This document shows, in pieces, positions 1 to 64,000 of a DNA stretch of 64,000 nucleotides. The notes under the pieces are model-generated. The model saw only the letters and a program-made list of their open reading frames with translations, was not told the DNA's origin and did no database searches. The DNA is from Mariniflexile fucanivorans (lineage in GTDB: Bacteria > Bacteroidota > Bacteroidia > Flavobacteriales > Flavobacteriaceae), in the NCBI RefSeq assembly GCF_004341235.1, contig NZ_SLUP01000006.1, positions 248,001-312,000 of the forward strand. The letters run 5' to 3'. A program made the translations under genes and the position numbers. Numbering within the stretch: position 1 is the first letter of the stretch; each line of letters opens with the position of its first letter.

Positions 1-1383
1 TTGGCTGCTGCTACTATTTCTTCCGCATTAGGGTCTTTTATGGTAGCACCTAGAACTTTACAAGCCATAGGTGGTGATAAAGTGTTTCCTAATCGCCTCG
101 TTAATTTTTGGGTTTCTAAAGGAACTTCAAAAAATAACGAACCTAGAAATGCTACCATCCTAACGAGTCTTATTGCTATTGTATTTGTTTTAATGGGAGA
201 CGTTAATGCTGTTGCAGAAGTGATATCCATGTTTTTCATGGTTACTTATGGGTCATTATGTCTTATTTCATTTATGCAACATTTTGCAGCAGACCCATCC
301 TACCGTCCTTCATTCAAATCGAAATGGTACTTATCGCTTTTAGGAGCCATTATGTGTATTTATTTAATGTTCAAAATAAATACACCTTATGCCATTGCCG
401 CCATAGCATTAATGGTTTTGTTATATTTTTATATTTCGACAAAAAGTGACACTAAAAAAGGAATGGCAAATATATTTCAAGGTGTTATTTATCAATTTAG
501 TAGAAGAATGCAAGTTTTTTTACAAAAAGCAGATAAGGATAATACTGAAGAAAACTGGAGACCTGCCGTACTGTGTTTATCAAAAGACAGTTTTGAACGC
601 TATGGCGCTTTAGAAATGATGAAATGGATTTCCCATAGATATGGTTTTGGCACCTATATTCACTTTGAAAAAGGTTATTTTTCATCTGAATCTAAAAAAA
701 TAGCTGCGGAAAAGCTAGACAAGTTAATTAAAATGGCGTCTTTAAATAAATCGAATGTATTTTTAGAAACACTTATTTCCCCTTCAAATACGGCTGCCAT
801 AATACAAGCGATACAACAACCAGGAATTTCTGGACAGCCAAATAATATGATGCTTTTTGAATATAAAAAAGGCGAAAAGGAATGGCTAACCGATATTATT
901 GATAATTATAGTGTATTGAAAACAGCACAATACGATTTGTGCATACTGGCGAGTTCTGACAAAGGTTTTGGCAATAAAAAAGACATACACGTTTGGATAC
1001 GCAAAGAAGATTATGAAAATGCTAATTTAATGATTTTACTATCTTATATTATTTTAGGGCATTCTGATTGGCATAAAGGCGAAATAAAACTATTTGCAAC
1101 ATTCCCAAAAGAAAATTTAAAACAAGAACAAGAAAACTTAATAGAACTTACAAGTTCTGGTAGGTTACCAATATCTGCAAATAATATTCGTGTTTTACCG
1201 CTAGATCAAGATAAAAAACGAATTGATATTATTAATGAATATTCTATGGATGCCGATTTAACCCTTATTGGTTTTCATGAAAGTATGATGAAAGTAGACA
1301 ATGGCACAGCCTTCTTTGATGAATACAACAAAATAGGTAATGTACTATTTATAAATACATTAACGTCTAAATTTATTAAGTAA
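1..1383 (+). CDS. Amino acid/cation permease of the APC superfamily, C-terminal part
   Basis: The gene runs in from the left edge, so the true start lies outside the window; only 460 codons are present, and the TTG at position 1 is not taken as a start. The first 150 or so residues hold hydrophobic stretches typical of the last transmembrane helices of APC/SLC12-like transporters, with the segment SSALGSFMVAPRTLQAIGGD resembling the conserved loop of that superfamily. The remaining 300 residues are soluble and mixed alpha/beta, as in the cytoplasmic regulatory tail of SLC12-like (cation-chloride cotransporter-like) bacterial members. Substrate cannot be read from the fragment. It is convergent with the small minus-strand gene downstream. 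Confidence 0.75.
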   Translation: MAAATISSALGSFMVAPRTLQAIGGDKVFPNRLVNFWVSKGTSKNNEPRNATILTSLIAIVFVLMGDVNAVAEVISMFFMVTYGSLCLISFMQHFAADPSYRPSFKSKWYLSLLGAIMCIYLMFKINTPYAIAAIALMVLLYFYISTKSDTKKGMANIFQGVIYQFSRRMQVFLQKADKDNTEENWRPAVLCLSKDSFERYGALEMMKWISHRYGFGTYIHFEKGYFSSESKKIAAEKLDKLIKMASLNKSNVFLETLISPSNTAAIIQAIQQPGISGQPNNMMLFEYKKGEKEWLTDIIDNYSVLKTAQYDLCILASSDKGFGNKKDIHVWIRKEDYENANLMILLSYIILGHSDWHKGEIKLFATFPKENLKQEQENLIELTSSGRLPISANNIRVLPLDQDKKRIDIINEYSMDADLTLIGFHESMMKVDNGTAFFDEYNKIGNVLFINTLTSKFIK

Positions 1384-1418
1384 TAGTATCATTTTTAATA
1401 TAAGAGATTAAATTAAAT

Positions 1419-1622
1419 CTATTTTTTTTTAATTATTTTTTTCCTTAATGATAACAAATAACCTACTAAAACACCAATACCAAAACTGCCTAAAATTATT
1501 AATACTCTAGACATAGATAATTTCCAAAAAAAGAATTTCACATCGGTAACTTCAACATTTTGTATAGAAAAAATCACAATAACTAATACAAATAAAAGTC
1601 CTAAAACAGTTCTAAAATTCAT
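1419..1622 (-). CDS. LapA-domain small membrane protein (DUF1049)
   Basis: A 67-residue protein with two predicted membrane helices (about residues 4-20 and 38-58) and a lysine-rich C-terminal tail. The phrase FSIQNVEVTDVKFFFWKLSM, followed by a glycine-rich helix, fits the LapA/DUF1049 family, which in Escherichia coli takes part in lipopolysaccharide assembly. Here it stands alone between the permease and the kdsB operon. The role is inferred from the family only; the short length is normal for it. Confidence 0.7.
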   Translation of the reverse strand: MNFRTVLGLLFVLVIVIFSIQNVEVTDVKFFFWKLSMSRVLIILGSFGIGVLVGYLLSLRKKIIKKK

Positions 1623-1812
1623 TGTTTATAATGTTTTAATGTTGTTATAAAATTAATTGTTATTTCTTTATAATTTACGATTTATCACATAAATCCTTAA
1701 CAATAATCTCTGAATTTCCAAAAACAGATATAACTTCTAACTTTTTATTGAAGATTCAAACATTTATTAGCTACTAGCATACAAGTAAATATCTAGAAGA
1801 ATTTATTATTAT

Positions 1813-2361
1813 TTAGGAGTATTTAGGTTCTTTACCTTTTACACCTTTATAGAATTGATGCATAAATTCAAAATCTGCTTTTATATCATCGGTTGGGTAA
1901 AAAGGTTCTGAAATATAATTTTGTTTCCTTTCAAAATCGAGCGTAAACATGATGATAGGTACATTTGCTTTTTTAGCGATGTAGTAAAAACCGGTTCGCC
2001 ACGCCTCTACTGTTTTTCTGGTTCCTTCTGGAGCCATAGTCATTCTAAATTCTTCTTTCTCATGAAATAGTTTAGCAATGGCATCCACTTTGTTTTCATT
2101 AGTACTTCTATTAATAGGCATACCTCCAAGCGCTTTAAAAAACCATCCAAAAGGAAATATAAAAAGTTCTTTTTTGCCAACAAAATTGGTTTTGATCTGT
2201 ACAACGGCACGCAATAAAACACCTATGTAAAAGTCGTGCCAACTGGTGTGAGGCACAGCTATTATAATAGCTTTTTTAATAGTGTTTTTAGACATATTGG
2301 TATTGCCAACAACTTTCCATCCTAAAACCTTAAAATATATAAGGTTGGCTAACCACTTCAT
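1813..2361 (-). CDS. 1-acyl-sn-glycerol-3-phosphate acyltransferase family protein
   Basis: A 182-residue protein of the PlsC/LPLAT superfamily, which moves acyl groups onto lysophosphatidic acid or related lipids at the inner membrane. The HX4D catalytic motif is visible as PHTSWHDF (His38, Asp43), and the downstream EGTR-type substrate motif appears as APEGTRK near residues 110-116. It is short for the family (usually about 230-250 residues). It starts 1 nt after the stop of the kdnB-like gene and so is probably the last gene of the kdsB operon, which suggests an envelope-lipid role, but the exact acceptor is unknown. Confidence 0.8.
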   Translation of the reverse strand: MKWLANLIYFKVLGWKVVGNTNMSKNTIKKAIIIAVPHTSWHDFYIGVLLRAVVQIKTNFVGKKELFIFPFGWFFKALGGMPINRSTNENKVDAIAKLFHEKEEFRMTMAPEGTRKTVEAWRTGFYYIAKKANVPIIMFTLDFERKQNYISEPFYPTDDIKADFEFMHQFYKGVKGKEPKYS

Positions 2362-2362
2362 A

Positions 2363-3445
2363 TTACATTTTTTGATAAAGCTCCTTTAACTTTTTAGGCG
2401 TTATAATTTGTTTCCAATTTTTGCCTAAGGCATTTTCCCAAAGTGGAGCTAAATTTAATGTAATGCTTATCATTTTATCAAAATCCGCATCGCTTAAGTC
2501 CGCACAAATACCTTGTGGCAATGTTATATGATGCTTTTCTTTCATTGCTTTAAAAACCTTTACACCTTCTGGATAAAATTCTTCCAAATGATCAAAAACG
2601 ATACAGTTTCCAATACCGTGTTTTACACCTAATACGTAAGCCAAAGCGTAACTCATGGCATGCGCAACACCTACTTGGGAGTAAGCAATACTCATACCAC
2701 CATGCCATGAAGCCATCATGAGTTTTTCTTCAGATGCTTCGGTAGATAAATTATTATCTAAAAATATTTCTTTACACAGCTCTAAAGCCAAGGTACCGTA
2801 GGTTTCACTAAAAGTGTTTAAATAGGTGCCTTCCAACGATTCTATGCAATGAATATAGCAATCCATTCCAGTATAAAACCACTGTTCTTTTGGAACATCT
2901 TTAGTAAGTTCAGAATCTAAAATAACTTGATCGAAAGGTGTAAAATCTGAATTAATCCCTAACTTTTTTTCAGGGCCAATTAGAACCGTTGTTCTGGAAA
3001 CTTCGGCACCCGTCCCCGATATAGTTGGAATACCAACATGATATATGGCCGCATTTTTCACTAAATCCCAACCTTGATAATCTTTAGCTTCCCCTTCATT
3101 GGTAAGCATAATAGATACCGCTTTGGCTAAATCTAAAACAGAGCCACCACCAATACCTATGATGCCCGATGGCAATTCTTTTGTAGTTAATATAATATCT
3201 TCAACGATGGCATCAACTTGCGATGTTTTTGGTTCTTCTTTAGTTGATATAAACAGTATTTTATCATTGTAGGCTAATGGAATTCGTGAAGTTAACCATG
3301 AATTATTTCTAAACACATCATCTATTAAATAAATAAATGGGGCGTTCATACTTAAGCGTTTTGGGGCTAAAATTTCACTTAACTGGTTGAAACTACCTCT
3401 GCCAAAAACTACTTTTGACACCATGGGAAAGTTTTTATAACTCAT
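2363..3445 (-). CDS. kdnB: 3-deoxy-alpha-D-manno-octulosonate 8-oxidase (KdnB-like)
   Basis: Iron-containing alcohol dehydrogenase fold, 360 residues. KdnB oxidises C8 of Kdo to the aldehyde, which KdnA then aminates to 8-amino-Kdo. The sequence agrees closely with what I recall of Shewanella KdnB over its whole length, for example the FGRGSF opening, MLTN and YQGWDL blocks, GIPTISGTGAE and EQWFYTGMDCYIH. The nucleotide motif GGGSVLD is at 99-105, and the metal ligands read as Asp195, His199, His262 and His276. It lies 71 nt downstream of the HAD gene and two genes after kdsB. No KdnA-type aminotransferase is in the window. A general iron alcohol dehydrogenase is the alternative, but the kdsB linkage argues against it. 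Confidence 0.82.
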   Translation of the reverse strand: MSYKNFPMVSKVVFGRGSFNQLSEILAPKRLSMNAPFIYLIDDVFRNNSWLTSRIPLAYNDKILFISTKEEPKTSQVDAIVEDIILTTKELPSGIIGIGGGSVLDLAKAVSIMLTNEGEAKDYQGWDLVKNAAIYHVGIPTISGTGAEVSRTTVLIGPEKKLGINSDFTPFDQVILDSELTKDVPKEQWFYTGMDCYIHCIESLEGTYLNTFSETYGTLALELCKEIFLDNNLSTEASEEKLMMASWHGGMSIAYSQVGVAHAMSYALAYVLGVKHGIGNCIVFDHLEEFYPEGVKVFKAMKEKHHITLPQGICADLSDADFDKMISITLNLAPLWENALGKNWKQIITPKKLKELYQKM

Positions 3446-3516
3446 TTAATTTATTTTCTTTTTCAAGATGTAAAAATACTAATATTTTAATTTTTCTTGT
3501 TTAATTACTTACACTT

Positions 3517-4221
3517 TTAACTTAATAATTTTAAAAGATCCTTTAAACTACTTATTGTTTTGTAGTTCTTTCCATTAGTCTCTTTTTCTGTAACCTGTTC
3601 GTGTACCCAAGTGGTATGAAAAGGCACATGAATGGCATGTGCTTTTATATTAACTAAAGGCAACACGTCCGATTTAAGAGAATTTCCAATCATTAAAAAC
3701 TCAGATGGTTTAATATCGAGATGGTTTAATAATTTTGAATAATTAGCTTCTTGCTTATCGCTTAATACTTCAATATGATGAAAATATTTTGTTAAACCCG
3801 ATTTTTCAAGTTTACGTTCTTGGTCTAATAAATCGCCTTTAGTCGCTAAAATAATTCTATATTTTTTTGATACTACTTTTAAAACATCTTCTACCCCATC
3901 AAGCAACTCAACAGGCTTGTTTAGCATGTCTTTACCTATATTTAAAATAGCTTCAATACTTTTTGTTGAAATATTATAGTTAGACTGCTCTAAGGCACTT
4001 TCAACCATCGATAACACAAAGGCTTTAACACCATAACCATACATTGGTAAATTATCAATTTCTTTTTTAAATAGCTCTTGATCGATTGTATTCAAGGTTT
4101 CGTATTCTGATAATAACTTACCGAATTCCACTTCGGCATCACGAAAATACGTTTCGTTTACCCACAGCGTATCATCGGCATCAAACCCAATTACTTTTAT
4201 GTTTTTATAATCTATTTCCAT
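3517..4221 (-). CDS. HAD-family phosphatase, capped type
   Basis: A 234-residue haloacid dehalogenase-like hydrolase. Motif I is GFDADDTLW with nucleophile Asp14 and acid/base Asp16; motif II is the LATKG segment near residue 125; motif III/IV is around [10 protein letters not shown] near residue 180. Residues about 20-95 form an alpha-helical C1 cap, so this is not the uncapped KdsC-type Kdo-8-phosphatase (about 175 residues), although its place in a Kdo gene group makes a sugar-phosphate substrate plausible. Its start overlaps the end of kdsB by 10 nt, implying translational coupling. The substrate is unknown. Confidence 0.8.
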
Positions 4222-4940
4222 GCTTTTTTAGCGCGTTCTAAATCTTCTGGGGTATCAATTTCTACACCTTCGGTGGATGTTTCTACCATTTTAATACGCT
4301 TCCCATATTCCAAATAACGTAACTGTTCCAGTTTTTCGGAAGCTTCCAAAGTTAACATCGGGAACTTATAAAAATCCAATAAAGCTTGTTTTCTAAAGGC
4401 ATAAACCCCTTTGTGTTTAAAATACTTAACAGGAACATTTTTATCTCTTGGATACGGAATGGGACTTCTTGAAAAATAAAGCGCGAAGTCAAATTTATCA
4501 ATGACAACTTTAACGGTATTGGGGTTGTTAATTTCATCCTCATTAGAAATATGAACCATTAAGGACGCTAAATCGATATGTTTATCGTGGTCATTCTTAA
4601 ATACGGCTATTAATTTTTCCAGAGATTCTTTATCTGTAAACGGTTCGTCGCCTTGTACATTAATAACTATATCAATATTTAAAAACTCAATAGCTTCGGC
4701 TATTCTGTCGCTACCACATTCATGTTCTTTTTTACTCATCATGGCTTTTCCACCATGGTTTATAATTTCATTATAAATGATATCGCTATCGGTAACTACT
4801 ATCACATCATCAAACAAGTTGGTGTTAACGGTTGCTTCGTAAGTACGAACAATCACCGATTTCCCACCAAGGTCTTGCATAAGTTTTCCTGGAAAGCGTG
4901 ATGCACTATAACGTGCAGGAATCATTGAAATAATCTTCAT
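4212..4940 (-). CDS. kdsB: 3-deoxy-manno-octulosonate cytidylyltransferase
   Basis: KdsB activates Kdo with CTP to CMP-Kdo for transfer to lipid A in the cytoplasm. The 242-residue length is normal. The nucleotidyltransferase signature is [13 protein letters not shown] at residues 7-19, followed by [14 protein letters not shown] (metal and CTP site) and RSPIPYPR. It is the first gene of a minus-strand operon with a HAD phosphatase, a KdnB-like Kdo oxidase and an acyltransferase, all consistent with lipid A core synthesis or modification. Confidence 0.95.
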
Positions 4941-4975
4941 ATATTAAAAATTCTTTTTCAAAAATAGAATAAAAA

Positions 4976-5551
4976 TTAGTGGTTTTTTATTTTAGGCGAT
5001 GTAAACTTTTTATAGAACTTAAAAATTACAAAAAATAATAGAAAAACCAATATTATTGCTAGAAAAGGTAGAAATATAGAAACAATAGACATTATTATGG
5101 ATGTTCCTGTTTCTACCGTTGAAACTATGGGGTTTGCCATACCACCTGTTGTAGCAGTTGAAGTTAGTCGTGTTGCACTCGAAGTTCCTGAAATAGCTGC
5201 TGCGGTTCCGCCACCTGCAATAATAGCTAATGCCCAAGTAACTACGGGACTTAAATCGGACACGGTTGAAAGCATCACCGCCGTTCCTGCAAGTGCCGCT
5301 AGTGGTACGGATATACTATCAAGTAAATTATCTACATACGGAATAAAATAGGCGAAAATTTCAACAACTGTGGCAACACCCAGTGTTATCAATGCCGTAG
5401 TACTCCCAATCCATTGCCAGGAGTCGTTAAGTTGCCAAACATCAAAAAAAGTAGCTAAACTTAAAGCAAACAAAGGCAAAAACACTCGAAAACCCACCGA
5501 TGCTGAAAGTCCGATACCTAGGCAAATACTAATGATGGTTTCTAAGCTCAT
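4976..5551 (-). CDS. DUF4126 domain membrane protein
   Basis: A 191-residue integral membrane protein with about five hydrophobic segments. The N-terminus (LGIGLSASVGFRVFLPLFAL) and the alanine/glycine/threonine-rich middle (TSSATRLTSTATTGG) match the DUF4126 family as I remember it. The C-terminus is a helix followed by a short basic tail. The function of the family is unknown. It is followed 36 nt later by kdsB on the same strand, so cotranscription is possible, but no functional link is evident. Confidence 0.75.
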   Translation of the reverse strand: MSLETIISICLGIGLSASVGFRVFLPLFALSLATFFDVWQLNDSWQWIGSTTALITLGVATVVEIFAYFIPYVDNLLDSISVPLAALAGTAVMLSTVSDLSPVVTWALAIIAGGGTAAAISGTSSATRLTSTATTGGMANPIVSTVETGTSIIMSIVSIFLPFLAIILVFLLFFVIFKFYKKFTSPKIKNH

Positions 5552-5634
5552 AAATTCCTAAAAGAACATTTTAAATTATACTATAAATATAAAGATTTGT
5601 TTCTAAAAACTGTGACCACCACTGTAAACTGTTC

Positions 5635-7062
5635 TTAATTTTCCTCAAAAAAATCATCTGTAAAACCTATAAGGTACAGTTTTTCTTTGGCTCTGGTTAC
5701 AGCGGTGTATAACCAGCGTAAATAGTCCTTATCAATACCATTTGGTAAATAAGGTTGCTCCACAAAAACGGTATTCCATTGTCCACCTTGCGATTTGTGG
5801 CAGGTTATGGCATACGAAAACTTAACCTGCAACGCATTAAAATGTTTACTCGCTTTTACTTTTAAAAACTTTTTATATTTACTGGTTTCACTTTCAAAAT
5901 CTTTCATCACCTCTTGATACAATCTGTTGGAATCTTCATAGGATAACGAAGGTGTTTCAGATTCAATAGTGTCTAACAACAAAACGGTTTCAAAAGGAGC
6001 CATTTTAGGGTAATCGACCATGCGTATTTTAACTTCCGCAAAGCGAAAACCATATAATTCTGTAATGCTGAAAATTTCTAGCACTTCAATAATATCCCCA
6101 TTGGCTATAAAACCTGCTTCGGTGATTGGTTTTATCCAAAAATAATTATTTTTTACGACCATTAGGTAATCGCCCGCAGACAATTCACTTTCATTAAATA
6201 AAATTCTACTTCTAATTTGTTGGTTGTATAAATTGGCGCGTTTGTTACTTCGAACTATAATGGCAGTTTCTTCATTTCCTAAATTGCCATAAGCATCATT
6301 AATAGCATCCATAATTTCATAACCATCAATAAGCCTAACAATATCTTTAAAATGTGCCAGATCGAACTTAAACGCATCATTAAAGCCATTAGACAAAGCT
6401 TCACGTAGTACCGTAGCATTTACAAGAATTCCAGAATCTTGTTCTTGCCTTACTACTTCATCTAATTCCATTCTAGTAACTTCTTTATTATAATTTAAAG
6501 CCAGCGTGTTTTCATCCAAAGCAGGACTTAAATCTAACTTTACAGGTGGTAATTGTGCCGTATCACCTATTAAAAGTAGTTTGCATTGGTGCCCAGAATA
6601 AACATATTGCATTAAATCGTCCAACAACGAACCATTTTCAAACAATTTAGAATCGCCAGGGGTATCTGGTATCATGGACGCCTCATCAACAATAAAAATG
6701 GTGTTTTTATGTTTATTGGGTTGCAGCACGAACGATACGCCTCCACCCTTCTCTTTTTTAGGAAAATATATTTTTTTATGAATGGTAAATGCCTCTTTTC
6801 CCGAATAATTAGCGATTACTTTAGCTGCTCTACCTGTTGGAGCCATTAAAACCGAACTTTTTTTCGCTTTCCATAAATTGTTAACAATAGTGCCTACAAT
6901 AGTGGTTTTTCCAGTACCAGCATAGCCTTTTAGCAGATAAAGCGTATTTGGGGCCTTATTAAAAATAAATTCTGAAAGCTGTTGTAAAACAATATTTTGT
7001 TTGATGGTAGGTTGAAACGGAAACTGCTGTTTTATAAGGGAATAGAATTCAGATGGGGTCAT
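5635..7062 (-). CDS. RecD-like ATP-dependent DNA helicase
   Basis: A 475-residue superfamily 1 helicase of the RecD/Dda group. The Walker A box GYAGTGKTT is at residues 46-54, a Walker B box IFIVDEASM near 125, a GDTAQLPPV motif III near 165, and late motifs AITCHKSQGGQW and YTAVTRAKEKL near the C-terminus that couple ATP use to strand movement. No RecB or RecC partner is adjacent, so it is the free-standing helicase common in Bacteroidota, not a RecBCD subunit. A matching -7 element lies 26 nt upstream of the start. Confidence 0.88.
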   Translation of the reverse strand: MTPSEFYSLIKQQFPFQPTIKQNIVLQQLSEFIFNKAPNTLYLLKGYAGTGKTTIVGTIVNNLWKAKKSSVLMAPTGRAAKVIANYSGKEAFTIHKKIYFPKKEKGGGVSFVLQPNKHKNTIFIVDEASMIPDTPGDSKLFENGSLLDDLMQYVYSGHQCKLLLIGDTAQLPPVKLDLSPALDENTLALNYNKEVTRMELDEVVRQEQDSGILVNATVLREALSNGFNDAFKFDLAHFKDIVRLIDGYEIMDAINDAYGNLGNEETAIIVRSNKRANLYNQQIRSRILFNESELSAGDYLMVVKNNYFWIKPITEAGFIANGDIIEVLEIFSITELYGFRFAEVKIRMVDYPKMAPFETVLLLDTIESETPSLSYEDSNRLYQEVMKDFESETSKYKKFLKVKASKHFNALQVKFSYAITCHKSQGGQWNTVFVEQPYLPNGIDKDYLRWLYTAVTRAKEKLYLIGFTDDFFEEN

Positions 7063-7087
7063 TAATATTTGTAAATTAAAAATTATT

Positions 7088-7095
7088 CAAAGATA
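7088..7095 (-). promoter_or_regulatory. Promoter -7 element of the RecD-like helicase gene
   Basis: On the minus strand the bases read TATCTTTG, a full match to the Bacteroidota TAnnTTTG element, 26 nt before the ATG. No clear TTG upstream box at the usual spacing. Confidence 0.5.
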
Positions 7096-7142
7096 GTAAT
7101 GATTTTTAGTGTGAATTGATTTTAACGATTAAAAAAAAATTG

Positions 7143-7150
7143 TAGATTTG
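7143..7150 (+). promoter_or_regulatory. Promoter -7 element of the 7191 gene
   Basis: TAGATTTG matches TAnnTTTG; a TTG lies at 7116-7118, with a spacing of 24 nt that is a little long. It would serve the three-gene plus-strand operon ending in rsmD. Confidence 0.5.
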
Positions 7151-7190
7151 CGAAACACCTTTAATAAACTTTTTAAATTATAAAACGATT

Positions 7191-7928
7191 ATGTTGAATT
7201 TTATTCTTATTGCTGTTGGAGCTATAGTACTAACAATTGTCTTGGTTAAGCTAGTTGATAAATTTATACCTTCTAAATTTAAGCCAGTATTAAATATTGC
7301 GCTTTGGTTATTAATTGCTTTTTTGGGTTACCAAACATATATGTCTATTTACACACCTATTTTATTCAACCAAGAAAAAGACAAACGTTATGCTGAAGTA
7401 ATTAAAAATTTAATTGACATTAGAGATTCTCAATTAGCTTACAAACAAGTAAATGGTAAGTTTACAGATAATTATGATGAATTAGTGAAATTTATTGAAA
7501 ATGGTCAATACACCATCATACAGCGTAAAGATGCTAGTATCATTGATACTGAATTAACAAAACGTTTTGGAGTTGATACTTATAAAGATATTGTGATTGT
7601 TGATACTTTAGGCTTTGTTCCTGTAAAAGATTCATTATTTAAAAATTCAACACGATACAAAACCATGATGAATGTTCCTGTTGGAAAACCAGATGAAAAA
7701 TTTAAATTAGAAGCTGGATTTATAAGACAGAATGATATAAACATACCTGTGTTTGAAGCTTCTGTTAAAAAAGATATTATTTTATACGACCAAGATAAAG
7801 ACATGGTTACTCAAGAAAACCAAGTGATTTCGGTTGATGGTGTAAATGGAGATGCTTTAAGAGTAGGCTCAATGAGTGAAGTTAAAACTATTGGAAACTG
7901 GCCAAAAACTTATGGCTCTAACGAATAA
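7191..7928 (+). CDS. Conserved flavobacterial membrane-anchored protein, function unknown
   Basis: A 245-residue protein with two N-terminal membrane helices (about residues 2-21 and 31-52) and a soluble remainder with no recognised catalytic motif. The first soluble part (NLIDIRDSQLAYKQVNGKF, then a tyrosine/aspartate-rich stretch) resembles the conserved core of type IV pilin-like or gliding-associated extracytoplasmic domains only loosely, so no function is assigned. Its end overlaps the likely ATG of the DUF3822 gene by 17 nt, and rsmD follows with a 1-nt overlap, so the three form one transcript. Confidence 0.75.
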   Translation: MLNFILIAVGAIVLTIVLVKLVDKFIPSKFKPVLNIALWLLIAFLGYQTYMSIYTPILFNQEKDKRYAEVIKNLIDIRDSQLAYKQVNGKFTDNYDELVKFIENGQYTIIQRKDASIIDTELTKRFGVDTYKDIVIVDTLGFVPVKDSLFKNSTRYKTMMNVPVGKPDEKFKLEAGFIRQNDINIPVFEASVKKDIILYDQDKDMVTQENQVISVDGVNGDALRVGSMSEVKTIGNWPKTYGSNE

Positions 7929-8733
7929 AACGTTTAACAAACTAAATAATCTAGAATTGTCCATTCAAATAAGTTTGAGTGGACTTTCTTTTTGTATCCT
8001 ACAAAGAGATACCCATACTATTATCAATTTAAAAGAAGTTAGTTTTCAAAAAAAACTGAATCCTTTAGAAGTTTTAGATTATTTGAAACATCTTTTTAAT
8101 ACCGAAAACGTTACACAACACACGTATAATAGCATAACCATTATACACGATAACGAACTTTCTACACTAGTGCCTAAACCTCTATTTAATGAAGAATGTA
8201 TTGCCGATTACCTAAAGTTTAATTCTAAGATTTTAGTATCCGATTTTATAGCACACGATGAAGTTCTTGTAAACGATAGCGTAAATGTTTATGTACCTTA
8301 TATAAACATAAACAACTTTATTTACGACCAATTTGGTGCCTTTACCTTCAAGCATGTTTCTACCGTTTTAATTGAAGAAATTTTACAGCTTGAAAAAAAT
8401 GCTAGTACTCCAAAAGTCTATGTAAATATTAGTAAAAGCCATTTTGAGATTATTATCGTTGATAATGCTAAACTCATTTTATACAATACCTTCGAGTATA
8501 ACACACCCGAAGATTTTATTTATTACGTACTGTTTGCTACCGAGCAATTAAACCTAAACCCAGAAACGTTTAGTTTAGTTTTTATTGGAGACGTTTCAAA
8601 AGAAGACGCACTATACACCATAGCGTATAAATACATTAGGAATATAAGTTTTGGAAACAGAAATGAGACTTTCAGTTACATAGAAAAGCCAAAAACCAAC
8701 CATTCCAATTTCACTTTAATAAAAAGTTTGTAA
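7912..8733 (+). CDS. DUF3822 family protein
   Basis: A 273-residue protein from the ATG at 7912; a GTG at 7876 would add 12 residues but lies inside the preceding gene and lacks support. The sequence matches the Bacteroidota DUF3822 family, which has an actin-like ATPase fold by family description, but I see no clean phosphate-binding loop. Its stop codon overlaps the rsmD start in TAATG. The persistent coupling with rsmD suggests a role near RNA modification or coenzyme A synthesis genes, but nothing in the sequence shows a function. Confidence 0.75.
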   Translation: MALTNKTFNKLNNLELSIQISLSGLSFCILQRDTHTIINLKEVSFQKKLNPLEVLDYLKHLFNTENVTQHTYNSITIIHDNELSTLVPKPLFNEECIADYLKFNSKILVSDFIAHDEVLVNDSVNVYVPYININNFIYDQFGAFTFKHVSTVLIEEILQLEKNASTPKVYVNISKSHFEIIIVDNAKLILYNTFEYNTPEDFIYYVLFATEQLNLNPETFSLVFIGDVSKEDALYTIAYKYIRNISFGNRNETFSYIEKPKTNHSNFTLIKSL

Positions 8734-9278
8734 TGCGCATTATTTCAGGAATTTACAAAAGCAGAAAAATTGTAGCACCAAAAAATTTACCGGTGCGCCC
8801 CACCACCGATATGGCCAAGGAATCCTTGTTCAATATTATAAACAACAACTTTTATTTTGATGAAATAATCGTGTTAGATTTATTTGCCGGAACAGGTAAC
8901 ATCAGTTACGAGTTTGCTTCTAGAGGTACCGAACAAATCACTTGCGTAGATCAAGATTTTGGTTGCATCAAGTTTATTAATAAAACGGCTTCTGAATATA
9001 AAATGCCCATACAAACCATTAAAAGCGATGTGTTTTCCTTTTTAGAAAAAACAGCATTGCAATCTAATATCATTTTTGCAGATCCGCCTTACAGTTTTCC
9101 AGATGATGCTTTTGCTAAAATTCCCGAACTCGTATTTAAAAATAATTTACTGCTTGAAGAAGGGTTGCTTATTATAGAGCATTCTAAACATACCGATTTA
9201 TCAAAACTAAATAATTTTAGTTACTCAAAAAGCTATGGTGGTAACGTATTTAGTTTTTTTGAATACCCAACAGAATAA
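8733..9278 (+). CDS. rsmD: RsmD-family RNA (guanine-N2) methyltransferase
   Basis: RsmD methylates G966 of 16S rRNA using S-adenosylmethionine. The 181-residue protein has the expected N-terminal RIISGIYKSRKI motif, the KESLFNII segment, the SAM-binding LDLFAGTGNISYE near residues 50-62, and the catalytic DPPY tetrapeptide near residue 112. The ATG shares two bases with the stop codon of the DUF3822 gene. It ends 9 nt before a hairpin that serves as terminator for rnpB coming from the other side and may also stop this operon. Confidence 0.92.
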   Translation: MRIISGIYKSRKIVAPKNLPVRPTTDMAKESLFNIINNNFYFDEIIVLDLFAGTGNISYEFASRGTEQITCVDQDFGCIKFINKTASEYKMPIQTIKSDVFSFLEKTALQSNIIFADPPYSFPDDAFAKIPELVFKNNLLLEEGLLIIEHSKHTDLSKLNNFSYSKSYGGNVFSFFEYPTE

Positions 9279-9309
9279 AAAAACAAAGCCCTTTGCAAAT
9301 ACAAAGAGC
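9279..9309 (-). terminator. Rho-independent terminator of rnpB
   Basis: On the minus strand an 8-bp stem GCTCTTTG / CAAAGGGC with a 6-nt loop is followed by TTTGTTTTTTT. It lies just 3' of the RNase P RNA and abuts the end of rsmD, so it may act on both strands. Confidence 0.7.
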
Positions 9310-9320
9310 CTGTTTTAAAA

Positions 9321-9626
9321 AGTAAATCTATAAGCCGAATTCTGTACTTTTCCTAAAAAAAGCCCTTATCATTTATCTGAGTGCATTGTTACCAATACAC
9401 TTTAGCTGCTTACCCTCCAGCATCAAGCGTGCCGCCTTCAAGCACTGGTTTACATAGCATTGCACCACATAGAGTTTACCTGGTTTCACTACAGCATTAC
9501 CTGTACATTCTTTCTGTTGCACTTGTCCTAGCCTTTCGGCTGGTGGCCATTAACCACTATATTGCACTATGGTGTTCGGACTTTCCTCCCAGATATAAAA
9601 CCCGAGCGATAAGGCGATTTACTCGC
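9321..9626 (-). ncRNA. rnpB: RNase P RNA, bacterial class A
   Basis: The ribozyme subunit that removes 5' leaders from tRNA precursors. On the minus strand the universally conserved P4-region string GAGGAAAGTCCGAACACC occurs near the 5' end (about 9565-9585), and the 3' hallmark CAGAATTCGGCTTAT is at about 9328-9345. The P1 helix is formed by AGTAAATC near the 5' end and GATTTACT at 9321-9328. The conserved GAAAGGCTAGGACAAGTGCAACAGAAAG region, including the P7-P8 region, is also readable. Ends are set from P1 and are good to a few bases. A promoter lies just upstream and a terminator just downstream. Confidence 0.97.
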
Positions 9627-9628
9627 CG

Positions 9629-9660
9629 CAAAAGTACAACACTTAACGAGCAATTTGCAA
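9629..9660 (-). promoter_or_regulatory. rnpB promoter
   Basis: Minus-strand -7 element TACTTTTG at 9629-9636 and a TTG at 9658-9660, 21 nt apart, which is the Bacteroidota arrangement. It places the RNA start within a few bases of P1. Confidence 0.65.
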
Positions 9661-9682
9661 CAAATAAAAATAATTAAATTTT

Positions 9683-9760
9683 GGGCGTTACCTAAAGGTC
9701 GGGCTTTTGGCAGTCGCTCTCTGCGAGGAGCTCCAACAATGCCTCAATCCCTAACGCAGC
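9683..9760 (-). repeat. Structured intergenic element, copy A
   Basis: On the minus strand this starts with GCGTTAGGGATTG and ends with AGCCCGACCTTTAGGTAACGCCC-like bases. GCGTTA pairs with TAACGC to close the element, CC-TTTA-GG forms a small hairpin near the 3' side, and the interior folds as GGCA/TGCC, GTTG/CGAC and GCTC/GAGC. The same outline, with a different interior, recurs at 36012-36097 (copy B). It sits 55 nt upstream of the rnpB start. It resembles repeats I recall from other Flavobacteriaceae genomes, but the name and function are not known to me. Confidence 0.7.
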
Positions 9761-9838
9761 TTGTTTACTGGGTTTTAGCATTATATGAAAAAATGTTTTG
9801 TGTAAGGAATCTTATTTACTTGTTTTTGTATAATTTAT

Positions 9839-9954
9839 GGCTACCGCTAAACTCTGTTTAGTGGCAGCTATATTGATTTGTTTTCTTTAAAATATAAGTT
9901 GTTTTTATAAGATATATATAAACACCGCCATTAAGCAGAGCTTAGCGGTAGCGG
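9839..9954. repeat. Palindromic element made of two hairpin arms
   Basis: Arm 1 (9839-9869) holds CCGCTAAAC-TCT-GTTTAGTGG, and arm 2 (9925-9954) holds CCATTAAGC-AGA-GCTTAGCGG. Arm 2 is close to the reverse complement of arm 1 (about 24 of 28 positions), so the arms are both hairpins in themselves and inverted repeats of each other, with about 55 AT-rich bases between. No ORF is inside. It looks like a small non-coding mobile or palindromic repeat, or a terminator pair downstream of the Shedu-like gene. Confidence 0.6.
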
Positions 9955-10087
9955 GAGGAATATTGTGTTTTTGAGAGATTCGTTTAGCAGCTTATAAATA
10001 AAACATATTCTAAAAAAGACACTTACTTTCCGAATCTTTATATGTTTATATTCATAAACCTCACTTAAAGTCTTTAAAATTTATCTT
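9955..10087. other. Non-coding 3' flank of the Shedu-like gene
   Basis: AT-rich bases between the palindromic element and the stop codon at 10088. I see no ORF, terminator or promoter of quality here. Confidence 0.5.
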
Positions 10088-11749
10088 TTATACCTCTTGT
10101 TTTATATTTTCAACTAAATATTTTGCTCTTTCATAAAGCTCATCAAAAGTTAAAATTTCCGGATTAAATATATTCCTTCTAAGCATCTCAAATGATGAAT
10201 ATTTATCTTCATTTACGCCATGTTCATTTAAGAATTCTGACAGTGAACCTATAATTAAGTAAGACTTGGGTTGATACAAAAAAACTTGTTCTCCAGTCAG
10301 ATTTCCCTTATTATCTTTCATCTCAACTTTAGATGATATAGATTTCAAGGATTTATCTACAGTTCTTTGGATTTGAGAGATTGCCCCAGAAAGTTCATCT
10401 GACGCACTCCAAGATTCCTTTCTATAATAGTTTGTTTTTAGTAAATCCGTTTTGTGGGTTTTTATCTCAACAAAACAAAGAGAGCTTACCAATCCTTTGG
10501 TTTTTAAGAGGCCATCAACTCTTTTACCACTTGAATTAAAATCATAGCCTGCAACTACTTGTTCAAGTTTTTTTCCATCAAGTGGACTAGAAAAAATATA
10601 ATTTAAACCATGTCCAAAAATCCATGGGTTAGATTCAAAAAATAATTGCCAAACTTGTTCATTTTTAATAATCTCACGTTCTTTTTTAAAAAGTTCGAAG
10701 AACCCTTGTTCATTAATAAGTTTTTGAAATACAACTAATTGTTTTTTTCTATAACCCAGAGCAACAATGTCAGAATGAGTAAGATTATTTTCAAGAAAAC
10801 CTTTAATAATATCTGGATTCTTTTCTAACAAGTATTTCGTTTGAGCATCAGTAAAAACTATATTTTCAGCTTGTTCGTTTGTTACTTCAATTTTAATAGA
10901 TTTAGGCTTTTTCTTTCCATATAATGAATCAATTGGGGAATATTCTATTTCCATTACTTCATCATCTATTTGTGAATAATACTCTATCGTATATCCATTA
11001 AATAGATTTAGATGCTTTAAAATATCTGCGGTTTTATAACCTTCATCTTGAAGGTGCTTTACATAAGAATACTTTAAATGACGAGGAGTTATTTCATTTG
11101 GAATTCCACAACTTTCTTTTGCCTTAATGAAAATGTTTCTTATTGAAGTTGTTGAGTAATGACTATTCTTTTTTAAACCTTCAAATAGATAATTTTTGGG
11201 TTTATACAAGATGTAGTATTCTCTTAATAAGTCAAGCGTGTAAACACCTAAATAAGTTTGTCTAACAATGTTTCCTTTATTGTTTCTTATTGATAATTTT
11301 TCGTTTTCTATATCTTTTACTCTTATATTTATTACTTCACTAGTATCCAAACCTGCCGCATAAATCAGTGTGATTATAGTTCTCTGTTTAATGTTTTTAA
11401 TAGAGTCAAGTAATTTTTTTACTTCAACTTTTGATATAGAAACCGGTATAACTTTTTCAATTCTTGGAAGTTTTATTTTATCAAAACTATGTTTAATTTT
11501 GAAAACTTCAAGATACAGAAACCTTAATGCAGCATTTGCAATACGCATAGAAGATGGGCTATACTTTTTTTCATTTAAGAGGAAATCGAAAAAATCGCTA
11601 ATAATTTCAAATTTTAAAGTTCTTAAAGGAGAATAATCTGAAAATTTATATAATTGATCATACCAAGACCTATAAGATTGAAGCGTTTTTTCATCAAGCT
11701 TCTCAGAAAATTTTTGTTCAGTTTGTTTATTAAATCGAAGTTTTTTCAT
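10088..11749 (-). CDS. Degenerate tyrosine-recombinase domain fused to a Shedu (DUF4263) nuclease domain
   Basis: A 553-residue two-part protein. Residues 1-95 resemble the SAM-like core-binding domain and 105-262 the catalytic fold of XerC/D-type recombinases (LIYAAGLDTSEV, TPRHLKYSYVKHL, IEYYSQI). The catalytic set is largely lost: the first Arg is Asp135, the HxLR box reads R-H-L-K (Arg223, Lys226), the later His is Leu249; a Lys in NKGN (158) and Tyr257/258 remain. Residues about 290-550 form a DUF4263/SduA C-terminal domain, with VWQLFFESNPWIFG at 366-379, and PD-(D/E)xK residues Asp412, Glu428 and Lys430, then a helix with Gln459 and Gln461. Shedu proteins are anti-phage nucleases with varied N-terminal sensor domains. 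It is a single-gene island between rnpB and dnaX with its own promoter. Confidence 0.85.
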   Translation of the reverse strand: MKKLRFNKQTEQKFSEKLDEKTLQSYRSWYDQLYKFSDYSPLRTLKFEIISDFFDFLLNEKKYSPSSMRIANAALRFLYLEVFKIKHSFDKIKLPRIEKVIPVSISKVEVKKLLDSIKNIKQRTIITLIYAAGLDTSEVINIRVKDIENEKLSIRNNKGNIVRQTYLGVYTLDLLREYYILYKPKNYLFEGLKKNSHYSTTSIRNIFIKAKESCGIPNEITPRHLKYSYVKHLQDEGYKTADILKHLNLFNGYTIEYYSQIDDEVMEIEYSPIDSLYGKKKPKSIKIEVTNEQAENIVFTDAQTKYLLEKNPDIIKGFLENNLTHSDIVALGYRKKQLVVFQKLINEQGFFELFKKEREIIKNEQVWQLFFESNPWIFGHGLNYIFSSPLDGKKLEQVVAGYDFNSSGKRVDGLLKTKGLVSSLCFVEIKTHKTDLLKTNYYRKESWSASDELSGAISQIQRTVDKSLKSISSKVEMKDNKGNLTGEQVFLYQPKSYLIIGSLSEFLNEHGVNEDKYSSFEMLRRNIFNPEILTFDELYERAKYLVENIKQEV

Positions 11750-11770
11750 TTTCTTTCATGAGTGATAATT

Positions 11771-11799
11771 CAAAGATAAAGTTCCACTTTAATTAACAA
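11771..11799 (-). promoter_or_regulatory. Promoter of the Shedu-like gene
   Basis: Minus strand: TATCTTTG at 11771-11778 and TTG at 11797-11799, 18 nt apart, 22 nt upstream of the ATG. A full match to the Bacteroidota promoter pattern, so the gene is likely transcribed alone. Confidence 0.6.
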
Positions 11800-11933
11800 T
11801 ATCAATAGTCAAACAAACTTAGTCGATTTTTTCTACAAGTCCAATAAAAAACATATCACATTATCAACTTCATTTTTGTTAATAACTAATTCTAAATTCG
11901 CTATTCATAATTCATAATTTAAAATTGAATTTT

Positions 11934-11941
11934 TAACTTTG
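11934..11941 (+). promoter_or_regulatory. dnaX promoter -7 element
   Basis: TAACTTTG matches TAnnTTTG and would place the transcript start near 11947. A start codon at 11939 would lie inside it, which supports the later TTG start of dnaX. Confidence 0.5.
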
Positions 11942-11943
11942 TT

Positions 11944-11987
11944 ACTTGTTCAATTGGCATCAAAAAGGTGCTGTATATTGAACAAGT
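11944..11987 (+). promoter_or_regulatory. Hairpin at the 5' end of the dnaX leader
   Basis: ACTTGTTCAAT at 11944-11954 and ATTGAACAAGT at 11977-11987 are perfect 11-bp inverted repeats. Inside them GGCATC and GGTGCT can pair with wobbles around an AAAAA loop. It begins about where the transcript should begin. Confidence 0.5.
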
Positions 11988-12013
11988 TCAATACAATTAA
12001 ATTCAGCAAAAAA

Positions 12014-13738
12014 TTGGAACACTTTGTAGTATCGGCTAGAAAATACCGTCCGCAAACGTTTAAAGACGTTGTGGGCCAGCAGGCTATTACAAATACCCTA
12101 CTTAATGCTATTGAAAATAATCATTTAGCCCAAGCTCTCTTATTTACAGGGCCTCGTGGTGTTGGTAAAACAACTTGTGCCCGTATTTTGTCTAAAATGA
12201 TTAATAGCGATGGTACCGAAACGGGCGATGAAGATTTTGCGTTCAACATTTTTGAGTTGGATGCGGCATCAAATAACTCGGTTGATGATATTAGAAGTTT
12301 AACCGACCAAGTTCGTATACCGCCACAAGTTGGTAAATACAAAGTGTATATTATAGATGAGGTGCACATGCTATCGCAAGCGGCTTTTAATGCGTTTCTT
12401 AAAACCTTAGAAGAACCACCAAAGCACTGTATTTTTATTCTTGCCACTACCGAAAAACATAAAATTATACCAACCATATTATCGCGTTGTCAAATTTTTG
12501 ACTTTAAGCGAATTACTGTTCGTGATGCAAAGGAGTATTTAAAATTTATTGCCGAGGAACAAGGGGTTACTGCCGATGATGATGCACTGCATATTATCGC
12601 TCAAAAAGCAGATGGCGCCATGCGTGATGCGTTGTCTATTTTTGATAGGGTTGTTAGTTTCTCTGGAAAAAATTTAACCAGACAAGCCGTAACCGAAAAC
12701 TTAAATGTTCTTGATTATGAAACTTATTTTGACAGTACCGATCTTATTTTAGAAAACAAAATACCAGAATTACTACTTCAATTTAATAATACTATTTCAA
12801 AAGGCTTTGATGGGCAGCATTATATTGCTGGTTTAGCATCGCATTTTAGAGATTTATTGGTTAGCAAAACACCCGAAACTATCGAGTTATTGGAAGTAGG
12901 TGAAGAAACCCAAAAGAAATACTTAGAACAATCGCACAAAGCTTCACAGGAATTTTTACTTCAAGGTATAAATCTGGCTAACGATTGTGACCTTAAATAC
13001 AAAAACAGCAAAAACCAACGCTTGCTCGTCGAATTATGCCTTATGCAACTTGCCTCTATCACTTTTGATGGAGAAAAAAAAAATTCTAGGCACTTCATAA
13101 TTCCGGCGTCATTTTTTCAAAAAAAAGGTATTAAACCGGTACCGGTAACCTTTCCAGATAAAAAAACCAACACGGTTGCTCCTGTTGAACAGAAAACTGC
13201 TGTAACTCAAAAAGAGGAAACTACTCAAAATAAATTTCAGGTGGATCAACCTGTGAAAATTGATTTAAAACAAGATACCAAACGTACTTCTGGGCTCTCT
13301 TTAAGCAGTATTAGAGCCAAAAAAGAGCATCAAATTAGACAAATGGATGTGGTGGTTGATGAGGAAAATTTACCTAAAGAACCCTTTACCGAAGCTGAAT
13401 TGATACAAACCTGGAACGATTTCATAGAAATACTTCAAAAAGATGGGAAGCATAATTTAGCCTCCATCTTATCTATTGATACGCCAAAAGTAAAAGGAAC
13501 TGTTATTCATTTAGAATATCCTAATGCCACTAACAAAATTGAATTAGAGCGTAATCAATACGACCTGATGATGTATATTAGAAAAACGTTAAGCAATTTT
13601 GATATTAGTCTTTCTATTACTGTTAACGAAGAATTGGAGAAGCAATATGCTTACACAACGCACGAAAAATTCGAAAAATTAAAAGAGAAAAATCCAAATA
13701 TAGATATATTAAGAAAAACGTTTGATTTAGATATATAA
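12014..13738 (+). CDS. dnaX: DNA polymerase III subunits gamma and tau
   Basis: Clamp-loader ATPase of the replicative polymerase. From the TTG at 12014 the protein begins MEHFVVSARKYRPQTFKDVV, the normal family start; a longer reading from 11939 would start within the promoter. It is 574 residues. Walker A GPRGVGKTT, Walker B IIDEVHML, and sensor segment TTEKHKIIPTILSRC are present. The four-cysteine zinc module normally found after Walker A is absent: the segment reads ARILSKMINSDGTETGDEDF. A run of ten A at 13074-13083, codons 354-357, falls after the collar domain, and both alternative frames stop within a few codons, so a short gamma form may be made. The C-terminal tau part is 13084-13735. 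Confidence 0.93.
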   Translation: MEHFVVSARKYRPQTFKDVVGQQAITNTLLNAIENNHLAQALLFTGPRGVGKTTCARILSKMINSDGTETGDEDFAFNIFELDAASNNSVDDIRSLTDQVRIPPQVGKYKVYIIDEVHMLSQAAFNAFLKTLEEPPKHCIFILATTEKHKIIPTILSRCQIFDFKRITVRDAKEYLKFIAEEQGVTADDDALHIIAQKADGAMRDALSIFDRVVSFSGKNLTRQAVTENLNVLDYETYFDSTDLILENKIPELLLQFNNTISKGFDGQHYIAGLASHFRDLLVSKTPETIELLEVGEETQKKYLEQSHKASQEFLLQGINLANDCDLKYKNSKNQRLLVELCLMQLASITFDGEKKNSRHFIIPASFFQKKGIKPVPVTFPDKKTNTVAPVEQKTAVTQKEETTQNKFQVDQPVKIDLKQDTKRTSGLSLSSIRAKKEHQIRQMDVVVDEENLPKEPFTEAELIQTWNDFIEILQKDGKHNLASILSIDTPKVKGTVIHLEYPNATNKIELERNQYDLMMYIRKTLSNFDISLSITVNEELEKQYAYTTHEKFEKLKEKNPNIDILRKTFDLDI

Positions 13739-13748
13739 CACATTGTAT

Positions 13749-14315
13749 ATGAAAAATTTAATTCTTTTTTGCGTCATCATTTTTGGCTTAATGAGCTGTA
13801 ATGGTGGAAAAACCAAAAAGGACACTTTAAAAACATCTGTTGAGAAGTTTAAAGATTCCATTGGCGTTCTTGAAATTGAAGCATTTATTCCAGAAGAATA
13901 TTCCGAAGTAAAAACAGACACCATCTTAAGCAATGGCTTTTCAATACGTATCAAAACGTACACAGATATGAATCGCTTTGTTACTTGTCAATATAAAATA
14001 GATGAAACACTTACGCATATTGATAAATTTAGAGATTGGATTTCTGAAGTGACCATTAAAAAGAATGATGTGGTTATCTTTGATAAAACATTAGATGCTA
14101 ATTTCTTTTTAGCTTATGATAAAATGATTGCTGATAGTCTTCCAAAAGCCATAAATAGCAGAGTTTTGATTAATGAAGACTACCCCGTTGACAAAAATTA
14201 TGTTTATTTACTTGGCGGATTTATATTGCCAGAATCTGAAGAAATAATATACTACAATATTAAAATTGATAGCAAAGGTACTTGTAGTTTAGAAAAAATA
14301 AAGGACGAATACTAA
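13749..14315 (+). CDS. Small lipoprotein of unknown function
   Basis: 188 residues from the ATG at 13749; an upstream TTG at 13743 adds two residues and is unlikely. The N-terminus MKNLILFCVIIFGLMSC is a lipoprotein signal with a lipobox LMSC, followed by a polar GGKTKKD linker. The mature part shows no motif that I recognise. It starts 10 nt after dnaX and is followed 5 nt later by the MiaE-like gene, so it probably belongs to the same transcript. Confidence 0.75.
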   Translation: MKNLILFCVIIFGLMSCNGGKTKKDTLKTSVEKFKDSIGVLEIEAFIPEEYSEVKTDTILSNGFSIRIKTYTDMNRFVTCQYKIDETLTHIDKFRDWISEVTIKKNDVVIFDKTLDANFFLAYDKMIADSLPKAINSRVLINEDYPVDKNYVYLLGGFILPESEEIIYYNIKIDSKGTCSLEKIKDEY

Positions 14316-14320
14316 TTATT

Positions 14321-14902
14321 ATGCTAGGACTTAAATTACCAACAGACCCTCGATGGGTAAATATTGTTGAAAAAAACATAGAAGAAATTTTAACAGATCA
14401 TGCTTTTTGTGAACAAAAAGCAACAAGTACAGCCATTTCACTTATTGTAAGCTTTCCTGAGTATACAGAGCTTGTACAAGAAATGGTGGCTTTGGTAAAA
14501 GAAGAAATAAGCCATTTTAAAATGGTGCACGATAAAATTTTAGAACGTGGCTGGGTTTTAGGGCGTGATAGACGCGATGATTATGTGATTGAATTACTTA
14601 AGTTTTTCCCAAAGGGCGGTAGCAGAACAACCCAATTAGTACATAGGTTGCTTTACGCTGCTTTAATTGAAGCCAGAAGCTGCGAACGTTTTAGATTACT
14701 TTCAGAAGAATTACAAGACAAAGAATTGGCCACTTTTTACAGAAACCTTATGGTAAGTGAAGCCAACCATTATACCATGTTTTTAGGCTTTGCGAGACAA
14801 TATGGTGAAAAAAAAGAAGTTGATGCCAAATGGCAAGAACTTCTTGAATATGAAAGTAAAATAATGTCTAATTTAGGTAAAAAGGAAACGGTACACGGTT
14901 AA
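14321..14902 (+). CDS. miaE: tRNA-(ms2io6A)-hydroxylase, MiaE-like
   Basis: A 193-residue ferritin-like di-iron protein that hydroxylates the isopentenyl group of the modified A37 in tRNAs. Iron ligands are visible in two helix pairs: the EEISHF segment near residue 69 (E..ExxH), the EARSCERF segment near 113, and SEANHY near 148. Length is normal. The gene is convergent with the outer-membrane barrel gene and overlaps it by 4 nt. Confidence 0.88.
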   Translation: MLGLKLPTDPRWVNIVEKNIEEILTDHAFCEQKATSTAISLIVSFPEYTELVQEMVALVKEEISHFKMVHDKILERGWVLGRDRRDDYVIELLKFFPKGGSRTTQLVHRLLYAALIEARSCERFRLLSEELQDKELATFYRNLMVSEANHYTMFLGFARQYGEKKEVDAKWQELLEYESKIMSNLGKKETVHG

Positions 14903-15423
14903 AATTTATAGCCTATACCTAATTGTATATTAGAATTTTTAGCTGAAATACCTGAATTCTCCTCAAAAACATCTACAAAACCATAGGTGTATCTAATATC
15001 GGCAAACAGGGTGTGTGTTAACTTATAATCCAATCCTGCCACACCTGAATATGCCATATTTCTAGCGCCGTCATCTACCTTATCTACTTTTAACCCTACT
15101 TGTGGGCCCACAGCAAAACGGAATTTTTCACTTAACCTGAATTTTAATAAAATGGGAGCTTGAATATAATCTAGTTGAAAAACTTCAAGTTTAGCTCCTT
15201 CTGCTGAAAATTGTAGCTCAGGCACTAGAGAAACTGTTTTAGTAAAGCTAATGTCTCCAAAAAAACCAATGTAAAAGCTGTTTCTATGTTTGTTTGCCAT
15301 TATAGGGGTGTCCTCAAAGTCTAAATTCGAAATATTTAAACCGCCCCTTACACCATACTTAACATCTTGAGAGAAGCCATAAAACGATAAACCAAGGAGC
15401 ATTGCTAGTAATATTTTTTTCAT
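14899..15423 (-). CDS. Outer-membrane beta-barrel protein (PorT-like family)
   Basis: 174 residues with a Sec signal peptide ending in FYGFSQ and then alternating hydrophobic beta strands. It begins YGVRGGLNISNL, a common opening of the small barrel family that includes PorT, and ends IQLGIGYKF with the C-terminal Phe of an outer-membrane barrel. The family name is broad; no specific role is shown. It is a single gene that overlaps the end of miaE tail to tail. Confidence 0.75.
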   Translation of the reverse strand: MKKILLAMLLGLSFYGFSQDVKYGVRGGLNISNLDFEDTPIMANKHRNSFYIGFFGDISFTKTVSLVPELQFSAEGAKLEVFQLDYIQAPILLKFRLSEKFRFAVGPQVGLKVDKVDDGARNMAYSGVAGLDYKLTHTLFADIRYTYGFVDVFEENSGISAKNSNIQLGIGYKF

Positions 15424-15599
15424 AAGTAAATATTTATTGTTTGTAATAGGTCTTATGCCATTTGCTTTTTAAAAATCAACTTAAAAAATAAATTTTAGTG
15501 AAGCACATGTTATAAGGCAATAGTTTTGGGTTAAATATTATTACGAATATATATTATAAAGTAATAATACTACAATTTAAAAAGGTGAAGTGCAGAATT

Positions 15600-16505
15600 T
15601 TACTGTGTATTGCTTGTAACGGTTTGGTAGTAGATACTTTTTATAATACCATCTGCCAATCCTATTTTAGGAACGTATATATTTTTGGCTCCACTCCACT
15701 TCATGGAAGACAGGTAAATTCGCATCGCAGGAATAATAACGTCTGCCCTATCTTGATTTAAATCTAACTCGGTAATACGCTCTTCATACGAATAACTTTG
15801 AAGTAAATTGTAGTACGATGTTAAATAAAAGTATGTTAAAGGTTTACCCAAGGCTTTTCCTGAAATTTTGAAAATTTTATTAATATTCCCTCCAGAACCT
15901 AAAACAGAAATTTTATCGTATTCCTTAGTGTTTTCTTTTATCCATTGTTCCAATTCTTGCCACGCTTCTTTGGAAACCATATCGTTTAATAAACGAACGG
16001 TTCCTATTTTGAATGATCGCGATGCCTCTGAAACACCCTCATGTATAATGGTGAATTCGGTACTACCACCACCTACATCTACATATAAATAAGTTTTGCT
16101 TTTATCGATATAAGAATTTAAATCGGTTGCTGCAATTATGGCGGCTTCTTCTTCACCACCAATAACATCGATACTAATTTCAGAATTTTTTAAAATTAAA
16201 TCAACAACCTGTTTTCCGTTATTGGATTCCCGCATGGCAGAAGTAGCGCACGCTTTATATTTTACTACTTTATGCGATTTCATTAACAATTTAAAGGCCA
16301 ACATGGTATCTAATAAACGTTGGGTGTTTTCCTTGGAAATTTTGTTGTTAACAAAAACATCTGCTCCCAAACGAATAGGTACACGAACTAACGAGTTTTT
16401 TTTGAATTGAACTGGTTTTCCTTTTTGTTCTATAATGTTTGAAATGAGCAACCTAACGGCATTGGAACCGATATCGATGGCTGCATATTTTTTAATTGAT
16501 AGCAT
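15600..16505 (-). CDS. Ppx/GppA-family phosphatase (exopolyphosphatase-like)
   Basis: 301 residues of the ASKHA fold. The ATP-binding-like phosphate 1 motif is AAIDIGSNAVRLLI at 8-21, followed by TSAMRES, phosphate 2 DVGGGSTEFT near 145, and GSGGNINK near 205. It is shorter than E. coli Ppx (about 510 residues) because the HD-like C-terminal domain is missing, as is usual in Bacteroidota. The gene begins 1 nt after the stop of ppk1, so polyphosphate synthesis and hydrolysis are encoded together. pppGpp may be an alternative substrate. Confidence 0.88.
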   Translation of the reverse strand: MLSIKKYAAIDIGSNAVRLLISNIIEQKGKPVQFKKNSLVRVPIRLGADVFVNNKISKENTQRLLDTMLAFKLLMKSHKVVKYKACATSAMRESNNGKQVVDLILKNSEISIDVIGGEEEAAIIAATDLNSYIDKSKTYLYVDVGGGSTEFTIIHEGVSEASRSFKIGTVRLLNDMVSKEAWQELEQWIKENTKEYDKISVLGSGGNINKIFKISGKALGKPLTYFYLTSYYNLLQSYSYEERITELDLNQDRADVIIPAMRIYLSSMKWSGAKNIYVPKIGLADGIIKSIYYQTVTSNTQ

Positions 16506-16506
16506 A

Positions 16507-18570
16507 CTAGTTTTCTAATTTTTTTAAATAATAATCGTACGTAGCAAATTGAGATCTAACGGGTTCATTGTTATCTATTTTATACTCGTTTTGTTGTGAT
16601 ACATTTAATAAACGTGCTTTTACATTATCGCTCCAACAGATATTGAAAGTGTCTATAATTTCTTGTTTAATATCATCATCATATATTGGGCAACTTACTT
16701 CTACTCTATTTTCAATGTTTCTTGTCATCCAATCTGCCGATGAAATATAAACTTTTGGACTGCCATTATTACCAAAAATATAAACCCTCGTGTGTTCTAA
16801 AAATTTATCGACAATGCTAATCACTTCTATATTTTCACTCATATTTTGCACACCAGGAATTAGGCAGCAAAGCCCTCTAATAATCATTTGAATTTTAACG
16901 CCTGCATTGCTAGCTTCATATAATTTATCAACCATATTATAGCTTGATATACTATTCATTTTCAATCGAATAAGACCTTCACCTCCATTTTTTACATTTT
17001 GAATTTCAGCATCAATTAATTTAAAGATAGCTTTTTTTGTGTAATGAGGTGATGTAATTAAATGCTTATATCTGAAAATTTTATAGTTGGTTTCAAAAAA
17101 ACTAAATATTTTATTAACATCCTTCAAAATACGTTGATCTGCCGTGAAAAGTGTGTAATCTGTATATATTTTAGCAGTAGACTCATTAAAGTTTCCTGTA
17201 CTTACAAAACCATAACGTTTTAGTTTTTTCCCTTCTTCTCGTTCAATAACACACATTTTGCTGTGTACTTTCAAACCTTTTACACCAAATACCAAAGTAA
17301 CACCTTCCTGTTGCATTTGTTGCGCATAATCTATATTTGCCTGTTCATCAAACCTTGCCTGAAGTTCTATAGATACCGTTACCGATTTTCCATTTATGGC
17401 GGCATTAATAAGCGAACTTGCAATGTGTGAAATTTGGGCTAAACGGTAAATTGTGATTTTTAATGTTTTAACTTGAGGATCTAATGCGGCTTCTCTTAAA
17501 AACTTAACAATGTATGAGAATGTTTGGTAAGGCGCATGCAACAAGTAGTCTTTTTTATCTATGGCTTTAAAAATACTGGTTTCTAAACTAAGACCTTTAA
17601 TTGGCAAAGCCTCAATTTTTTTGTATAGCAAATCTGTTCTTCCTAAGCTAGGAAAACCCATATAATCGCGTCTATTATGATAACGCCCACCTGGTATAAT
17701 ACTATCGGTATCATCAATGCCCATTTTGGACATTAAAAACTGCAAAGTTTCTTTATCAATAGTTTTATCGTAAACAAAACGTACGGGATCGCCTATTTGC
17801 CTGTGTTTTACACTATCGGATATTTTTTCAATAAAACTTTTGCTTAAATCACTTTCAAAATCAAGCTCCCCATCTCGGGTAATTTTGATCATGTGGGCAG
17901 AAACTGTTTTAAAATCGAAAATATTGAAAATATAGCCTAAACAATGACGCAACAAATCGTCAATCATTATTATAAAACTTTTATCGCCTTGCTTGGGTAA
18001 TTCAACAAAACGGTTGATGGTTTTTGGTATTTCAATAAGAGCAAATTGCTTTTTATTGTCCTCCATTACCATTCTAACTGCCAAATAAGCAGCACTATCT
18101 TTTAAGTTTGGAAGTACTACCAAATCATTCAAAATAATAGTTACCAATGCTGGACTAACCTTTTGAATGAAATATTTTTTTATAAAATCATGCTGAGAAC
18201 TATCTATTTGGTTTTCATCTATTACAAAAATATTTTCATCTTCTAAACGTTTGTGTATGGCGTCTAAAACCTCTAGACTTTCACTTTGTTGCTTAATTAC
18301 TATTTGGGTGATAATTTCGAGTAGTTCGTTGGCTTTAATACCTCCTAATTCACTTTTTCCGCCTTTTCCTGCATCAACAATACGTTTTACGGTAGCATAC
18401 CTAACTTTAAAAAATTCATCTAAATTATTAGAAAATATTCCTAAAAAACGTAATCTTTCTATTAATGGAACTCTTTCATCTGAAGCCTCTTGCAATACTC
18501 TTGCGTTAAATTGTAACCAACTTATCTCTCTATTTATATAGCTATTTGAATGGATTTCAGCTTTTGTCAT
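16507..18570 (-). CDS. ppk1: Polyphosphate kinase 1
   Basis: PPK1 makes polyphosphate reversibly from ATP. The 687-residue protein has the family start INREISWLQFNARVLQEA near residue 11, and the two catalytic phospholipase-D-like domains, with the phospho-acceptor histidine in LKVHSKMCVIE and a second histidine in the EHTRVYIFGN segment. Residues around NFNESTAKIYTDY are also conserved. It is the middle gene of the minus-strand group sixA-like - ppk1 - ppx. A TATATTTG element is 29 nt upstream of the start. Confidence 0.95.
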   Translation of the reverse strand: MTKAEIHSNSYINREISWLQFNARVLQEASDERVPLIERLRFLGIFSNNLDEFFKVRYATVKRIVDAGKGGKSELGGIKANELLEIITQIVIKQQSESLEVLDAIHKRLEDENIFVIDENQIDSSQHDFIKKYFIQKVSPALVTIILNDLVVLPNLKDSAAYLAVRMVMEDNKKQFALIEIPKTINRFVELPKQGDKSFIIMIDDLLRHCLGYIFNIFDFKTVSAHMIKITRDGELDFESDLSKSFIEKISDSVKHRQIGDPVRFVYDKTIDKETLQFLMSKMGIDDTDSIIPGGRYHNRRDYMGFPSLGRTDLLYKKIEALPIKGLSLETSIFKAIDKKDYLLHAPYQTFSYIVKFLREAALDPQVKTLKITIYRLAQISHIASSLINAAINGKSVTVSIELQARFDEQANIDYAQQMQQEGVTLVFGVKGLKVHSKMCVIEREEGKKLKRYGFVSTGNFNESTAKIYTDYTLFTADQRILKDVNKIFSFFETNYKIFRYKHLITSPHYTKKAIFKLIDAEIQNVKNGGEGLIRLKMNSISSYNMVDKLYEASNAGVKIQMIIRGLCCLIPGVQNMSENIEVISIVDKFLEHTRVYIFGNNGSPKVYISSADWMTRNIENRVEVSCPIYDDDIKQEIIDTFNICWSDNVKARLLNVSQQNEYKIDNNEPVRSQFATYDYYLKKLEN

Positions 18571-18598
18571 ACTAATTAATGAAGTTTTGATACTTTCA

Positions 18599-18606
18599 CA
18601 AATATA
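18599..18606 (-). promoter_or_regulatory. ppk1 promoter -7 element
   Basis: TATATTTG on the minus strand, a full match, 28 nt before the ATG. No upstream TTG is seen at the right distance. Confidence 0.45.
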
Positions 18607-18711
18607 TTCTATTTAGACTAAATAATATAGCTTAATACATTATGTTAAAGCATACTTTTACTTGATAATCATATCTATTTTAGATACTTGAATTGATAAA
18701 AAAAATAATTT

Positions 18712-19197
18712 TCACCTTAAATCTCTTGGAAATAAAGTACTTACGGTTTTTCCTTTATTTAAATCTTCCCAACTATTAATATTAAATTCAATTTGAACTA
18801 CGCCGCAAGTAGGCACATTTTCAATGTGGGAATCGCCAAAAGTATTTACAAAAGCTGTAATGGCGTGGTTATGCCCAAAAACCATCAGGTTATTTACCTT
18901 ATTATTACATGCTTTAATAACTTGAATGAGATTACTTCCAGAAAAATCATATAAATCATGATTAAATACCAAAATGTTTTTATCTAAATCGAGATTTGAA
19001 ATAAATGTTTTAGCAGTTGATGTTGTTCTAACGGAATCGCTGCATAATATAAGATCTATTTTTAAATGATCGTTTTTTAATCGGTTTGATACCGTTTGAG
19101 CATCTGAAACACCTCTATCATTCAAAGGTCTTTCATGGTCTATCACATTATGTTCCCAAGAGGATTTAGCGTGTCTCACTAATAGTAGTTTTTTCAT
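18712..19197 (-). CDS. SixA-like histidine phosphatase
   Basis: 161 residues of the histidine phosphatase superfamily. The catalytic RHG-like motif is LVRHAKSSWEH at 6-16 (His8 the phospho-acceptor), with the second conserved histidine in FGHNHA near residue 116. This is the short SixA type, which in E. coli dephosphorylates a phospho-histidine on a relay protein. It lies upstream of ppk1 with a 141-nt gap and a separate promoter, so any link to polyphosphate is only positional. Confidence 0.85.
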   Translation of the reverse strand: MKKLLLVRHAKSSWEHNVIDHERPLNDRGVSDAQTVSNRLKNDHLKIDLILCSDSVRTTSTAKTFISNLDLDKNILVFNHDLYDFSGSNLIQVIKACNNKVNNLMVFGHNHAITAFVNTFGDSHIENVPTCGVVQIEFNINSWEDLNKGKTVSTLFPRDLR

Positions 19198-19666
19198 AAA
19201 AATTCGATTAAGTGTAAAAATTATAGATTAGATAGCATTTTTGTTCGATAAAATACATTTAACTAGTCTGTTAAATTATTACACAAAGCTATAAATACTA
19301 AATTAAATTGGCCTTAAAACACTATATAAAATAATAACTCAAACAGACAAGTAGCTTATTATTTCGTTTAAGTACTTTTTAAAGCTTTTAAACGAATATA
19401 TGTGTGATTTGTCATATTATTTTGACTAATTATAAGCATATCCTTTAATTTGTTGTACCTATAAAATTGCAAGTTATGTCCCAAATTATAATCTCTCAAT
19501 CAAATGTTGCAATAGCATTGGTAAATAATTTTATCCATTACATTTTTTTTCCCTCGAAAACTATTTTTTATTATCCATTCTGTCACTTGGAAACTACTTT
19601 GTGACCTATATGTTAAATTAGTGTCTGTATGATTATATTTTAATTAAAAAAACAATCTTTTTTGCC
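19198..19666. other. Non-coding region of 469 bp
   Basis: AT-rich region between the divergent sixA-like gene and the 19667 gene. It contains a perfect 9-bp inverted repeat TTCGTTTAA / TTAAACGAA at 19363-19371 and 19388-19396 with a 16-nt spacer. I found no credible ORF and no promoter of full match. Confidence 0.6.
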
Positions 19667-20191
19667 ATGAGAAATAAATCGAATTTTGCTCTATATTTTA
19701 TTTTGTTTTCATTATATCTTTTTTTGTTTTCCTTCAACGAATTATCAGCTCAAGAAAATGGTGTATTTGAACTTAAGGAAAGTAACACGTCTTCAAAACA
19801 AACTTCCAAAACCTTAAAAGGAACTGATCGAGACGGTTTTTATAATTTGACATATAAACTCCATCCTACATTTTATGTTGAAAATAAAAACATAATGGAG
19901 AATAACACAAACAACATAAAAGTTACGAAGTTGACATTTAATGATTTGAATTCTTTTGATCTATTAAATCAATACAATCCTAAATTTGATGATGTTGAGC
20001 TGATAACGATAACTTTAAAAACAGTTGGTGATTTTAAAAACAAACTGAACCTAAGCAGTTTAAGTGGATTCAGTAATTTGAAATACATTTATGTAAAATG
20101 CAATTTCGAATGTACAGAGCTGCAAATTAAACAGTTTATAGAATTTGACCCAAATATTAGAGTTTTTTATAAAATCGAGATCCCCTCATAA
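19667..20191 (+). CDS. Secreted protein of unknown function
   Basis: 174 residues with an N-terminal signal peptide (hydrophobic core LYFILFSLYLFLFSF, cleavage likely after ELSAQ). The rest is polar, with no recognised motif, and has two cysteines in KCNFECTELQ near the end. It lies 36 nt before the large type B CTD protein on the same strand and is probably part of that cluster. Confidence 0.65.
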   Translation: MRNKSNFALYFILFSLYLFLFSFNELSAQENGVFELKESNTSSKQTSKTLKGTDRDGFYNLTYKLHPTFYVENKNIMENNTNNIKVTKLTFNDLNSFDLLNQYNPKFDDVELITITLKTVGDFKNKLNLSSLSGFSNLKYIYVKCNFECTELQIKQFIEFDPNIRVFYKIEIPS

Positions 20192-20227
20192 AAACATAAG
20201 CACAAGATCCATTTAAAAGATTAAGAA

Positions 20228-23200
20228 ATGAAACAACTATACTTTACAAAACCATATAAAAAAGCAATGCCAATTAAATTGGTATCTCTTTTTGTTTTTT
20301 TGTTTTTATGCACTACTATTGGTTACAGTCAAGTAAGAGTGCCTTTTGCACCAAGGGCATCCATATTTACACCCACGCAAAAAAATTACACCATTAAAGG
20401 TGATTTTATGATGATTGGTAACACCAATTTACAGTTGGCTGGTTATACGTATCCTTCAAGTCAATCCAATGCAAATGATATGCGTTATGTTGATATTGAT
20501 AATGATGCCAATACATGGAATTCATCTTCAGCCAATTTAACCTTTTCTACTGAAAATGGTGCAATCCCAGACTGTTCTAAAATTATTTATGCAGGGTTGT
20601 ACTGGACCGGTAGAGCTTTTGGCGAAGTAGAAGTTGATCCGGGCAATACTTTTCAAGTAACAAAAACCGTTTCTGGAGGGGCTACCGTAACAAAAACCTT
20701 TGACAAACGTAAGGTTTCTTTAAAAGGACCTTCTCAATCGTCTTATACTGAATTTGAAGCTACTGGCATATCATTTCCACCCAATGGTGAAGACAGAAAT
20801 ATGTATTCAGCGTATGCAGATGTAACAGAATATGTACGTGAAAATGGTATTGGAGAATATTTTGTTGCCGATATTGCTATAAGAGAAGGTTCTGTTGATG
20901 CTACCGGTTATTACGGTGGTTGGGGCATGGTCGTTGTTTATGAAAATTCTAAAATGAAATGGAGAGACATAACCGTGTTTGATGGACATGCCTATGTAAA
21001 CAATAACGCTGAACTTTGGCCTATAAACATATCTGGATTTAATGCTACGCAAAACGGAGATGTAAACTTAAAATTAGGTGTTATGGCTGGTGAAGGTGAT
21101 ATCCAGTGGAAAGGTGACACTTTTCAAATGCTAAGACAAGATACGGGAGTTTATGAAACTTTAAGTTATACAAGTCCTAATGAAAGTAATACGTCTAATA
21201 ATTTCTTTAATTCAACGATAACAACAGGGGGAAATAGTAGAAACCCAAACCATAATAACAATACGGGATTGGATATAATTATGTTCGATGTAGATAATGC
21301 AAACAATAAATACATAGCCAATAATCAAACTTCAACTTCTTTTCAATATGGTTCTGGAGATGACACCTATGTTATATTCAATATTACTTTTTCGGTTGAT
21401 GCATACATCCCTGAACCAGAAGCTATTTTAACAACGACTTCTGTTAACACTAATGGTTCAACTCCAGGAGTATTATTCCCAGGAGAAACTGCCGATTATA
21501 AAATAGAGATAAAAAACAAAGGAACAGAAACAACAGATAATACGATTATTACGCTTCCTGTGCCTTACACATCATCATATGAAGAATTAAGTATTAAGTA
21601 TAATATTTATCCTCCATTTGCCACAACAGCGGTTCCTTATTACGACCCAAATGCGGGCGCAACTGGATCTATAATTTGGAATTTAGGCACCTTACCGGTT
21701 CCTGATAATCCAGAGGATATATTAGCAGACTTAAGTTTTACACTTACAGCTACTACAGATTGTTCGCTTTTAGTTAACCCAAGTTGTACTCCTAGCATTT
21801 CTCTAGATGGTAAAATTGCTGGTATAGGTTCTACATCTAGCACCACATTTAACCAATCATTAATTGTAGGGTATCAAACATCTGGCTTTTGTATAGGAGA
21901 GCCTATACCTACCCCTAGCATAGTTAACATAGATGCCGAAGCTTATATTGCCGCAAATTGTGGTAGTTACATACATGTTAGAGATTTTTACTTCTGTAAT
22001 ATTGGTTCTACACCCATTCAAACATCTCAAATAAGTGCAGCGTTTCCAGAAGGTACTAGGTTTTATAATGAATACCCAAAAAACAATACATCCATAGAAT
22101 ATAATGCTTCTAATCCATTTCCTGCCACTTTAGGAACCACTTTATATTATGGTATTCCTCCAGGAACCACTTTGTGTTATTATGAATTTAACATTGAAGT
22201 AACAAATATTGATTCTGTACCAACTGTTCAAGATGTGAGTTATTGTTTAAATGAAACTGCTAGTGCTTTAACTGCAACTCCTAGTGATGCTCCTATATCT
22301 CCATCAGCTTATACATTATATTACTATGTGGATAACGATCCATCTACGCCTGCACAAACATCTATTGTGCCCTCCACAAGTGTAGCTGGAGAGACCACCT
22401 ATTATGTAGCTGAAGGATATTCGAATTCTTGTATTAGTCAAACACGTGTTCCTATAAAAGTAACTGTTTTTGGAGGTACACCAGAAATAACAGCACCAGC
22501 CACTATTAATATAGAAGGTTGCGATGAAAATAATATTACTGCCTTAACTGCTAGGTATCCTTATAGTTCTACTCAATCTGCTGATATAAAAGATACTTTT
22601 GTAGCTACTGATTATACAGCTATAGGAAATGAAACTATTGCAAGCATAACCTATATTGATGCAATAACTCCAGATTCAAGTTGCCCAATTATTGTAACTA
22701 GAACTTTTACAATTACCAATGATTGTGGCATTACTGCTAGTGTTGAACAAATTATTAATATTAACGACAATACAGCTCCTACTGGAACAGCTCCTACAGG
22801 TGTAACCAATGCAGATGTTTGTAGTGCTAATGCACAAACAGCATATCCTTTTGATGCAACAACAATTGCTTCAAATTACTCTGATAATTGTGGTGGCACC
22901 ATATCCGTAAACCTAACCAATACAACACAAACTGGCGATGATTGTTCTTGGTCTTTAGTATATACCTACGAAGTGCTAGATATTTGTGGTAATAAATTAG
23001 AAAATCAAACTATTACGCATAGCGGTAGCGATCAATCAGCTCCAACAGGAACTGCTCCAACAGGAGTAACCAATGCAGATGAGTGTAGTGCTAATGCACT
23101 AACGGCATATCCATTTGATGCAACAACCGTTGCTACTAATTATACTGATAGTTGTTCTGCAGTAACTGTTAATCTTATAGACACTAATTTAACTGGTGAT

Positions 23201-25492
23201 GACTGTTCATGGTCTTTAGTATACACCTATGAAGTAGTAGATACTTGTGGCAATAAATTAGAAAACCAAACCATTACACACAGTGGTAGCGATCAATCAG
23301 CTCCAACTGGAACTGCTCCATTAGGTGTTGCCAATGCAGATGTTTGTAGTGCTAGTGCTTCAACAGCATATCCTTTTGACGAAACAACCGTTGCTACTAA
23401 CTATACTGATATTTGTGATGCCACAGTAACTGTTAATCTTACAAACACTACGTTAACTGGCGATGACTGTTCTTGGTCCTTAGTATACACTTTTGAAGTA
23501 GTTGATGCTTGTGGTAATAAATTAGAAAACCAAACCATTACGCATAGCGGTAGCGATCAATCAGCTCCAACAGGTACGGCTCCAACAGGTGTTACAAATG
23601 CAGATAATTGTAGTGCTAATGCTTTAACGGCATATCCTTTTGATGAAACAACCGTTGCTGCTAACTATACTGATAATTGCAGTGGTATTGTTACTGTTAA
23701 TTTAACAAACACCGCTTTAACTGGTGATGACTGTTCTTGGTCTTTAGTATATACCTATGAAGTGGTAGATACTTGTGGAAACAAATTGGAAAATCAAACC
23801 ATTACACATACAGGTAACGATCAAACTGCTCCTACCATAAACAACACAAACCTTTCTAACATAGTAATTGAATGTGGTGTTGGAGATACTGAAACAACAT
23901 TAAATACATGGTTAAGCTCTAATGCTGGAGCAACTGCTACCGATAATTGTAGCACGGTTACTTGGAGTAACAATTATGGTTCAGACACCTCTGTAAAATG
24001 TGATGATGGCGCTGTTACCGTTGTTTTCACTGCTACTGATGCCTGCGACAATAAAAGCACTATAACAGCTACTTACTTAATAAAAGATAACGTTGTTCCT
24101 ATTATTACTAATACATTGGGTGAATTGGACAGAACTCTTGAATGTAGCGATACTGATGGTTTAAGCGAAGCTTTAGCACTTGCTCCTTCCGCTACCGATG
24201 ATTGTTCTATTCCAAATTTAATAGTGATCAGTGACGTAACAACTACAGATCCTGTTTGTTTGAATGCCTATGTAAGAGTACGGGTTTGGAACTTTGTTGA
24301 TGCCTGTGGAAACACAAGCACTAACTATACCCAAACTATCATAGTGCAAGATACAACACCTCCTGCTTTTGTTGGAACGCTACCGCCTATTGCTTTAACT
24401 GCTGAATGCGATGCTATACCAACTGCTGAAACCTTAACTGCTACCGATAATTGTGGAGATGCAACGGTATCAGTACAAGACGTTAAAACCAATGGAAGTT
24501 GCCCAAATAACTATGTTATTGCTCGTACTTGGACAGCAACTGATGCTTGTGGTTTAAAAACACCCTATACACAAATAATCACCCTTCAAGATAACAAAGC
24601 ACCAATTCCAGCTACAACATTTGAAGAGATAGTAAATGTAAGTTGTACTGATATTCCAGAAGCCCCCGCTTTAACATTTACAGATAACTGTTCATCAGCA
24701 TCAAACATCATAGTTGTTTTCAATGAAACAAGTACATTCCAAGATAATGTATATAATGATTATGAAGTAGTTAGAACATGGACCGTTAGAGATGAATGCG
24801 GCAATGAAGCTGAATACAAGCAAACTATTAATGTAGCTTTAGATGAACTTATTACATCTGTAAATGCTCCAAAAAGATGTTTCGATGATGGCATTATTAA
24901 TTTAGATGATGAACTCATCATACTAATTTCAGATATTAATACAAACGGCACTTGGGAGCTAATAGAAGGTAACCCAGTAGCAACACTTTCTGGTGGTATT
25001 TTTAACCCCACACTATTAGAACTTAGCGAAGATTTCCTTCCAGATGATGGCGGTATAGATTATATGTTCAAATATACTACCACAGATAATGGTTGTATTA
25101 AAATTGTAAATTTAACCATGAATATAAATGCAGATTGTAAGGTACTACCTTGTGGTGAAAACGATGTTATAATATCTAAAGCCGTAACACCTAATGGCGA
25201 CTTCATTAATGATTTCTTTTATATAACGGGAATTGACTTATGTGGTTTTGTTGCAGAAGTGAAAATATTTAATAGATGGGGAGCTTTAATTTTTGAGTCA
25301 GACAGCTACCCTTCAGTTACTGAATTAGAAACGAGATCAACACCACCAGCCTATGCTTGGACGGGTAACGCAAGTAAAAACTCTGTGGGTGCTGCTGGAA
25401 AAGTACCTAATGGAACTTATTATTATATAGTAACTTTAAAAGATAGTGGATTGGCACCATTTACAGGACCTGTTTACTTAGGAACCAAATAA
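20228..25492 (+). CDS. Large surface protein with type B T9SS sorting domain and tandem repeats
   Basis: A 1754-residue exported protein with a signal peptide (about residues 15-35, ending GYSQ). The first 400 residues are a beta-rich region that includes a DUF11-like segment. Then come four Cys-rich repeats of 87-88 residues, each with NADxCSANA, DDCSWSLVYTYEV and CGNKLENQTITH; further HYR-like modules of similar type; and a C-terminal gliding-motility-type domain (CHU_C/type B CTD) beginning near VTPNGDFINDFFY, with IFNRWG, and ending LGTK. Type B CTDs direct export by type IX secretion and, as known from Flavobacterium johnsoniae, work with a SprF-like partner, here the next gene. A likely adhesin. 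Confidence 0.88.
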   Translation: MKQLYFTKPYKKAMPIKLVSLFVFLFLCTTIGYSQVRVPFAPRASIFTPTQKNYTIKGDFMMIGNTNLQLAGYTYPSSQSNANDMRYVDIDNDANTWNSSSANLTFSTENGAIPDCSKIIYAGLYWTGRAFGEVEVDPGNTFQVTKTVSGGATVTKTFDKRKVSLKGPSQSSYTEFEATGISFPPNGEDRNMYSAYADVTEYVRENGIGEYFVADIAIREGSVDATGYYGGWGMVVVYENSKMKWRDITVFDGHAYVNNNAELWPINISGFNATQNGDVNLKLGVMAGEGDIQWKGDTFQMLRQDTGVYETLSYTSPNESNTSNNFFNSTITTGGNSRNPNHNNNTGLDIIMFDVDNANNKYIANNQTSTSFQYGSGDDTYVIFNITFSVDAYIPEPEAILTTTSVNTNGSTPGVLFPGETADYKIEIKNKGTETTDNTIITLPVPYTSSYEELSIKYNIYPPFATTAVPYYDPNAGATGSIIWNLGTLPVPDNPEDILADLSFTLTATTDCSLLVNPSCTPSISLDGKIAGIGSTSSTTFNQSLIVGYQTSGFCIGEPIPTPSIVNIDAEAYIAANCGSYIHVRDFYFCNIGSTPIQTSQISAAFPEGTRFYNEYPKNNTSIEYNASNPFPATLGTTLYYGIPPGTTLCYYEFNIEVTNIDSVPTVQDVSYCLNETASALTATPSDAPISPSAYTLYYYVDNDPSTPAQTSIVPSTSVAGETTYYVAEGYSNSCISQTRVPIKVTVFGGTPEITAPATINIEGCDENNITALTARYPYSSTQSADIKDTFVATDYTAIGNETIASITYIDAITPDSSCPIIVTRTFTITNDCGITASVEQIININDNTAPTGTAPTGVTNADVCSANAQTAYPFDATTIASNYSDNCGGTISVNLTNTTQTGDDCSWSLVYTYEVLDICGNKLENQTITHSGSDQSAPTGTAPTGVTNADECSANALTAYPFDATTVATNYTDSCSAVTVNLIDTNLTGDDCSWSLVYTYEVVDTCGNKLENQTITHSGSDQSAPTGTAPLGVANADVCSASASTAYPFDETTVATNYTDICDATVTVNLTNTTLTGDDCSWSLVYTFEVVDACGNKLENQTITHSGSDQSAPTGTAPTGVTNADNCSANALTAYPFDETTVAANYTDNCSGIVTVNLTNTALTGDDCSWSLVYTYEVVDTCGNKLENQTITHTGNDQTAPTINNTNLSNIVIECGVGDTETTLNTWLSSNAGATATDNCSTVTWSNNYGSDTSVKCDDGAVTVVFTATDACDNKSTITATYLIKDNVVPIITNTLGELDRTLECSDTDGLSEALALAPSATDDCSIPNLIVISDVTTTDPVCLNAYVRVRVWNFVDACGNTSTNYTQTIIVQDTTPPAFVGTLPPIALTAECDAIPTAETLTATDNCGDATVSVQDVKTNGSCPNNYVIARTWTATDACGLKTPYTQIITLQDNKAPIPATTFEEIVNVSCTDIPEAPALTFTDNCSSASNIIVVFNETSTFQDNVYNDYEVVRTWTVRDECGNEAEYKQTINVALDELITSVNAPKRCFDDGIINLDDELIILISDINTNGTWELIEGNPVATLSGGIFNPTLLELSEDFLPDDGGIDYMFKYTTTDNGCIKIVNLTMNINADCKVLPCGENDVIISKAVTPNGDFINDFFYITGIDLCGFVAEVKIFNRWGALIFESDSYPSVTELETRSTPPAYAWTGNASKNSVGAAGKVPNGTYYYIVTLKDSGLAPFTGPVYLGTK
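22775..23827 (+). repeat. Four tandem coding repeats of about 264 bp
   Basis: Units begin at 22775, 23039, 23300 and 23564 (264, 261, 264 and 264 bp); the boundary to the next unrelated module is at 23828. Units are close at both DNA and protein level, for example the phrase CWSLVYTYEV and the same codons for GSDQ-AP. They lie inside the large surface protein. Confidence 0.9.
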
Positions 25493-25502
25493 AACGCAAC
25501 CT

Positions 25503-26423
25503 ATGAAATTTATAAAACATAACATAATCGCTATTGCACTGTTAAGTTGTACGGTTGGAGTTGCACAACAATTACCGCAATTCACACAGTATATGTACAA
25601 TACCATTTCTATAAACCCCGCATATGCAGGTAGTAGAGAAGCTTTAAGCATTGTTGGATTGCACCGAAGCCAATGGGTTGGTTTTAAAGGTGGTCCCATA
25701 ACACAAACGCTGTCTATACATACTCCTTTAAGAAACGATCGTATTGGTTTGGGTTTATCTTTTATTGAAGATGATTTAGGTCCTGAAAACTTCACATATT
25801 TATATGGAGATTTTTCATACAGTATTCCAACAGGAAGAACAGGAAAACTGGCATTTGGTATTAAAGCTGGGTTTACTCAATATAGCTTAGACCCCGATTT
25901 TCGTGAAGATGAAAGTTTGGACCCATCAATTTATGGTATTGAAGACCGATGGACTCCTAACGTTGGCCTTGGTCTATATTGGAGCACAGATAGGGTTTAT
26001 TTAGGTTTGTCTACTCCTAGAGTTTTAAACACAGATAAAAATACAGAAGAAGGCTTCGAAGCTTTGGACAGATTGAGTTATTATTTTACGGGAGGTGTAG
26101 TTGTAGATTTAAGTAAAAGCTTCAAATTTAAACCAGCGTTTTTAGTGAAAGCTACTAATGGAGCTCCTCTTTCTTATGACCTAACGGCTAACTTTCTCTA
26201 CAATGAAAAATTATGGCTAGGTGGCTCTTATAGAATAAATGAACAAACAGCTGCCATAGGTGGACTGGTAGATTTTCAAGTATCCAGACAACTACGTGTT
26301 GGATATGCTTATGAAAAACCTATTTCAGAAATTAACCGTTACACAACGGGTACTCATGAGATATTGTTGATGTATGAGTTTAAATTCTTAAGTTCTAAAT
26401 TAAAATCACCTAGATATTTCTAA
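25503..26423 (+). CDS. PorP/SprF-family type IX secretion outer-membrane protein
   Basis: 306 residues with a signal peptide ending in GVAQ, then QLPQFTQYMYNTISINPAYAG, the hallmark opening of the PorP/SprF family. The rest alternates in beta strands of an outer-membrane barrel and ends EFKFLSSKLKSPRYF. These proteins bind the T9SS and are needed for secretion of neighbouring type B CTD substrates. It starts 10 nt after the large surface protein, so it is that protein's likely dedicated partner. Confidence 0.92.
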   Translation: MKFIKHNIIAIALLSCTVGVAQQLPQFTQYMYNTISINPAYAGSREALSIVGLHRSQWVGFKGGPITQTLSIHTPLRNDRIGLGLSFIEDDLGPENFTYLYGDFSYSIPTGRTGKLAFGIKAGFTQYSLDPDFREDESLDPSIYGIEDRWTPNVGLGLYWSTDRVYLGLSTPRVLNTDKNTEEGFEALDRLSYYFTGGVVVDLSKSFKFKPAFLVKATNGAPLSYDLTANFLYNEKLWLGGSYRINEQTAAIGGLVDFQVSRQLRVGYAYEKPISEINRYTTGTHEILLMYEFKFLSSKLKSPRYF

Positions 26424-26527
26424 TACTATTTTTTATGAAATCGCTATTAACAAAATGTTTTTTCCAAATAAACATCTATGAAGATTAAAGCGATACCGAA
26501 TGACCTCTAGAACAAATATTTTTTCAT

Positions 26528-28444
26528 ATGAAAATTAAAAACTACATATTAGTTTGTATCGCATTAATGTTAAGCATAACCATGTTTTCTCAACAAGGTA
26601 AACAAAAGCGTGCAGACACCTTATTTAATAAATTCTCATTTGTTAAAGCTGCCGAAGTTTACAGAGAACTTATAGCAAATAATTACAATAGAGATTATGC
26701 AACAAGGCAACTTGCAGATTGTTATGCCTTATTAAGAGATCCAAACAATGCATCTAGGTATTATAAAAGCGTTGTTAAACAAGAAAATGTACCTATAGAA
26801 TATTACTATAAATATGCACAATCGCTTAGAGGTATAAAAAAATATGACGATTCCCAAGAGTGGTTACAACGCTATAAAGATTCGGGAGGTGTTGTAAATG
26901 CCAACGATTTTTCAAAAGACATCAACTTTATTACAAGTGTTTTTGGTGCAAAACAACAATACTTTTTAGACAAGGTCTATTTCAATACTAAATTTAGCGA
27001 TTTTGGCGCTTTTGAACAAAATGGAAAAGTATATTTTACATCGTCTAGAGATGAAGGTGTTGCCATAAAACGATTATATGGATGGAATGAACAACCTTTT
27101 TTAGATGTCTATGTTACCGATGCTAAAACGAAAAGAAATGTAGATCATTCTTCCAAAATTAAAGGCGATATAAATTCTATTTATCATGATGGCCCCGTGA
27201 TTATAACAAAAAATGGTCAAACCATGTATTTCTCAAGAAATAACTTCAAAGATCAAATTGAGGTAAAGGACAAAAAAGGACTTACCAACATGAAAATTTA
27301 CAGGGCAACTTTAACAGATAGTATATGGACAAATGTTGAAGACCTAAGCATAAACTCAGATGAATTTTCAACACAACATGCTGCTTTAAATAGCGATGAC
27401 ACTAAATTATATTTTTCTTCTGATAGACCTGGGGGTCGTGGTGGTTCTGATATTTGGGTGGTTGACATCAGTCCTGATGGCAGCCTTTCAAACCTTCAAA
27501 ATATGGGTGATGTTGTAAATACCGAAAGTGCAGAAGGCTTTCCTTTTATAAATAATGAAGGCACGCTCTTCTTTTCTTCCGATGGGCATACCGGTTTAGG
27601 CTTATTAGATATTTTCGGAACTATTAAAAATGAAAATGAAGAGATTGTTGATGTTATAAACTTAGGGGTTCCTGTGAATTCCAATAATGATGATTTTTCA
27701 TTCACCATGAACCAAGATGGGATAACAGGATACTTTGCTTCTAACAGAAATGGAGGTCGCGGTAGTGATGATATATATGCCTTCCATAGAGTGCCAACAT
27801 TACAAGTTGAAGGTGTTGTAACCGATGCTATTAATACAAAGCCTATACCTGGAGCAAAAATTACGCTATATGATGATAAGGGAAATCAAATAGCTTATAT
27901 GGAAACTGATGAAAATGGTTTTTATCAAATAAATATCGATAGAGATAAAGATTATAAAATTGTAGCAAGTCAGGACAAGTATATTGATGATTACAGAAAT
28001 TTTTCATCTAAACATATTCAAACAGAACTTACTGCTGTTAATGCAAATTTACTATTAAATCCAAAGCCAGATGTTATAAAACTTGCTGAATTAAATACCA
28101 TTTATTTTGATTATGACAAGCACAACATTCGTAAAGATGCCGCTTTAGAGTTAGACAAAATAGTTAATTTAATGACCAACGATTACCCAGAAATGGTCAT
28201 TCGCATTGAGTCGCATACCGATTCTAGAGGAGCTCTTTCATACAACGATAAATTGTCTATAGACAGAGCCAATTCAACCTACGATTATTTAATTTCTAAA
28301 GGCATTGATCCTTCAAGGATTACAGAACATAAAGGGTATGGTGAACGCAGATTAACCAATGGTTGCGAAGATGGTGCAAAATGTGAAGAAGCAGATCATC
28401 AATTAAACAGACGTACACAATTTATAGTTATTAAAATGGAATAA
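26528..28444 (+). CDS. OmpA-family protein with TPR and PD40 propeller domains (paralogue 1)
   Basis: 638 residues with a signal peptide ending in FSQQ. Residues 30-130 read as TPR-like helices, 150-420 as WD40-like PD40 propeller repeats (FTSSRDEGV, YFSSDRPGGRGGSDIW, YFASNRNGGRGSDDIYAF), 430-510 as a CarboxypepD-regulatory-like beta sandwich (EGVVTDA...PIPGAKITLY), and 525-635 as an OmpA peptidoglycan-binding domain (IESHTDSRG, NRRTQFIVI). It anchors the complex to the cell wall. The architecture resembles PorE-like T9SS accessory proteins. It is followed 68 nt later by a paralogue of the same layout. Confidence 0.9.
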   Translation: MKIKNYILVCIALMLSITMFSQQGKQKRADTLFNKFSFVKAAEVYRELIANNYNRDYATRQLADCYALLRDPNNASRYYKSVVKQENVPIEYYYKYAQSLRGIKKYDDSQEWLQRYKDSGGVVNANDFSKDINFITSVFGAKQQYFLDKVYFNTKFSDFGAFEQNGKVYFTSSRDEGVAIKRLYGWNEQPFLDVYVTDAKTKRNVDHSSKIKGDINSIYHDGPVIITKNGQTMYFSRNNFKDQIEVKDKKGLTNMKIYRATLTDSIWTNVEDLSINSDEFSTQHAALNSDDTKLYFSSDRPGGRGGSDIWVVDISPDGSLSNLQNMGDVVNTESAEGFPFINNEGTLFFSSDGHTGLGLLDIFGTIKNENEEIVDVINLGVPVNSNNDDFSFTMNQDGITGYFASNRNGGRGSDDIYAFHRVPTLQVEGVVTDAINTKPIPGAKITLYDDKGNQIAYMETDENGFYQINIDRDKDYKIVASQDKYIDDYRNFSSKHIQTELTAVNANLLLNPKPDVIKLAELNTIYFDYDKHNIRKDAALELDKIVNLMTNDYPEMVIRIESHTDSRGALSYNDKLSIDRANSTYDYLISKGIDPSRITEHKGYGERRLTNGCEDGAKCEEADHQLNRRTQFIVIKME

Positions 28445-28512
28445 CGTATTGCCCAATATGCTTTAATAAATAGAAATTCTTTTATCAGATTTTTTAATTA
28501 AAAATATGAACC

Positions 28513-30432
28513 ATGAGATTAAAAAACCACATAATAACCAGTATGGTCTTGGTGATAAACATGGCTGTTTTTTCACAATCTGGTTTGCAAAAAAAAGCAG
28601 ATAATTTATTCAATAAGTTTTCATTTGTTGATGCAGCCCATGTGTATAAAGAACTTATCTCAAAAAACTACAATACCGATTACGCTACCAGACAATTATC
28701 AGATTGTTATGCCTATATGCGCAATCCAGATAGTGCGGTGGTTTACTATAAAAAAGTCATAGAACAACCTAATGTACCAAATCAATATTACTATAATTAT
28801 GCTCAAGCATTACGTGGTGTTAAAGATTATAAAGAATCTCGGGTTTGGTTAAAGCGTTATAAAGATGAAGGTGGAGAAATTAATGAAGCTAACTTCCTAA
28901 AAGATAGTGATTTTATAAATAGTATCTTTAATGCAAAACCACAGTATTTTCTAAAAGATGTTAATTTCAATTCTAAGTATAGCGATTTTGGTGCTTATGA
29001 AAAAGATGGAAGTCTTTATTTTGCTTCTTCAAGAGATGAAGGCGTATCATCAAAACATATATATGGTTGGAATGAAGAGCCTTTTTTAGATGTCTATGTA
29101 AAAGCTACATCTAGTAAAGACAGTATTGTAAATAACAAATTTAAATTACAAGGTGCTGTAAATACAATGTACCACGAAGGGCCTTTAACCATGTCAAAAG
29201 ATGGTAAAACCATGTATTTTTCTAGAAACAATTTCAATAAACAGGTTTTAGGAAAAACAGATGAAGGCATTACAAATCTTAAAATTTACAAAGCTGTTTT
29301 GGTTGATGGTAAATGGACAAACATTGAAGAATTACCTTTTAATAGCAACACCTACTCTATTGCGCACCCAGCCTTAAATAGTGATGAAACGAAACTATAT
29401 TTCACATCCGACATGCCTGGAGGTATTGGTGGTACAGATATTTATTATGTAGATATAGACAGTAATGGATATGGCACACCAAAAAATTTAGGAAGTACAG
29501 TAAATACCAATAAAAATGAAAGTTTTCCTTTTATAAACAATGAAGGCAATTTGTTTTTAGCTTCCGATGGACATCCTGGATTAGGATTACTTGATGTTTT
29601 TGGAACAGTTTCAGATGAAAATAATAACATTATTAGCGTTATCAATCTGGGAACACCCGTAAATTCCAGCAAAGACGATTTCTCGTTCTTTATGAGTGAA
29701 GATGGCTTGTCAGGATACTTTGCTTCAAATAGGGATGGCGGTGTTGGCAGTGATGATATTTATGCTTTCGATAGAGTACCTCCATTAAAAATTGAAGGCA
29801 CAGTTACTGATGCTGAAACAAATACTCCTATCGCAAATGCTACTGTAACGTTGCTGGACAGTAACAGTAACCCTATTGCAACATTAAAAACAGATGAAAA
29901 TGGATATTTTGACATTAATATAGATAGAGATACCGATTACTACATTCAAGTTAAAAACGATGCGTATTTAGACAACACTATAGCGATAACCTCAAAAGGT
30001 ATTAATAGAAGCGTAACAAGTATTAATGCAAACATCGCATTAAATCCTGATAGAAGTAAAACACCTATTATTGCAGAACTTCAAACTATTTATTTCGACT
30101 TTGATAGATACGCTATTAGAAAAGATAGCACACTTGAATTAGATCGTATTGTAAACTTAATGAATACCACGCATCCAGATATGGTTATTAAAATTGAATC
30201 GCATACCGATTCTAGAGGTACTAAAAAATACAACGATATTTTATCAGAAGAAAGAGCAAAAGCAACTTATGACTATTTAATAAATAAAGGCATAGATGCT
30301 TCTAGAATAAGTGAATATAAAGGTTTTGGTGAACAAAAATTAACAAACCAATGCGATGGTACCATACCTTGCACAGAAGCACAACACCAGTTAAATAGAC
30401 GTACACAGTTTATTGTTATTAGAATGGAATAA
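28513..30432 (+). CDS. OmpA-family protein with TPR and PD40 propeller domains (paralogue 2)
   Basis: 639 residues, with the same order of domains as the preceding gene and many shared phrases (FNKFSFVDAA, RNPDSAVVYYKK, SRDEGV, IESHTDSRG, LNRRTQFIVIRME). It has a signal peptide ending FSQ. Although the architecture is the same, the propeller and linker sequences differ freely, so the duplication is old. It closes the surface-protein cluster, and a strong terminator lies 21 nt after its stop. OmpA domain, CarboxypepD-like domain and PD40 segments are read directly from the sequence. Confidence 0.9.
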   Translation: MRLKNHIITSMVLVINMAVFSQSGLQKKADNLFNKFSFVDAAHVYKELISKNYNTDYATRQLSDCYAYMRNPDSAVVYYKKVIEQPNVPNQYYYNYAQALRGVKDYKESRVWLKRYKDEGGEINEANFLKDSDFINSIFNAKPQYFLKDVNFNSKYSDFGAYEKDGSLYFASSRDEGVSSKHIYGWNEEPFLDVYVKATSSKDSIVNNKFKLQGAVNTMYHEGPLTMSKDGKTMYFSRNNFNKQVLGKTDEGITNLKIYKAVLVDGKWTNIEELPFNSNTYSIAHPALNSDETKLYFTSDMPGGIGGTDIYYVDIDSNGYGTPKNLGSTVNTNKNESFPFINNEGNLFLASDGHPGLGLLDVFGTVSDENNNIISVINLGTPVNSSKDDFSFFMSEDGLSGYFASNRDGGVGSDDIYAFDRVPPLKIEGTVTDAETNTPIANATVTLLDSNSNPIATLKTDENGYFDINIDRDTDYYIQVKNDAYLDNTIAITSKGINRSVTSINANIALNPDRSKTPIIAELQTIYFDFDRYAIRKDSTLELDRIVNLMNTTHPDMVIKIESHTDSRGTKKYNDILSEERAKATYDYLINKGIDASRISEYKGFGEQKLTNQCDGTIPCTEAQHQLNRRTQFIVIRME

Positions 30433-30453
30433 TTAATCTTTATTCATAATATT

Positions 30454-30493
30454 AAAAAAACCACCAATAGGAAATTCCTTTTGGTGGTTTTTT
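30454..30493 (+). terminator. Rho-independent terminator of the surface-protein cluster
   Basis: Stem AAAAAACCACCA / TGGTGGTTTTTT with a loop of about 14 nt, followed by T. It is the natural end of the 19667-30432 transcript group. Confidence 0.8.
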
Positions 30494-30612
30494 AATGAAA
30501 TAAATTGTTGTAATAACATCAAAGTACTAAAAGCAAACTAATTATCGATTGTTAATATACAATCATCAATATGGCTATCTTATAGTATTACTTTTAAAGA
30601 ATATAATAAACC

Positions 30613-31107
30613 TTATTTTTTTATAAAAATATTGGTGTAATACCATTTACCTTCGGCATTTTGCTCTGCAGCCAAATCAAAGTTAGTAAAGTCTCCTTCC
30701 ATGTTCGCACGGTGTGCATCACTTTTTAACCAAGCTTTTACAACCGATTCTGCAGAACTGTAACCATAAGCCACATTTTCAGTTACTTTAGTGGCACCTG
30801 CATTGGCTTTTAAGTAATCGCTTCTTTTATAAAAATTAGCATGAGACACTACATTGTTATCCACCATATAATCGGTATGAGTAAATGCAACCGATTTTAC
30901 CAAAGTCATATCAGAAAGGGCATTTAAACCCATATCTAAACGATGGTTATTAATAAGATCAAGTATTTCTACTTCAATGGTTTTGGTTTCAGGAGTGGTA
31001 AGGCTTAATTCGATGTCGTTAACTTCATAATCATTGCTTTCTGTTGTACAGGAAAAGCAAAAAAAAGCAACTATGGCCACTAATGGCAATTTTGTTAAAA
31101 AATTCAT
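30613..31107 (-). CDS. CAP-domain (SCP/PR1-like) lipoprotein
   Basis: 164 residues with a lipoprotein signal (lipobox FSC, Cys19). The mature protein is a CAP domain: EILDLINNHRLDMGLNALSD near residue 47, SVAFTHTDYMVD, and AYGYSSAESVVKAWLKSDAHRANM with the conserved His near residue 131. Bacterial CAP proteins are exported; their enzymatic role is unknown. It is convergent with the cluster upstream and has no operon partner. Confidence 0.85.
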   Translation of the reverse strand: MNFLTKLPLVAIVAFFCFSCTTESNDYEVNDIELSLTTPETKTIEVEILDLINNHRLDMGLNALSDMTLVKSVAFTHTDYMVDNNVVSHANFYKRSDYLKANAGATKVTENVAYGYSSAESVVKAWLKSDAHRANMEGDFTNFDLAAEQNAEGKWYYTNIFIKK

Positions 31108-31258
31108 AAGTAGGTAATTTAGGTTTTATAAAATTACCCTTCATATGCTCAAAAAAACGTTAATAAAATGTTAAAATCGTTTAAAAACAAGTCGTTTGTC
31201 GATATATAATGTGTTTAATCGTTGAACTGTATTTTTTTGTAAAAATAAACCTAATGCA

Positions 31259-31906
31259 TTAAGGAGACAATCTATTTATTGACCAATTGTAATCTGCTTG
31301 TAATTTATAATGTATTCTATCATGTAACCTATTAGGTCGCCCTTGCCAAAATTCCATCTCTAAAGGTATCACAATATAGCCTCCCCAATAATCGGGTCTT
31401 GGTATTTCTTTTCCTTCAAATTCTTTCTCTAAATCTGATAACTTTTGTTCCAAAAAAGCTCTATCAGGTACAACTTCACTTTGGTGTGAAACTAAAGCTC
31501 CTAATTGGCTACCACGAGGTCTCGATTCAAAATAACCATCGCTTAAATTTTCAGCAATTTTTTCAGCTTTACCTTTTATAATTATTTGACGTTCGGCACC
31601 ATGCCAAAAAAAAGATAAACATACATTTGGATTTTGTGCTATAGCTTTTCCTTTTTCACTATCATAATTGGTGTAAAAAATAAAGCCTTCGTATGTAAAA
31701 CGTTTTAAGAGAACGACCCTACTTTTAGGAAATCCATCTAAACCAATCGTGCTAACAGTCATGGCATTAGTTTCATCATCACTAAAAAACTTATCAACCT
31801 CATAAAACCATTTTTGAAATAATTCAATTGGGTTTTCTGGTGCATTCTCTAATAGAAGTTCACTTTTTTCGTATGATTTTCTATAATTACTTAAATCTTG
31901 TTCCAT
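31259..31906 (-). CDS. pdxH: Pyridoxamine 5'-phosphate oxidase
   Basis: Oxidises pyridoxine or pyridoxamine 5'-phosphate to PLP with FMN. The 215-residue length is normal. FMN-binding and active-site phrases: SRVVLLKRFTYEGFIFYTNY, SEKGKAI, ESRPRGSQLGA, and the C-terminal PxPxxWGG-type block PRPDYWGGYIV plus EFWQGRPNRLHDR. A single gene; its start lies 87 nt from the divergent paralogue pair. No upstream promoter of full match is seen. Confidence 0.95.
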   Translation of the reverse strand: MEQDLSNYRKSYEKSELLLENAPENPIELFQKWFYEVDKFFSDDETNAMTVSTIGLDGFPKSRVVLLKRFTYEGFIFYTNYDSEKGKAIAQNPNVCLSFFWHGAERQIIIKGKAEKIAENLSDGYFESRPRGSQLGALVSHQSEVVPDRAFLEQKLSDLEKEFEGKEIPRPDYWGGYIVIPLEMEFWQGRPNRLHDRIHYKLQADYNWSINRLSP

Positions 31907-31993
31907 AGTTACAAAATAACAAAAATTTATTTTTCTATTTTGAATAATTGTATCGATAAACTTTATAAATTAGTATATACCTAACTAACATAT

Positions 31994-32410
31994 ATGAAGT
32001 TTGAAAATTCTGAGTTTTTTAAACTGAAACACAACAAATTAGAAATGCCATTTGGCAATTTTTATTTTTTTAAAACCTTCATTATTTCTGAAATAAACGA
32101 AGGAATACACTTCGATTGGGAAATGATTCAGGAAGTCATGGTACATGTTGTAGAGTTTTATGGTACCGATGCTAAATTAGGCTATATTTCTAACCGAGTG
32201 AATTCTTATTCTACAAATCCCCAAGCATGGAACAAAGTTCAAAAAAAGTATAATATTATTATAGCTGGGGCCATTGTTACTTATAATAAAATGATTTATT
32301 TGAATGCTACTCTAGAGAAAAGAATAGCGAAAACCAAAATAAAACGATGCTTTACTTTAGCAGAAGCTATAGATTGTATTTTAGATTTGAAAGAATCTAA
32401 AAATGAATAA
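31994..32410 (+). CDS. Conserved small protein, paralogue of the next gene
   Basis: 138 residues, no signal peptide. It shares with the next gene the layout LxxxFGxFxxxxxFxxxEIxxxIHxDWxxIQ and the core ISNRVNSYSTNPQAW, then ATLEKR near the end. The size and alpha/beta pattern suggest a STAS/SpoIIAA-like fold, but this is a guess. No function is known to me. Confidence 0.7.
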   Translation: MKFENSEFFKLKHNKLEMPFGNFYFFKTFIISEINEGIHFDWEMIQEVMVHVVEFYGTDAKLGYISNRVNSYSTNPQAWNKVQKKYNIIIAGAIVTYNKMIYLNATLEKRIAKTKIKRCFTLAEAIDCILDLKESKNE

Positions 32411-32552
32411 ATTAAGCTTTTTAAGTAATTTTTTTTTGATTTCAAAATACATCTTTAAAGTCTGTTTTTAACCATAAAAACTACTTAAATAATATATACT
32501 TAACCTAAAAGGTCTTTTCACTTTTAAAAAAAAGTTGTATTATTACTAGATA

Positions 32553-32954
32553 ATGAGATTTGAAGAGTACATAAACCTTTCAGAATTTAGTCATAAAAAA
32601 ATACAACTTTCGTTTGGGAAGTTTTTTATTTGTGACCATTTTGTGGTAGCCGAATTGAACCATGAAATACATGTTGATTGGTCAATAATTCAAAAAATTG
32701 CAAACATGATTATTGAACAATATGGTTATTCAAAAAAAATTGGGTTTATTTCCAATAAAGTAAATTCGTATTCTATAGATCCATATGTTTGGGTAACATT
32801 TAGTAAAGAGTACGATTTTATTGAAGCCGCAGCCATCGTTTGGTACAACGACGCTGGTTTTATGAGTGCAACTTTAGAAAAAATGTTTTTAAAAAACAGT
32901 GTTAAACTTTGCGAAACTTTAGACGAAGCTGTTCTATATATTCTAAATTCTTAA
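32553..32954 (+). CDS. Conserved small protein, paralogue of the preceding gene
   Basis: 133 residues with the same layout as the gene before it (SFGKFFICDHFVVAELNHEI, then ISNKVNSYSIDPYVW, then SATLEKMFL), separated by 142 nt of AT-rich DNA. The two are the product of a duplication. It ends 4 nt before the convergent rnz gene. Confidence 0.7.
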   Translation: MRFEEYINLSEFSHKKIQLSFGKFFICDHFVVAELNHEIHVDWSIIQKIANMIIEQYGYSKKIGFISNKVNSYSIDPYVWVTFSKEYDFIEAAAIVWYNDAGFMSATLEKMFLKNSVKLCETLDEAVLYILNS

Positions 32955-32958
32955 GAAA

Positions 32959-33864
32959 TTAAAAATTAAACGTTTTACCGTCATCACATAGTTCTACGTT
33001 TTCAAAAATCTCTTGAGCTTCTTCTCTAAAGGGATTTAAGCTGTCGTAACGTATAGAATAATGCCCAAGCAATAAAGTCCCCACATTGGCTTGTTTCGCA
33101 ATACTTGCAGCTTCTTTTGCCGTAGAATGCTTTGTTTTTAGTGCTAAATGCGCATGCTTCTCCAAAAAAGTAGATTCGTGGTATAGCACATCGGCGTTTT
33201 TTATAACAGGAACAATATCTTCCTTATACATAGTATCGCTACAAAAAGCATAACTTTTTGGTTTAGCACCTGGTAATGTTACGGTTTCGTTTTTTATAAG
33301 AACTCCATCTTCATTTTCAACATCAAAACCTTGAGCCAATTTTCTATAATAAGCAACGTTAATATTGGCTTCTTCAACCAAATTGATATCTAATTTGCGA
33401 TTGCCTTCTTTTTCCTTAAAAAAATAGCCGTTGGTATAAATTCGATGGTTTAACGGAATGGTGTAAACTTCGACTTCTTCATCTTCAAAAATTAATTCAG
33501 AATCATTTGAAGTTAACTCATGAAAAATAAGCTGATAGTTGGTCCAAGAATCTGCCAATTTCATTTGAAGCGTTACTATTTCTTTAATGCCTTTGGGGCC
33601 ATAAACATGTAATTCTGTTTCGCGTGTAAGCAATCTGAATGTTGAAATTAAGCCAACTAAACCAAAAAAATGATCACCATGTAAGTGTGAAATAAAAATA
33701 TGTTTGATGCGGTTAAACTTAATTTTATGTTTGCGTAGTTCCACCTGAGTACCTTCACCACAATCTATTAAAAACATATGATTGTTTATTTCTAATACTT
33801 GCGATGTGGTATTTGTTAAAGCTCTTGGTGTGGCACTATAACAACCTAATATGGTTAATTTCAT
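32959..33864 (-). CDS. rnz: Ribonuclease Z
   Basis: Metallo-beta-lactamase-fold endonuclease that makes tRNA 3' ends. 301 residues, normal for bacteria. The zinc motif HxHxDH is ISHLHGDHFF (His60, His62, Asp64, His65); further ligands are in SDTMYKED near residue 211 and LGHYS near 269. The exosite arm lies in the middle region. It is the last gene of a minus-strand run with the 110-residue gene, pyrB and pyrR. Confidence 0.95.
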   Translation of the reverse strand: MKLTILGCYSATPRALTNTTSQVLEINNHMFLIDCGEGTQVELRKHKIKFNRIKHIFISHLHGDHFFGLVGLISTFRLLTRETELHVYGPKGIKEIVTLQMKLADSWTNYQLIFHELTSNDSELIFEDEEVEVYTIPLNHRIYTNGYFFKEKEGNRKLDINLVEEANINVAYYRKLAQGFDVENEDGVLIKNETVTLPGAKPKSYAFCSDTMYKEDIVPVIKNADVLYHESTFLEKHAHLALKTKHSTAKEAASIAKQANVGTLLLGHYSIRYDSLNPFREEAQEIFENVELCDDGKTFNF

Positions 33865-33867
33865 TTA

Positions 33868-33982
33868 ATATTAGTTTATAGGTTTATGAGAAAGGTTATA
33901 AGATTATGAGGTTATATGTCAATTAAAAAATAAACTCATAAACCTTAAGCATATAAACTCATAAACATATAAACTCATAAAC
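33868..33982. repeat. Intergenic octamer array with inverted half
   Basis: The right half (33933-33982) carries units of AACTCATA and AACATATA followed by AAC; the left half (about 33868-33912) carries the same kind of units in the opposite orientation (GGTTTATGAG against CTCATAAACC), so the array can fold on itself. It separates rnz from the 110-residue gene. Confidence 0.75.
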
Positions 33983-33988
33983 ATTTTT

Positions 33989-34321
33989 TTAAAAGCCTAA
34001 ATCGCGTTCCATTTCTTCCATTTCTATAATATCGTACGCTTCTTGAGAGGTTGGTACAACGACTATTTCATCTGGAACGATGCTTAAATCTATTTTATCT
34101 GAAACTATTACAAAAGAATGTTTTGTAGCTCGATGTGTGTTTGATAGCTCTAAAAATTCAACAATATCTTGTAAGCCCAATTTATTTAAGGAAGATAATG
34201 CTACAATAATATTATTGTTTTTGAACTTAGGATATAAAGCCTGTATTTTTTTTACTAATTCAACAATCGTCGCTTTTTCCTGAGTGATGATTGAAATAGT
34301 TCCGTCTTGATCTATAATCAT
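33989..34321 (-). CDS. Small conserved protein, possibly STAS-like
   Basis: 110 residues, cytoplasmic, with alternating strands and helices (MIIDQDGTISIITQEKATIV, later IIVALSSLNKLGLQDIVEFL). The pattern recalls STAS-domain anti-anti-sigma factors, but no phosphorylatable serine motif can be identified with confidence. It lies 3 nt after pyrB and is probably cotranscribed with pyrR and pyrB; the biological link is unknown. Confidence 0.65.
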   Translation of the reverse strand: MIIDQDGTISIITQEKATIVELVKKIQALYPKFKNNNIIVALSSLNKLGLQDIVEFLELSNTHRATKHSFVIVSDKIDLSIVPDEIVVVPTSQEAYDIIEMEEMERDLGF

Positions 34322-34324
34322 GAT

Positions 34325-35254
34325 TTACTGTTTTATTTTTGAAGCTAATAAATAAATAACGGCCATCCTAATGGCAACACCATTTTGTACTTGATCCAAT
34401 ATGATGGATTGCTTAGAATCTGCTACATCACTTGTAATCTCAACACCTCTGTTTATGGGTCCCGGATGCATGATGGTTATTTCTTTATTTAATGAATCTA
34501 GTAACTCTTTATTTACTCCAAATTGTTGTGTATATTCTCTTGTTGATGGAAAATAACTAATATCCATACGTTCATTTTGCACCCTTAACATATTTGCTAC
34601 ATCACACCAATTTAATGCTTTGCGTAAGTCTGTTTCAACTTTAACTCCAAGAGAATCTATGAATTTTGGTAATAATGTTTTTGGCCCACAGACCATGACT
34701 TGAGCGCCTTGTAATTGTAGTGCAAATATATTGGAAAGTGCTACCCTACTGTGTAAAATATCACCAACTATAACTACCTTTTTGCCTGCAACATCACCCA
34801 GTTTTTCTCTTATAGAATAGGAATCTAATAAAGCTTGTGTTGGGTGTTCATGTGCGCCATCTCCAGCATTAATAATACTTGCTTTTACGTGTTTTGATAA
34901 GAATACGCCTGCACCTGGGTTTGGGTGCCTCATAACAACCATATCTACTTTCATAGATAAAATGTTATTCACGGTATCTATTAATGTTTCTCCTTTTTTT
35001 ACTGAAGATTGTGAGGATGAAAAATTAAGTACATCGGCAGATAATCGTTTTTCAGCTAACTCAAAAGAGAGTTTTGTTCTGGTTGAATTTTCGAAAAAAA
35101 GATTGGCAATAGTAATATCTCGAAGCGAAGGCACTTTTTTAATGGGACGGTTAATCACTTCTTTAAAATGATCGGCAGTTTCAAAAATAAGTTGAATATC
35201 TTGTTTATTTAGATATTTGATTCCTAATAAGTGATTGACACTTAATTCGCTCAT
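34325..35254 (-). CDS. pyrB: Aspartate carbamoyltransferase, catalytic chain
   Basis: Condenses carbamoyl phosphate and aspartate in pyrimidine synthesis. The 309-residue chain has the carbamoyl-phosphate loop FFENSTRTKLSFE (Ser57-Thr60), GDGAHEHPTQALLDSYSI near 130, the MRVQNERMD 230s loop and HPGPINRGVE near 264. No pyrI regulatory gene is adjacent. It is followed by a small protein and preceded by pyrR across a 96-nt gap that contains an octamer array. Confidence 0.96.
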   Translation of the reverse strand: MSELSVNHLLGIKYLNKQDIQLIFETADHFKEVINRPIKKVPSLRDITIANLFFENSTRTKLSFELAEKRLSADVLNFSSSQSSVKKGETLIDTVNNILSMKVDMVVMRHPNPGAGVFLSKHVKASIINAGDGAHEHPTQALLDSYSIREKLGDVAGKKVVIVGDILHSRVALSNIFALQLQGAQVMVCGPKTLLPKFIDSLGVKVETDLRKALNWCDVANMLRVQNERMDISYFPSTREYTQQFGVNKELLDSLNKEITIMHPGPINRGVEITSDVADSKQSIILDQVQNGVAIRMAVIYLLASKIKQ

Positions 35255-35260
35255 TCTCTT

Positions 35261-35302
35261 AGTTTAAAAGTTTATAAGTTTAAAAGTTTATAAGTTTATA
35301 AA
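35261..35302. repeat. Intergenic octamer array (AACTTATA/AACTTTTA)
   Basis: On the minus strand the bases read as alternating AACTTATA and AACTTTTA units, four full units and a part, in perfect 8-base register. It lies between pyrR and pyrB. Confidence 0.8.
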
Positions 35303-35350
35303 GTTGCAAGTGCATTTTTTAAACTGAAACTTATCATTATCAATTGATTT

Positions 35351-35890
35351 CTATTTTTCTATTAAGTAAACGGAATCTTCATTATCATATTCTTTCCAGT
35401 TTACTTTTACCTTTTCATTATTTATAACATCTACTTGTCTGCCTCTGTAATTTGGCTGAATGGGTAAATGCCTGCTAAAACGCCTATCAATAAGCGTTAA
35501 AAGTTCAATTTCATTGGGTCTACCAAACGATTGAATGGCCGTTAATGCAGCACGAATACTTCTTCCGGTATACAATACATCATCAATAAAAACAACGTTT
35601 TTATCTTCAACTAAAAAATTAATTTGAGTGGCGTTGGCTTCTAGTGGCTTTTCGCCTCTTCGAAAATCGTCTCTAAAAAAAGTGATATCTAAATGTCCTA
35701 ATTGAATGTTTTTAACTTTATAATCTTCTCGTAATATTTTAGCTATTCTATCGGCTAAAAACACGCCACGTGGCTGTAAACCAATAAGAACGGTGTTAGA
35801 GAAGTCGTTATGTTTTTCAATAAGTTGACAAGCCAATCGGTGAAGAATGATGTTTACCTCTTTTTCGTTAAGTAAAACTTTTTGACTCAT
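35351..35890 (-). CDS. pyrR: Bifunctional PyrR: pyrimidine operon regulator and uracil phosphoribosyltransferase
   Basis: 179 residues of the type I phosphoribosyltransferase fold. The PRPP-binding loop is VVFIDDVLYTGRSIRAAL near residues 97-115, and the flexible loop and TLIDRRFSRHLPIQPNYRGR segment are typical of PyrR. In Gram-positives PyrR attenuates pyr mRNA; no PyrR-binding leader was identified upstream of pyrB here. A matching promoter element is 26 nt before the start. Confidence 0.93.
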   Translation of the reverse strand: MSQKVLLNEKEVNIILHRLACQLIEKHNDFSNTVLIGLQPRGVFLADRIAKILREDYKVKNIQLGHLDITFFRDDFRRGEKPLEANATQINFLVEDKNVVFIDDVLYTGRSIRAALTAIQSFGRPNEIELLTLIDRRFSRHLPIQPNYRGRQVDVINNEKVKVNWKEYDNEDSVYLIEK

Positions 35891-35915
35891 ATGCTATCCA
35901 AACGTATTCGGGTTA

Positions 35916-35923
35916 CAAATGTA
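35916..35923 (-). promoter_or_regulatory. pyrR promoter -7 element
   Basis: TACATTTG on the minus strand, full match to TAnnTTTG, 26 nt before the start of pyrR. Confidence 0.45.
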
Positions 35924-36011
35924 ATGTAAAATATTAGAAATTGAAATATAAATAATTGATACTTGTGAAAGTTTTATAACCTTAATAAATAATGACTGTT
36001 CTTTGGATAGT

Positions 36012-36097
36012 GCGTGAGGGATAGCAGTGAAAATCCTTTTTATGAGGCACGAATAAAAAGATTGCAACGGATAGCCCGACCCTTTAGGGGCACGCCC
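36012..36097 (+). repeat. Structured intergenic element, copy B
   Basis: Starts GCGTGAGGGATAGCAGTG and ends AGCCCGACCCTTTAGGGGCACGCCC-like bases. GCGTG pairs with CACGC to close the element, CCC-TTTA-GGG forms a hairpin, and the interior arm AATCC-TTTTTAT / ATAAAAAGATT is an 11-bp stem with one bulged C. It shares GGGAT near the 5' side and GCCCGACC...CGCCC on the 3' side with copy A at 9683-9760. It lies between pyrR and the rpsA terminator; no plus-strand gene uses it. Confidence 0.75.
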
Positions 36098-36110
36098 AAA
36101 ATATTTAAAT

Positions 36111-36146
36111 AAAAAAAAGCCTCCAATTTCTTGAAGGCTTTAATTT
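36111..36146 (-). terminator. rpsA terminator
   Basis: Minus strand: AAGCCTTCAA / TTGGAGGCTT, 10 bp with a wobble and a GAAA loop, then a run of T. It lies 31 nt after the rpsA stop. Confidence 0.8.
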
Positions 36147-36177
36147 TATAAATGAATTTTTAGCTTAAAACCGCAAA

Positions 36178-38025
36178 TTATTTTTTGCTTTTTGCTGCTT
36201 TACCATCCATTTTATCTTTAAGAGCTTGTAAAGCTTCGTTAGCATCACCTAAAGTTGGTTTTGCTTCGGCAGCTTGTGCTTCTATTTTCTTAGCAGCAGC
36301 TTTTACGTTTGCAATTTCTTCTGCTTTAAAAATAGCAGTGTGAGATGCTACAACACGTTTAAACTCTTTATTAAATTCAATAATTTTGAATTCAGCAGTT
36401 TCTCCTTTTGCTAATTTCTTACCATCTTCTTTTTCAAGGTGACGTGTAGGAATGAATGCAACGATATCTTCGTTAAATTCTACAGTAGCTCCTTTATCAA
36501 CGATTTCTGAAATAGTTCCTGAGTGAACAGTTTCTAAAGCGAAATCAGTTTCGTAAGCATCCCAAGGATTTACAGTTGTTTGTTTGTGACCTAAAGATAA
36601 TTTACGTCCTTCAACATCTAACTCTAATACGATAACTTCTAATTTATCTCCAGCTGCACAGAATTCAGATGGGTGTTTGATTTTCTTAGTCCAAGATAAA
36701 TCTGAGATGTAAATTAATCCATCGATACCTTCTTCTAATTCAACGAAAACACCAAAGTTTGTAAAGTTACGAACGATACCTGTGTGTTTAGAACCTAATG
36801 GGTATTTAGTTGTAATATCTGTCCAAGGATCTGAAGTTAATTGTTTAATACCTAAAGACATTTTGCGATCTTCTCTATCTAAAGTTAAGATAACTGCTTC
36901 AACTTCATCACCAACATTTACGAAATCTTGAGCCGAACGTAAGTGTGTAGACCAAGACATTTCAGAAACGTGGATTAAACCTTCAACACCATCTGCAACT
37001 TCAATAAATGCACCGTAATCGGCAATAACAACTACTTTACCTTTAACTTTATCTCCAACAGCAACCGTATCAGCTAATGCTTCCCATGGGTGTTTAGATA
37101 ATTGTTTAAGACCTAATTGGATTCTTGATTTGTTTTCATCAAAATCAAGGATTACCACGTTAAGTTTTTGATCTAATTCTACAATCTCGTTTGGATGATT
37201 GATACGAGACCAAGATAAATCGGTAATGTGGATTAAACCATCTACACCACCAAGATCGATGAATACACCGTAAGAAGTAATATTTTTAACAATACCTTCT
37301 AATACTTGACCTTTTTCTAATTGACCAATAATTTCTTTTTTCTGTACTTCAATATCAGCTTCAATAAGCGCTTTATGAGATACTACTACGTTTTTGAATT
37401 CGTGGTTGATTTTCACAACTTTAAATTCCATAGTTTTATTTACGTACTGATCGTAATCTCTAATTGGTTTAACGTCAATTTGAGAACCTGGTAAGAATGC
37501 TTCGATACCGAATACATCTACAATCATACCACCTTTAGTTCTACATTTAACAAAACCATTAACGATTTCGCCAGTTTCATTAGCTTTAATAACGCGATCC
37601 CATGCTTTGATTACACGAGCTTTTCTGTGAGATAATACTAATTGTCCAGTTGCATCTTCACGAACATCAATTAATACTTCTACTTTGTCACCAACTGCTA
37701 AACTTGGGTTGTAACGAAATTCGTTTAAAGAAATAACACCTTCAGATTTTGCATTGATATCAATAATCGCATCTCTATCAGAAATGTGAACTACAGTACC
37801 TTCAACAACTTCATCGTTTAATGTGTCAACGAAATTTTCTGCTACTAATTTTTCAAATTCTTGTAATTGTTTTTCATCAACTTCATCAATACCTTCTTGG
37901 TAATTGTGCCAGTTAAAGTCTTTTAAGAATTTTTCAGGATTTGCTTTAGCTTCAGATACTACTGGAGCCTCTACTGTTGGAGCGTTAGTTGCTTCAACTT
38001 CAACTTGATTTGCTTTTTCAGCCAT
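36178..38025 (-). CDS. rpsA: 30S ribosomal protein S1
   Basis: 615 residues, six S1 OB-fold repeats starting near residue 75, each with the G-x-V and VHISE/LIHxSDLSW-type phrases (for example GLIHITDLSWSRINHPNE near 265, GLIHVSEMSWSTHLRS near 350, GLIYISDLSWTKKIKHP near 437). The N-terminal 70 residues are a Bacteroidota-type acidic extension and the last 40 are lysine/alanine-rich. S1 binds mRNA and helps initiation, relevant because genes here have weak Shine-Dalgarno sites. It stands alone with a 150-nt leader and its own terminator. Confidence 0.97.
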   Translation of the reverse strand: MAEKANQVEVEATNAPTVEAPVVSEAKANPEKFLKDFNWHNYQEGIDEVDEKQLQEFEKLVAENFVDTLNDEVVEGTVVHISDRDAIIDINAKSEGVISLNEFRYNPSLAVGDKVEVLIDVREDATGQLVLSHRKARVIKAWDRVIKANETGEIVNGFVKCRTKGGMIVDVFGIEAFLPGSQIDVKPIRDYDQYVNKTMEFKVVKINHEFKNVVVSHKALIEADIEVQKKEIIGQLEKGQVLEGIVKNITSYGVFIDLGGVDGLIHITDLSWSRINHPNEIVELDQKLNVVILDFDENKSRIQLGLKQLSKHPWEALADTVAVGDKVKGKVVVIADYGAFIEVADGVEGLIHVSEMSWSTHLRSAQDFVNVGDEVEAVILTLDREDRKMSLGIKQLTSDPWTDITTKYPLGSKHTGIVRNFTNFGVFVELEEGIDGLIYISDLSWTKKIKHPSEFCAAGDKLEVIVLELDVEGRKLSLGHKQTTVNPWDAYETDFALETVHSGTISEIVDKGATVEFNEDIVAFIPTRHLEKEDGKKLAKGETAEFKIIEFNKEFKRVVASHTAIFKAEEIANVKAAAKKIEAQAAEAKPTLGDANEALQALKDKMDGKAAKSKK

Positions 38026-38043
38026 TTAAATAATTTGAAATGT

Positions 38044-38072
38044 GCTAGGAATCATTCTATTATGGTCCTAGC
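38044..38072 (-). promoter_or_regulatory. Hairpin in the rpsA mRNA leader
   Basis: GCTAGGA / TCCTAGC, a perfect 7-bp inverted repeat with a 15-nt loop, ending 18 nt before the rpsA start codon. Its closeness to the start invites a role in control of S1 synthesis; not shown. Confidence 0.5.
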
Positions 38073-38188
38073 TACATTTGTTTTGTATTCTGTATGCTTC
38101 GGAAGATTTAAGCAATTTACACACAGAAGTGTTATTGTTTTTTGTTTCTCGTTCCTTTTATCTTTCCGACGATTTGCTAAAAGGAGTG

Positions 38189-38196
38189 CAAAAATA
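38189..38196 (-). promoter_or_regulatory. rpsA promoter -7 element
   Basis: TATTTTTG on the minus strand, a full match to TAnnTTTG, about 164 nt before the start codon, implying a long leader. Confidence 0.45.
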
Positions 38197-38363
38197 CATA
38201 TTATTAGGGTAATTACCTAAAAATGAGTGAATGAAATTAATGTGACTTTTGTTTCCTTTTAGTGTCTAAATATCAAAGCACAAAAGTTAACTTTAAATTA
38301 ATAAAATATGGCTGAATAATTCAGTATATTTAAACAGAATAAACTATTAAAATATTTATAATT

Positions 38364-38744
38364 ATGGCAGTAAAAGCAAAATACCAATCGGTTTTAGATT
38401 TAGGAGAAAAACTAAACATTCAAAATGGTGATGTAACAGAAGAAAACGGCGTTTTAAAAGTAAAAGGAACGGCAAACACACCTTATGAAAAAAACATAAT
38501 TTGGGATAAAATAAAAGAAATAGGTGGTGAAAACCCAAGCGATATTAAAGCGAACATTACAGTTGCTGATGAAAGCATTTATGCAAAACACACTGTAAAA
38601 AGTGGTGAAACTTTAGGAAAAATTGCAAAACAATATTATGATAACGCCTCAAAATACAATGCTATTTTTGAAGCAAATACTAGTATTTTGAAAAACCCAG
38701 ATTTAATTCACCCAGGGCAAGAATTAGTGATTCCTAATATATAA
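38364..38744 (+). CDS. BON-LysM protein similar to potassium-binding Kbp
   Basis: 126 residues. The N-terminal half resembles a BON domain (NGVLKVKGTANTPYEKN), and residues 75-124 form a LysM domain (YAKHTVKSGETLGKIAKQYY, then NPDLIHPGQELVIPNI). This order and the closing phrase match E. coli Kbp (YgaU), a cytoplasmic potassium-sensing protein. There is no signal peptide, consistent with Kbp. A strong terminator follows. Confidence 0.85.
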   Translation: MAVKAKYQSVLDLGEKLNIQNGDVTEENGVLKVKGTANTPYEKNIIWDKIKEIGGENPSDIKANITVADESIYAKHTVKSGETLGKIAKQYYDNASKYNAIFEANTSILKNPDLIHPGQELVIPNI

Positions 38745-38766
38745 GAATTACAATAAAATTATTTAG

Positions 38767-38798
38767 AAAGACGAATCGAAAGGTTCGTCTTTTTTTTT
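38767..38798 (+). terminator. Rho-independent terminator of the LysM gene
   Basis: Stem AAAGACGAA / TTCGTCTTT with a loop of about 8 nt and a run of T. Confidence 0.85.
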
Positions 38799-38858
38799 GC
38801 CACGAATTGACGAATATTGATTAGATGATTCAACAAAAAACATTGGTGTATTCGTGGC
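38799..38858. repeat. Short inverted-repeat element
   Basis: GCCACGAAT at 38799-38807 and ATTCGTGGC at 38850-38858, perfect 9-bp inverted ends around 42 bp that contains further ACGAAT-like copies. Similar CACGAAT repeats occur in many Bacteroidota intergenic regions, as I recall. It lies between convergent LysM and cmk genes. Confidence 0.6.
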
Positions 38859-38870
38859 TCATGTAATTTA

Positions 38871-39569
38871 TTATTTTACTGAACTTTCTAATGTTGTTTT
38901 TGCTAGCTTTAATATTTTATCAAACTGCTCTTGCAAACTCATATTTGAATTATCAATTTGAATAGCGTCTTTGGCTTTTCTTAAAGGTGAATCTTCTCGG
39001 TTTGTATCAATATAATCACGTTCTTGAACGTTTTTTAAAACTGCTTCATAAGTAACATCATCACCCCTTTCAATTAATTCTGAATAACGTCTTTGTGCTC
39101 TGGTTTCTGCAGAAGCAGTCATAAATAATTTAAGTTCAGCATCAGTAAACACAACGGTTCCAATATCTCGACCGTCCATAACCACGCCCCCATCTTTTCC
39201 TAATTGCTGTTGTTTTTCTACTAATTTTTGGCGAACTTCAGATATTTCGGCCACTTTACTAACAAAGCCTGATACTTCTAACGTGCGAACGTCGTTTTCA
39301 ATATTAACACCATTCAAATATACTTCTGCAAAACCCATTGCATTATTAAACTTGAAACTAATATTGATGGTGTTTAACTTAGCAACTAAACCTTCTACGT
39401 TAAAATGTTTGTCGTCAATAAATCCATTTTGCATGGCATAGTAAGTAACTGCTCTGTACATCGCCCCAGAATCTACATAAACATAGCCTAAATGTTTTGC
39501 TATTTGTTTGGCTACTGTACTTTTTCCTGTGGAAGAAAACCCGTCTATGGCGATAGTGATGTTTTTCAT
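38871..39569 (-). CDS. cmk: Cytidylate kinase
   Basis: Phosphorylates CMP and dCMP. 232 residues. The P-loop is GFSSTGKST at 10-18, the NMP-binding region includes YVDSGAMYRAVTYY near residue 30, and the DGRDIGTVVF block near 137 followed by ERGDDVTYE and RDYIDTNREDSPL are typical of bacterial Cmk. It lies after porQ across a 120-nt gap with an octamer array, an order (lon, porQ, cmk) that I recall as common in Bacteroidota. Confidence 0.96.
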   Translation of the reverse strand: MKNITIAIDGFSSTGKSTVAKQIAKHLGYVYVDSGAMYRAVTYYAMQNGFIDDKHFNVEGLVAKLNTINISFKFNNAMGFAEVYLNGVNIENDVRTLEVSGFVSKVAEISEVRQKLVEKQQQLGKDGGVVMDGRDIGTVVFTDAELKLFMTASAETRAQRRYSELIERGDDVTYEAVLKNVQERDYIDTNREDSPLRKAKDAIQIDNSNMSLQEQFDKILKLAKTTLESSVK

Positions 39570-39618
39570 TTTGATGTAGGGTTATGATGTTATATTCGAT
39601 ATTAATTTGGCACTTTTA

Positions 39619-39685
39619 AACTGATGAACTGATAAACTGATAAACTGATGAACTGATAAACTGATAAACTCATAAACTCATAAAC
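39619..39685. repeat. Intergenic octamer array (AACTGATA/AACTCATA), 8.4 copies
   Basis: Eight units in exact 8-bp register: AACTGATG, AACTGATA x2, AACTGATG, AACTGATA x2, AACTCATA x2, then AAC. It fills most of the gap between porQ and cmk. Confidence 0.9.
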
Positions 39686-39689
39686 TTTT

Positions 39690-40709
39690 TTACTGCAAAT
39701 CTATTTGCAAACCAAAAAAGTTTGAATTGGCGGCACTTGTATATTTAGCATGCGTATAACTAAATCGCATTTTATTCATTTTTATTGAAAAACCAGCTGA
39801 TAAGCCTGAAAAATTTCGTTGGTCTACAATTCTTAATTCTTCGGCTCTTCTAAAATTATATCCTAGTCGGATGTTGAATCCGCCTTCAGGAAAAATCTCA
39901 GCACCAAAAATACTGTGACGCATTACCTGACCTAAAAAACCAATTTTTTCATCTGTTTGATTGCCACTTAAATCGCTAGTTGTTCTCGCTGGATTTGGTC
40001 GTGCAATGGGCCATTCCTGTAAATTTTCTAAAGTAATATGCCAACGAATGGGTACATTTTCTAAACTTTGCGACATACCAAAATCGACTTCAAAAGGCAA
40101 TTTTTCATTTAAACCTGCATAGGTTGTAATTTGAGTTCCGAAATTTCGAATTGCTAAAGCTGCATGAAAATCTAAATATTCATTAATGTAAAGTAAACCG
40201 ATATCTACAGCTGCACCAAGTGAATTATATTGTTCTAAGTTAGAAGTAATTAATTTTGCATTTGCACCCAGATAAAAATCGGAATATCCAATTTGAGTTG
40301 CATAACCAAAAGATAAAGACGCTTCATTTCCTGTAAAGGTACCTGTTGAATTTCCATCTTCATCATAACCATCAAACGAGCCATAATTAATATAGGTTAT
40401 ACCAGCATGAAAAGTTTGTGTGCGTCTATCAACCGTATAGGCGTAAGCCGCTGTACCGTAACTAATACCACCCAAATAACTAGAGTAATTTAATGCCAAT
40501 TGGTTATCCATATCAACATTTATGGTTGCTGGATTATAGAGCGCCTGTGTTACATCGTAATCTACTATAGTTAGTACCTTACCTCCCAAAGCTGCTTGAC
40601 GAGGAGACGACACCAAATTCAGGAATTGATAGGTAGATTCACCTCCAACCTGTGCATAGGTTAAGCTCGTAAAAAACAAACAAAAAGTAGCAATAATTTT
40701 CTTCAGCAT
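39690..40709 (-). CDS. porQ: Type IX secretion system protein PorQ
   Basis: 339 residues with a signal peptide ending SLTYAQ, then a barrel. The opening VGGESTYQFLNLVSSPRQAALGGKVLT and NPATIN are those of PorQ, an outer-membrane T9SS component that works with PorU/PorZ in the attachment complex. The C-terminus ends LQIDLQ. It lies between lon and cmk, and is consistent with the type IX cargo seen at 20-30 kb. Confidence 0.92.
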   Translation of the reverse strand: MLKKIIATFCLFFTSLTYAQVGGESTYQFLNLVSSPRQAALGGKVLTIVDYDVTQALYNPATINVDMDNQLALNYSSYLGGISYGTAAYAYTVDRRTQTFHAGITYINYGSFDGYDEDGNSTGTFTGNEASLSFGYATQIGYSDFYLGANAKLITSNLEQYNSLGAAVDIGLLYINEYLDFHAALAIRNFGTQITTYAGLNEKLPFEVDFGMSQSLENVPIRWHITLENLQEWPIARPNPARTTSDLSGNQTDEKIGFLGQVMRHSIFGAEIFPEGGFNIRLGYNFRRAEELRIVDQRNFSGLSAGFSIKMNKMRFSYTHAKYTSAANSNFFGLQIDLQ

Positions 40710-40773
40710 ATTTACGACACAAAGTAAGTAAATCTATCTTAAAACGGTTGTATGAATCTTTTATTTTAAATCA

Positions 40774-40804
40774 TAAAAAAACCTCGAAGTGAATCGAGGT
40801 CTTT
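40774..40804 (-). terminator. lon terminator
   Basis: Minus strand: ACCTCGA-TTCACT-TCGAGGT, 7 bp, then a T run. It lies just after the lon stop and separates it from porQ. Confidence 0.8.
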
Positions 40805-40816
40805 TAGCTTAACTTT

Positions 40817-43267
40817 TTAAAGTGTCTTTGCTTTTGCAACCTTTTGATTTGTGAGCGCTAACTTTATAACATCACTCATATCGGATACGTAATGAAACGT
40901 TAATCCTTTTACATAATCTGGTTTTATTTCTTCAATATCGCGTCGGTTTTCTTCACAAAGCAATATTTCTTTAATTCGAGCACGTTTTGCCGCCAGAATT
41001 TTTTCTTTAATACCACCAACAGGAAGCACTTTTCCACGCAATGTAATTTCGCCCGTCATCGCTAAACTTTTCTTCACTTTTCTTTGCGTGAATAAAGATA
41101 CTAATGAGGTTAACATCGTAACGCCCGCACTGGGTCCGTCTTTTGGTGTTGCACCTTCTGGTACGTGAATATGCACATTATATTTTTCAAAAACATCCGA
41201 ATTAATTCCAAATTCATCAGCGTTCGATTTAATATATTCCATAGCAATAGTTGCCGATTCTTTCATAACCGTACCTAAATTACCTGTAATGGTCATGGTA
41301 CCTTTTCCTTTTGAAAGAATAGATTCTATGAACAAAATATCACCACCAACACTCGTCCATGCTAAACCAGTAACCACACCCGCAACATTATTATTTTCAT
41401 ATTTATCACGTTCCATTTTAGGGCCGCCCAATACTTCAATAACATCTTCGTTAGTTACTTTTATATTGTAATCTTCTTCCATCGCAATGTTTTTGGCAGA
41501 ATGTCGCACCATTTTTGCGATTTGTTTTTCCAATCCACGCACACCAGATTCTCGCGTATAACCTTCAACAATTTTTTCTAATTGTGCTTTGCCAATTTTA
41601 AGGTTAGCATCGGTTAAGCCGTGTTCTTTTAATTGCTTAGGAAGTAAATGGCGTTTCCCAATTTCAACCTTTTCTTCAATAGTATAACCAGTTACGTTGA
41701 TAATTTCCATACGGTCTCTCAGTGCTGGCTGAATGGTTGACAAGCTATTTGAAGTAGCAATAAACATGACTTTAGAAAGGTCGTAACCCATTTCTAAAAA
41801 GTTATCATAAAACTCACTATTTTGTTCCGGGTCTAACACTTCAAGCATTGCTGAAGAAGGATCTCCTTGATGTGAATTCGATAATTTATCAATTTCATCT
41901 AAAACAAACACCGGATTGGATGTTCCCGCCTTTTTTAAACTTTGAATAATACGCCCCGGCATAGCACCAATATAGGTTTTTCTATGGCCTCGAATCTCCG
42001 CTTCATCACGCAAACCACCTAACGAAATACGTACATATTCCCTACCCAACGCTTCTGCAATCGATTTTCCTAAAGATGTTTTACCAACTCCCGGAGGACC
42101 GTACAAACATAAAATGGGCGATTTCATGTCGTTACGCAATTTTAAGACCGCTAGATATTCAATTATGCGTCGTTTTACATCTTCCAAACCAAAATGATCG
42201 CGGTCCAGAATTCTCATGGCGCGTTTTAAATCGAATTTATCTTTGCTGAATTCATTCCAAGGTAAATCTAAAAAAAGTTCCAAATAATTACGCTGTATGG
42301 AATATTCTGCCACTTGCGGGTTCATGCGTTGCATTTTAGCAAGTTCTTTTTCAAAATGTTTAGCTACTTTTTCATCCCAAACTTTTTCATCGGCACGTAA
42401 ACGCATTTCCTCAACTTCTTCGTCATGGTTAACACCACCCAATTCCTCTTGAATGGTTTTCATTTGTTGATGCAAGAAATATTCGCGTTGTTGCTGACTC
42501 ATATCCATCTGCACTTTAGACTGAATATCATTTTTAAGTTCCAATTTTTGAAACTCGACATTCATAAACTTAAGTGTTGCAAGTGCACGTTTTTTAAGAT
42601 CGTCAATTTCTAAAAGTGCTTGTTTTTCATCAACTGAAAGATTCATATTTGATGACACAAAATTGATTAAAAAAGAATCACTTTCAATATTTTTTATTGC
42701 GAAAGACGCCTCACTTGGAATATTCGGGCTTTCCTTAATAATACTAAGTGCTAATTCTTTAATAGATTCAATAATAGCTAAAAATTCCTTATTTTTTTGT
42801 GCAGGTCTTGCCTCTGGAATGTCTCTAACGGTAGCATTCATATAGGGATCTTCCGTAAGAACTTCAGCCACTTTAAAGCGTTTTTTACCTTGAATGATAA
42901 CCGTTACGTTACCATCGGGCATTTTTAAAACACGTAAAATTTTGGCAACAGTACCTATTTCGTGAATTTCTTTTGCCGAAGGATTTTCAACCGATTCATC
43001 TTTTTGGGCCACCACACCTATTACTTTATTACCTTTATTCGCATCGTTAATCAATCGGATTGATTTATCACGACCTGCTGTAATAGGAATAACCACCCCA
43101 GGAAATAATACCGTGTTCCGCAAAGATAAAATAGGTAGTGTTTCGGGTAATTTTTCGTTGTTTATTTCTGCTTCGTCTTCAGGTGTCATTAATGGGATTA
43201 ATTCTGAATTCTCATCAAAATCCTGTAATGACAAACTGTCTAGAGATATAAAATTAGATTTTTTCAT
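40817..43267 (-). CDS. lon: ATP-dependent protease La
   Basis: 816 residues. N-terminal LON substrate domain ([18 protein letters not shown] near 43), the AAA+ module with P-loop GPPGVGKTS near 390 and Walker [11 protein letters not shown] near 453, sensor region and finger, then the S16 protease domain with catalytic Ser in DGPSAGVTM near 715 and Lys about 43 residues later. It degrades misfolded cytoplasmic proteins. The gene has its own terminator; no heat-shock promoter was identified. Confidence 0.97.
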
Positions 43268-43506
43268 ATATGTATTTAGGTCAATTTGTCATAAAAACAA
43301 TTGAATCCTTAATTTTTAATAATTTACAAAAAATAATATAGTTCTGAATATCAATACATTATAATAAACGTATCATATTTATTCATTATATGTTTTCAAT
43401 ACTCATGCCAATCATACAATGCTGTTCATCTAATTTCATTAAAAGAATCAAATATTGTAGGATTTTAATTCTATATTGCGGCTTAAATCTTAAATAAAAT
43501 ATAAAA

Positions 43507-44304
43507 ATGAAATTACAATTATTACTATTTACATTATGCATTACTATCTTTTCTTGTAGTACCGAATCTTTGGATAATTCCGAAAAAGAAACTACCGATT
43601 CAACATTATTAAAAAAAGTAATTTACGATAAAGATACAGAAGATGAATATATAGTAACTTATAGCTATGATGAGAACAAATTAACTAAGCTTGAGGGTGA
43701 AGATGGCTACAAAAACGTTTATACCTATGAAGGTGATTTATTAGTTAAAGAAGAGAGTTTCTTGGATGGTGAACTTGGTGCTTATGTTACATTAGAATAC
43801 AACTCTGTTGGTGTGTTAGTACAATATAAAGAGTATTGGTTAGATTCATCTGGTCTACCAGAAAGTACATACAAACATGTATTAACCTATAACAGTGATA
43901 AAACGATAACAAATGACGTTTACACAGGTGACCATAATTCGCAGACTGAACTTTATTTTACTGAGTTAATTTCATTCGATGGAAAAAATATTTCAAAATT
44001 AAAAGATAATGATAACGTTACTGAATATTTATATTCTTACGATGATAAAAATGGAATGTTTAAAAATGTACATGCCATCGAAGTTCTAAATCTTTTATCG
44101 CAAAATGAATTTGGACCATATATAATGGGTAACACTAATAATATTACTATCGATAAAGAAATATATGATCAACAATCCAATCACACTACATCTGAGTATA
44201 TATATAATGAAAATGACTATCCTGTATCAGCTATAAACAAGTATTATAATAACGGGGTTTTGGATGAACAACAAACAGAAACTATTAACTTCTATTATGA
44301 ATAA
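43507..44304 (+). CDS. Lipoprotein with YD-like repeats, function unknown
   Basis: 265 residues with a lipoprotein signal (lipobox FSC, near Cys17). The mature protein is rich in YSYDENKLTKLEGEDGYKNV-like strands: YxYDxNxL phrases recur (YTYEGDLL, LEYNSVGVL, YLYSYDDK, YIYNENDYP), as in the DUF4595/RHS-like lipoproteins of Bacteroidota. A surface or periplasmic role is likely. The gene is monocistronic and ends in a long perfect terminator. Confidence 0.7.
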   Translation: MKLQLLLFTLCITIFSCSTESLDNSEKETTDSTLLKKVIYDKDTEDEYIVTYSYDENKLTKLEGEDGYKNVYTYEGDLLVKEESFLDGELGAYVTLEYNSVGVLVQYKEYWLDSSGLPESTYKHVLTYNSDKTITNDVYTGDHNSQTELYFTELISFDGKNISKLKDNDNVTEYLYSYDDKNGMFKNVHAIEVLNLLSQNEFGPYIMGNTNNITIDKEIYDQQSNHTTSEYIYNENDYPVSAINKYYNNGVLDEQQTETINFYYE

Positions 44305-44320
44305 TAACCAAATACCCTTA

Positions 44321-44366
44321 AAACAAATGCTTATTCATTAATTTTGAATAAGCATTTGTTTTTTTG
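44321..44366 (+). terminator. Terminator of the 43507 lipoprotein gene
   Basis: AAACAAATGCTTATTCA / TGAATAAGCATTTGTTT, a 17-bp perfect stem with a 7-nt loop, then T. It probably serves both the lipoprotein gene and the convergent rhomboid gene. Confidence 0.85.
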
Positions 44367-44379
44367 GATAAGCTTTATT

Positions 44380-45030
44380 TTAAAGTTTACCTGCTTTCTT
44401 CAAAATAAACAATAAAATGATGGGTATTAACAATAAACCAATCATAAGTAAATTGGTTTGAAATAAATAAGGTGCTAAAATTAATGTGGTTATAAAACCA
44501 CCTATGGCGCCACCAAAATGCGCATCGTGACCAATATTACCTACTCGATTTTTCATTCCGTAAATAGAATATAATAGGTATCCGATGCCAAATAAATAAG
44601 CTGGAATGGGAATAGGTACAAAAAACATATATAAATTCATTCCTGGTTGCAACAAAATAGCGGCATATAAAATACCTGTAACCGCTCCACTAGCTCCAAC
44701 AGCACTGTAATGATATTCATTTTTATGAAATAATAAAGAAAGTAAACTACCAGCAACTAAGCTCACTATATAAATAATAATAAACCCAAGCGGTTGTACA
44801 TAATTAATAACAGGGCCAGCAAAAAAGTATAAAGTTAGCATGTTGAACAACAAATGCTGCGTATCTACATGCAGAAATCCAGAACTAAACATGCGTATTT
44901 TTTCGCCTCTTTGTACACCACCTACATTAAATTTATATTTATCAAAAAAAGCATAATCGCCAAAGCCCTTATAGGATATAATAACATTTGCTGCTATAAT
45001 AATGACGGTTAGTAAATCTAAATTGCCCAT
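44380..45030 (-). CDS. Rhomboid-family intramembrane serine protease
   Basis: 216 residues with six membrane helices. The catalytic serine lies in GASGAVTGI near residue 114 and the histidine in HDAHFGGAIGG near residue 169. The HxxxN motif of the second helix reads HLLFNMLTLYFF near residue 59. Rhomboids cleave membrane proteins within the bilayer. It is divergent from the LpxL-like gene, with overlapping promoters in 63 nt. Confidence 0.92.
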   Translation of the reverse strand: MGNLDLLTVIIIAANVIISYKGFGDYAFFDKYKFNVGGVQRGEKIRMFSSGFLHVDTQHLLFNMLTLYFFAGPVINYVQPLGFIIIYIVSLVAGSLLSLLFHKNEYHYSAVGASGAVTGILYAAILLQPGMNLYMFFVPIPIPAYLFGIGYLLYSIYGMKNRVGNIGHDAHFGGAIGGFITTLILAPYLFQTNLLMIGLLLIPIILLFILKKAGKL

Positions 45031-45050
45031 GTAGTGTCAAGGTTTAAGTT

Positions 45051-45078
45051 CAAAATTAGCATATATTTGCTGCTACAA
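45051..45078 (-). promoter_or_regulatory. Promoter of the rhomboid gene
   Basis: Minus strand: TAATTTTG at 45051-45058 and TTG at 45076-45078, 17 nt apart; the opposing promoter is 4 nt away. Confidence 0.4.
45062..45069 (+). promoter_or_regulatory. Promoter -7 element of the LpxL-like gene
   Basis: TATATTTG, full match, 24 nt before the start of the acyltransferase gene. Confidence 0.5.
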
Positions 45079-45093
45079 ATCTAAAATTATTTC

Positions 45094-45963
45094 ATGCAAT
45101 TATTAGCATATATTCTTATTTATCCCATTTTATGGTTGGTTTCCATACTTCCGTTTAGATTACTTTACTTGGTTTCCGATGGTTTATATCTATTGCTTTA
45201 CTATTTAATTGGATATCGTAAAAAGGTAGTTTACAACAATTTAAAACTTGTTTTTCCTGAGAAATCTGAAACTGAATTAAAAAAAATTCAAAAAAAATTC
45301 TATAAGCATCTATGCGATATGTTTTTAGAAATGGCAAAAACCATGACTATTTCTGAAAAAGAATTGAAAAAGCGTTTTAAGATATTAAATCCCGAGGAAT
45401 TTCAACGTTTGGAAAGTTTAAACAAAAGCGTGATTTTAATTTTTGGGCATTATGCCAGTTGGGAATGGTCCATCGTTATTCAAAACTATGTTAATTTTAA
45501 AGGGTTGGCAGTATATAAGAGGCTTGCAAATAGATATTTTGATAAATTGGTAAAAGATATTCGTTCAAAATTTAATACCGATTTAATAAGTACCAAAGAA
45601 ACCATTCATACTATTAATGATATGGAAGCTAAAGGGATAAAAAGTGTTACTGGTTTTTTAAGTGACCAATCTCCCAGACTAACAAAAGACGTATATTGGG
45701 GGACATTTATGGGTATTGACGTACCTTGCTTTACTGGCGCAGAACGGTTGGCTAAAAAGTTAGATTTAACAACTGTTTATTTAAAGGTGAATAAAGTGAA
45801 ACGTGGTTATTATGAGGCGGAAGTTATTACACTAACTGAAAACCCAAATGACTATAAAGACTACGAATTAACCGATATGTTTTTACGAGAAGTTGAAAAA
45901 CAAATTTATCAAGCTCCTGAATACTATTTCTGGACTCATAAGCGCTGGAAACATACTCGTTAA
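45094..45963 (+). CDS. Lysophospholipid/lipid A acyltransferase, LpxL/HtrB-like
   Basis: 289 residues with an N-terminal membrane helix. The catalytic HX4E motif is FGHYASWEW (His119, Glu124). The phrase FLSDQSPR near residue 188 and the C-terminal EYYFWTHKRWKH box (residues about 276-287) are typical of late lipid A acyltransferases that add acyl chains from acyl-ACP. It may act on the same lipid A core as the Kdo-related operon at 1.8-4.9 kb, but it is not adjacent. Confidence 0.9.
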   Translation: MQLLAYILIYPILWLVSILPFRLLYLVSDGLYLLLYYLIGYRKKVVYNNLKLVFPEKSETELKKIQKKFYKHLCDMFLEMAKTMTISEKELKKRFKILNPEEFQRLESLNKSVILIFGHYASWEWSIVIQNYVNFKGLAVYKRLANRYFDKLVKDIRSKFNTDLISTKETIHTINDMEAKGIKSVTGFLSDQSPRLTKDVYWGTFMGIDVPCFTGAERLAKKLDLTTVYLKVNKVKRGYYEAEVITLTENPNDYKDYELTDMFLREVEKQIYQAPEYYFWTHKRWKHTR

Positions 45964-46015
45964 TAATTTTTTAATTGATGCAAACTTCAATTTGAGAGAT
46001 TACTTTCATTATAGA

Positions 46016-46579
46016 TTAAACTCTTAGCGAACCTCTAAAACCTCTTCCTGCATAGTAAGATTCTGCCCCGTTGTGGTATATAAACACGGTATTAAAACGA
46101 AAATCGGCAAAAAGGGAACCACCTAACTTTCTAATTTCTTCAGGTGTTTCTATCCAACTAGATGTTTTCTGGTCAAAATTGCCAAGTTTTTGTAACGCTC
46201 TGTATTGTGTTTCGTTTAAAAGTTCAACACCCATAGCGGTCGCCATACCCATGGCACTGTCTTTTGGTTTGAATTTTTTTCTAGCTTCTAAAGCTTCTGG
46301 ATCGAAGCAAATGCTTCTTCTTCCTTCGGGGCTTTCTGCGGAACAATCATAAAAAACATATTCATTGGCCGCTTGATCATAATCAACCACATCGGGTTCG
46401 CCTGCCGTATTTTCCATTTGATTAAGCGACCACAATTTTTCGGGATTTGAACGTAGTTTTTCTTCCACATGAACCCACGAAATAGATTTATGACGATTTT
46501 TATGTTTTTCAAAACGATCTTTTAATGTTTCAATGAGTTGGTTTTGTTCTTCGGAAGATAACTCCTTTTTTATTTTCAT
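46016..46579 (-). CDS. DUF4256 family protein
   Basis: 187 residues, soluble, with family phrases ISWVHVEEKLRSNPEKLWSL, TAGEPDVV and SPEGRRSICFDPEALEARKKFKP, then MGVELLNETQYRALQKL and GGSLFADFRFNTVFIYHNGA near the C-terminus. The function of DUF4256 is unknown. It is convergent with the LpxL-like gene and lies upstream of nothing else in its strand. Confidence 0.8.
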   Translation of the reverse strand: MKIKKELSSEEQNQLIETLKDRFEKHKNRHKSISWVHVEEKLRSNPEKLWSLNQMENTAGEPDVVDYDQAANEYVFYDCSAESPEGRRSICFDPEALEARKKFKPKDSAMGMATAMGVELLNETQYRALQKLGNFDQKTSSWIETPEEIRKLGGSLFADFRFNTVFIYHNGAESYYAGRGFRGSLRV

Positions 46580-46603
46580 AATAAGAAAGATTTTATTTTA
46601 AGA

Positions 46604-46678
46604 TTACAAAAAATCTCTTAATCCACTCAAAATACTTTGTACTGCATAAGAAGCAAGAATATCAATTACAGCAATCAT
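46604..46678 (-). CDS. Possible micro-ORF of 24 codons
   Basis: Minus-strand ORF with the peptide MIAVIDILASYAVQSILSGL plus four residues, a hydrophobic, amphipathic helix. It lies alone between the DUF4256 and DUF3124 genes. The upstream bases are A-rich without a Shine-Dalgarno site. The size and amphipathic pattern fit small membrane-active peptides, but a chance ORF is equally possible. Confidence 0.2.
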   Translation of the reverse strand: MIAVIDILASYAVQSILSGLRDFL

Positions 46679-46709
46679 AACTAAAATTTTTATTATTGCT
46701 GTTAATATA

Positions 46710-47228
46710 CTAATTTATAATTTTTCCTTGGGTTGTAAATGAAATACCCTGTTGACCTGATGTAGAAATCATAACACTTTCAAAAAAAGGTTCGTTTAAA
46801 TTTGGTTTAACGCTCCAATCAAACAAAAAATTGGCGCCTGTGCCCCCTTCTTTATCCGATTCATCAATAATTATTTCTACAGTTTCCATAGGTGCTATAT
46901 AAATGGGATTATCAAAATAGGTTCTTATAGCCTTCCCGTGGGTATCGTAATATATAGCCTTATTTATAAAAATAGTGTCATTGATATTGATGTTTCTAAG
47001 ACTAACGGTTGCCGTTAAACTATGTATTCTATGCTCGGTTTCACTGTATATTTGAGAATAGACAGACAAATAGGTTTTTCCGTGCACCAAACTATCGCTT
47101 AAAGAATGGGTAACGGTTCTCTTTTTCCAGTTTGTAGCATCAATGGAACTTACTACTTTCGATTCATCGCATGAATAAATAAAAAGCGAAATAATTATTA
47201 ATGCTACTAGCTTATTTATTTTTTCCAT
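46710..47228 (-). CDS. DUF3124 lipoprotein
   Basis: 172 residues with a lipoprotein signal (lipobox YSC near Cys20). The mature part, LVHGKTYLSVYSQIYSETEH near residue 48 and TATVSLRNIN, matches the DUF3124 family of beta-rich periplasmic proteins. Its function is not known. It is 30 nt downstream of glmM and could be cotranscribed. Confidence 0.75.
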   Translation of the reverse strand: MEKINKLVALIIISLFIYSCDESKVVSSIDATNWKKRTVTHSLSDSLVHGKTYLSVYSQIYSETEHRIHSLTATVSLRNININDTIFINKAIYYDTHGKAIRTYFDNPIYIAPMETVEIIIDESDKEGGTGANFLFDWSVKPNLNEPFFESVMISTSGQQGISFTTQGKIIN

Positions 47229-47258
47229 GTTTAATTTATTTTTAATTATGAGTGATTT

Positions 47259-48647
47259 TTAGCTTTTTGCAATACTTTCTATTTCTTCAATAAATTTATC
47301 TGCCAACGCATCGGCTTCTTGTTGCGATTTTGCTTCGGTATAAATTCTAATAATAGGTTCGGTGTTACTCTTACGCAGGTGTACCCAACTTTCAGAGAAA
47401 TCTATTTTAACACCATCGATGGTAGTTAATTGTTCATTTTGATAACGATTATCCATCGCTTTTAAAATACCGTCTACATCTAACCCAGGCGTTAGTTCTA
47501 TCTTCTTTTTACTCATAAAGTAATTTGGGTAAGTTTTTCTAAGTTCGCTTACCGAAATACCTCTTTCTGCCAATAAACTTAAAAATAACGCAATACCAAC
47601 TAGCGCATCACGACCGTAATGCGATTCTGGGTAAATAATACCCCCATTACCTTCGCCGCCAATAACTACTTTATTTTTTTTCATTAATTTAACTACGTTC
47701 ACCTCGCCCACAGCGCTCGCTTCGTAAGTACCTCCATGTTTTTCTGTAACATCGCGCAATGCCCTAGTAGAACTCATATTGCTTACCGTATTGCCTGGTG
47801 TTTTACTAAGCACGTAATCTGCACAGGCAACTAGGGTATATTCTTCACCAAACATGTCGCCATTTTCGTCCATAAACGCTAAACGGTCTACATCTGGGTC
47901 AACTACAATTCCGAAATCGGCGTTGTGTTTTTTAACGGCTTCAGATAAATCGGTTAAATGCTCTTTTAATGGTTCTGGATTGTGCGGAAATTGTCCGTTT
48001 GGTTCACAATACAATTTTACAACTTCAACCCCTAAACGCTCTAAAAGTAACGGAATGGCAATACCTCCGGTAGAATTTACGCCATCTACCACCACTTTAA
48101 AACGGGCTTCTTCAATTGCAGGAACGGTTACCAATGGTAAATCTAAAACTTCAATAATGTGTAAATCTATATAGGCTTTATTTTTTGTGATTTTCCCTAA
48201 ACTATCTACATCGGCAAAACTCATGTTGTCACTTTCTGCAATGACTAAAATTTTAGAACCTTCAACATCATCAAGAAATTCTCCTTTTGAATTAAGTAGT
48301 TTTAAAGCATTCCATTGCTTTGGGTTATGGCTTGCTGTTAAAATAATACCACCATCGGCATGCTCCATAGGTACTGCCATTTCTACGGTTGGGGTTGTAG
48401 ATAGGCCTAAATCAACCACATCAATTCCTAAACCTATCAATGTATTCATTACCAAGTTTTGAATCATGGCTCCAGATATGCGCGCATCTCTACCAACAAC
48501 CACTTTATAAGTGTCTTTTTCTCGTTGTTGCTTTAACCAAACACCATAGGCTGCTGCAAATTTCACAGCATCTATAGGTGTTAAATTATCACCAACGTTT
48601 CCGCCAATGGTTCCTCTAATTCCTGAAATTGATTTTATTAGTGTCAT
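47259..48647 (-). CDS. glmM: Phosphoglucosamine mutase
   Basis: 462 residues of the phosphohexomutase family. The phosphoserine loop is ILTASHNPKQWNALK near residue 100, metal-binding DPDVDRLAF near 244, sugar-binding GEGNGG near 327, and phosphate-binding RKSNTEPIIRIYTE near 430. It converts glucosamine-6-phosphate to glucosamine-1-phosphate for cell-wall and lipid A precursors. Phosphomannomutase is the alternative assignment. A TATATTTG element is 22 nt before the start. Confidence 0.9.
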   Translation of the reverse strand: MTLIKSISGIRGTIGGNVGDNLTPIDAVKFAAAYGVWLKQQREKDTYKVVVGRDARISGAMIQNLVMNTLIGLGIDVVDLGLSTTPTVEMAVPMEHADGGIILTASHNPKQWNALKLLNSKGEFLDDVEGSKILVIAESDNMSFADVDSLGKITKNKAYIDLHIIEVLDLPLVTVPAIEEARFKVVVDGVNSTGGIAIPLLLERLGVEVVKLYCEPNGQFPHNPEPLKEHLTDLSEAVKKHNADFGIVVDPDVDRLAFMDENGDMFGEEYTLVACADYVLSKTPGNTVSNMSSTRALRDVTEKHGGTYEASAVGEVNVVKLMKKNKVVIGGEGNGGIIYPESHYGRDALVGIALFLSLLAERGISVSELRKTYPNYFMSKKKIELTPGLDVDGILKAMDNRYQNEQLTTIDGVKIDFSESWVHLRKSNTEPIIRIYTEAKSQQEADALADKFIEEIESIAKS

Positions 48648-48669
48648 ATATTTTTTTCAAATTGATAAA

Positions 48670-48677
48670 CAAATATA
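48670..48677 (-). promoter_or_regulatory. glmM promoter -7 element
   Basis: TATATTTG on the minus strand, full match to TAnnTTTG, 22 nt upstream of the start. Confidence 0.5.
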
Positions 48678-48819
48678 CCATTTCATATGAAATATATTAT
48701 TGTTTTTTAAAGGTCATATGGTATCATTCCATGTTATTTTAGTACTTAATTTAATAAGCATATTGTTTTTTACGATTTCAAAATTGTTTTTCGTGAATAG
48801 GAATTCGTAAATTTCACAA

Positions 48820-49419
48820 ATGAATTATTTAGCACATATATATTTATCGGGTGAAAACGATTTAGTTACCATAGGGAATTTTATAGCCGATGGCATTAAA
48901 GGTAAATCATATAAAAAATACCAAAAAAATATTCAAACTGGCATTTTACTTCACAGAAATATTGATACATTTACTGATGCGCACCCAACAGTTAGACTAA
49001 GTACCAAACGGTTACACGAAAAATATGGGCATTATTCAGGTATTATTGTAGATATTTTATATGACCATTTTTTAGCAAAAAATTGGAGTCGTTATAGTGA
49101 TGTTCCTCTAAATGAATATGTTGGAAATTTTTATAATTCCTTAGAAATTCACTACGATATACTTCCATTACGCATTCAAAAAATGATGCCTTATATGCTA
49201 ACGGATAATTGGCTGCTAAATTATGCTTCCATACATGGCATTTCTAGAGTTTTAGAAGGCATGAATAGGCGAACCAAAAACCGTTCGGGCATGAATGAAG
49301 CCGTAAAAGAATTAGAAGAATTTTATTCTGATTTTGAAAATGAATTTTCATCTTTTTTTGATGAGCTCATCTTTTTTTCAAAATTAAAATTAGCAGAACT
49401 AACATTAAATTTGAAATAA
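48820..49419 (+). CDS. Acyl carrier protein phosphodiesterase-like protein
   Basis: 199 residues with the AcpH/DUF479 family start MNYLAHIYLSG and the GNFIADGIKGK and HRNIDTFTDAHP motifs (His and Asp metal ligands of the HD-like fold), then YDHFLAKNW. AcpH removes the 4'-phosphopantetheine arm from acyl carrier protein. A -7-like TAAATTTC with a TTG 21 nt upstream ends only 4 nt before the ATG, so the mRNA may have almost no leader. Confidence 0.85.
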   Translation: MNYLAHIYLSGENDLVTIGNFIADGIKGKSYKKYQKNIQTGILLHRNIDTFTDAHPTVRLSTKRLHEKYGHYSGIIVDILYDHFLAKNWSRYSDVPLNEYVGNFYNSLEIHYDILPLRIQKMMPYMLTDNWLLNYASIHGISRVLEGMNRRTKNRSGMNEAVKELEEFYSDFENEFSSFFDELIFFSKLKLAELTLNLK

Positions 49420-49573
49420 AAAAGATTCGGTAGAATTCTATTTTTTTAGATTAAATGTAAAACGCTTTGCAGATTAACGAATACAACAAACCGCTATCCG
49501 ATTTTAGCCATTTTCTTTGATTAGTTAGTTAACAATTAATAATTTAGACCCATATTTATAGAAATTACTTAAA

Positions 49574-50293
49574 ATGAAATTAAAAAAAATTATAAAAATC
49601 ATAACGGGTACTCTTGTGTTTTTAACACTACCCAGTTTACTGTTTTTTGGTTTTTTATATTTTAAATATAATGAAGATTTACCTACTGGCGTTCAAGGCA
49701 CAGAAGCTGATGCTTTAGCTTACAAAATGCTAGATGCTTTAAACCATGAGGCATATAAAAACACCAATTATATAGAGTGGACTTTTAAAAGAAAACATTA
49801 CTATAAATGGAAAAAAAATAAAAGCACCTGCGATGTATACTGGAAAGAGTATAAAGTAAGTCTCAACTTAAACGATGCGTCTCAAAACCAAGCGTTTGTT
49901 CACAGTTTTAAAGTTATGGACGACGATTTATCAAAAGAACTTATTGAAAAAGCCCGTAAATATTTCAATAATGATTCATTTTGGTTAGTAGCTCCGTATA
50001 AAATATTCGATAAAGGCACTGAACGCCGATTGGTAACCTTAGAAAACAATAAAAAAGCCCTCTTGGTAACCTACACCTCTGGTGGCACAACACCAGGAGA
50101 TTCATACTTATGGCATTTTGATAAGAACGGAAAACCTACAAGTTTTCAAATGTGGGTCGATATTTTACCTATTGATGGCTTAACAGCTACATGGAACGAT
50201 TGGGTTACCACCGAAAGTGGTGCGCAACTACCAAGTTTTCATGAGTTTGGAGTTTTTAATTTGGAAATAAGCCACATTAAAGGAACCAAATAA
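49574..50293 (+). CDS. Membrane-anchored protein of unknown function
   Basis: 239 residues with one N-terminal membrane helix (about residues 5-27), then a soluble domain with a charged lysine/tryptophan-rich part (WTFKRKHYYKWKKN) and a conserved-looking TYTSGGTTPGDSYLWHFDKN block. It has no catalytic motif that I can recognise. The stop codon lies inside the long inverted repeat downstream, which probably ends transcription. Confidence 0.7.
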   Translation: MKLKKIIKIITGTLVFLTLPSLLFFGFLYFKYNEDLPTGVQGTEADALAYKMLDALNHEAYKNTNYIEWTFKRKHYYKWKKNKSTCDVYWKEYKVSLNLNDASQNQAFVHSFKVMDDDLSKELIEKARKYFNNDSFWLVAPYKIFDKGTERRLVTLENNKKALLVTYTSGGTTPGDSYLWHFDKNGKPTSFQMWVDILPIDGLTATWNDWVTTESGAQLPSFHEFGVFNLEISHIKGTK

Positions 50294-50366
50294 GTTTTTA
50301 GTCGCTGTTTCAGTTTTTCTCAGAGATGGGAATTTTCAATGAAAAATGAGACTGCGACTAAAAACT
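50293..50366. repeat. Long hairpin between convergent genes
   Basis: AGTTTTTAGTCGC at 50293-50305 and GCGACTAAAAACT at 50354-50366 are perfect 13-bp inverted ends; the interior GTTTCA / TGAGAC and TTTTT / AAAAA can extend the stem. The two genes converge here, so a bidirectional terminator or a small palindromic repeat is likely. Confidence 0.7.
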
Positions 50367-50371
50367 AATCA

Positions 50372-50896
50372 TTATCCCCCTTTCTGCCCTACAAAACGAT
50401 GACTATCGGATTTAAATAAAATATTAAAACTGGTTAAACTCCCATAAATTCTGGTAATGTATTGCTGTAAATCTATTTTTCCTTGTTCATCCAAATCGCT
50501 GGCATTTATACGTTGTTCCATAACACGTAAACGGTCGCGTACCATGGTTATTTTATGAAAAAAGGTGTCAATTGGTAATTCATAAGGTTTCAAATTAGTA
50601 TCGGCAGGTTCTAAAATAAGTTTTCCTCCTTTATATTTATCAGCAATGGGCACAACTTCACTGGCATCGCTCCATTTTTTTAAAATATTTACCAAGCTAC
50701 TTTCAACATCAAAAAAGCTAACAGCATCTACATCACCATCGGCAGCTTCAATAACTTCAAAATTGCTATCTAAATCAATCGTTTCCAATCCGTTTTCTAT
50801 AAAAGTAACCCAATAATGTTGTGATGTTACATTGGTAACTACGCCTTTTCCGTATTCAGCATGATTTATTCTTGAGCCTATTCCTAATAATTTCAT
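50372..50896 (-). CDS. Tudor-like domain protein
   Basis: 174 residues. Residues 1-40 read IGSRINHAEYGKGVVTNVTS followed by a FIENGLETI strand, matching the Tudor/CarD-like fold at the C-terminus of UvrD/PcrA (GxxVxHxxFGxGxV...F), which binds RNA polymerase in PcrA. The rest (about 50-174) is acidic then helical, with a putative coiled coil near RVMEQRIN, and has no known domain. An RNA polymerase- or nucleic-acid-linked role is inferred from the first domain only. Confidence 0.6.
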   Translation of the reverse strand: MKLLGIGSRINHAEYGKGVVTNVTSQHYWVTFIENGLETIDLDSNFEVIEAADGDVDAVSFFDVESSLVNILKKWSDASEVVPIADKYKGGKLILEPADTNLKPYELPIDTFFHKITMVRDRLRVMEQRINASDLDEQGKIDLQQYITRIYGSLTSFNILFKSDSHRFVGQKGG

Positions 50897-51270
50897 ATAT
50901 AAATTCTGTTTTAAATTCTGTTTACAATTATACTAAATCTTAATAAATTATAAGAGTTAATATCTTGTCTATTATTAATTAAACATCTTAATATTCTGTT
51001 AAATATCACAAACAGCACAATTTTACTCATCCCCTATTTTATTAGGGCAAATATTGAATAAATATGAAATTTTAGAAAGGAAAGTCATTATAAAATAGGC
51101 TACAAATAACAGTATAGCGCTTTTAAAAATTCTTACCCTATTGTATTAAGGGGTAGGCACGTTTTATTGTAAAATTCTATAAAAGTTAAATATTTCTAAA
51201 GCGCTTTAAAAATTATTTTCTCAGTATTATTTTAGTAGGCGAACATTAATAATCATTTAAAATTTTAGCT
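50897..51270. other. Non-coding region of 374 bp
   Basis: AT-rich region between the divergent Tudor-like gene and the 51271 gene. It contains a direct repeat AGCGCTTTTAAAAATT / AGCGCTTTAAAAATT (about 51116 and 51198) and two CCCTATT...AGGG hairpins at about 51033 and 51147, which are roughly reverse complements of each other. No ORF or firm promoter. Confidence 0.5.
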
Positions 51271-51645
51271 ATGAAAAAAATCTTTTACTTATTATTGCTA
51301 GCAGGTAGTTTCTCTTTTGCAAACAACACAAACCCAACAGATTTTAAACAAAACGACCCAAAAATTGGTGATGTTTTAGTTATAAATTCAACATCAAACG
51401 TTAAATATAATCATATTGATTTTCCTCAATTAAATATTGTTGCAAAACGTGGTAATGTTGCAAATTATAAAAGTGTACATGGAAAACGTGTTGTGGTTAA
51501 AGAGGTATTAAATAACGACAACGGTAACACTAAAATTCTAATTGAAAATGAAGACAAAAGTAAATTTTTCGGGTTTCTAAGACACGTAGAAGCGACTTAT
51601 GAAAAGTCAATTACTTCTGGTGAGATGTCCAAGGTAAATCCTTAA
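51271..51645 (+). CDS. Small exported protein of unknown function
   Basis: 124 residues with a signal peptide (hydrophobic core FYLLLLAGSFSFA, cleavage after ANNT or near). The mature part is basic and polar, with VLVINSTSNVKYNHIDFPQLNIVAKRG near residue 36, and no known domain. It is monocistronic and followed by a good terminator. The complex region upstream may regulate it. Confidence 0.65.
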   Translation: MKKIFYLLLLAGSFSFANNTNPTDFKQNDPKIGDVLVINSTSNVKYNHIDFPQLNIVAKRGNVANYKSVHGKRVVVKEVLNNDNGNTKILIENEDKSKFFGFLRHVEATYEKSITSGEMSKVNP

Positions 51646-51670
51646 ATACATTTAAAAACAAACACATAAT

Positions 51671-51703
51671 AAAGCTATATCTACTTGATGTAGCTTTTTT
51701 TTT
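51671..51703 (+). terminator. Terminator of the 51271 gene
   Basis: AAAGCTATATC / GATGTAGCTTT, 11 bp with one G-T wobble and a TACTT loop, then a run of T. Confidence 0.8.
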
Positions 51704-51788
51704 CGAAACATGAAGGCTAAAACGTTAAATTGGCCGTATAATTAAAAATCAATTCCTGCGTTTTAAGGAATGAAATAAATTAAAATAG

Positions 51789-52256
51789 ATGAAGTTAACG
51801 ACTCAAATTATAAGTTTTATAGGATTGCTAATTATGTTAAGCAGTTTCAAATCATCTAGTAATTTCATTCAAAATTCCACTCCTTTCAACATTACACAAA
51901 ACGATTCGGTTTTAATCGATAGCATAACAATAGATTCTTCTTTGGTAATTTATACCCCTTTTAAAGAAAATGCACATGCATCTTATTACTCCGATAAATT
52001 TAATGGCAGAAAAACGGCAAGTGGGGAATTATTTGACAATAATCTATATACTGCTGCACACAAAACCCTAAAGTTTGGTACTAAAATTAAAGTTACCAAT
52101 ACGGTTAATGGAGAATCGGTTGTTGTAACGGTTAACGACAGAGGGCCGTTTGTTAAGGGTAGGGAAATCGATTTATCGAAAGCTGCCTTTATGGAAATTG
52201 CCAAGTACAAACTACGGGGTTACCTCACTGTGCATCTCGATATTATTGAAGATTAA
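51789..52256 (+). CDS. RlpA-like protein with double-psi beta-barrel
   Basis: 155 residues with a signal peptide. The core is HASYYSDKFNGRKTASGE near residue 62, followed by NLYTAAHKTLKFGTKIKVTN and VNDRGPFVKGREIDLSKAA, the double-psi barrel of the RlpA lytic transglycosylase family. The catalytic residues (Asp in NDRGPF) are kept. Full-length RlpA also has a C-terminal SPOR domain, which is absent here. Peptidoglycan hydrolysis is inferred. Confidence 0.85.
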   Translation: MKLTTQIISFIGLLIMLSSFKSSSNFIQNSTPFNITQNDSVLIDSITIDSSLVIYTPFKENAHASYYSDKFNGRKTASGELFDNNLYTAAHKTLKFGTKIKVTNTVNGESVVVTVNDRGPFVKGREIDLSKAAFMEIAKYKLRGYLTVHLDIIED

Positions 52257-52364
52257 TTCTGGAAATTAACAAAAGGCAACTCTTTTTAAAATTATAATTT
52301 CATTCAAATATTTCATTTTAATAATCTGAAATAAATCTTCACACGAATTTAACAACTAAAATTG

Positions 52365-52372
52365 TAACTTTG
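52365..52372 (+). promoter_or_regulatory. uvrA promoter -7 element
   Basis: TAACTTTG, full match, overlapping the possible TTG start at 52370. The real ATG is at 52388, giving a leader of about 10 nt. Confidence 0.55.
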
Positions 52373-52387
52373 CGCTTTTGCCAATTT

Positions 52388-55237
52388 ATGAGCCAATTCA
52401 ACGATTTTATTGAAGTTAAAGGAGCTAGAGTCCACAATCTTAAAAACATAGATGTATCCATTCCCAGAGAGCAGCTTGTTGTTATTACAGGCTTATCTGG
52501 TAGTGGAAAATCATCATTAGCTTTTGATACTATTTATGCCGAAGGACAACGTCGTTATATCGAGACGTTTTCTGCGTATGCACGTCAATTTTTAGGAGGC
52601 TTGGAGCGACCAGATGTTGATAAAATTGATGGTTTAAGTCCGGTAATTGCCATAGAACAAAAAACAACCAGTAAATCACCTCGATCAACCGTTGGAACTA
52701 TTACTGAAATATACGATTTTTTACGCTTATTATTTGCCCGTGCCAGTGATGCCTATAGTTACAATACAGGCGAAAAAATGATAAGTTATAGCGACGAGCA
52801 AATTAAAGAACTTATTACAGCCGACTTCAAAGGCAAACGCATTAATATTTTAGCCCCTGTAATACGCTCTCGTAAAGGGCATTACCGCGAATTATTTGAG
52901 CAAATTGGAAAGCAAGGTTTTGTAAAAGTAAGAACAGACGGCGAGATAAAAGACATCACCAAAGGCATGATGTTGGACCGATACAAAACGCACGATATTG
53001 AGATTGTTATAGACCGATTGGTTATAGACGGTACTTCAGATAATGATAAACGCCTTACGGAAACCATTAACACCGCCATGTATCATGGTGAAGATGTGTT
53101 GATGATTATTGATCAAGATACGAACGAAACACGTTATTTTAGCCGTAATTTAATGTGCCCTTCTTCGGGAATTTCATACCCAAATCCTGAACCTAATAAT
53201 TTTTCATTTAACTCACCAAAAGGTGCTTGCGATACCTGCAATGGTATTGGAACTTTATATAAAGTAAATGAAACAAAAATTATTCCCGATGATAGCCTTT
53301 CTATAAAAGCGGGTGCTTTAGCTCCACATGGACCAGAAAAAAGCAGTTGGATTTTTAAACAATTTGAAACCATTGCACAACGTTTCAACTTTAAATTAAC
53401 AGATGCTTATAAAGACATTCCACAGGAAGCAAAACAAATGATTCTGTATGGTGGCAATGAAAAATTTTCGGTTGAAAGTAAAACATTGGGCGTTACCCGC
53501 GATTATAAAATAGATTTTGAAGGTGTTGCCAATTTTATTGAAAACCAATATAAAACAGCCGAATCTACATCATTAAAACGTTGGGCAAAAGACTATATGG
53601 ATAAAGTAGTTTGTCCTGAATGTGAAGGATCTCGCTTAAAAAAGGAATCGCTTTACTTCAAAATAAACGAAAAAAATATTGCAGAACTTGCCAATGCAGA
53701 TATTGTAGAATTAGCAGCTTGGTTTAACGACTTGCACAAACATCTTTCAGATAAACAATTTAAAATTGCTGAAGAAGTTCTAAAAGAAATAAAAGCCAGA
53801 TTACAGTTTTTGTTGGATGTAGGTTTAGATTATTTATCATTAAATAGAAGTTCAAAATCCCTATCGGGTGGTGAAGCACAACGCATTCGACTGGCGACAC
53901 AAATTGGTTCGCAGTTGGTGGGTGTGCTTTATATTTTAGATGAACCTAGTATTGGTTTGCATCAACGCGATAATGAAAAATTGATTAATTCCCTAATTTC
54001 ACTTCGTGATATTGGAAATTCAGTAATTGTTGTTGAACACGATAAAGACATGATTGAACGTGCCGATTACGTTATTGATATTGGCCCAAAAGCCGGAAAA
54101 TATGGAGGAGAAATTATAAGCATCGGCACACCACAAGAACTTCTAACTCACCACACCTTAACCGCCGATTACTTAAATGGCACTAAACAAATTGAGATTC
54201 CTAAAAAACGTCGAGAAGGCAATGGGAAATTTATTGAGCTTAAAGGCTGTACGGGTAATAATTTAAAAAATGTATCAGTTAAATTTCCTTTAGGAAAAAT
54301 GATTGGTGTAACGGGCGTTTCTGGCAGTGGAAAATCAACATTAATTAACGAAACCCTCTACCCTATTTTAAATGCTTATTATTTTAACGGCGTTAAAAAA
54401 CCAATGCCTTATAAAAGCATAAAAGGATTGGAGCATATTGATAAAGTAATTGATATTAACCAATCGCCCATTGGTAGAACACCACGAAGCAATCCAGCGA
54501 CTTACACCAAAACCTTTGACGAAATAAGAAGTTTGTTTGCTAAAATACCCGAAGCTATGATTCGTGGTTACAAGGCAGGCCGTTTTAGTTTTAACGTAAA
54601 AGGTGGCCGTTGCGAAACCTGTCAAGGTGGTGGTTTACGAGTAATTGAAATGAATTTTCTACCAGATGTATATGTAGAATGCGAAACTTGCCAAGGCAAG
54701 CGTTTTAACCGTGAAACTTTAGAAATTCGTTATAAAGGAAAAAGCATCAGTGATGTGTTGGATATGACTATTAATGAAGCGGTGCCATTTTTCGAACACA
54801 TTCCTAAAATTCATAATAAACTTAAAACCATTAAAGATGTTGGTTTGGGTTACATCACTCTAGGTCAACAAAGTACCACGCTTTCGGGAGGTGAAGCACA
54901 GCGTATTAAATTAGCAACCGAATTAAGCAAACGCGATACTGGAAACACATTTTATATATTGGATGAACCTACAACGGGACTTCATTTTGAAGACATTCGA
55001 GTACTCATGATTGTGCTTAATAAACTAGCAAATAAAGGAAATACCGTATTAATTATTGAACATAATTTAGATGTTATTAAAACTGTAGACCATATTATTG
55101 ATGTTGGCTATGAAGGCGGAAGAGGTGGCGGACAAATAATAGTTGAAGGCACTCCCGAAGAAGTTGCTAAACATAAAAAAAGTTATACTGCGAAGTTTTT
55201 AAAGAAAGAACTAGCTCAATTTGCAATTGATAATTGA
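52388..55237 (+). CDS. uvrA: UvrA excinuclease subunit A
   Basis: Damage-recognition ATPase of nucleotide excision repair. From ATG 52388, about 949 residues, beginning [20 protein letters not shown]; the TTG at 52370 lies in the promoter. Two ABC modules are seen: Walker [13 protein letters not shown] near 34 and [13 protein letters not shown] near 642; signature LSGGEAQRI twice (near 492 and 829). Zinc sites: CDTCNGIG near 280, CPECEGSRL near 410, and CETCQGGG plus CETCQGKRF near 740-765. Normal length. An octamer array follows before the next gene. Confidence 0.97.
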
Positions 55238-55249
55238 TAATTGAATTTA

Positions 55250-55289
55250 AACAAATTAACAACTAAACGAATAAACGAATAAACATATA
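55250..55289. repeat. Intergenic octamer array (AACGAATA) ending at a start codon
   Basis: Five units in 8-bp register: AACAAATT, AACAACTA, AACGAATA, AACGAATA, AACATATA. The last base of the last unit is the A of the ATG of the LOG-family gene. Confidence 0.85.
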
Positions 55290-55978
55290 TGAGATTAGAA
55301 AAACATAGTAAAGCTTGGAATGAAATAAAAACAAACGATTCTTGGGCTATTTTTAAAATTATGGGCGAATTTGTTAACGGCTATGAAAAGCTTAGCAAAA
55401 TCGGTCCATGTGTATCTATTTTTGGTTCTGCGAGAACAAAACCGGAAGACTCTTATTACCTACTTGCCGAAAGCATAGCAAAGCGCATAGTAGAAGCTGG
55501 TTACGGTGTTATTACTGGTGGCGGACCGGGTATTATGGAAGCTGGTAATAAAGGCGCCCATTTAGGCGGAGGCACCTCGGTTGGCCTAAATATTGAATTG
55601 CCTTTTGAACAACATGATAACCCATACATTGACTCTGATAAAAGCTTGGATTTCGACTATTTCTTTGTTCGTAAAGTCATGTTTGTTAAGTACTCACAAG
55701 GTTTTGTGGTCATGCCTGGTGGGTTTGGCACATTGGATGAATTGTTTGAGGCCATTACCCTAATTCAAACACACAAAATTGAAAGATTCCCCATTATTTT
55801 AGTGGGCACCAAATTCTGGGAAGGACTTTTAGGTTGGATAAAATCGACACTTTTAGAATCGTTTGGAAATATAAGTGCTAAAGATTTGGATTTAATTCAT
55901 TTGGTTGATAATGAAGATGAAGTGGTAGCAATCCTAGACTCATTCTATAATGGATCTGATTTAAGTCCTAATTTCTAA
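55289..55978 (+). CDS. LOG-family (TIGR00730) protein
   Basis: 229 residues of the Rossmann-like LOG/lysine-decarboxylase-like family, whose members cleave ribose 5'-phosphate from cytokinin or purine nucleotides. The hallmark PGGFGTLDE motif is in GFVVMPGGFGTLDEL near residue 150, and GGGPGIMEAGNKGAH near 80 gives the phosphate-binding loop. It follows uvrA by 51 nt of octamer repeat and lacks a clear ribosome binding site because the repeat abuts the start. Confidence 0.88.
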   Translation: MRLEKHSKAWNEIKTNDSWAIFKIMGEFVNGYEKLSKIGPCVSIFGSARTKPEDSYYLLAESIAKRIVEAGYGVITGGGPGIMEAGNKGAHLGGGTSVGLNIELPFEQHDNPYIDSDKSLDFDYFFVRKVMFVKYSQGFVVMPGGFGTLDELFEAITLIQTHKIERFPIILVGTKFWEGLLGWIKSTLLESFGNISAKDLDLIHLVDNEDEVVAILDSFYNGSDLSPNF

Positions 55979-55990
55979 GACTTTTCATTA

Positions 55991-56017
55991 AACAAATAAC
56001 CAAATAAACAGATAAAC
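55991..56017. repeat. Intergenic octamer array (AACAAATA)
   Basis: AACAAATA, ACCAAATA, AACAGATA and AAC in 8-bp register, right after the LOG-family stop codon. Confidence 0.75.
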
Positions 56018-56089
56018 TTAGCTGCTAAGTATATTTTATTATCTTGCAGCGCCTTTTAAATTATTAATCCTATATATGTTTAAATTAAA

Positions 56090-58921
56090 TTGAAACTACA
56101 GGTATTCAGTTGTATTCTATACAGTTTAATGTGTTATGCGAGCTTTGGTCAAAACAAAATTGATTTAAAGGCGGCTTTTGATATTGAAAATAAACAAATA
56201 AGGATATCACAAACTATCCAATATCAAAACACAACCCAAGACGAGCTTCAAAGTATTTATTTAAACGACTGGAACAATAGTTATTCAACAAAAAAAACAC
56301 CACTAGCTATTCGTTTGGCAGACGAATACAAAAATGTTTTTCATTTAGCAAAAAATGAAGACAGAGGTTTTTCTGTCATCATATCTATCAAACAAGAGGG
56401 TGAAGATTTAGTGTTTAAACAAGTAAAAAATCAACTAGATATTATTAAGGTTGAACTTAAAAATCCATTAAAACCTAACGAGTTTTACAACATTCAGTTA
56501 GAATATATAGTGCAAATACCAAGCGATAAGTTTACAAGTTATGGTATTACAAATACGGGAGATTTAAACTTGAGATATTGGTATATTACACCTGCCATTT
56601 ACGATGGGCAATGGCAGTACTACAGCAATAAAGATTTAGACGATTTATACATTCCGGCTGCCGATGTGCATCTTGATATTGAGTACCCTTTAGGCTACAA
56701 ATTAACTTCAGAATTAGATATAAGTAACCAATCACAATCAACTGATAAACAATTTATTGAATTAAAAGGAAAAAATATTTTAAACACTAAATTGTTCTTA
56801 AATAAAGTTTCAACATTCAATACCATTCAAAAAGATGGTTTTTCGCTTATATCCAATATGGATGACGAAGGTTTAGACGTGATTGAGAAGGTTTTAATTA
56901 CTGAAAGAGTAACAACTTTTATCCAACAGAAACTTGGAAATTATCCACACAATCAACTTCTTTTAACAAGTATTGATTACAACAAAGACCCTTTATATGG
57001 TTTAAACTTTTTACCAAATTTCATCAAGCCATATCCCAACCATTTTCAGTACGAATTGAAACTTTTAAAAGTAGCCCTTCGCAACTATTTAGAAAACACC
57101 CTGCTTATAAACCCTAGAACCGACCAATGGTTGCTCGATGGTATTCAAATGTATTATTTAATTGATTACGTTGATGAGCATTACCCAAATATGAAGTTTT
57201 TAGGAGGCCTATCAGATGTTTGGGGAATTCGTTCATTTCATGCAGCCGACATGAGATTTAACGAAAAATACACCATGGCCTATATGCTAATGGCAAGAAC
57301 CAATAGAGACCAGCCCTTAACAATGGCAAAAGATTCGTTGCTAAAATTCAACAATAGTATTGCCAATAAATACAAAGCAGGAATAGGTCTAAAATATTTG
57401 GATGACTTTATAAACCATGATGTCGTTGAAAACAGCTTAGCATCATTTGTTATTGAAAACAAATTAAAACCAGTTTCAACCACAGATTTTGAAACTTATA
57501 TAAAATCAAAAACAGATAAAAACATTGATTGGTTTTTTACCGATTATTTGAACACCAGAAAGAAGATAGATTTTAAAATAAAAAAGGTACATAAAACTGA
57601 AGACTCTATTACTTTAACTATTAAAAACAAGCAAAATAACAGCATGCCTGTTTCATTATACACATTAAATAATGATAGCATCATATCAAAAACTTGGATT
57701 GAAAACATAACCGAAAACAAAACCATTACCATCCCTAGAAATGATGCCAATAAACTGGTTTTAAATTACAATAGCATTATACCCGAAATTAATGCTCGTG
57801 ACAATTGGAAATCGTTAAAAGGATTCTTTTTTAATAATAAACCATTACAATTTAGAGTTTTTCAAGACATTGAAGACCCCTATTACAACCAAGTATTTTT
57901 TATGCCTATTCTTGAGTTTAACAACATTTATGATGGGGTTACGCTTGGTTTTAGAGTTTACAACAAAACCGTTTTAAGAAAACTGTTTAATTATCGTTTC
58001 GAACCTCAATATTCTTTAAAATCCAAAACATTTACAGGGTCTGCAGCTGTTTTTATGACGCACTATTTAGAGAATTCCGATCTCTATGCCATTAACTACG
58101 GCATGAGTGCCGGGTATTCCTCTTATGCTGAAAATTTATTCGTTAGGCAATTATCGCCATCATTAATGTTTCTTTTTAGAGAGAAAAACGATTTTCGTTC
58201 AAATAAAAAAGAATCACTTACACTACGATATGTAGATATTAAAAGAGATAAAGATATTAATAACGTTTTAACATCAAACGAACCCAATTATGGCGTTTTT
58301 AATGCCCGTTATATTGATTCGGATGATAACTTAATAAATTTCAGTAAATGGTATACTGATGTTCAAATTGCAAAAAACTTTAGTAAGCTCTCGTTTAATT
58401 ATGAATACCGCCGTTTATATGAAAGTAACAGGCAATTAAACTTACGTTTTTTTGCGGGTACATTTTTAAAAAACAATAACGACCCAAATTCCAATTACTT
58501 CAGTTTTGCATTAGATAGACCCACCGATTATTTATTTGAATACCCCTATTTAGGACGATCGGAAGAATCAGGTATTTTTAGTCAACAATATATTGATGCC
58601 GAAGGTGGTTTTAAATCAAAATTAGATACACCTTTTGCCAATCAATGGCTTACTACTGCAAACGCCAGCACAACCTTGTGGAAATATGTGTTGTTATATG
58701 GTGATATAGGTTTGGTTAAAAACAAATTTAATGATCCCCATTTTGTTTATGATTCTGGGATTAGAATAAATTTAGTTACCGATTACTTTGAAATTTACTT
58801 ACCCATTTATTCCAATTTAGGTTGGGAAACTGGACTGCCAAATTACGACCAAAAAATACGTTTTAAGTTTACCGTAGACCCACAAGCACTTTTAGGTTTA
58901 TTTAGACGCCGCTGGTACTAA
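56090..58921 (+). CDS. Inactive M1-like peptidase domain fused to an outer-membrane beta-barrel
   Basis: 943 residues from a TTG start; no in-frame ATG gives the signal peptide (MKLQVFSCILYSLMCYASFG). Residues about 25-560 follow the M1 aminopeptidase/gluzincin layout (N-terminal saddle, then a helical peptidase domain). The zinc motif HExxH is replaced by K-V-A-L-R at 327-331, and the WLNEG of the third ligand reads WLLDG at 347-351, so it cannot bind zinc in the usual way. Residues about 600-943 form repeated beta hairpins that end in RRRWY, like D15-type outer-membrane barrels. It may be an export or binding protein on the cell surface. It is a single gene. Confidence 0.75.
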   Translation: MKLQVFSCILYSLMCYASFGQNKIDLKAAFDIENKQIRISQTIQYQNTTQDELQSIYLNDWNNSYSTKKTPLAIRLADEYKNVFHLAKNEDRGFSVIISIKQEGEDLVFKQVKNQLDIIKVELKNPLKPNEFYNIQLEYIVQIPSDKFTSYGITNTGDLNLRYWYITPAIYDGQWQYYSNKDLDDLYIPAADVHLDIEYPLGYKLTSELDISNQSQSTDKQFIELKGKNILNTKLFLNKVSTFNTIQKDGFSLISNMDDEGLDVIEKVLITERVTTFIQQKLGNYPHNQLLLTSIDYNKDPLYGLNFLPNFIKPYPNHFQYELKLLKVALRNYLENTLLINPRTDQWLLDGIQMYYLIDYVDEHYPNMKFLGGLSDVWGIRSFHAADMRFNEKYTMAYMLMARTNRDQPLTMAKDSLLKFNNSIANKYKAGIGLKYLDDFINHDVVENSLASFVIENKLKPVSTTDFETYIKSKTDKNIDWFFTDYLNTRKKIDFKIKKVHKTEDSITLTIKNKQNNSMPVSLYTLNNDSIISKTWIENITENKTITIPRNDANKLVLNYNSIIPEINARDNWKSLKGFFFNNKPLQFRVFQDIEDPYYNQVFFMPILEFNNIYDGVTLGFRVYNKTVLRKLFNYRFEPQYSLKSKTFTGSAAVFMTHYLENSDLYAINYGMSAGYSSYAENLFVRQLSPSLMFLFREKNDFRSNKKESLTLRYVDIKRDKDINNVLTSNEPNYGVFNARYIDSDDNLINFSKWYTDVQIAKNFSKLSFNYEYRRLYESNRQLNLRFFAGTFLKNNNDPNSNYFSFALDRPTDYLFEYPYLGRSEESGIFSQQYIDAEGGFKSKLDTPFANQWLTTANASTTLWKYVLLYGDIGLVKNKFNDPHFVYDSGIRINLVTDYFEIYLPIYSNLGWETGLPNYDQKIRFKFTVDPQALLGLFRRRWY

Positions 58922-59041
58922 TTGTTAAAACTCTTATACTATTACCAGTCATTTATAATTTTTATTAACAAATCAATAATTTAAAAAAATGAATGCTTTA
59001 AATTATTAAGGATTTCATAATTAATTGTATTGTTTTTTTAA

Positions 59042-59072
59042 TTGTAAAAACCGCAAACTTTAACTACTTTTG
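59042..59072 (+). promoter_or_regulatory. Promoter of the fused E1 dehydrogenase gene
   Basis: TTG at 59042-59044 and TACTTTTG at 59065-59072, exactly 20 nt apart; the ATG is at 59095. The best promoter match in the window. Confidence 0.7.
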
Positions 59073-59094
59073 CAAAAGACAAAGCATTACACTT

Positions 59095-61506
59095 ATGCAC
59101 TCAATTCCAGATTTGAAAAACAATATATCATTCGACGATTTTAAAGCTGAAGTTTTAAACGATTATAAAATAGCTGTAAAAAGTAGGGAATGTAGTTTAT
59201 TAGGTCGTCGAGAGGTTTTAACAGGAAAAGCTAAATTTGGAATTTTTGGAGATGGTAAAGAAGTTCCTCAATTAGCTTTGGCAAAAGCCTTTAAAAAAGG
59301 CGATTGGAGATCGGGTTACTACCGAGACCAAACCTTTATGATGGCAATTGACGAGCTAACCATAGAGCAATTTTTTGCTGGTTTATACGCCAATACCAAT
59401 TTAGAATTGGAACCTATGTCTGCAGGCCGACAAATGGGAGGGCATTTTGTTACCCATAGTTTAAACAACGATGGAAGTTGGAAAAACCTAACCAACCAAT
59501 ACAATTCCAGTGCCGATATATCTCCTACCGCAGCGCAAATGCCTCGTTTATTAGGGTTAGCTCAAGCATCGAAAATTTTCAGACAAGTTGAAGGGATTAA
59601 TACCACCAACTTTTCGGTTAATGGTAATGAAGTCGCTTGGGGTACTATTGGAAATGCAAGTACTAGCGAAGGCTTGTTTTTCGAAACCATAAATGCCGCT
59701 GGAGTTTTACAAGTTCCTTTGGTAATTAGTATCTGGGATGATGAATACGGAATTTCGGTACACGCCAAACACCAAACAACTAAAGAAAATATATCTGAAA
59801 TTCTAAAAGGATTTCAAAGAAACGATAAACAAAAAGGCTTTGAAATACTTCGTGTTAAAGGTTGGGATTATGCTAATTTAGTAGAAACCTACCAAGAAGC
59901 AGCAGCTATTGCTCGTGAAGAGCACGTTCCTGTTTTAATTCATGTTTTAGAATTAACACAACCACAGGGCCATTCTACATCTGGCTCGCACGAACGTTAT
60001 AAAACACAAGAACGCTTAGCTTGGGAAACCCAACACGATTGTAATGCTAAAATGCGTGATTGGATTATAGAAAGCGGTATAGCCACCAATGAAACACTCT
60101 TAGAAATTGAAAGAGCCATAAAAAGGGAGGTTCGTGAAGCTAGAAAAAATGCTTGGAATACTTTTTTAAAACCTATACTTAAAGAACAAAGTGATTTAAT
60201 TTCTTTATTGAAACAAGTAGCTTCAAAAAGTACAAATGGTGTTTTTATTGAAAAATTAAAAGATAATTTAGCATCCATTGATGAGCCAACAAGAAAAGAT
60301 ATTCTATCTACAGCAAGAAAAACATTAGTTCATTTAATTAAAGAATCTTTTTTAGAAAAAGAGCAACTTATCAATTGGATCAATAAAACCTTTGAAACTA
60401 TTCAACCAAATTTCAGTTCTCATTTATATTCTGAAACCAATCGTTCTAATATCCTAATAAAAGAAATTAAACCAATTTATAGTGAAGATGCAGATCTGGT
60501 TGATGGACGTATCATTCTTCGTGATAATTTTGATAACATTTTCAGCAACTATCCAGAAGCACTTGTTTTTGGTGAAGACACAGGAAATATTGGCGATGTA
60601 AATCAAGGTTTAGAAGGTTTACAAGAAAAATATGGCGAGTTAAGAGTTGCCGATACGGGTATTAGAGAAGCTACCATTATTGGCCAAGGTATTGGCATGT
60701 CGTTACGTGGTTTGCGCCCAATTGCCGAAATTCAGTATTTAGATTATATACTCTATGCTATTCAAATTATTAGTGACGATTTATCTACTACACATTACAG
60801 AACCAAGGGCAAACAAAAATCGCCACTAATTATTAGAACACGTGGACATCGTTTGGAAGGTATTTGGCATTCAGGTTCACAAATGGGAGGCATCTTAAAT
60901 CTTATAAGAGGCGTTCATTTATTAGTACCCAGAAACATGACCAAAGCCGCAGGTTTTTACAACACACTTTTAAAAGGTGATGATCCGGCAATAGTAGTGG
61001 AATGTCTTAACGGATATAGACTTAAAGAAAAAAAACCAAGTAATTTAAGTGCCATTCAAACCCCAATAGGCGTGGTTGAAACCATAAAAGATGGAAAGGA
61101 TATTACTTTAGTCTCTTATGGTTCTACCTTACGTATTGTAGAGCAAGTGGCAAAAGATTTGTTAGCTGTTAATATTGATGCTGAAATAATTGATGTACAA
61201 TCGTTATTACCCTTCGATTTAAGTCATGATATTGCTAAAAGCATCCAAAAAACCAATCGTTTAATGGTTATTGATGAAGATGTGCCAGGAGGTGCTTCTG
61301 CTTATATTTTAAATGAAATTTTAAACATTCAAAATGCCTATCAATACTTAGATAGCCAACCTAAAACACTTACCGCAAAAGCACACAGACCAGCTTATGG
61401 AAATGATGGCGATTATTTTTCAAAACCATCTGCCGAAGATATTTTTGAAGCTGTATATGGCGTTATGCATGAGGCAAACCCAAATGAATTCCCTAAACTA
61501 CGATAG
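59095..61506 (+). CDS. Fused 2-oxoacid dehydrogenase E1 alpha/beta (branched-chain type)
   Basis: 803 residues: residues 1-370 are E1 alpha (GYYRDQTFMMAIDEL, PTAAQMPRLLGLAQASK, and the TPP motif GNASTSEGLFFETINAAG, with WDDEYGISVHAKHQT), and 460-800 are E1 beta (GEDTGNIGDVNQGLEGLQ, ADTGIREATIIGQGIGMSL, RTRGHRLEGIWHSGSQMGG, DVQSLLPFD). It takes part in thiamine-diphosphate decarboxylation of 2-oxoacids, probably branched-chain, with lipoyl E2 and E3 elsewhere. Alpha/beta fusion is a Bacteroidota habit. The gene starts a run that includes DoxX. Confidence 0.9.
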   Translation: MHSIPDLKNNISFDDFKAEVLNDYKIAVKSRECSLLGRREVLTGKAKFGIFGDGKEVPQLALAKAFKKGDWRSGYYRDQTFMMAIDELTIEQFFAGLYANTNLELEPMSAGRQMGGHFVTHSLNNDGSWKNLTNQYNSSADISPTAAQMPRLLGLAQASKIFRQVEGINTTNFSVNGNEVAWGTIGNASTSEGLFFETINAAGVLQVPLVISIWDDEYGISVHAKHQTTKENISEILKGFQRNDKQKGFEILRVKGWDYANLVETYQEAAAIAREEHVPVLIHVLELTQPQGHSTSGSHERYKTQERLAWETQHDCNAKMRDWIIESGIATNETLLEIERAIKREVREARKNAWNTFLKPILKEQSDLISLLKQVASKSTNGVFIEKLKDNLASIDEPTRKDILSTARKTLVHLIKESFLEKEQLINWINKTFETIQPNFSSHLYSETNRSNILIKEIKPIYSEDADLVDGRIILRDNFDNIFSNYPEALVFGEDTGNIGDVNQGLEGLQEKYGELRVADTGIREATIIGQGIGMSLRGLRPIAEIQYLDYILYAIQIISDDLSTTHYRTKGKQKSPLIIRTRGHRLEGIWHSGSQMGGILNLIRGVHLLVPRNMTKAAGFYNTLLKGDDPAIVVECLNGYRLKEKKPSNLSAIQTPIGVVETIKDGKDITLVSYGSTLRIVEQVAKDLLAVNIDAEIIDVQSLLPFDLSHDIAKSIQKTNRLMVIDEDVPGGASAYILNEILNIQNAYQYLDSQPKTLTAKAHRPAYGNDGDYFSKPSAEDIFEAVYGVMHEANPNEFPKLR

Positions 61507-61521
61507 AAACCTACACTCAAA

Positions 61522-61911
61522 ATGAATAAAAAATTTAACAATTTAGGCTTATTGATTCTTAGGTTAGGTTTTGCAGGTATGATGCTTACACATGGCATCC
61601 CCAAACTAAATTTATTATTTCAAAGTCCTATAAAGTTTGCAGATCCTATTGGTTTTGGAGAAGTTCCATCTTTAATTTTAGCTCTAATAGGCGAAGTAGT
61701 GGCTCCAATTTTTATCATAATTGGTTTTAAAACAAGATTAGCCACTATTCCTGTTATTATTACCATGTGTGTTGCTGCTTTTGTTGTTCTTGCTGAAAAA
61801 CCTTTTGACGTAAAAGAAAAAGCCATTCTGTTTTTAATTGGCTTTTTAGCTATTTTATTAATGAATGCTGGCAAATATTCTATTGACGGATTTAAAAACA
61901 AAAGCGTTTGA
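61522..61911 (+). CDS. DoxX-family membrane protein
   Basis: 129 residues with four membrane helices, opening NNLGLLILRLGFAGMMLTHGIPKL, the characteristic first helix of the DoxX/SURF4-like family, which often acts in redox or electron-transfer contexts. It starts 16 nt after the E1 gene. The stop codon overlaps the TTG start of the next gene by 3 of 4 bases. Confidence 0.85.
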   Translation: MNKKFNNLGLLILRLGFAGMMLTHGIPKLNLLFQSPIKFADPIGFGEVPSLILALIGEVVAPIFIIIGFKTRLATIPVIITMCVAAFVVLAEKPFDVKEKAILFLIGFLAILLMNAGKYSIDGFKNKSV

Positions 61912-62379
61912 AAGCGGCTTCAATTGTTGAAATAAAAAAGGAATTAAGCCATAAATCTTCCGAAGAATTAGCAGAACTATGTTTACGCCTTTCAAGATTC
62001 AAAAAAGAAAATAAAGAACTTCTCACCTATTTACTTTTTGAGTCTCATAATGAAGAAGATTATATAGAATCTGTGAAAAGTTATATAGATACTCAATTTG
62101 AACAAATTAACACGGCTAGTTATTTTTACATCCGCAAAAGTGCCCGTAAAATATTAACCAACACTAAAAAAATACATTCGGTACTCACAAACCAAAGAAA
62201 CTGAAGCAGAACTTCTTTTGTATTTCTGCCAAAAATTAAAAGATTTTTCACCAAGTATTAAATACAGTACACAGTTGCAAAACATGTACAATAGGCAGGT
62301 TCTATTGATAAAAAAATTAGTTTCAACACTTCACGAAGATTTACAATATGATTATAATTTGATGCTTGAAAGTTTGTAA
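61908..62379 (+). pseudogene. Frameshifted conserved small gene
   Basis: The TTG start at 61908 shares bases with the DoxX stop. Translation runs 98 codons to a stop at 62204, yet a second frame continues the protein with KKYIRYSQTKETEAELLLYF and on to a natural end LMLESL at 62379. The switch falls in a run of seven A at 62166-62172; six A would give one continuous protein of 156 residues, similar to a helical flavobacterial family I recall. It may be a pseudogene, a sequencing error in the homopolymer, or programmed slippage. No function is known. Confidence 0.7.
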
Positions 62380-62478
62380 ATTATAGCAAAATCATATCAC
62401 AAATTTAATTTTTGATTTTAAAACACTAAATTAGATACAAATTTAATTCACTGAATTCTAATTAAAAACCTTAAAATC

Positions 62479-62871
62479 ATGGAAAATACCCAACAAAATG
62501 CTGTTAGCTGGTTCGAAATTTATGTAAACGATATGCCGAGAGCTACAAAGTTCTACGAAACCGTATTTAAAACTACTTTAGAAGCACTCGCCACACCTAC
62601 TAAAGAACTGGATATGACCATGCATGCATTTCCCTCAAACATGAATACTTATGGAGCAAGTGGTGCTTTAGTAAAAATGGATGGTTTTAGTGCTGGTGGT
62701 AACAGTACCATTGTATATTTCTACAGTGACGATTGTAGTGTGGAAGAAGCCCGCATCACACCTGCTGGCGGTAAGGTTTTTACATCTAAAATGTCTATTG
62801 GTGAACACGGTTTTATTGTTTTGGGCACCGATACTGAAGGCAACATGTTTGGAATTCACTCCATGAAGTAA
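62479..62871 (+). CDS. VOC (glyoxalase/dioxygenase fold) protein
   Basis: 130 residues with the vicinal-oxygen-chelate layout: SWFEIYVNDMPRATKFYETVF at the N-terminus and GEHGFIVLGTDTEGNMFGIH at the C-terminus, a single-domain metal-site fold. The sequence resembles the VOC group of small oxidoreductase-like proteins; the substrate is not known. It is a single gene with no clear promoter. Confidence 0.85.
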   Translation: MENTQQNAVSWFEIYVNDMPRATKFYETVFKTTLEALATPTKELDMTMHAFPSNMNTYGASGALVKMDGFSAGGNSTIVYFYSDDCSVEEARITPAGGKVFTSKMSIGEHGFIVLGTDTEGNMFGIHSMK

Positions 62872-62900
62872 TTTGATGAACTTTTAGTTGCTGAAAACTT

Positions 62901-62908
62901 TATATTTG
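62901..62908 (+). promoter_or_regulatory. Promoter -7 element of the methyltransferase gene
   Basis: TATATTTG, full match, 26 nt before the ATG. A TTG upstream is at 25 nt, slightly long. Confidence 0.4.
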
Positions 62909-62934
62909 CATCATATTAATTTAAGTATGAACAT

Positions 62935-63549
62935 ATGAAAGAAATGTGGGACAAACGATATTCCGCTGATGAATATGCCTATGGAATAGCACCTAATGTT
63001 TTCTTTAAGGATGCCATTAAGAAATATAATCTTAAAGGAAAAATGCTATTACCGGCAGAAGGTGAAGGAAGAAATGCTGTATATGCTGCTAAAAATGGAT
63101 TGGATGTAACAGCTTTCGATATTAGTTTGGAAGGCAAAAAAAAAGCTTTAAAATTATGTGAAAAAGAAAATGTAAAAATTAAGTATGAAGTTGGTGATTT
63201 TTTTGAGTTAGACATCATTAACGACAACTATGACAACGCTGCTTTAATTTTTGCACATTTTCCACCTGAAATTTTGTCAAAATACCATAAAAAAATTAGC
63301 GAGCTTATTTTGCCCAATGGCATCATATTATTAGAGGGCTTTAGTAAAGATCATTTAAAACTTTCAGCAGAAAACCCAAACTTAGGTGGTCCAAAAAATA
63401 GTGATCTTTTATTTTCAAAAGAATCTATACAAAAAGATTTTCCTGATTTTGAAATAATCCTACTTGAAGAAATACATGTTGAATTAAATGAAGGCGATTT
63501 TCACAATGGCACAGGAAAAGTGATAAGGTTTATAGGTAGAAAAAAGTAA
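62935..63549 (+). CDS. Class I SAM-dependent methyltransferase
   Basis: 204 residues with a Rossmann-type fold. MWDKRYSADEYAYGIAPNVF at the N-terminus and the SAM-binding block LLPAEGEGRNAVYAAKNGLDVTAFDIS (residues about 38-64) resemble the TehB-like and thiopurine-type methyltransferases. FAHFPPEIL occupies motif IV. The substrate is unknown, so tellurite or small-thiol methylation cannot be chosen. It is a single gene with its own promoter element. Confidence 0.85.
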   Translation: MKEMWDKRYSADEYAYGIAPNVFFKDAIKKYNLKGKMLLPAEGEGRNAVYAAKNGLDVTAFDISLEGKKKALKLCEKENVKIKYEVGDFFELDIINDNYDNAALIFAHFPPEILSKYHKKISELILPNGIILLEGFSKDHLKLSAENPNLGGPKNSDLLFSKESIQKDFPDFEIILLEEIHVELNEGDFHNGTGKVIRFIGRKK

Positions 63550-63749
63550 TTAAAAAAATAAAAATCGGCAAATTGCTTTGTACTTAGCCATCGGAATAAT
63601 GATGTTTTTAAAAAGATACAGTGAAAAGCCCAAATTTTAAGTAACACCCAAAATAAAATTATCGTTTTCATCTCTATTTCCTACTTTATTATGTTCAAAA
63701 ATCAGTGTTTCTAAGCATGTTTTATAAAGTTTTTTAGAAATAAAATATG

Positions 63750-63757
63750 TATTTTTG
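63750..63757 (+). promoter_or_regulatory. pheT promoter -7 element
   Basis: TATTTTTG, full match to TAnnTTTG, 25 nt before the pheT start. Confidence 0.45.
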
Positions 63758-63782
63758 CACACTTTAAAATAGGAATTAATCT

Positions 63783-64000
63783 ATGAAAATTTCATACAAC
63801 TGGTTAAAACAATTTATTAAAATTGATTGGACACCAGAACAAGCTAGCGAATTACTTACCGATTTAGGATTGGAAGTTGAAGGAATAGAGAGCTACCAAT
63901 CGGTTAAAGGTGGATTGGAAGGTATTGTTATCGGCGAGGTTTTAACTTGTATACCACACCCAAATGCTGATAAATTAAAAATCACTACCGTTAATATTGG
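63783..64000 (+). CDS. pheT: Phenylalanine-tRNA ligase beta subunit, N-terminal part
   Basis: Only the first 72 codons are in the window. The start MKISYNWLKQFIKIDWTPEQ and the LLTDLGLEVEG and GEVLTCIPHPNADKLKITTVN segments (the EMAP-like tRNA-binding domain B2) are typical of PheT. The gene runs off the right edge. No pheS is adjacent on this side. Confidence 0.95.
   Translation, partial: MKISYNWLKQFIKIDWTPEQASELLTDLGLEVEGIESYQSVKGGLEGIVIGEVLTCIPHPNADKLKITTVNI

What the first reader, a model, noticed from the sequence alone, without database searches (positions are those of the whole stretch)
10088..11749. Shedu nuclease fused to a catalytically degenerate tyrosine recombinase
One ORF joins an N-terminal tyrosine-recombinase fold to a Shedu (DUF4263) C-terminal domain. 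In the recombinase part, Arg (first catalytic) is Asp135, the HxLR box is R223-H-L-K226, and the second His is Leu249, while a Lys in NKGN and a Tyr at 257/258 remain. In the Shedu part, NPWIFG (374-379), Asp412, Glu428, Lys430 and Gln459/461 are kept. So the DNA-binding fold has probably been kept without strand-exchange chemistry, and could be a sensor that places the nuclease on particular DNA, such as phage or plasmid structures. Shedu proteins are known to carry varied N-terminal sensor domains; I do not know of this one being described. It stands alone between rnpB and dnaX.
Basis: partly seen in the sequence, partly recalled or inferred. Interest (0 to 1): 0.85.

Follow-up and report, generated by a model that had tools for sequence, protein, structure and literature searches.

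The report
Defence nuclease with a dead recombinase
A bacterial anti-virus DNA-cutting protein carries, in place of its usual front part, a DNA-recombining enzyme that has lost its active site, and relatives carry the same kind of dead enzyme on a different killing part, which suggests that it is a reusable detector.

Summary
Confirmed. The ORF at 10088-11749 (-) joins a tyrosine-recombinase domain (residues 1-~275) to a Shedu (SduA/DUF4263) nuclease (281-551). Four of six recombinase catalytic positions are replaced (D135, R223, K226, L249); the Shedu D412-E428-K430 core is kept. A full-length homologue (70% identity) lies in Psychroflexus montanilacus, with the same losses plus K158N. 143 of 143 ordinary integrase rows keep RKHRHY.

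One sits between SIR2-HerA and Septu. It and the Psychroflexus gene look like integron cassettes; the window gene does not.

Best reading: a pseudo-recombinase recognition module, used with more than one effector, that licenses a single-protein defence nuclease. Loss of the catalytic set and module reuse are shown by sequence; DNA binding and anti-phage function are inferred. MrpR of phage SPbeta, a dead recombinase working as DNA-binding repressor, is the precedent. Shedu with varied N-termini is known, so this is a new variant.

The parts
10088..11749 (-). fusion gene, 553 aa
   Evidence: full-length homologue L039:6001-7659, 70% identity
11495..11728 (-). core-binding (SAM-like) domain of the recombinase fold, residues 8-85
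   Evidence: Pfam PF13495; helices in the model
10961..11434 (-). degenerate recombinase catalytic domain, residues 106-263
   Evidence: Pfam PF00589; model and Foldseek
11345..11347 (-). D135, in place of the first catalytic Arg
11057..11083 (-). R223-H-L-K226-Y227-S-Y-V-K231: degenerate HxxR box; K231 is shared by all five members
   Evidence: residues 226-240 are 93% identical to L039 against 62% for 1-270
11003..11005 (-). L249, in place of the second catalytic His
10976..10978 (-). Y258, aligned with the nucleophile Tyr (kept)
   Evidence: model confidence under 50 at 256-258
10097..10909 (-). Shedu region, residues 281-551
   Evidence: PADLOC PDLC00394 4e-116; Shedu relatives without a recombinase match
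10514..10516 (-). D412 of the PD-(D/E)xK core
   Evidence: invariant in 30 rows; position
10460..10468 (-). E428-I-K430 of the PD-(D/E)xK core
   Evidence: E428 and K430 invariant in 30 rows; position

Best explanation
A single-protein defence nuclease of the Shedu kind whose regulatory N-terminal domain is a pseudo tyrosine recombinase. The recombinase fold has been kept as a recognition and assembly clamp for a particular DNA (a site, end, branch or folded strand of invading elements), its cutting and joining chemistry has been given up, and engagement of that clamp releases the C-terminal PD-(D/E)xK nuclease to cut the bound DNA. The recognition domain is a transferable module: relatives carry a domain of this kind on a HEPN-like C-terminus instead. 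Shown by sequence: the fusion, loss of the catalytic set in two species, the intact nuclease core, use with a second C-terminus. Inferred: movement between genomes as a single gene (patchy presence, no shared flanks), DNA binding, licensing of the nuclease, anti-phage role.
For: Domain calls and a model with the recombinase fold. Catalytic positions D-K-R-K-L-Y here and D-N-R-K-M-Y in P. montanilacus, against RKHRHY in 143 of 143 ordinary integrase rows. Of these rows 80 came from a viral scan with motif patterns, which favours intact boxes; at least one gene is in twice (L010 = L143); one distant row, L091, was dropped and reads RKHRHY. Selection: residues 1-270 are 62% identical with pN 0.26, 351-553 are 84% with pN 0.10, pS near saturation (0.74 and 0.69); residues 226-240, in the former HxxR helix, are 93% identical. 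88 of 88 other Shedu frames examined have no recombinase match at E 1e-10; 78 of the 88 have 110-180 residues before the shared region and 4 have under 60 and may be cut. Module reuse: L006, L285, L286. Defence setting: L006 lies between SIR2, HerA and PDC-S63 on one side and Septu PtuAB on the other; the P. montanilacus copy lies about 4 kb from a type I methyltransferase gene. Precedent: MrpR of SPbeta keeps three of seven catalytic residues, K and Y among them, shows no recombination, binds DNA, and its Tyr seems crucial for that (PMC10516654, passages). Shedu N-terminal domains are described as regulatory, some as sensing DNA ends (passages of PMC12904381, PMC12137116, PMC12409362).
Against: No experiment. 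Lower positive charge than ordinary integrases. The N half diverges faster than the C half. The full-length model is poor (pLDDT 67.7, pTM 0.40), so how the domains sit together is unknown. The fusion is rare: besides the window's own genome, no full-length copy in the 397 family or 395 order genomes sampled (only the best 3 candidates per genome were scored) or in the other 5 genomes of the genus. Of the neighbours at 7-15 kb I recognise no defence gene, but they were not scanned against a defence library. Two of the three HEPN-like relatives (G044, G503) are not in an evident defence cluster by reading their 16-17 kb; G503 has a type I restriction gene about 5.5 kb away.
Confidence: 0.55

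Rival explanations
1. The dead recombinase senses a protein, not DNA: it joins the synapse of an invader's active recombinase (decoy subunit) and so reports that an element is integrating, excising or resolving.
For: Recombinases assemble as cyclic multimers through their C-terminal segment (recalled); P272 and D274 of the segment after the Tyr are kept in all five members. The charge of the domain is reduced while residues 226-240 stay highly conserved between the two fusions.
Against: No contact surface was tested. Shedu domains with a known trigger sense DNA ends.
Confidence: 0.17
2. The domain is only an oligomerisation or autoinhibition scaffold and recognises nothing specific; specificity lies in the Shedu core.
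For: The Shedu nuclease domain of B. cereus has a solved octamer assembly (8ti9), and N-terminal domains are described as regulatory.
Against: A recombinase fold is an unusual choice for a mere scaffold, and a domain of this kind appears with an unrelated C-terminus.
Confidence: 0.15
3. A still active DNA-breaking domain with altered chemistry, for example a nickase using Y258.
For: Y258 is kept here and in three of the other four members.
Against: Across the five members both His positions are replaced in 5, the first Arg in 4, the second Arg in 4 (by Lys), the Lys in 3 and the Tyr in 1 (L286, Phe).
Confidence: 0.05
4. A chance fusion with a decaying integrase remnant that has no role.
For: The N half diverges faster than the C half and the fusion is rare.
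Against: The N half is open and full-length in two genomes with near-saturated silent change and pN 0.26, and residues 226-240 are 93% identical.
Confidence: 0.03

Closest known systems
[quoted passage not shown]
   Same: C-terminal nuclease domain, catalytic D-E-K core and one-gene architecture
   Different: The N-terminal domain is a degenerate tyrosine recombinase; 88 of 88 other Shedu frames examined have no such match. Whether the survey of Shedu N-termini by Gu et al. 2025 (not held, not read; that it lists many domain types is recalled) includes it is unknown.
MrpR (YopR), master repressor of prophage SPbeta
   Same: Recombinase fold without most of the catalytic set, Tyr kept, no recombination (passages)
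   Different: MrpR is a stand-alone repressor, not fused to an effector; kinship by sequence was not tested.
Tyrosine recombinases of the Xer/XerA and integron-integrase kind
   Same: Fold, and about 30-36% identity in most of the best matches
   Different: Catalytic set lost. Against IntI4 the domain has 21 residues where IntI4 has 63 between the two aligned blocks, where integron integrases carry their attC-specific insertion (recalled).
HEPN-domain toxins and RNases (for the relatives, not for the window protein)
   Same: R-N-x-C-G-H conserved in L006, L285 and L286, a spacing of the R-x4-6-H motif (recalled)
   Different: No Pfam family reaches its cut-off and no PADLOC model matches that domain; the fold was not predicted.

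Membership tests
Shedu (SduA) | SduA_C / DUF4263 domain | tested here: met
   PF14082 109.7 bits against cut-off 27; PADLOC SduA
Shedu (SduA) | intact PD-(D/E)xK catalytic residues | tested here: met
   D412, E428 and K430 invariant in 30 rows
Shedu (SduA) | N-terminal regulatory domain before the nuclease | tested here: inconclusive
   a separate domain is present; that it regulates could not be tested
Shedu (SduA) | anti-phage activity dependent on the nuclease | not testable with these tools
   needs a phage challenge
tyrosine recombinase | core-binding plus catalytic domain fold | tested here: met
tyrosine recombinase | R-K-H-R-H/W-Y catalytic set | tested here: not met
   D-K-R-K-L-Y
integron integrase (IntI) | IntI-specific insertion between the two halves of the catalytic domain | tested here: not met
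   21 residues against 63 in IntI4 between aligned blocks; meaning of the insertion recalled
repressor-like pseudo-recombinase (MrpR kind) | recombinase fold with lost catalytic set | tested here: met
repressor-like pseudo-recombinase (MrpR kind) | specific DNA binding | not testable with these tools
   no binding assay
integron gene cassette | gene bounded by attC-type sites | tested here: not met
   window gene: pattern drawn from other genomes gives 0 matches in the own genome, and no complementary ends. A site of another sequence could be missed. The P. montanilacus homologue and L006 do have such ends and sites
HEPN (C-terminus of L006, L285, L286) | R-x4-6-H motif in an all-helical domain | tested here: inconclusive
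   motif conserved in 3 of 3; fold not predicted, no Pfam family above its cut-off

The most novel reading that the evidence does not exclude
Bacteria have domesticated dead tyrosine recombinases as immune sensors: a modular pseudo-recombinase family, moved between genomes partly as integron cassettes, that recognises recombination (an invader's att or attC-like DNA, or its recombinase at work) and fires different effectors, a Shedu DNase in one branch and a HEPN-like RNase in another.
Probability: 0.25. Interest if true: 0.9.

Novelty: new variant of a known kind. Interest (0 to 1): 0.74.

Why it matters
What many Shedu proteins respond to is open, because their nuclease is shared and their N-terminal domains differ. 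A recombinase fold, whose DNA targets are well understood in its active relatives, makes the trigger directly testable. A dead recombinase domain on two unrelated C-termini argues that recombinase folds serve as recognition parts in bacterial immunity, turning the machinery of mobile elements against them.

Tried and rejected
Considered and rejected. (1) Chance or weak domain call: rejected and the model. (3) Degeneracy common in this recombinase group: 143 of 143 rows keep RKHRHY, with the biases named under the best explanation. (4) A mobile element carrying the gene: between 4 kb around the window gene and 13.7 kb around L039 nothing but the ORF is shared. (5) Window gene as integron cassette: no site found. 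(6) Direct attC recognition as by IntI: weakened by the missing insertion.

Led nowhere. Five scans of viral contigs (the fusion, its N half, A3, the HEPN-like C-terminus, A9) gave no relative. Phages: 40 of 50,697 records matched, 0 over 80% of the query. Plasmids: the 5000-record limit was reached, 0 over 80%. HEPN-like queries: 63 plasmid records at E 1e-3 with the L006 C-terminus, none with that of L286 in plasmids or of L285 in phages. A pattern for the clade motif gave 31 places in 29 of 395 family genomes; of the 30 loci read only the window gene and L006 encode a recombinase domain, and the reversed control gave about 42 places, so the other hits are chance. A3 matched in 77 of 395 phylum genomes; the 29 other loci read and 6 longer frames fetched all keep RKHRHY. 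No significant PDB match for the HEPN-like domain. A mixed alignment (A5) misplaced the integrases and was not used. No shared operator before the two fusion genes. Paper searches.

Tree caution: the five degenerate domains form one side of a branch (100/99) among 64 rows, but L006, L285 and L286 are long branches, the tool warns that such joins may be false, and the catalytic columns were left in.

Full report
1. The observation. The ORF at 10088-11749 on the minus strand encodes 553 residues. Pfam finds the recombinase core-binding domain (8-85), the recombinase catalytic domain (106-263) and SduA_C (363-539), each above its cut-off. PADLOC names it SduA over 281-551 with E 4e-116. NCBIfam places the N half nearest to XerA/integron integrase, far below that family's cut-off (107.7 against 220 bits). 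By sequence the solved relatives are Xer-like recombinases, IntI4 and B. cereus Shedu. AlphaFold2 gives the N half (285 residues) with mean pLDDT 87.6; the best PDB matches are IntI4 (TM 0.69), XerA, XerH, lambda Int and Cre. The weakest stretch of that model is 256-258, around the former nucleophile. The full-length model is poor (pLDDT 67.7, pTM 0.40), though Shedu 8ti8 and 8ti9 are among its matches.

2. The chemistry. Aligned to ordinary integrases the six catalytic positions read D135, K158, R223, K226, L249, Y258. In 143 ordinary integrase rows all six are R-K-H-R-H-Y, with H227 and T231 beside them: 27 rows, one neighbour of a Shedu gene, 35, and 80 from a viral scan whose motif patterns favour intact boxes. 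One distant row (L091) was dropped before this count and at least one gene is in twice. The Shedu core D412, E428, K430 is invariant among 30 rows.

3. A second copy. A scan of genome contigs, which kept the best 80 of 474 relatives, brought one full-length homologue, in Psychroflexus montanilacus (L039:6001-7659), 70% identical. It has D, N, R, K, M, Y at the six positions, so both share the losses and K158 is not shared. Residues 1-270 are 62% identical, 271-350 64%, 351-553 84%; silent sites are close to saturation. Residues 226-240, in the helix that carried the HxxR box, are 93% identical, though other parts of the domain are as low as 33%. Nucleotide similarity stops at the ends of the ORF. 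A housekeeping protein that I take for DnaN (name recalled) is 75% identical between the two genomes, so the hosts are not close.

4. Rarity and neighbourhood. In 88 of 88 other Shedu frames there is no recombinase match; 78 of them have 110-180 residues before the shared region, 4 have more, 2 have 60-109 and 4 have fewer and may be cut (frames run from stop to stop, so these lengths are upper bounds). In one genus mate (G398) rnpB and the dnaX region lie side by side without a frame of 110 codons between; the four others have other genes there, in the same orientation as the window gene: an alpha/beta hydrolase with an unknown frame, a baeRF protein, an unknown protein, and a 2OG-Fe(II) oxygenase that also matches PADLOC CARF_2OG. 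The two halves of the gene have 27% and 29% G+C against 32.5% for the window. I read this as a site of gene turnover and the gene as a newcomer.

5. The module. The N half also matched a 427-aa protein of genome G014 (L006) with R, K, I, R, V, Y at the six positions and a C-terminus without a Pfam match above cut-off. Searching 391 order genomes with that C-terminus gave two more proteins, in frames of 447 and 449 codons, in G044 and G503, and both begin with a degenerate recombinase domain: D-N-K-K-I-Y and D-T-R-K-I-F. All five proteins have K at 231 and none has H at 227. The two C-termini are 41% and 42% identical to that of L006 and all three keep R-N-x-C-G-H, a spacing of the HEPN R-x4-6-H motif (recalled). 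An E. coli plasmid protein with a weakly similar domain has R-N-x5-H, and PHROG 27609 of unknown function matches two of the three. I call the domain HEPN-like; its fold was not predicted. In a tree of 64 rows the five form one side of a branch with 100/99 support, but long branches meet there, so one origin is likely, not proven.

6. Setting of the relatives. L006 lies between SIR2, HerA and a PDC-S63 gene on one side and PtuA/PtuB of Septu on the other (PADLOC). Between these genes or gene pairs run similar sites of roughly 120-150 nt that end in GCAAC-N4-CATA...CGTT. A pattern drawn from them matches 23 times in that genome (22 on one strand, in two clusters) with 0 in the reversed control, and twice in P. 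montanilacus, once immediately before the fusion gene; G044 has five, none on the contig of its gene, and G503 and the window's genome none. The P. montanilacus gene and L006 also have complementary ten-base ends beginning with GTT, as expected of a cassette; 13 of 1742 control frames show such ends (the control takes all six-frame ORFs of 90 codons or more from the window and L040-L117). So two of five members look like integron gene cassettes, one of them in an array that holds several defence genes. The pattern was written from two of these genomes, so the count there describes an array rather than tests it. The genes of G044 and G503 show no such ends by the strict test, and their surroundings are not evidently defence islands, apart from a type I restriction gene about 5.5 kb from that of G503.

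7. How it most likely works. Shedu nucleases are described as switched by varied N-terminal domains, some of which sense DNA ends (passages in PMC12904381, PMC12137116, PMC12409362). A recombinase fold that has lost its chemistry can live on as a DNA-binding regulator: MrpR of SPbeta keeps three of seven catalytic residues, does not recombine and binds a repeated element of its phage (PMC10516654, passages). I propose that the dead recombinase recognises DNA of invading elements, or a recombinase acting on it, and thereby releases the nuclease. The window's domain carries less positive charge than ordinary integrases, which leaves room for the protein-sensing rival.

8. Known or new. As a Shedu protein it is a member of a known family with a regulatory domain that I have not found described; the main survey of Shedu N-termini could not be read, so it may be listed there. 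Searches for Shedu or DUF4263 with tyrosine recombinase or integrase, for inactive recombinases in anti-phage systems and for HEPN with tyrosine recombinase returned 1, 3, 1 and 4 papers; from their titles and abstract openings none reports either fusion, but I did not open them for this, save PMC12409362, of which I read the Shedu passages. The use of a dead recombinase domain with two C-termini is the part that would surprise a specialist.

Noticed in passing
G014:C1 about 2741000-2776900 (L295, L203, L293): Array of attC-like sites with single-gene or two-gene cassettes, several of them defence systems (SIR2-HerA, Septu, PDC-S63) and a toxin-antitoxin-like pair (recognised by eye); a second cluster of sites at 2.22-2.26 Mb. 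A 390-aa XerA-like recombinase lies at 2793622-2794794.
   Followed up: partly
window 9626-11938 and the same interval in five genus mates (L126-L130): The rnpB-dnaX interval holds different genes in the genomes examined, or none (G398): a turnover site without a visible recombinase.
   Followed up: partly
window 9840-9865 and 9927-9952: Inverted repeat with 26-nt arms (88% complementary) 61 nt apart, downstream of the fusion gene; no other copy of its core in the window.
   Followed up: partly
L032:3546-6798 (Vibrio cyclitrophicus plasmid): Shedu gene with only about 40 residues before the shared region, and a group II intron reverse transcriptase gene upstream.
   Followed up: no
L196:2372-3265 (E. 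coli plasmid NZ_CP059930.1) and PHROG 27609: Proteins of unknown function with a domain similar to the HEPN-like one behind the dead recombinase.
   Followed up: partly
L296:1046-2172 and 7146-7174 (P. montanilacus): A tyrosine recombinase gene in two pieces in different frames, with an attC-like site about 5 kb away.
   Followed up: no
window 36005-36085: Flavo-1 RNA (Rfam RF01705, 56 bits).
   Followed up: no
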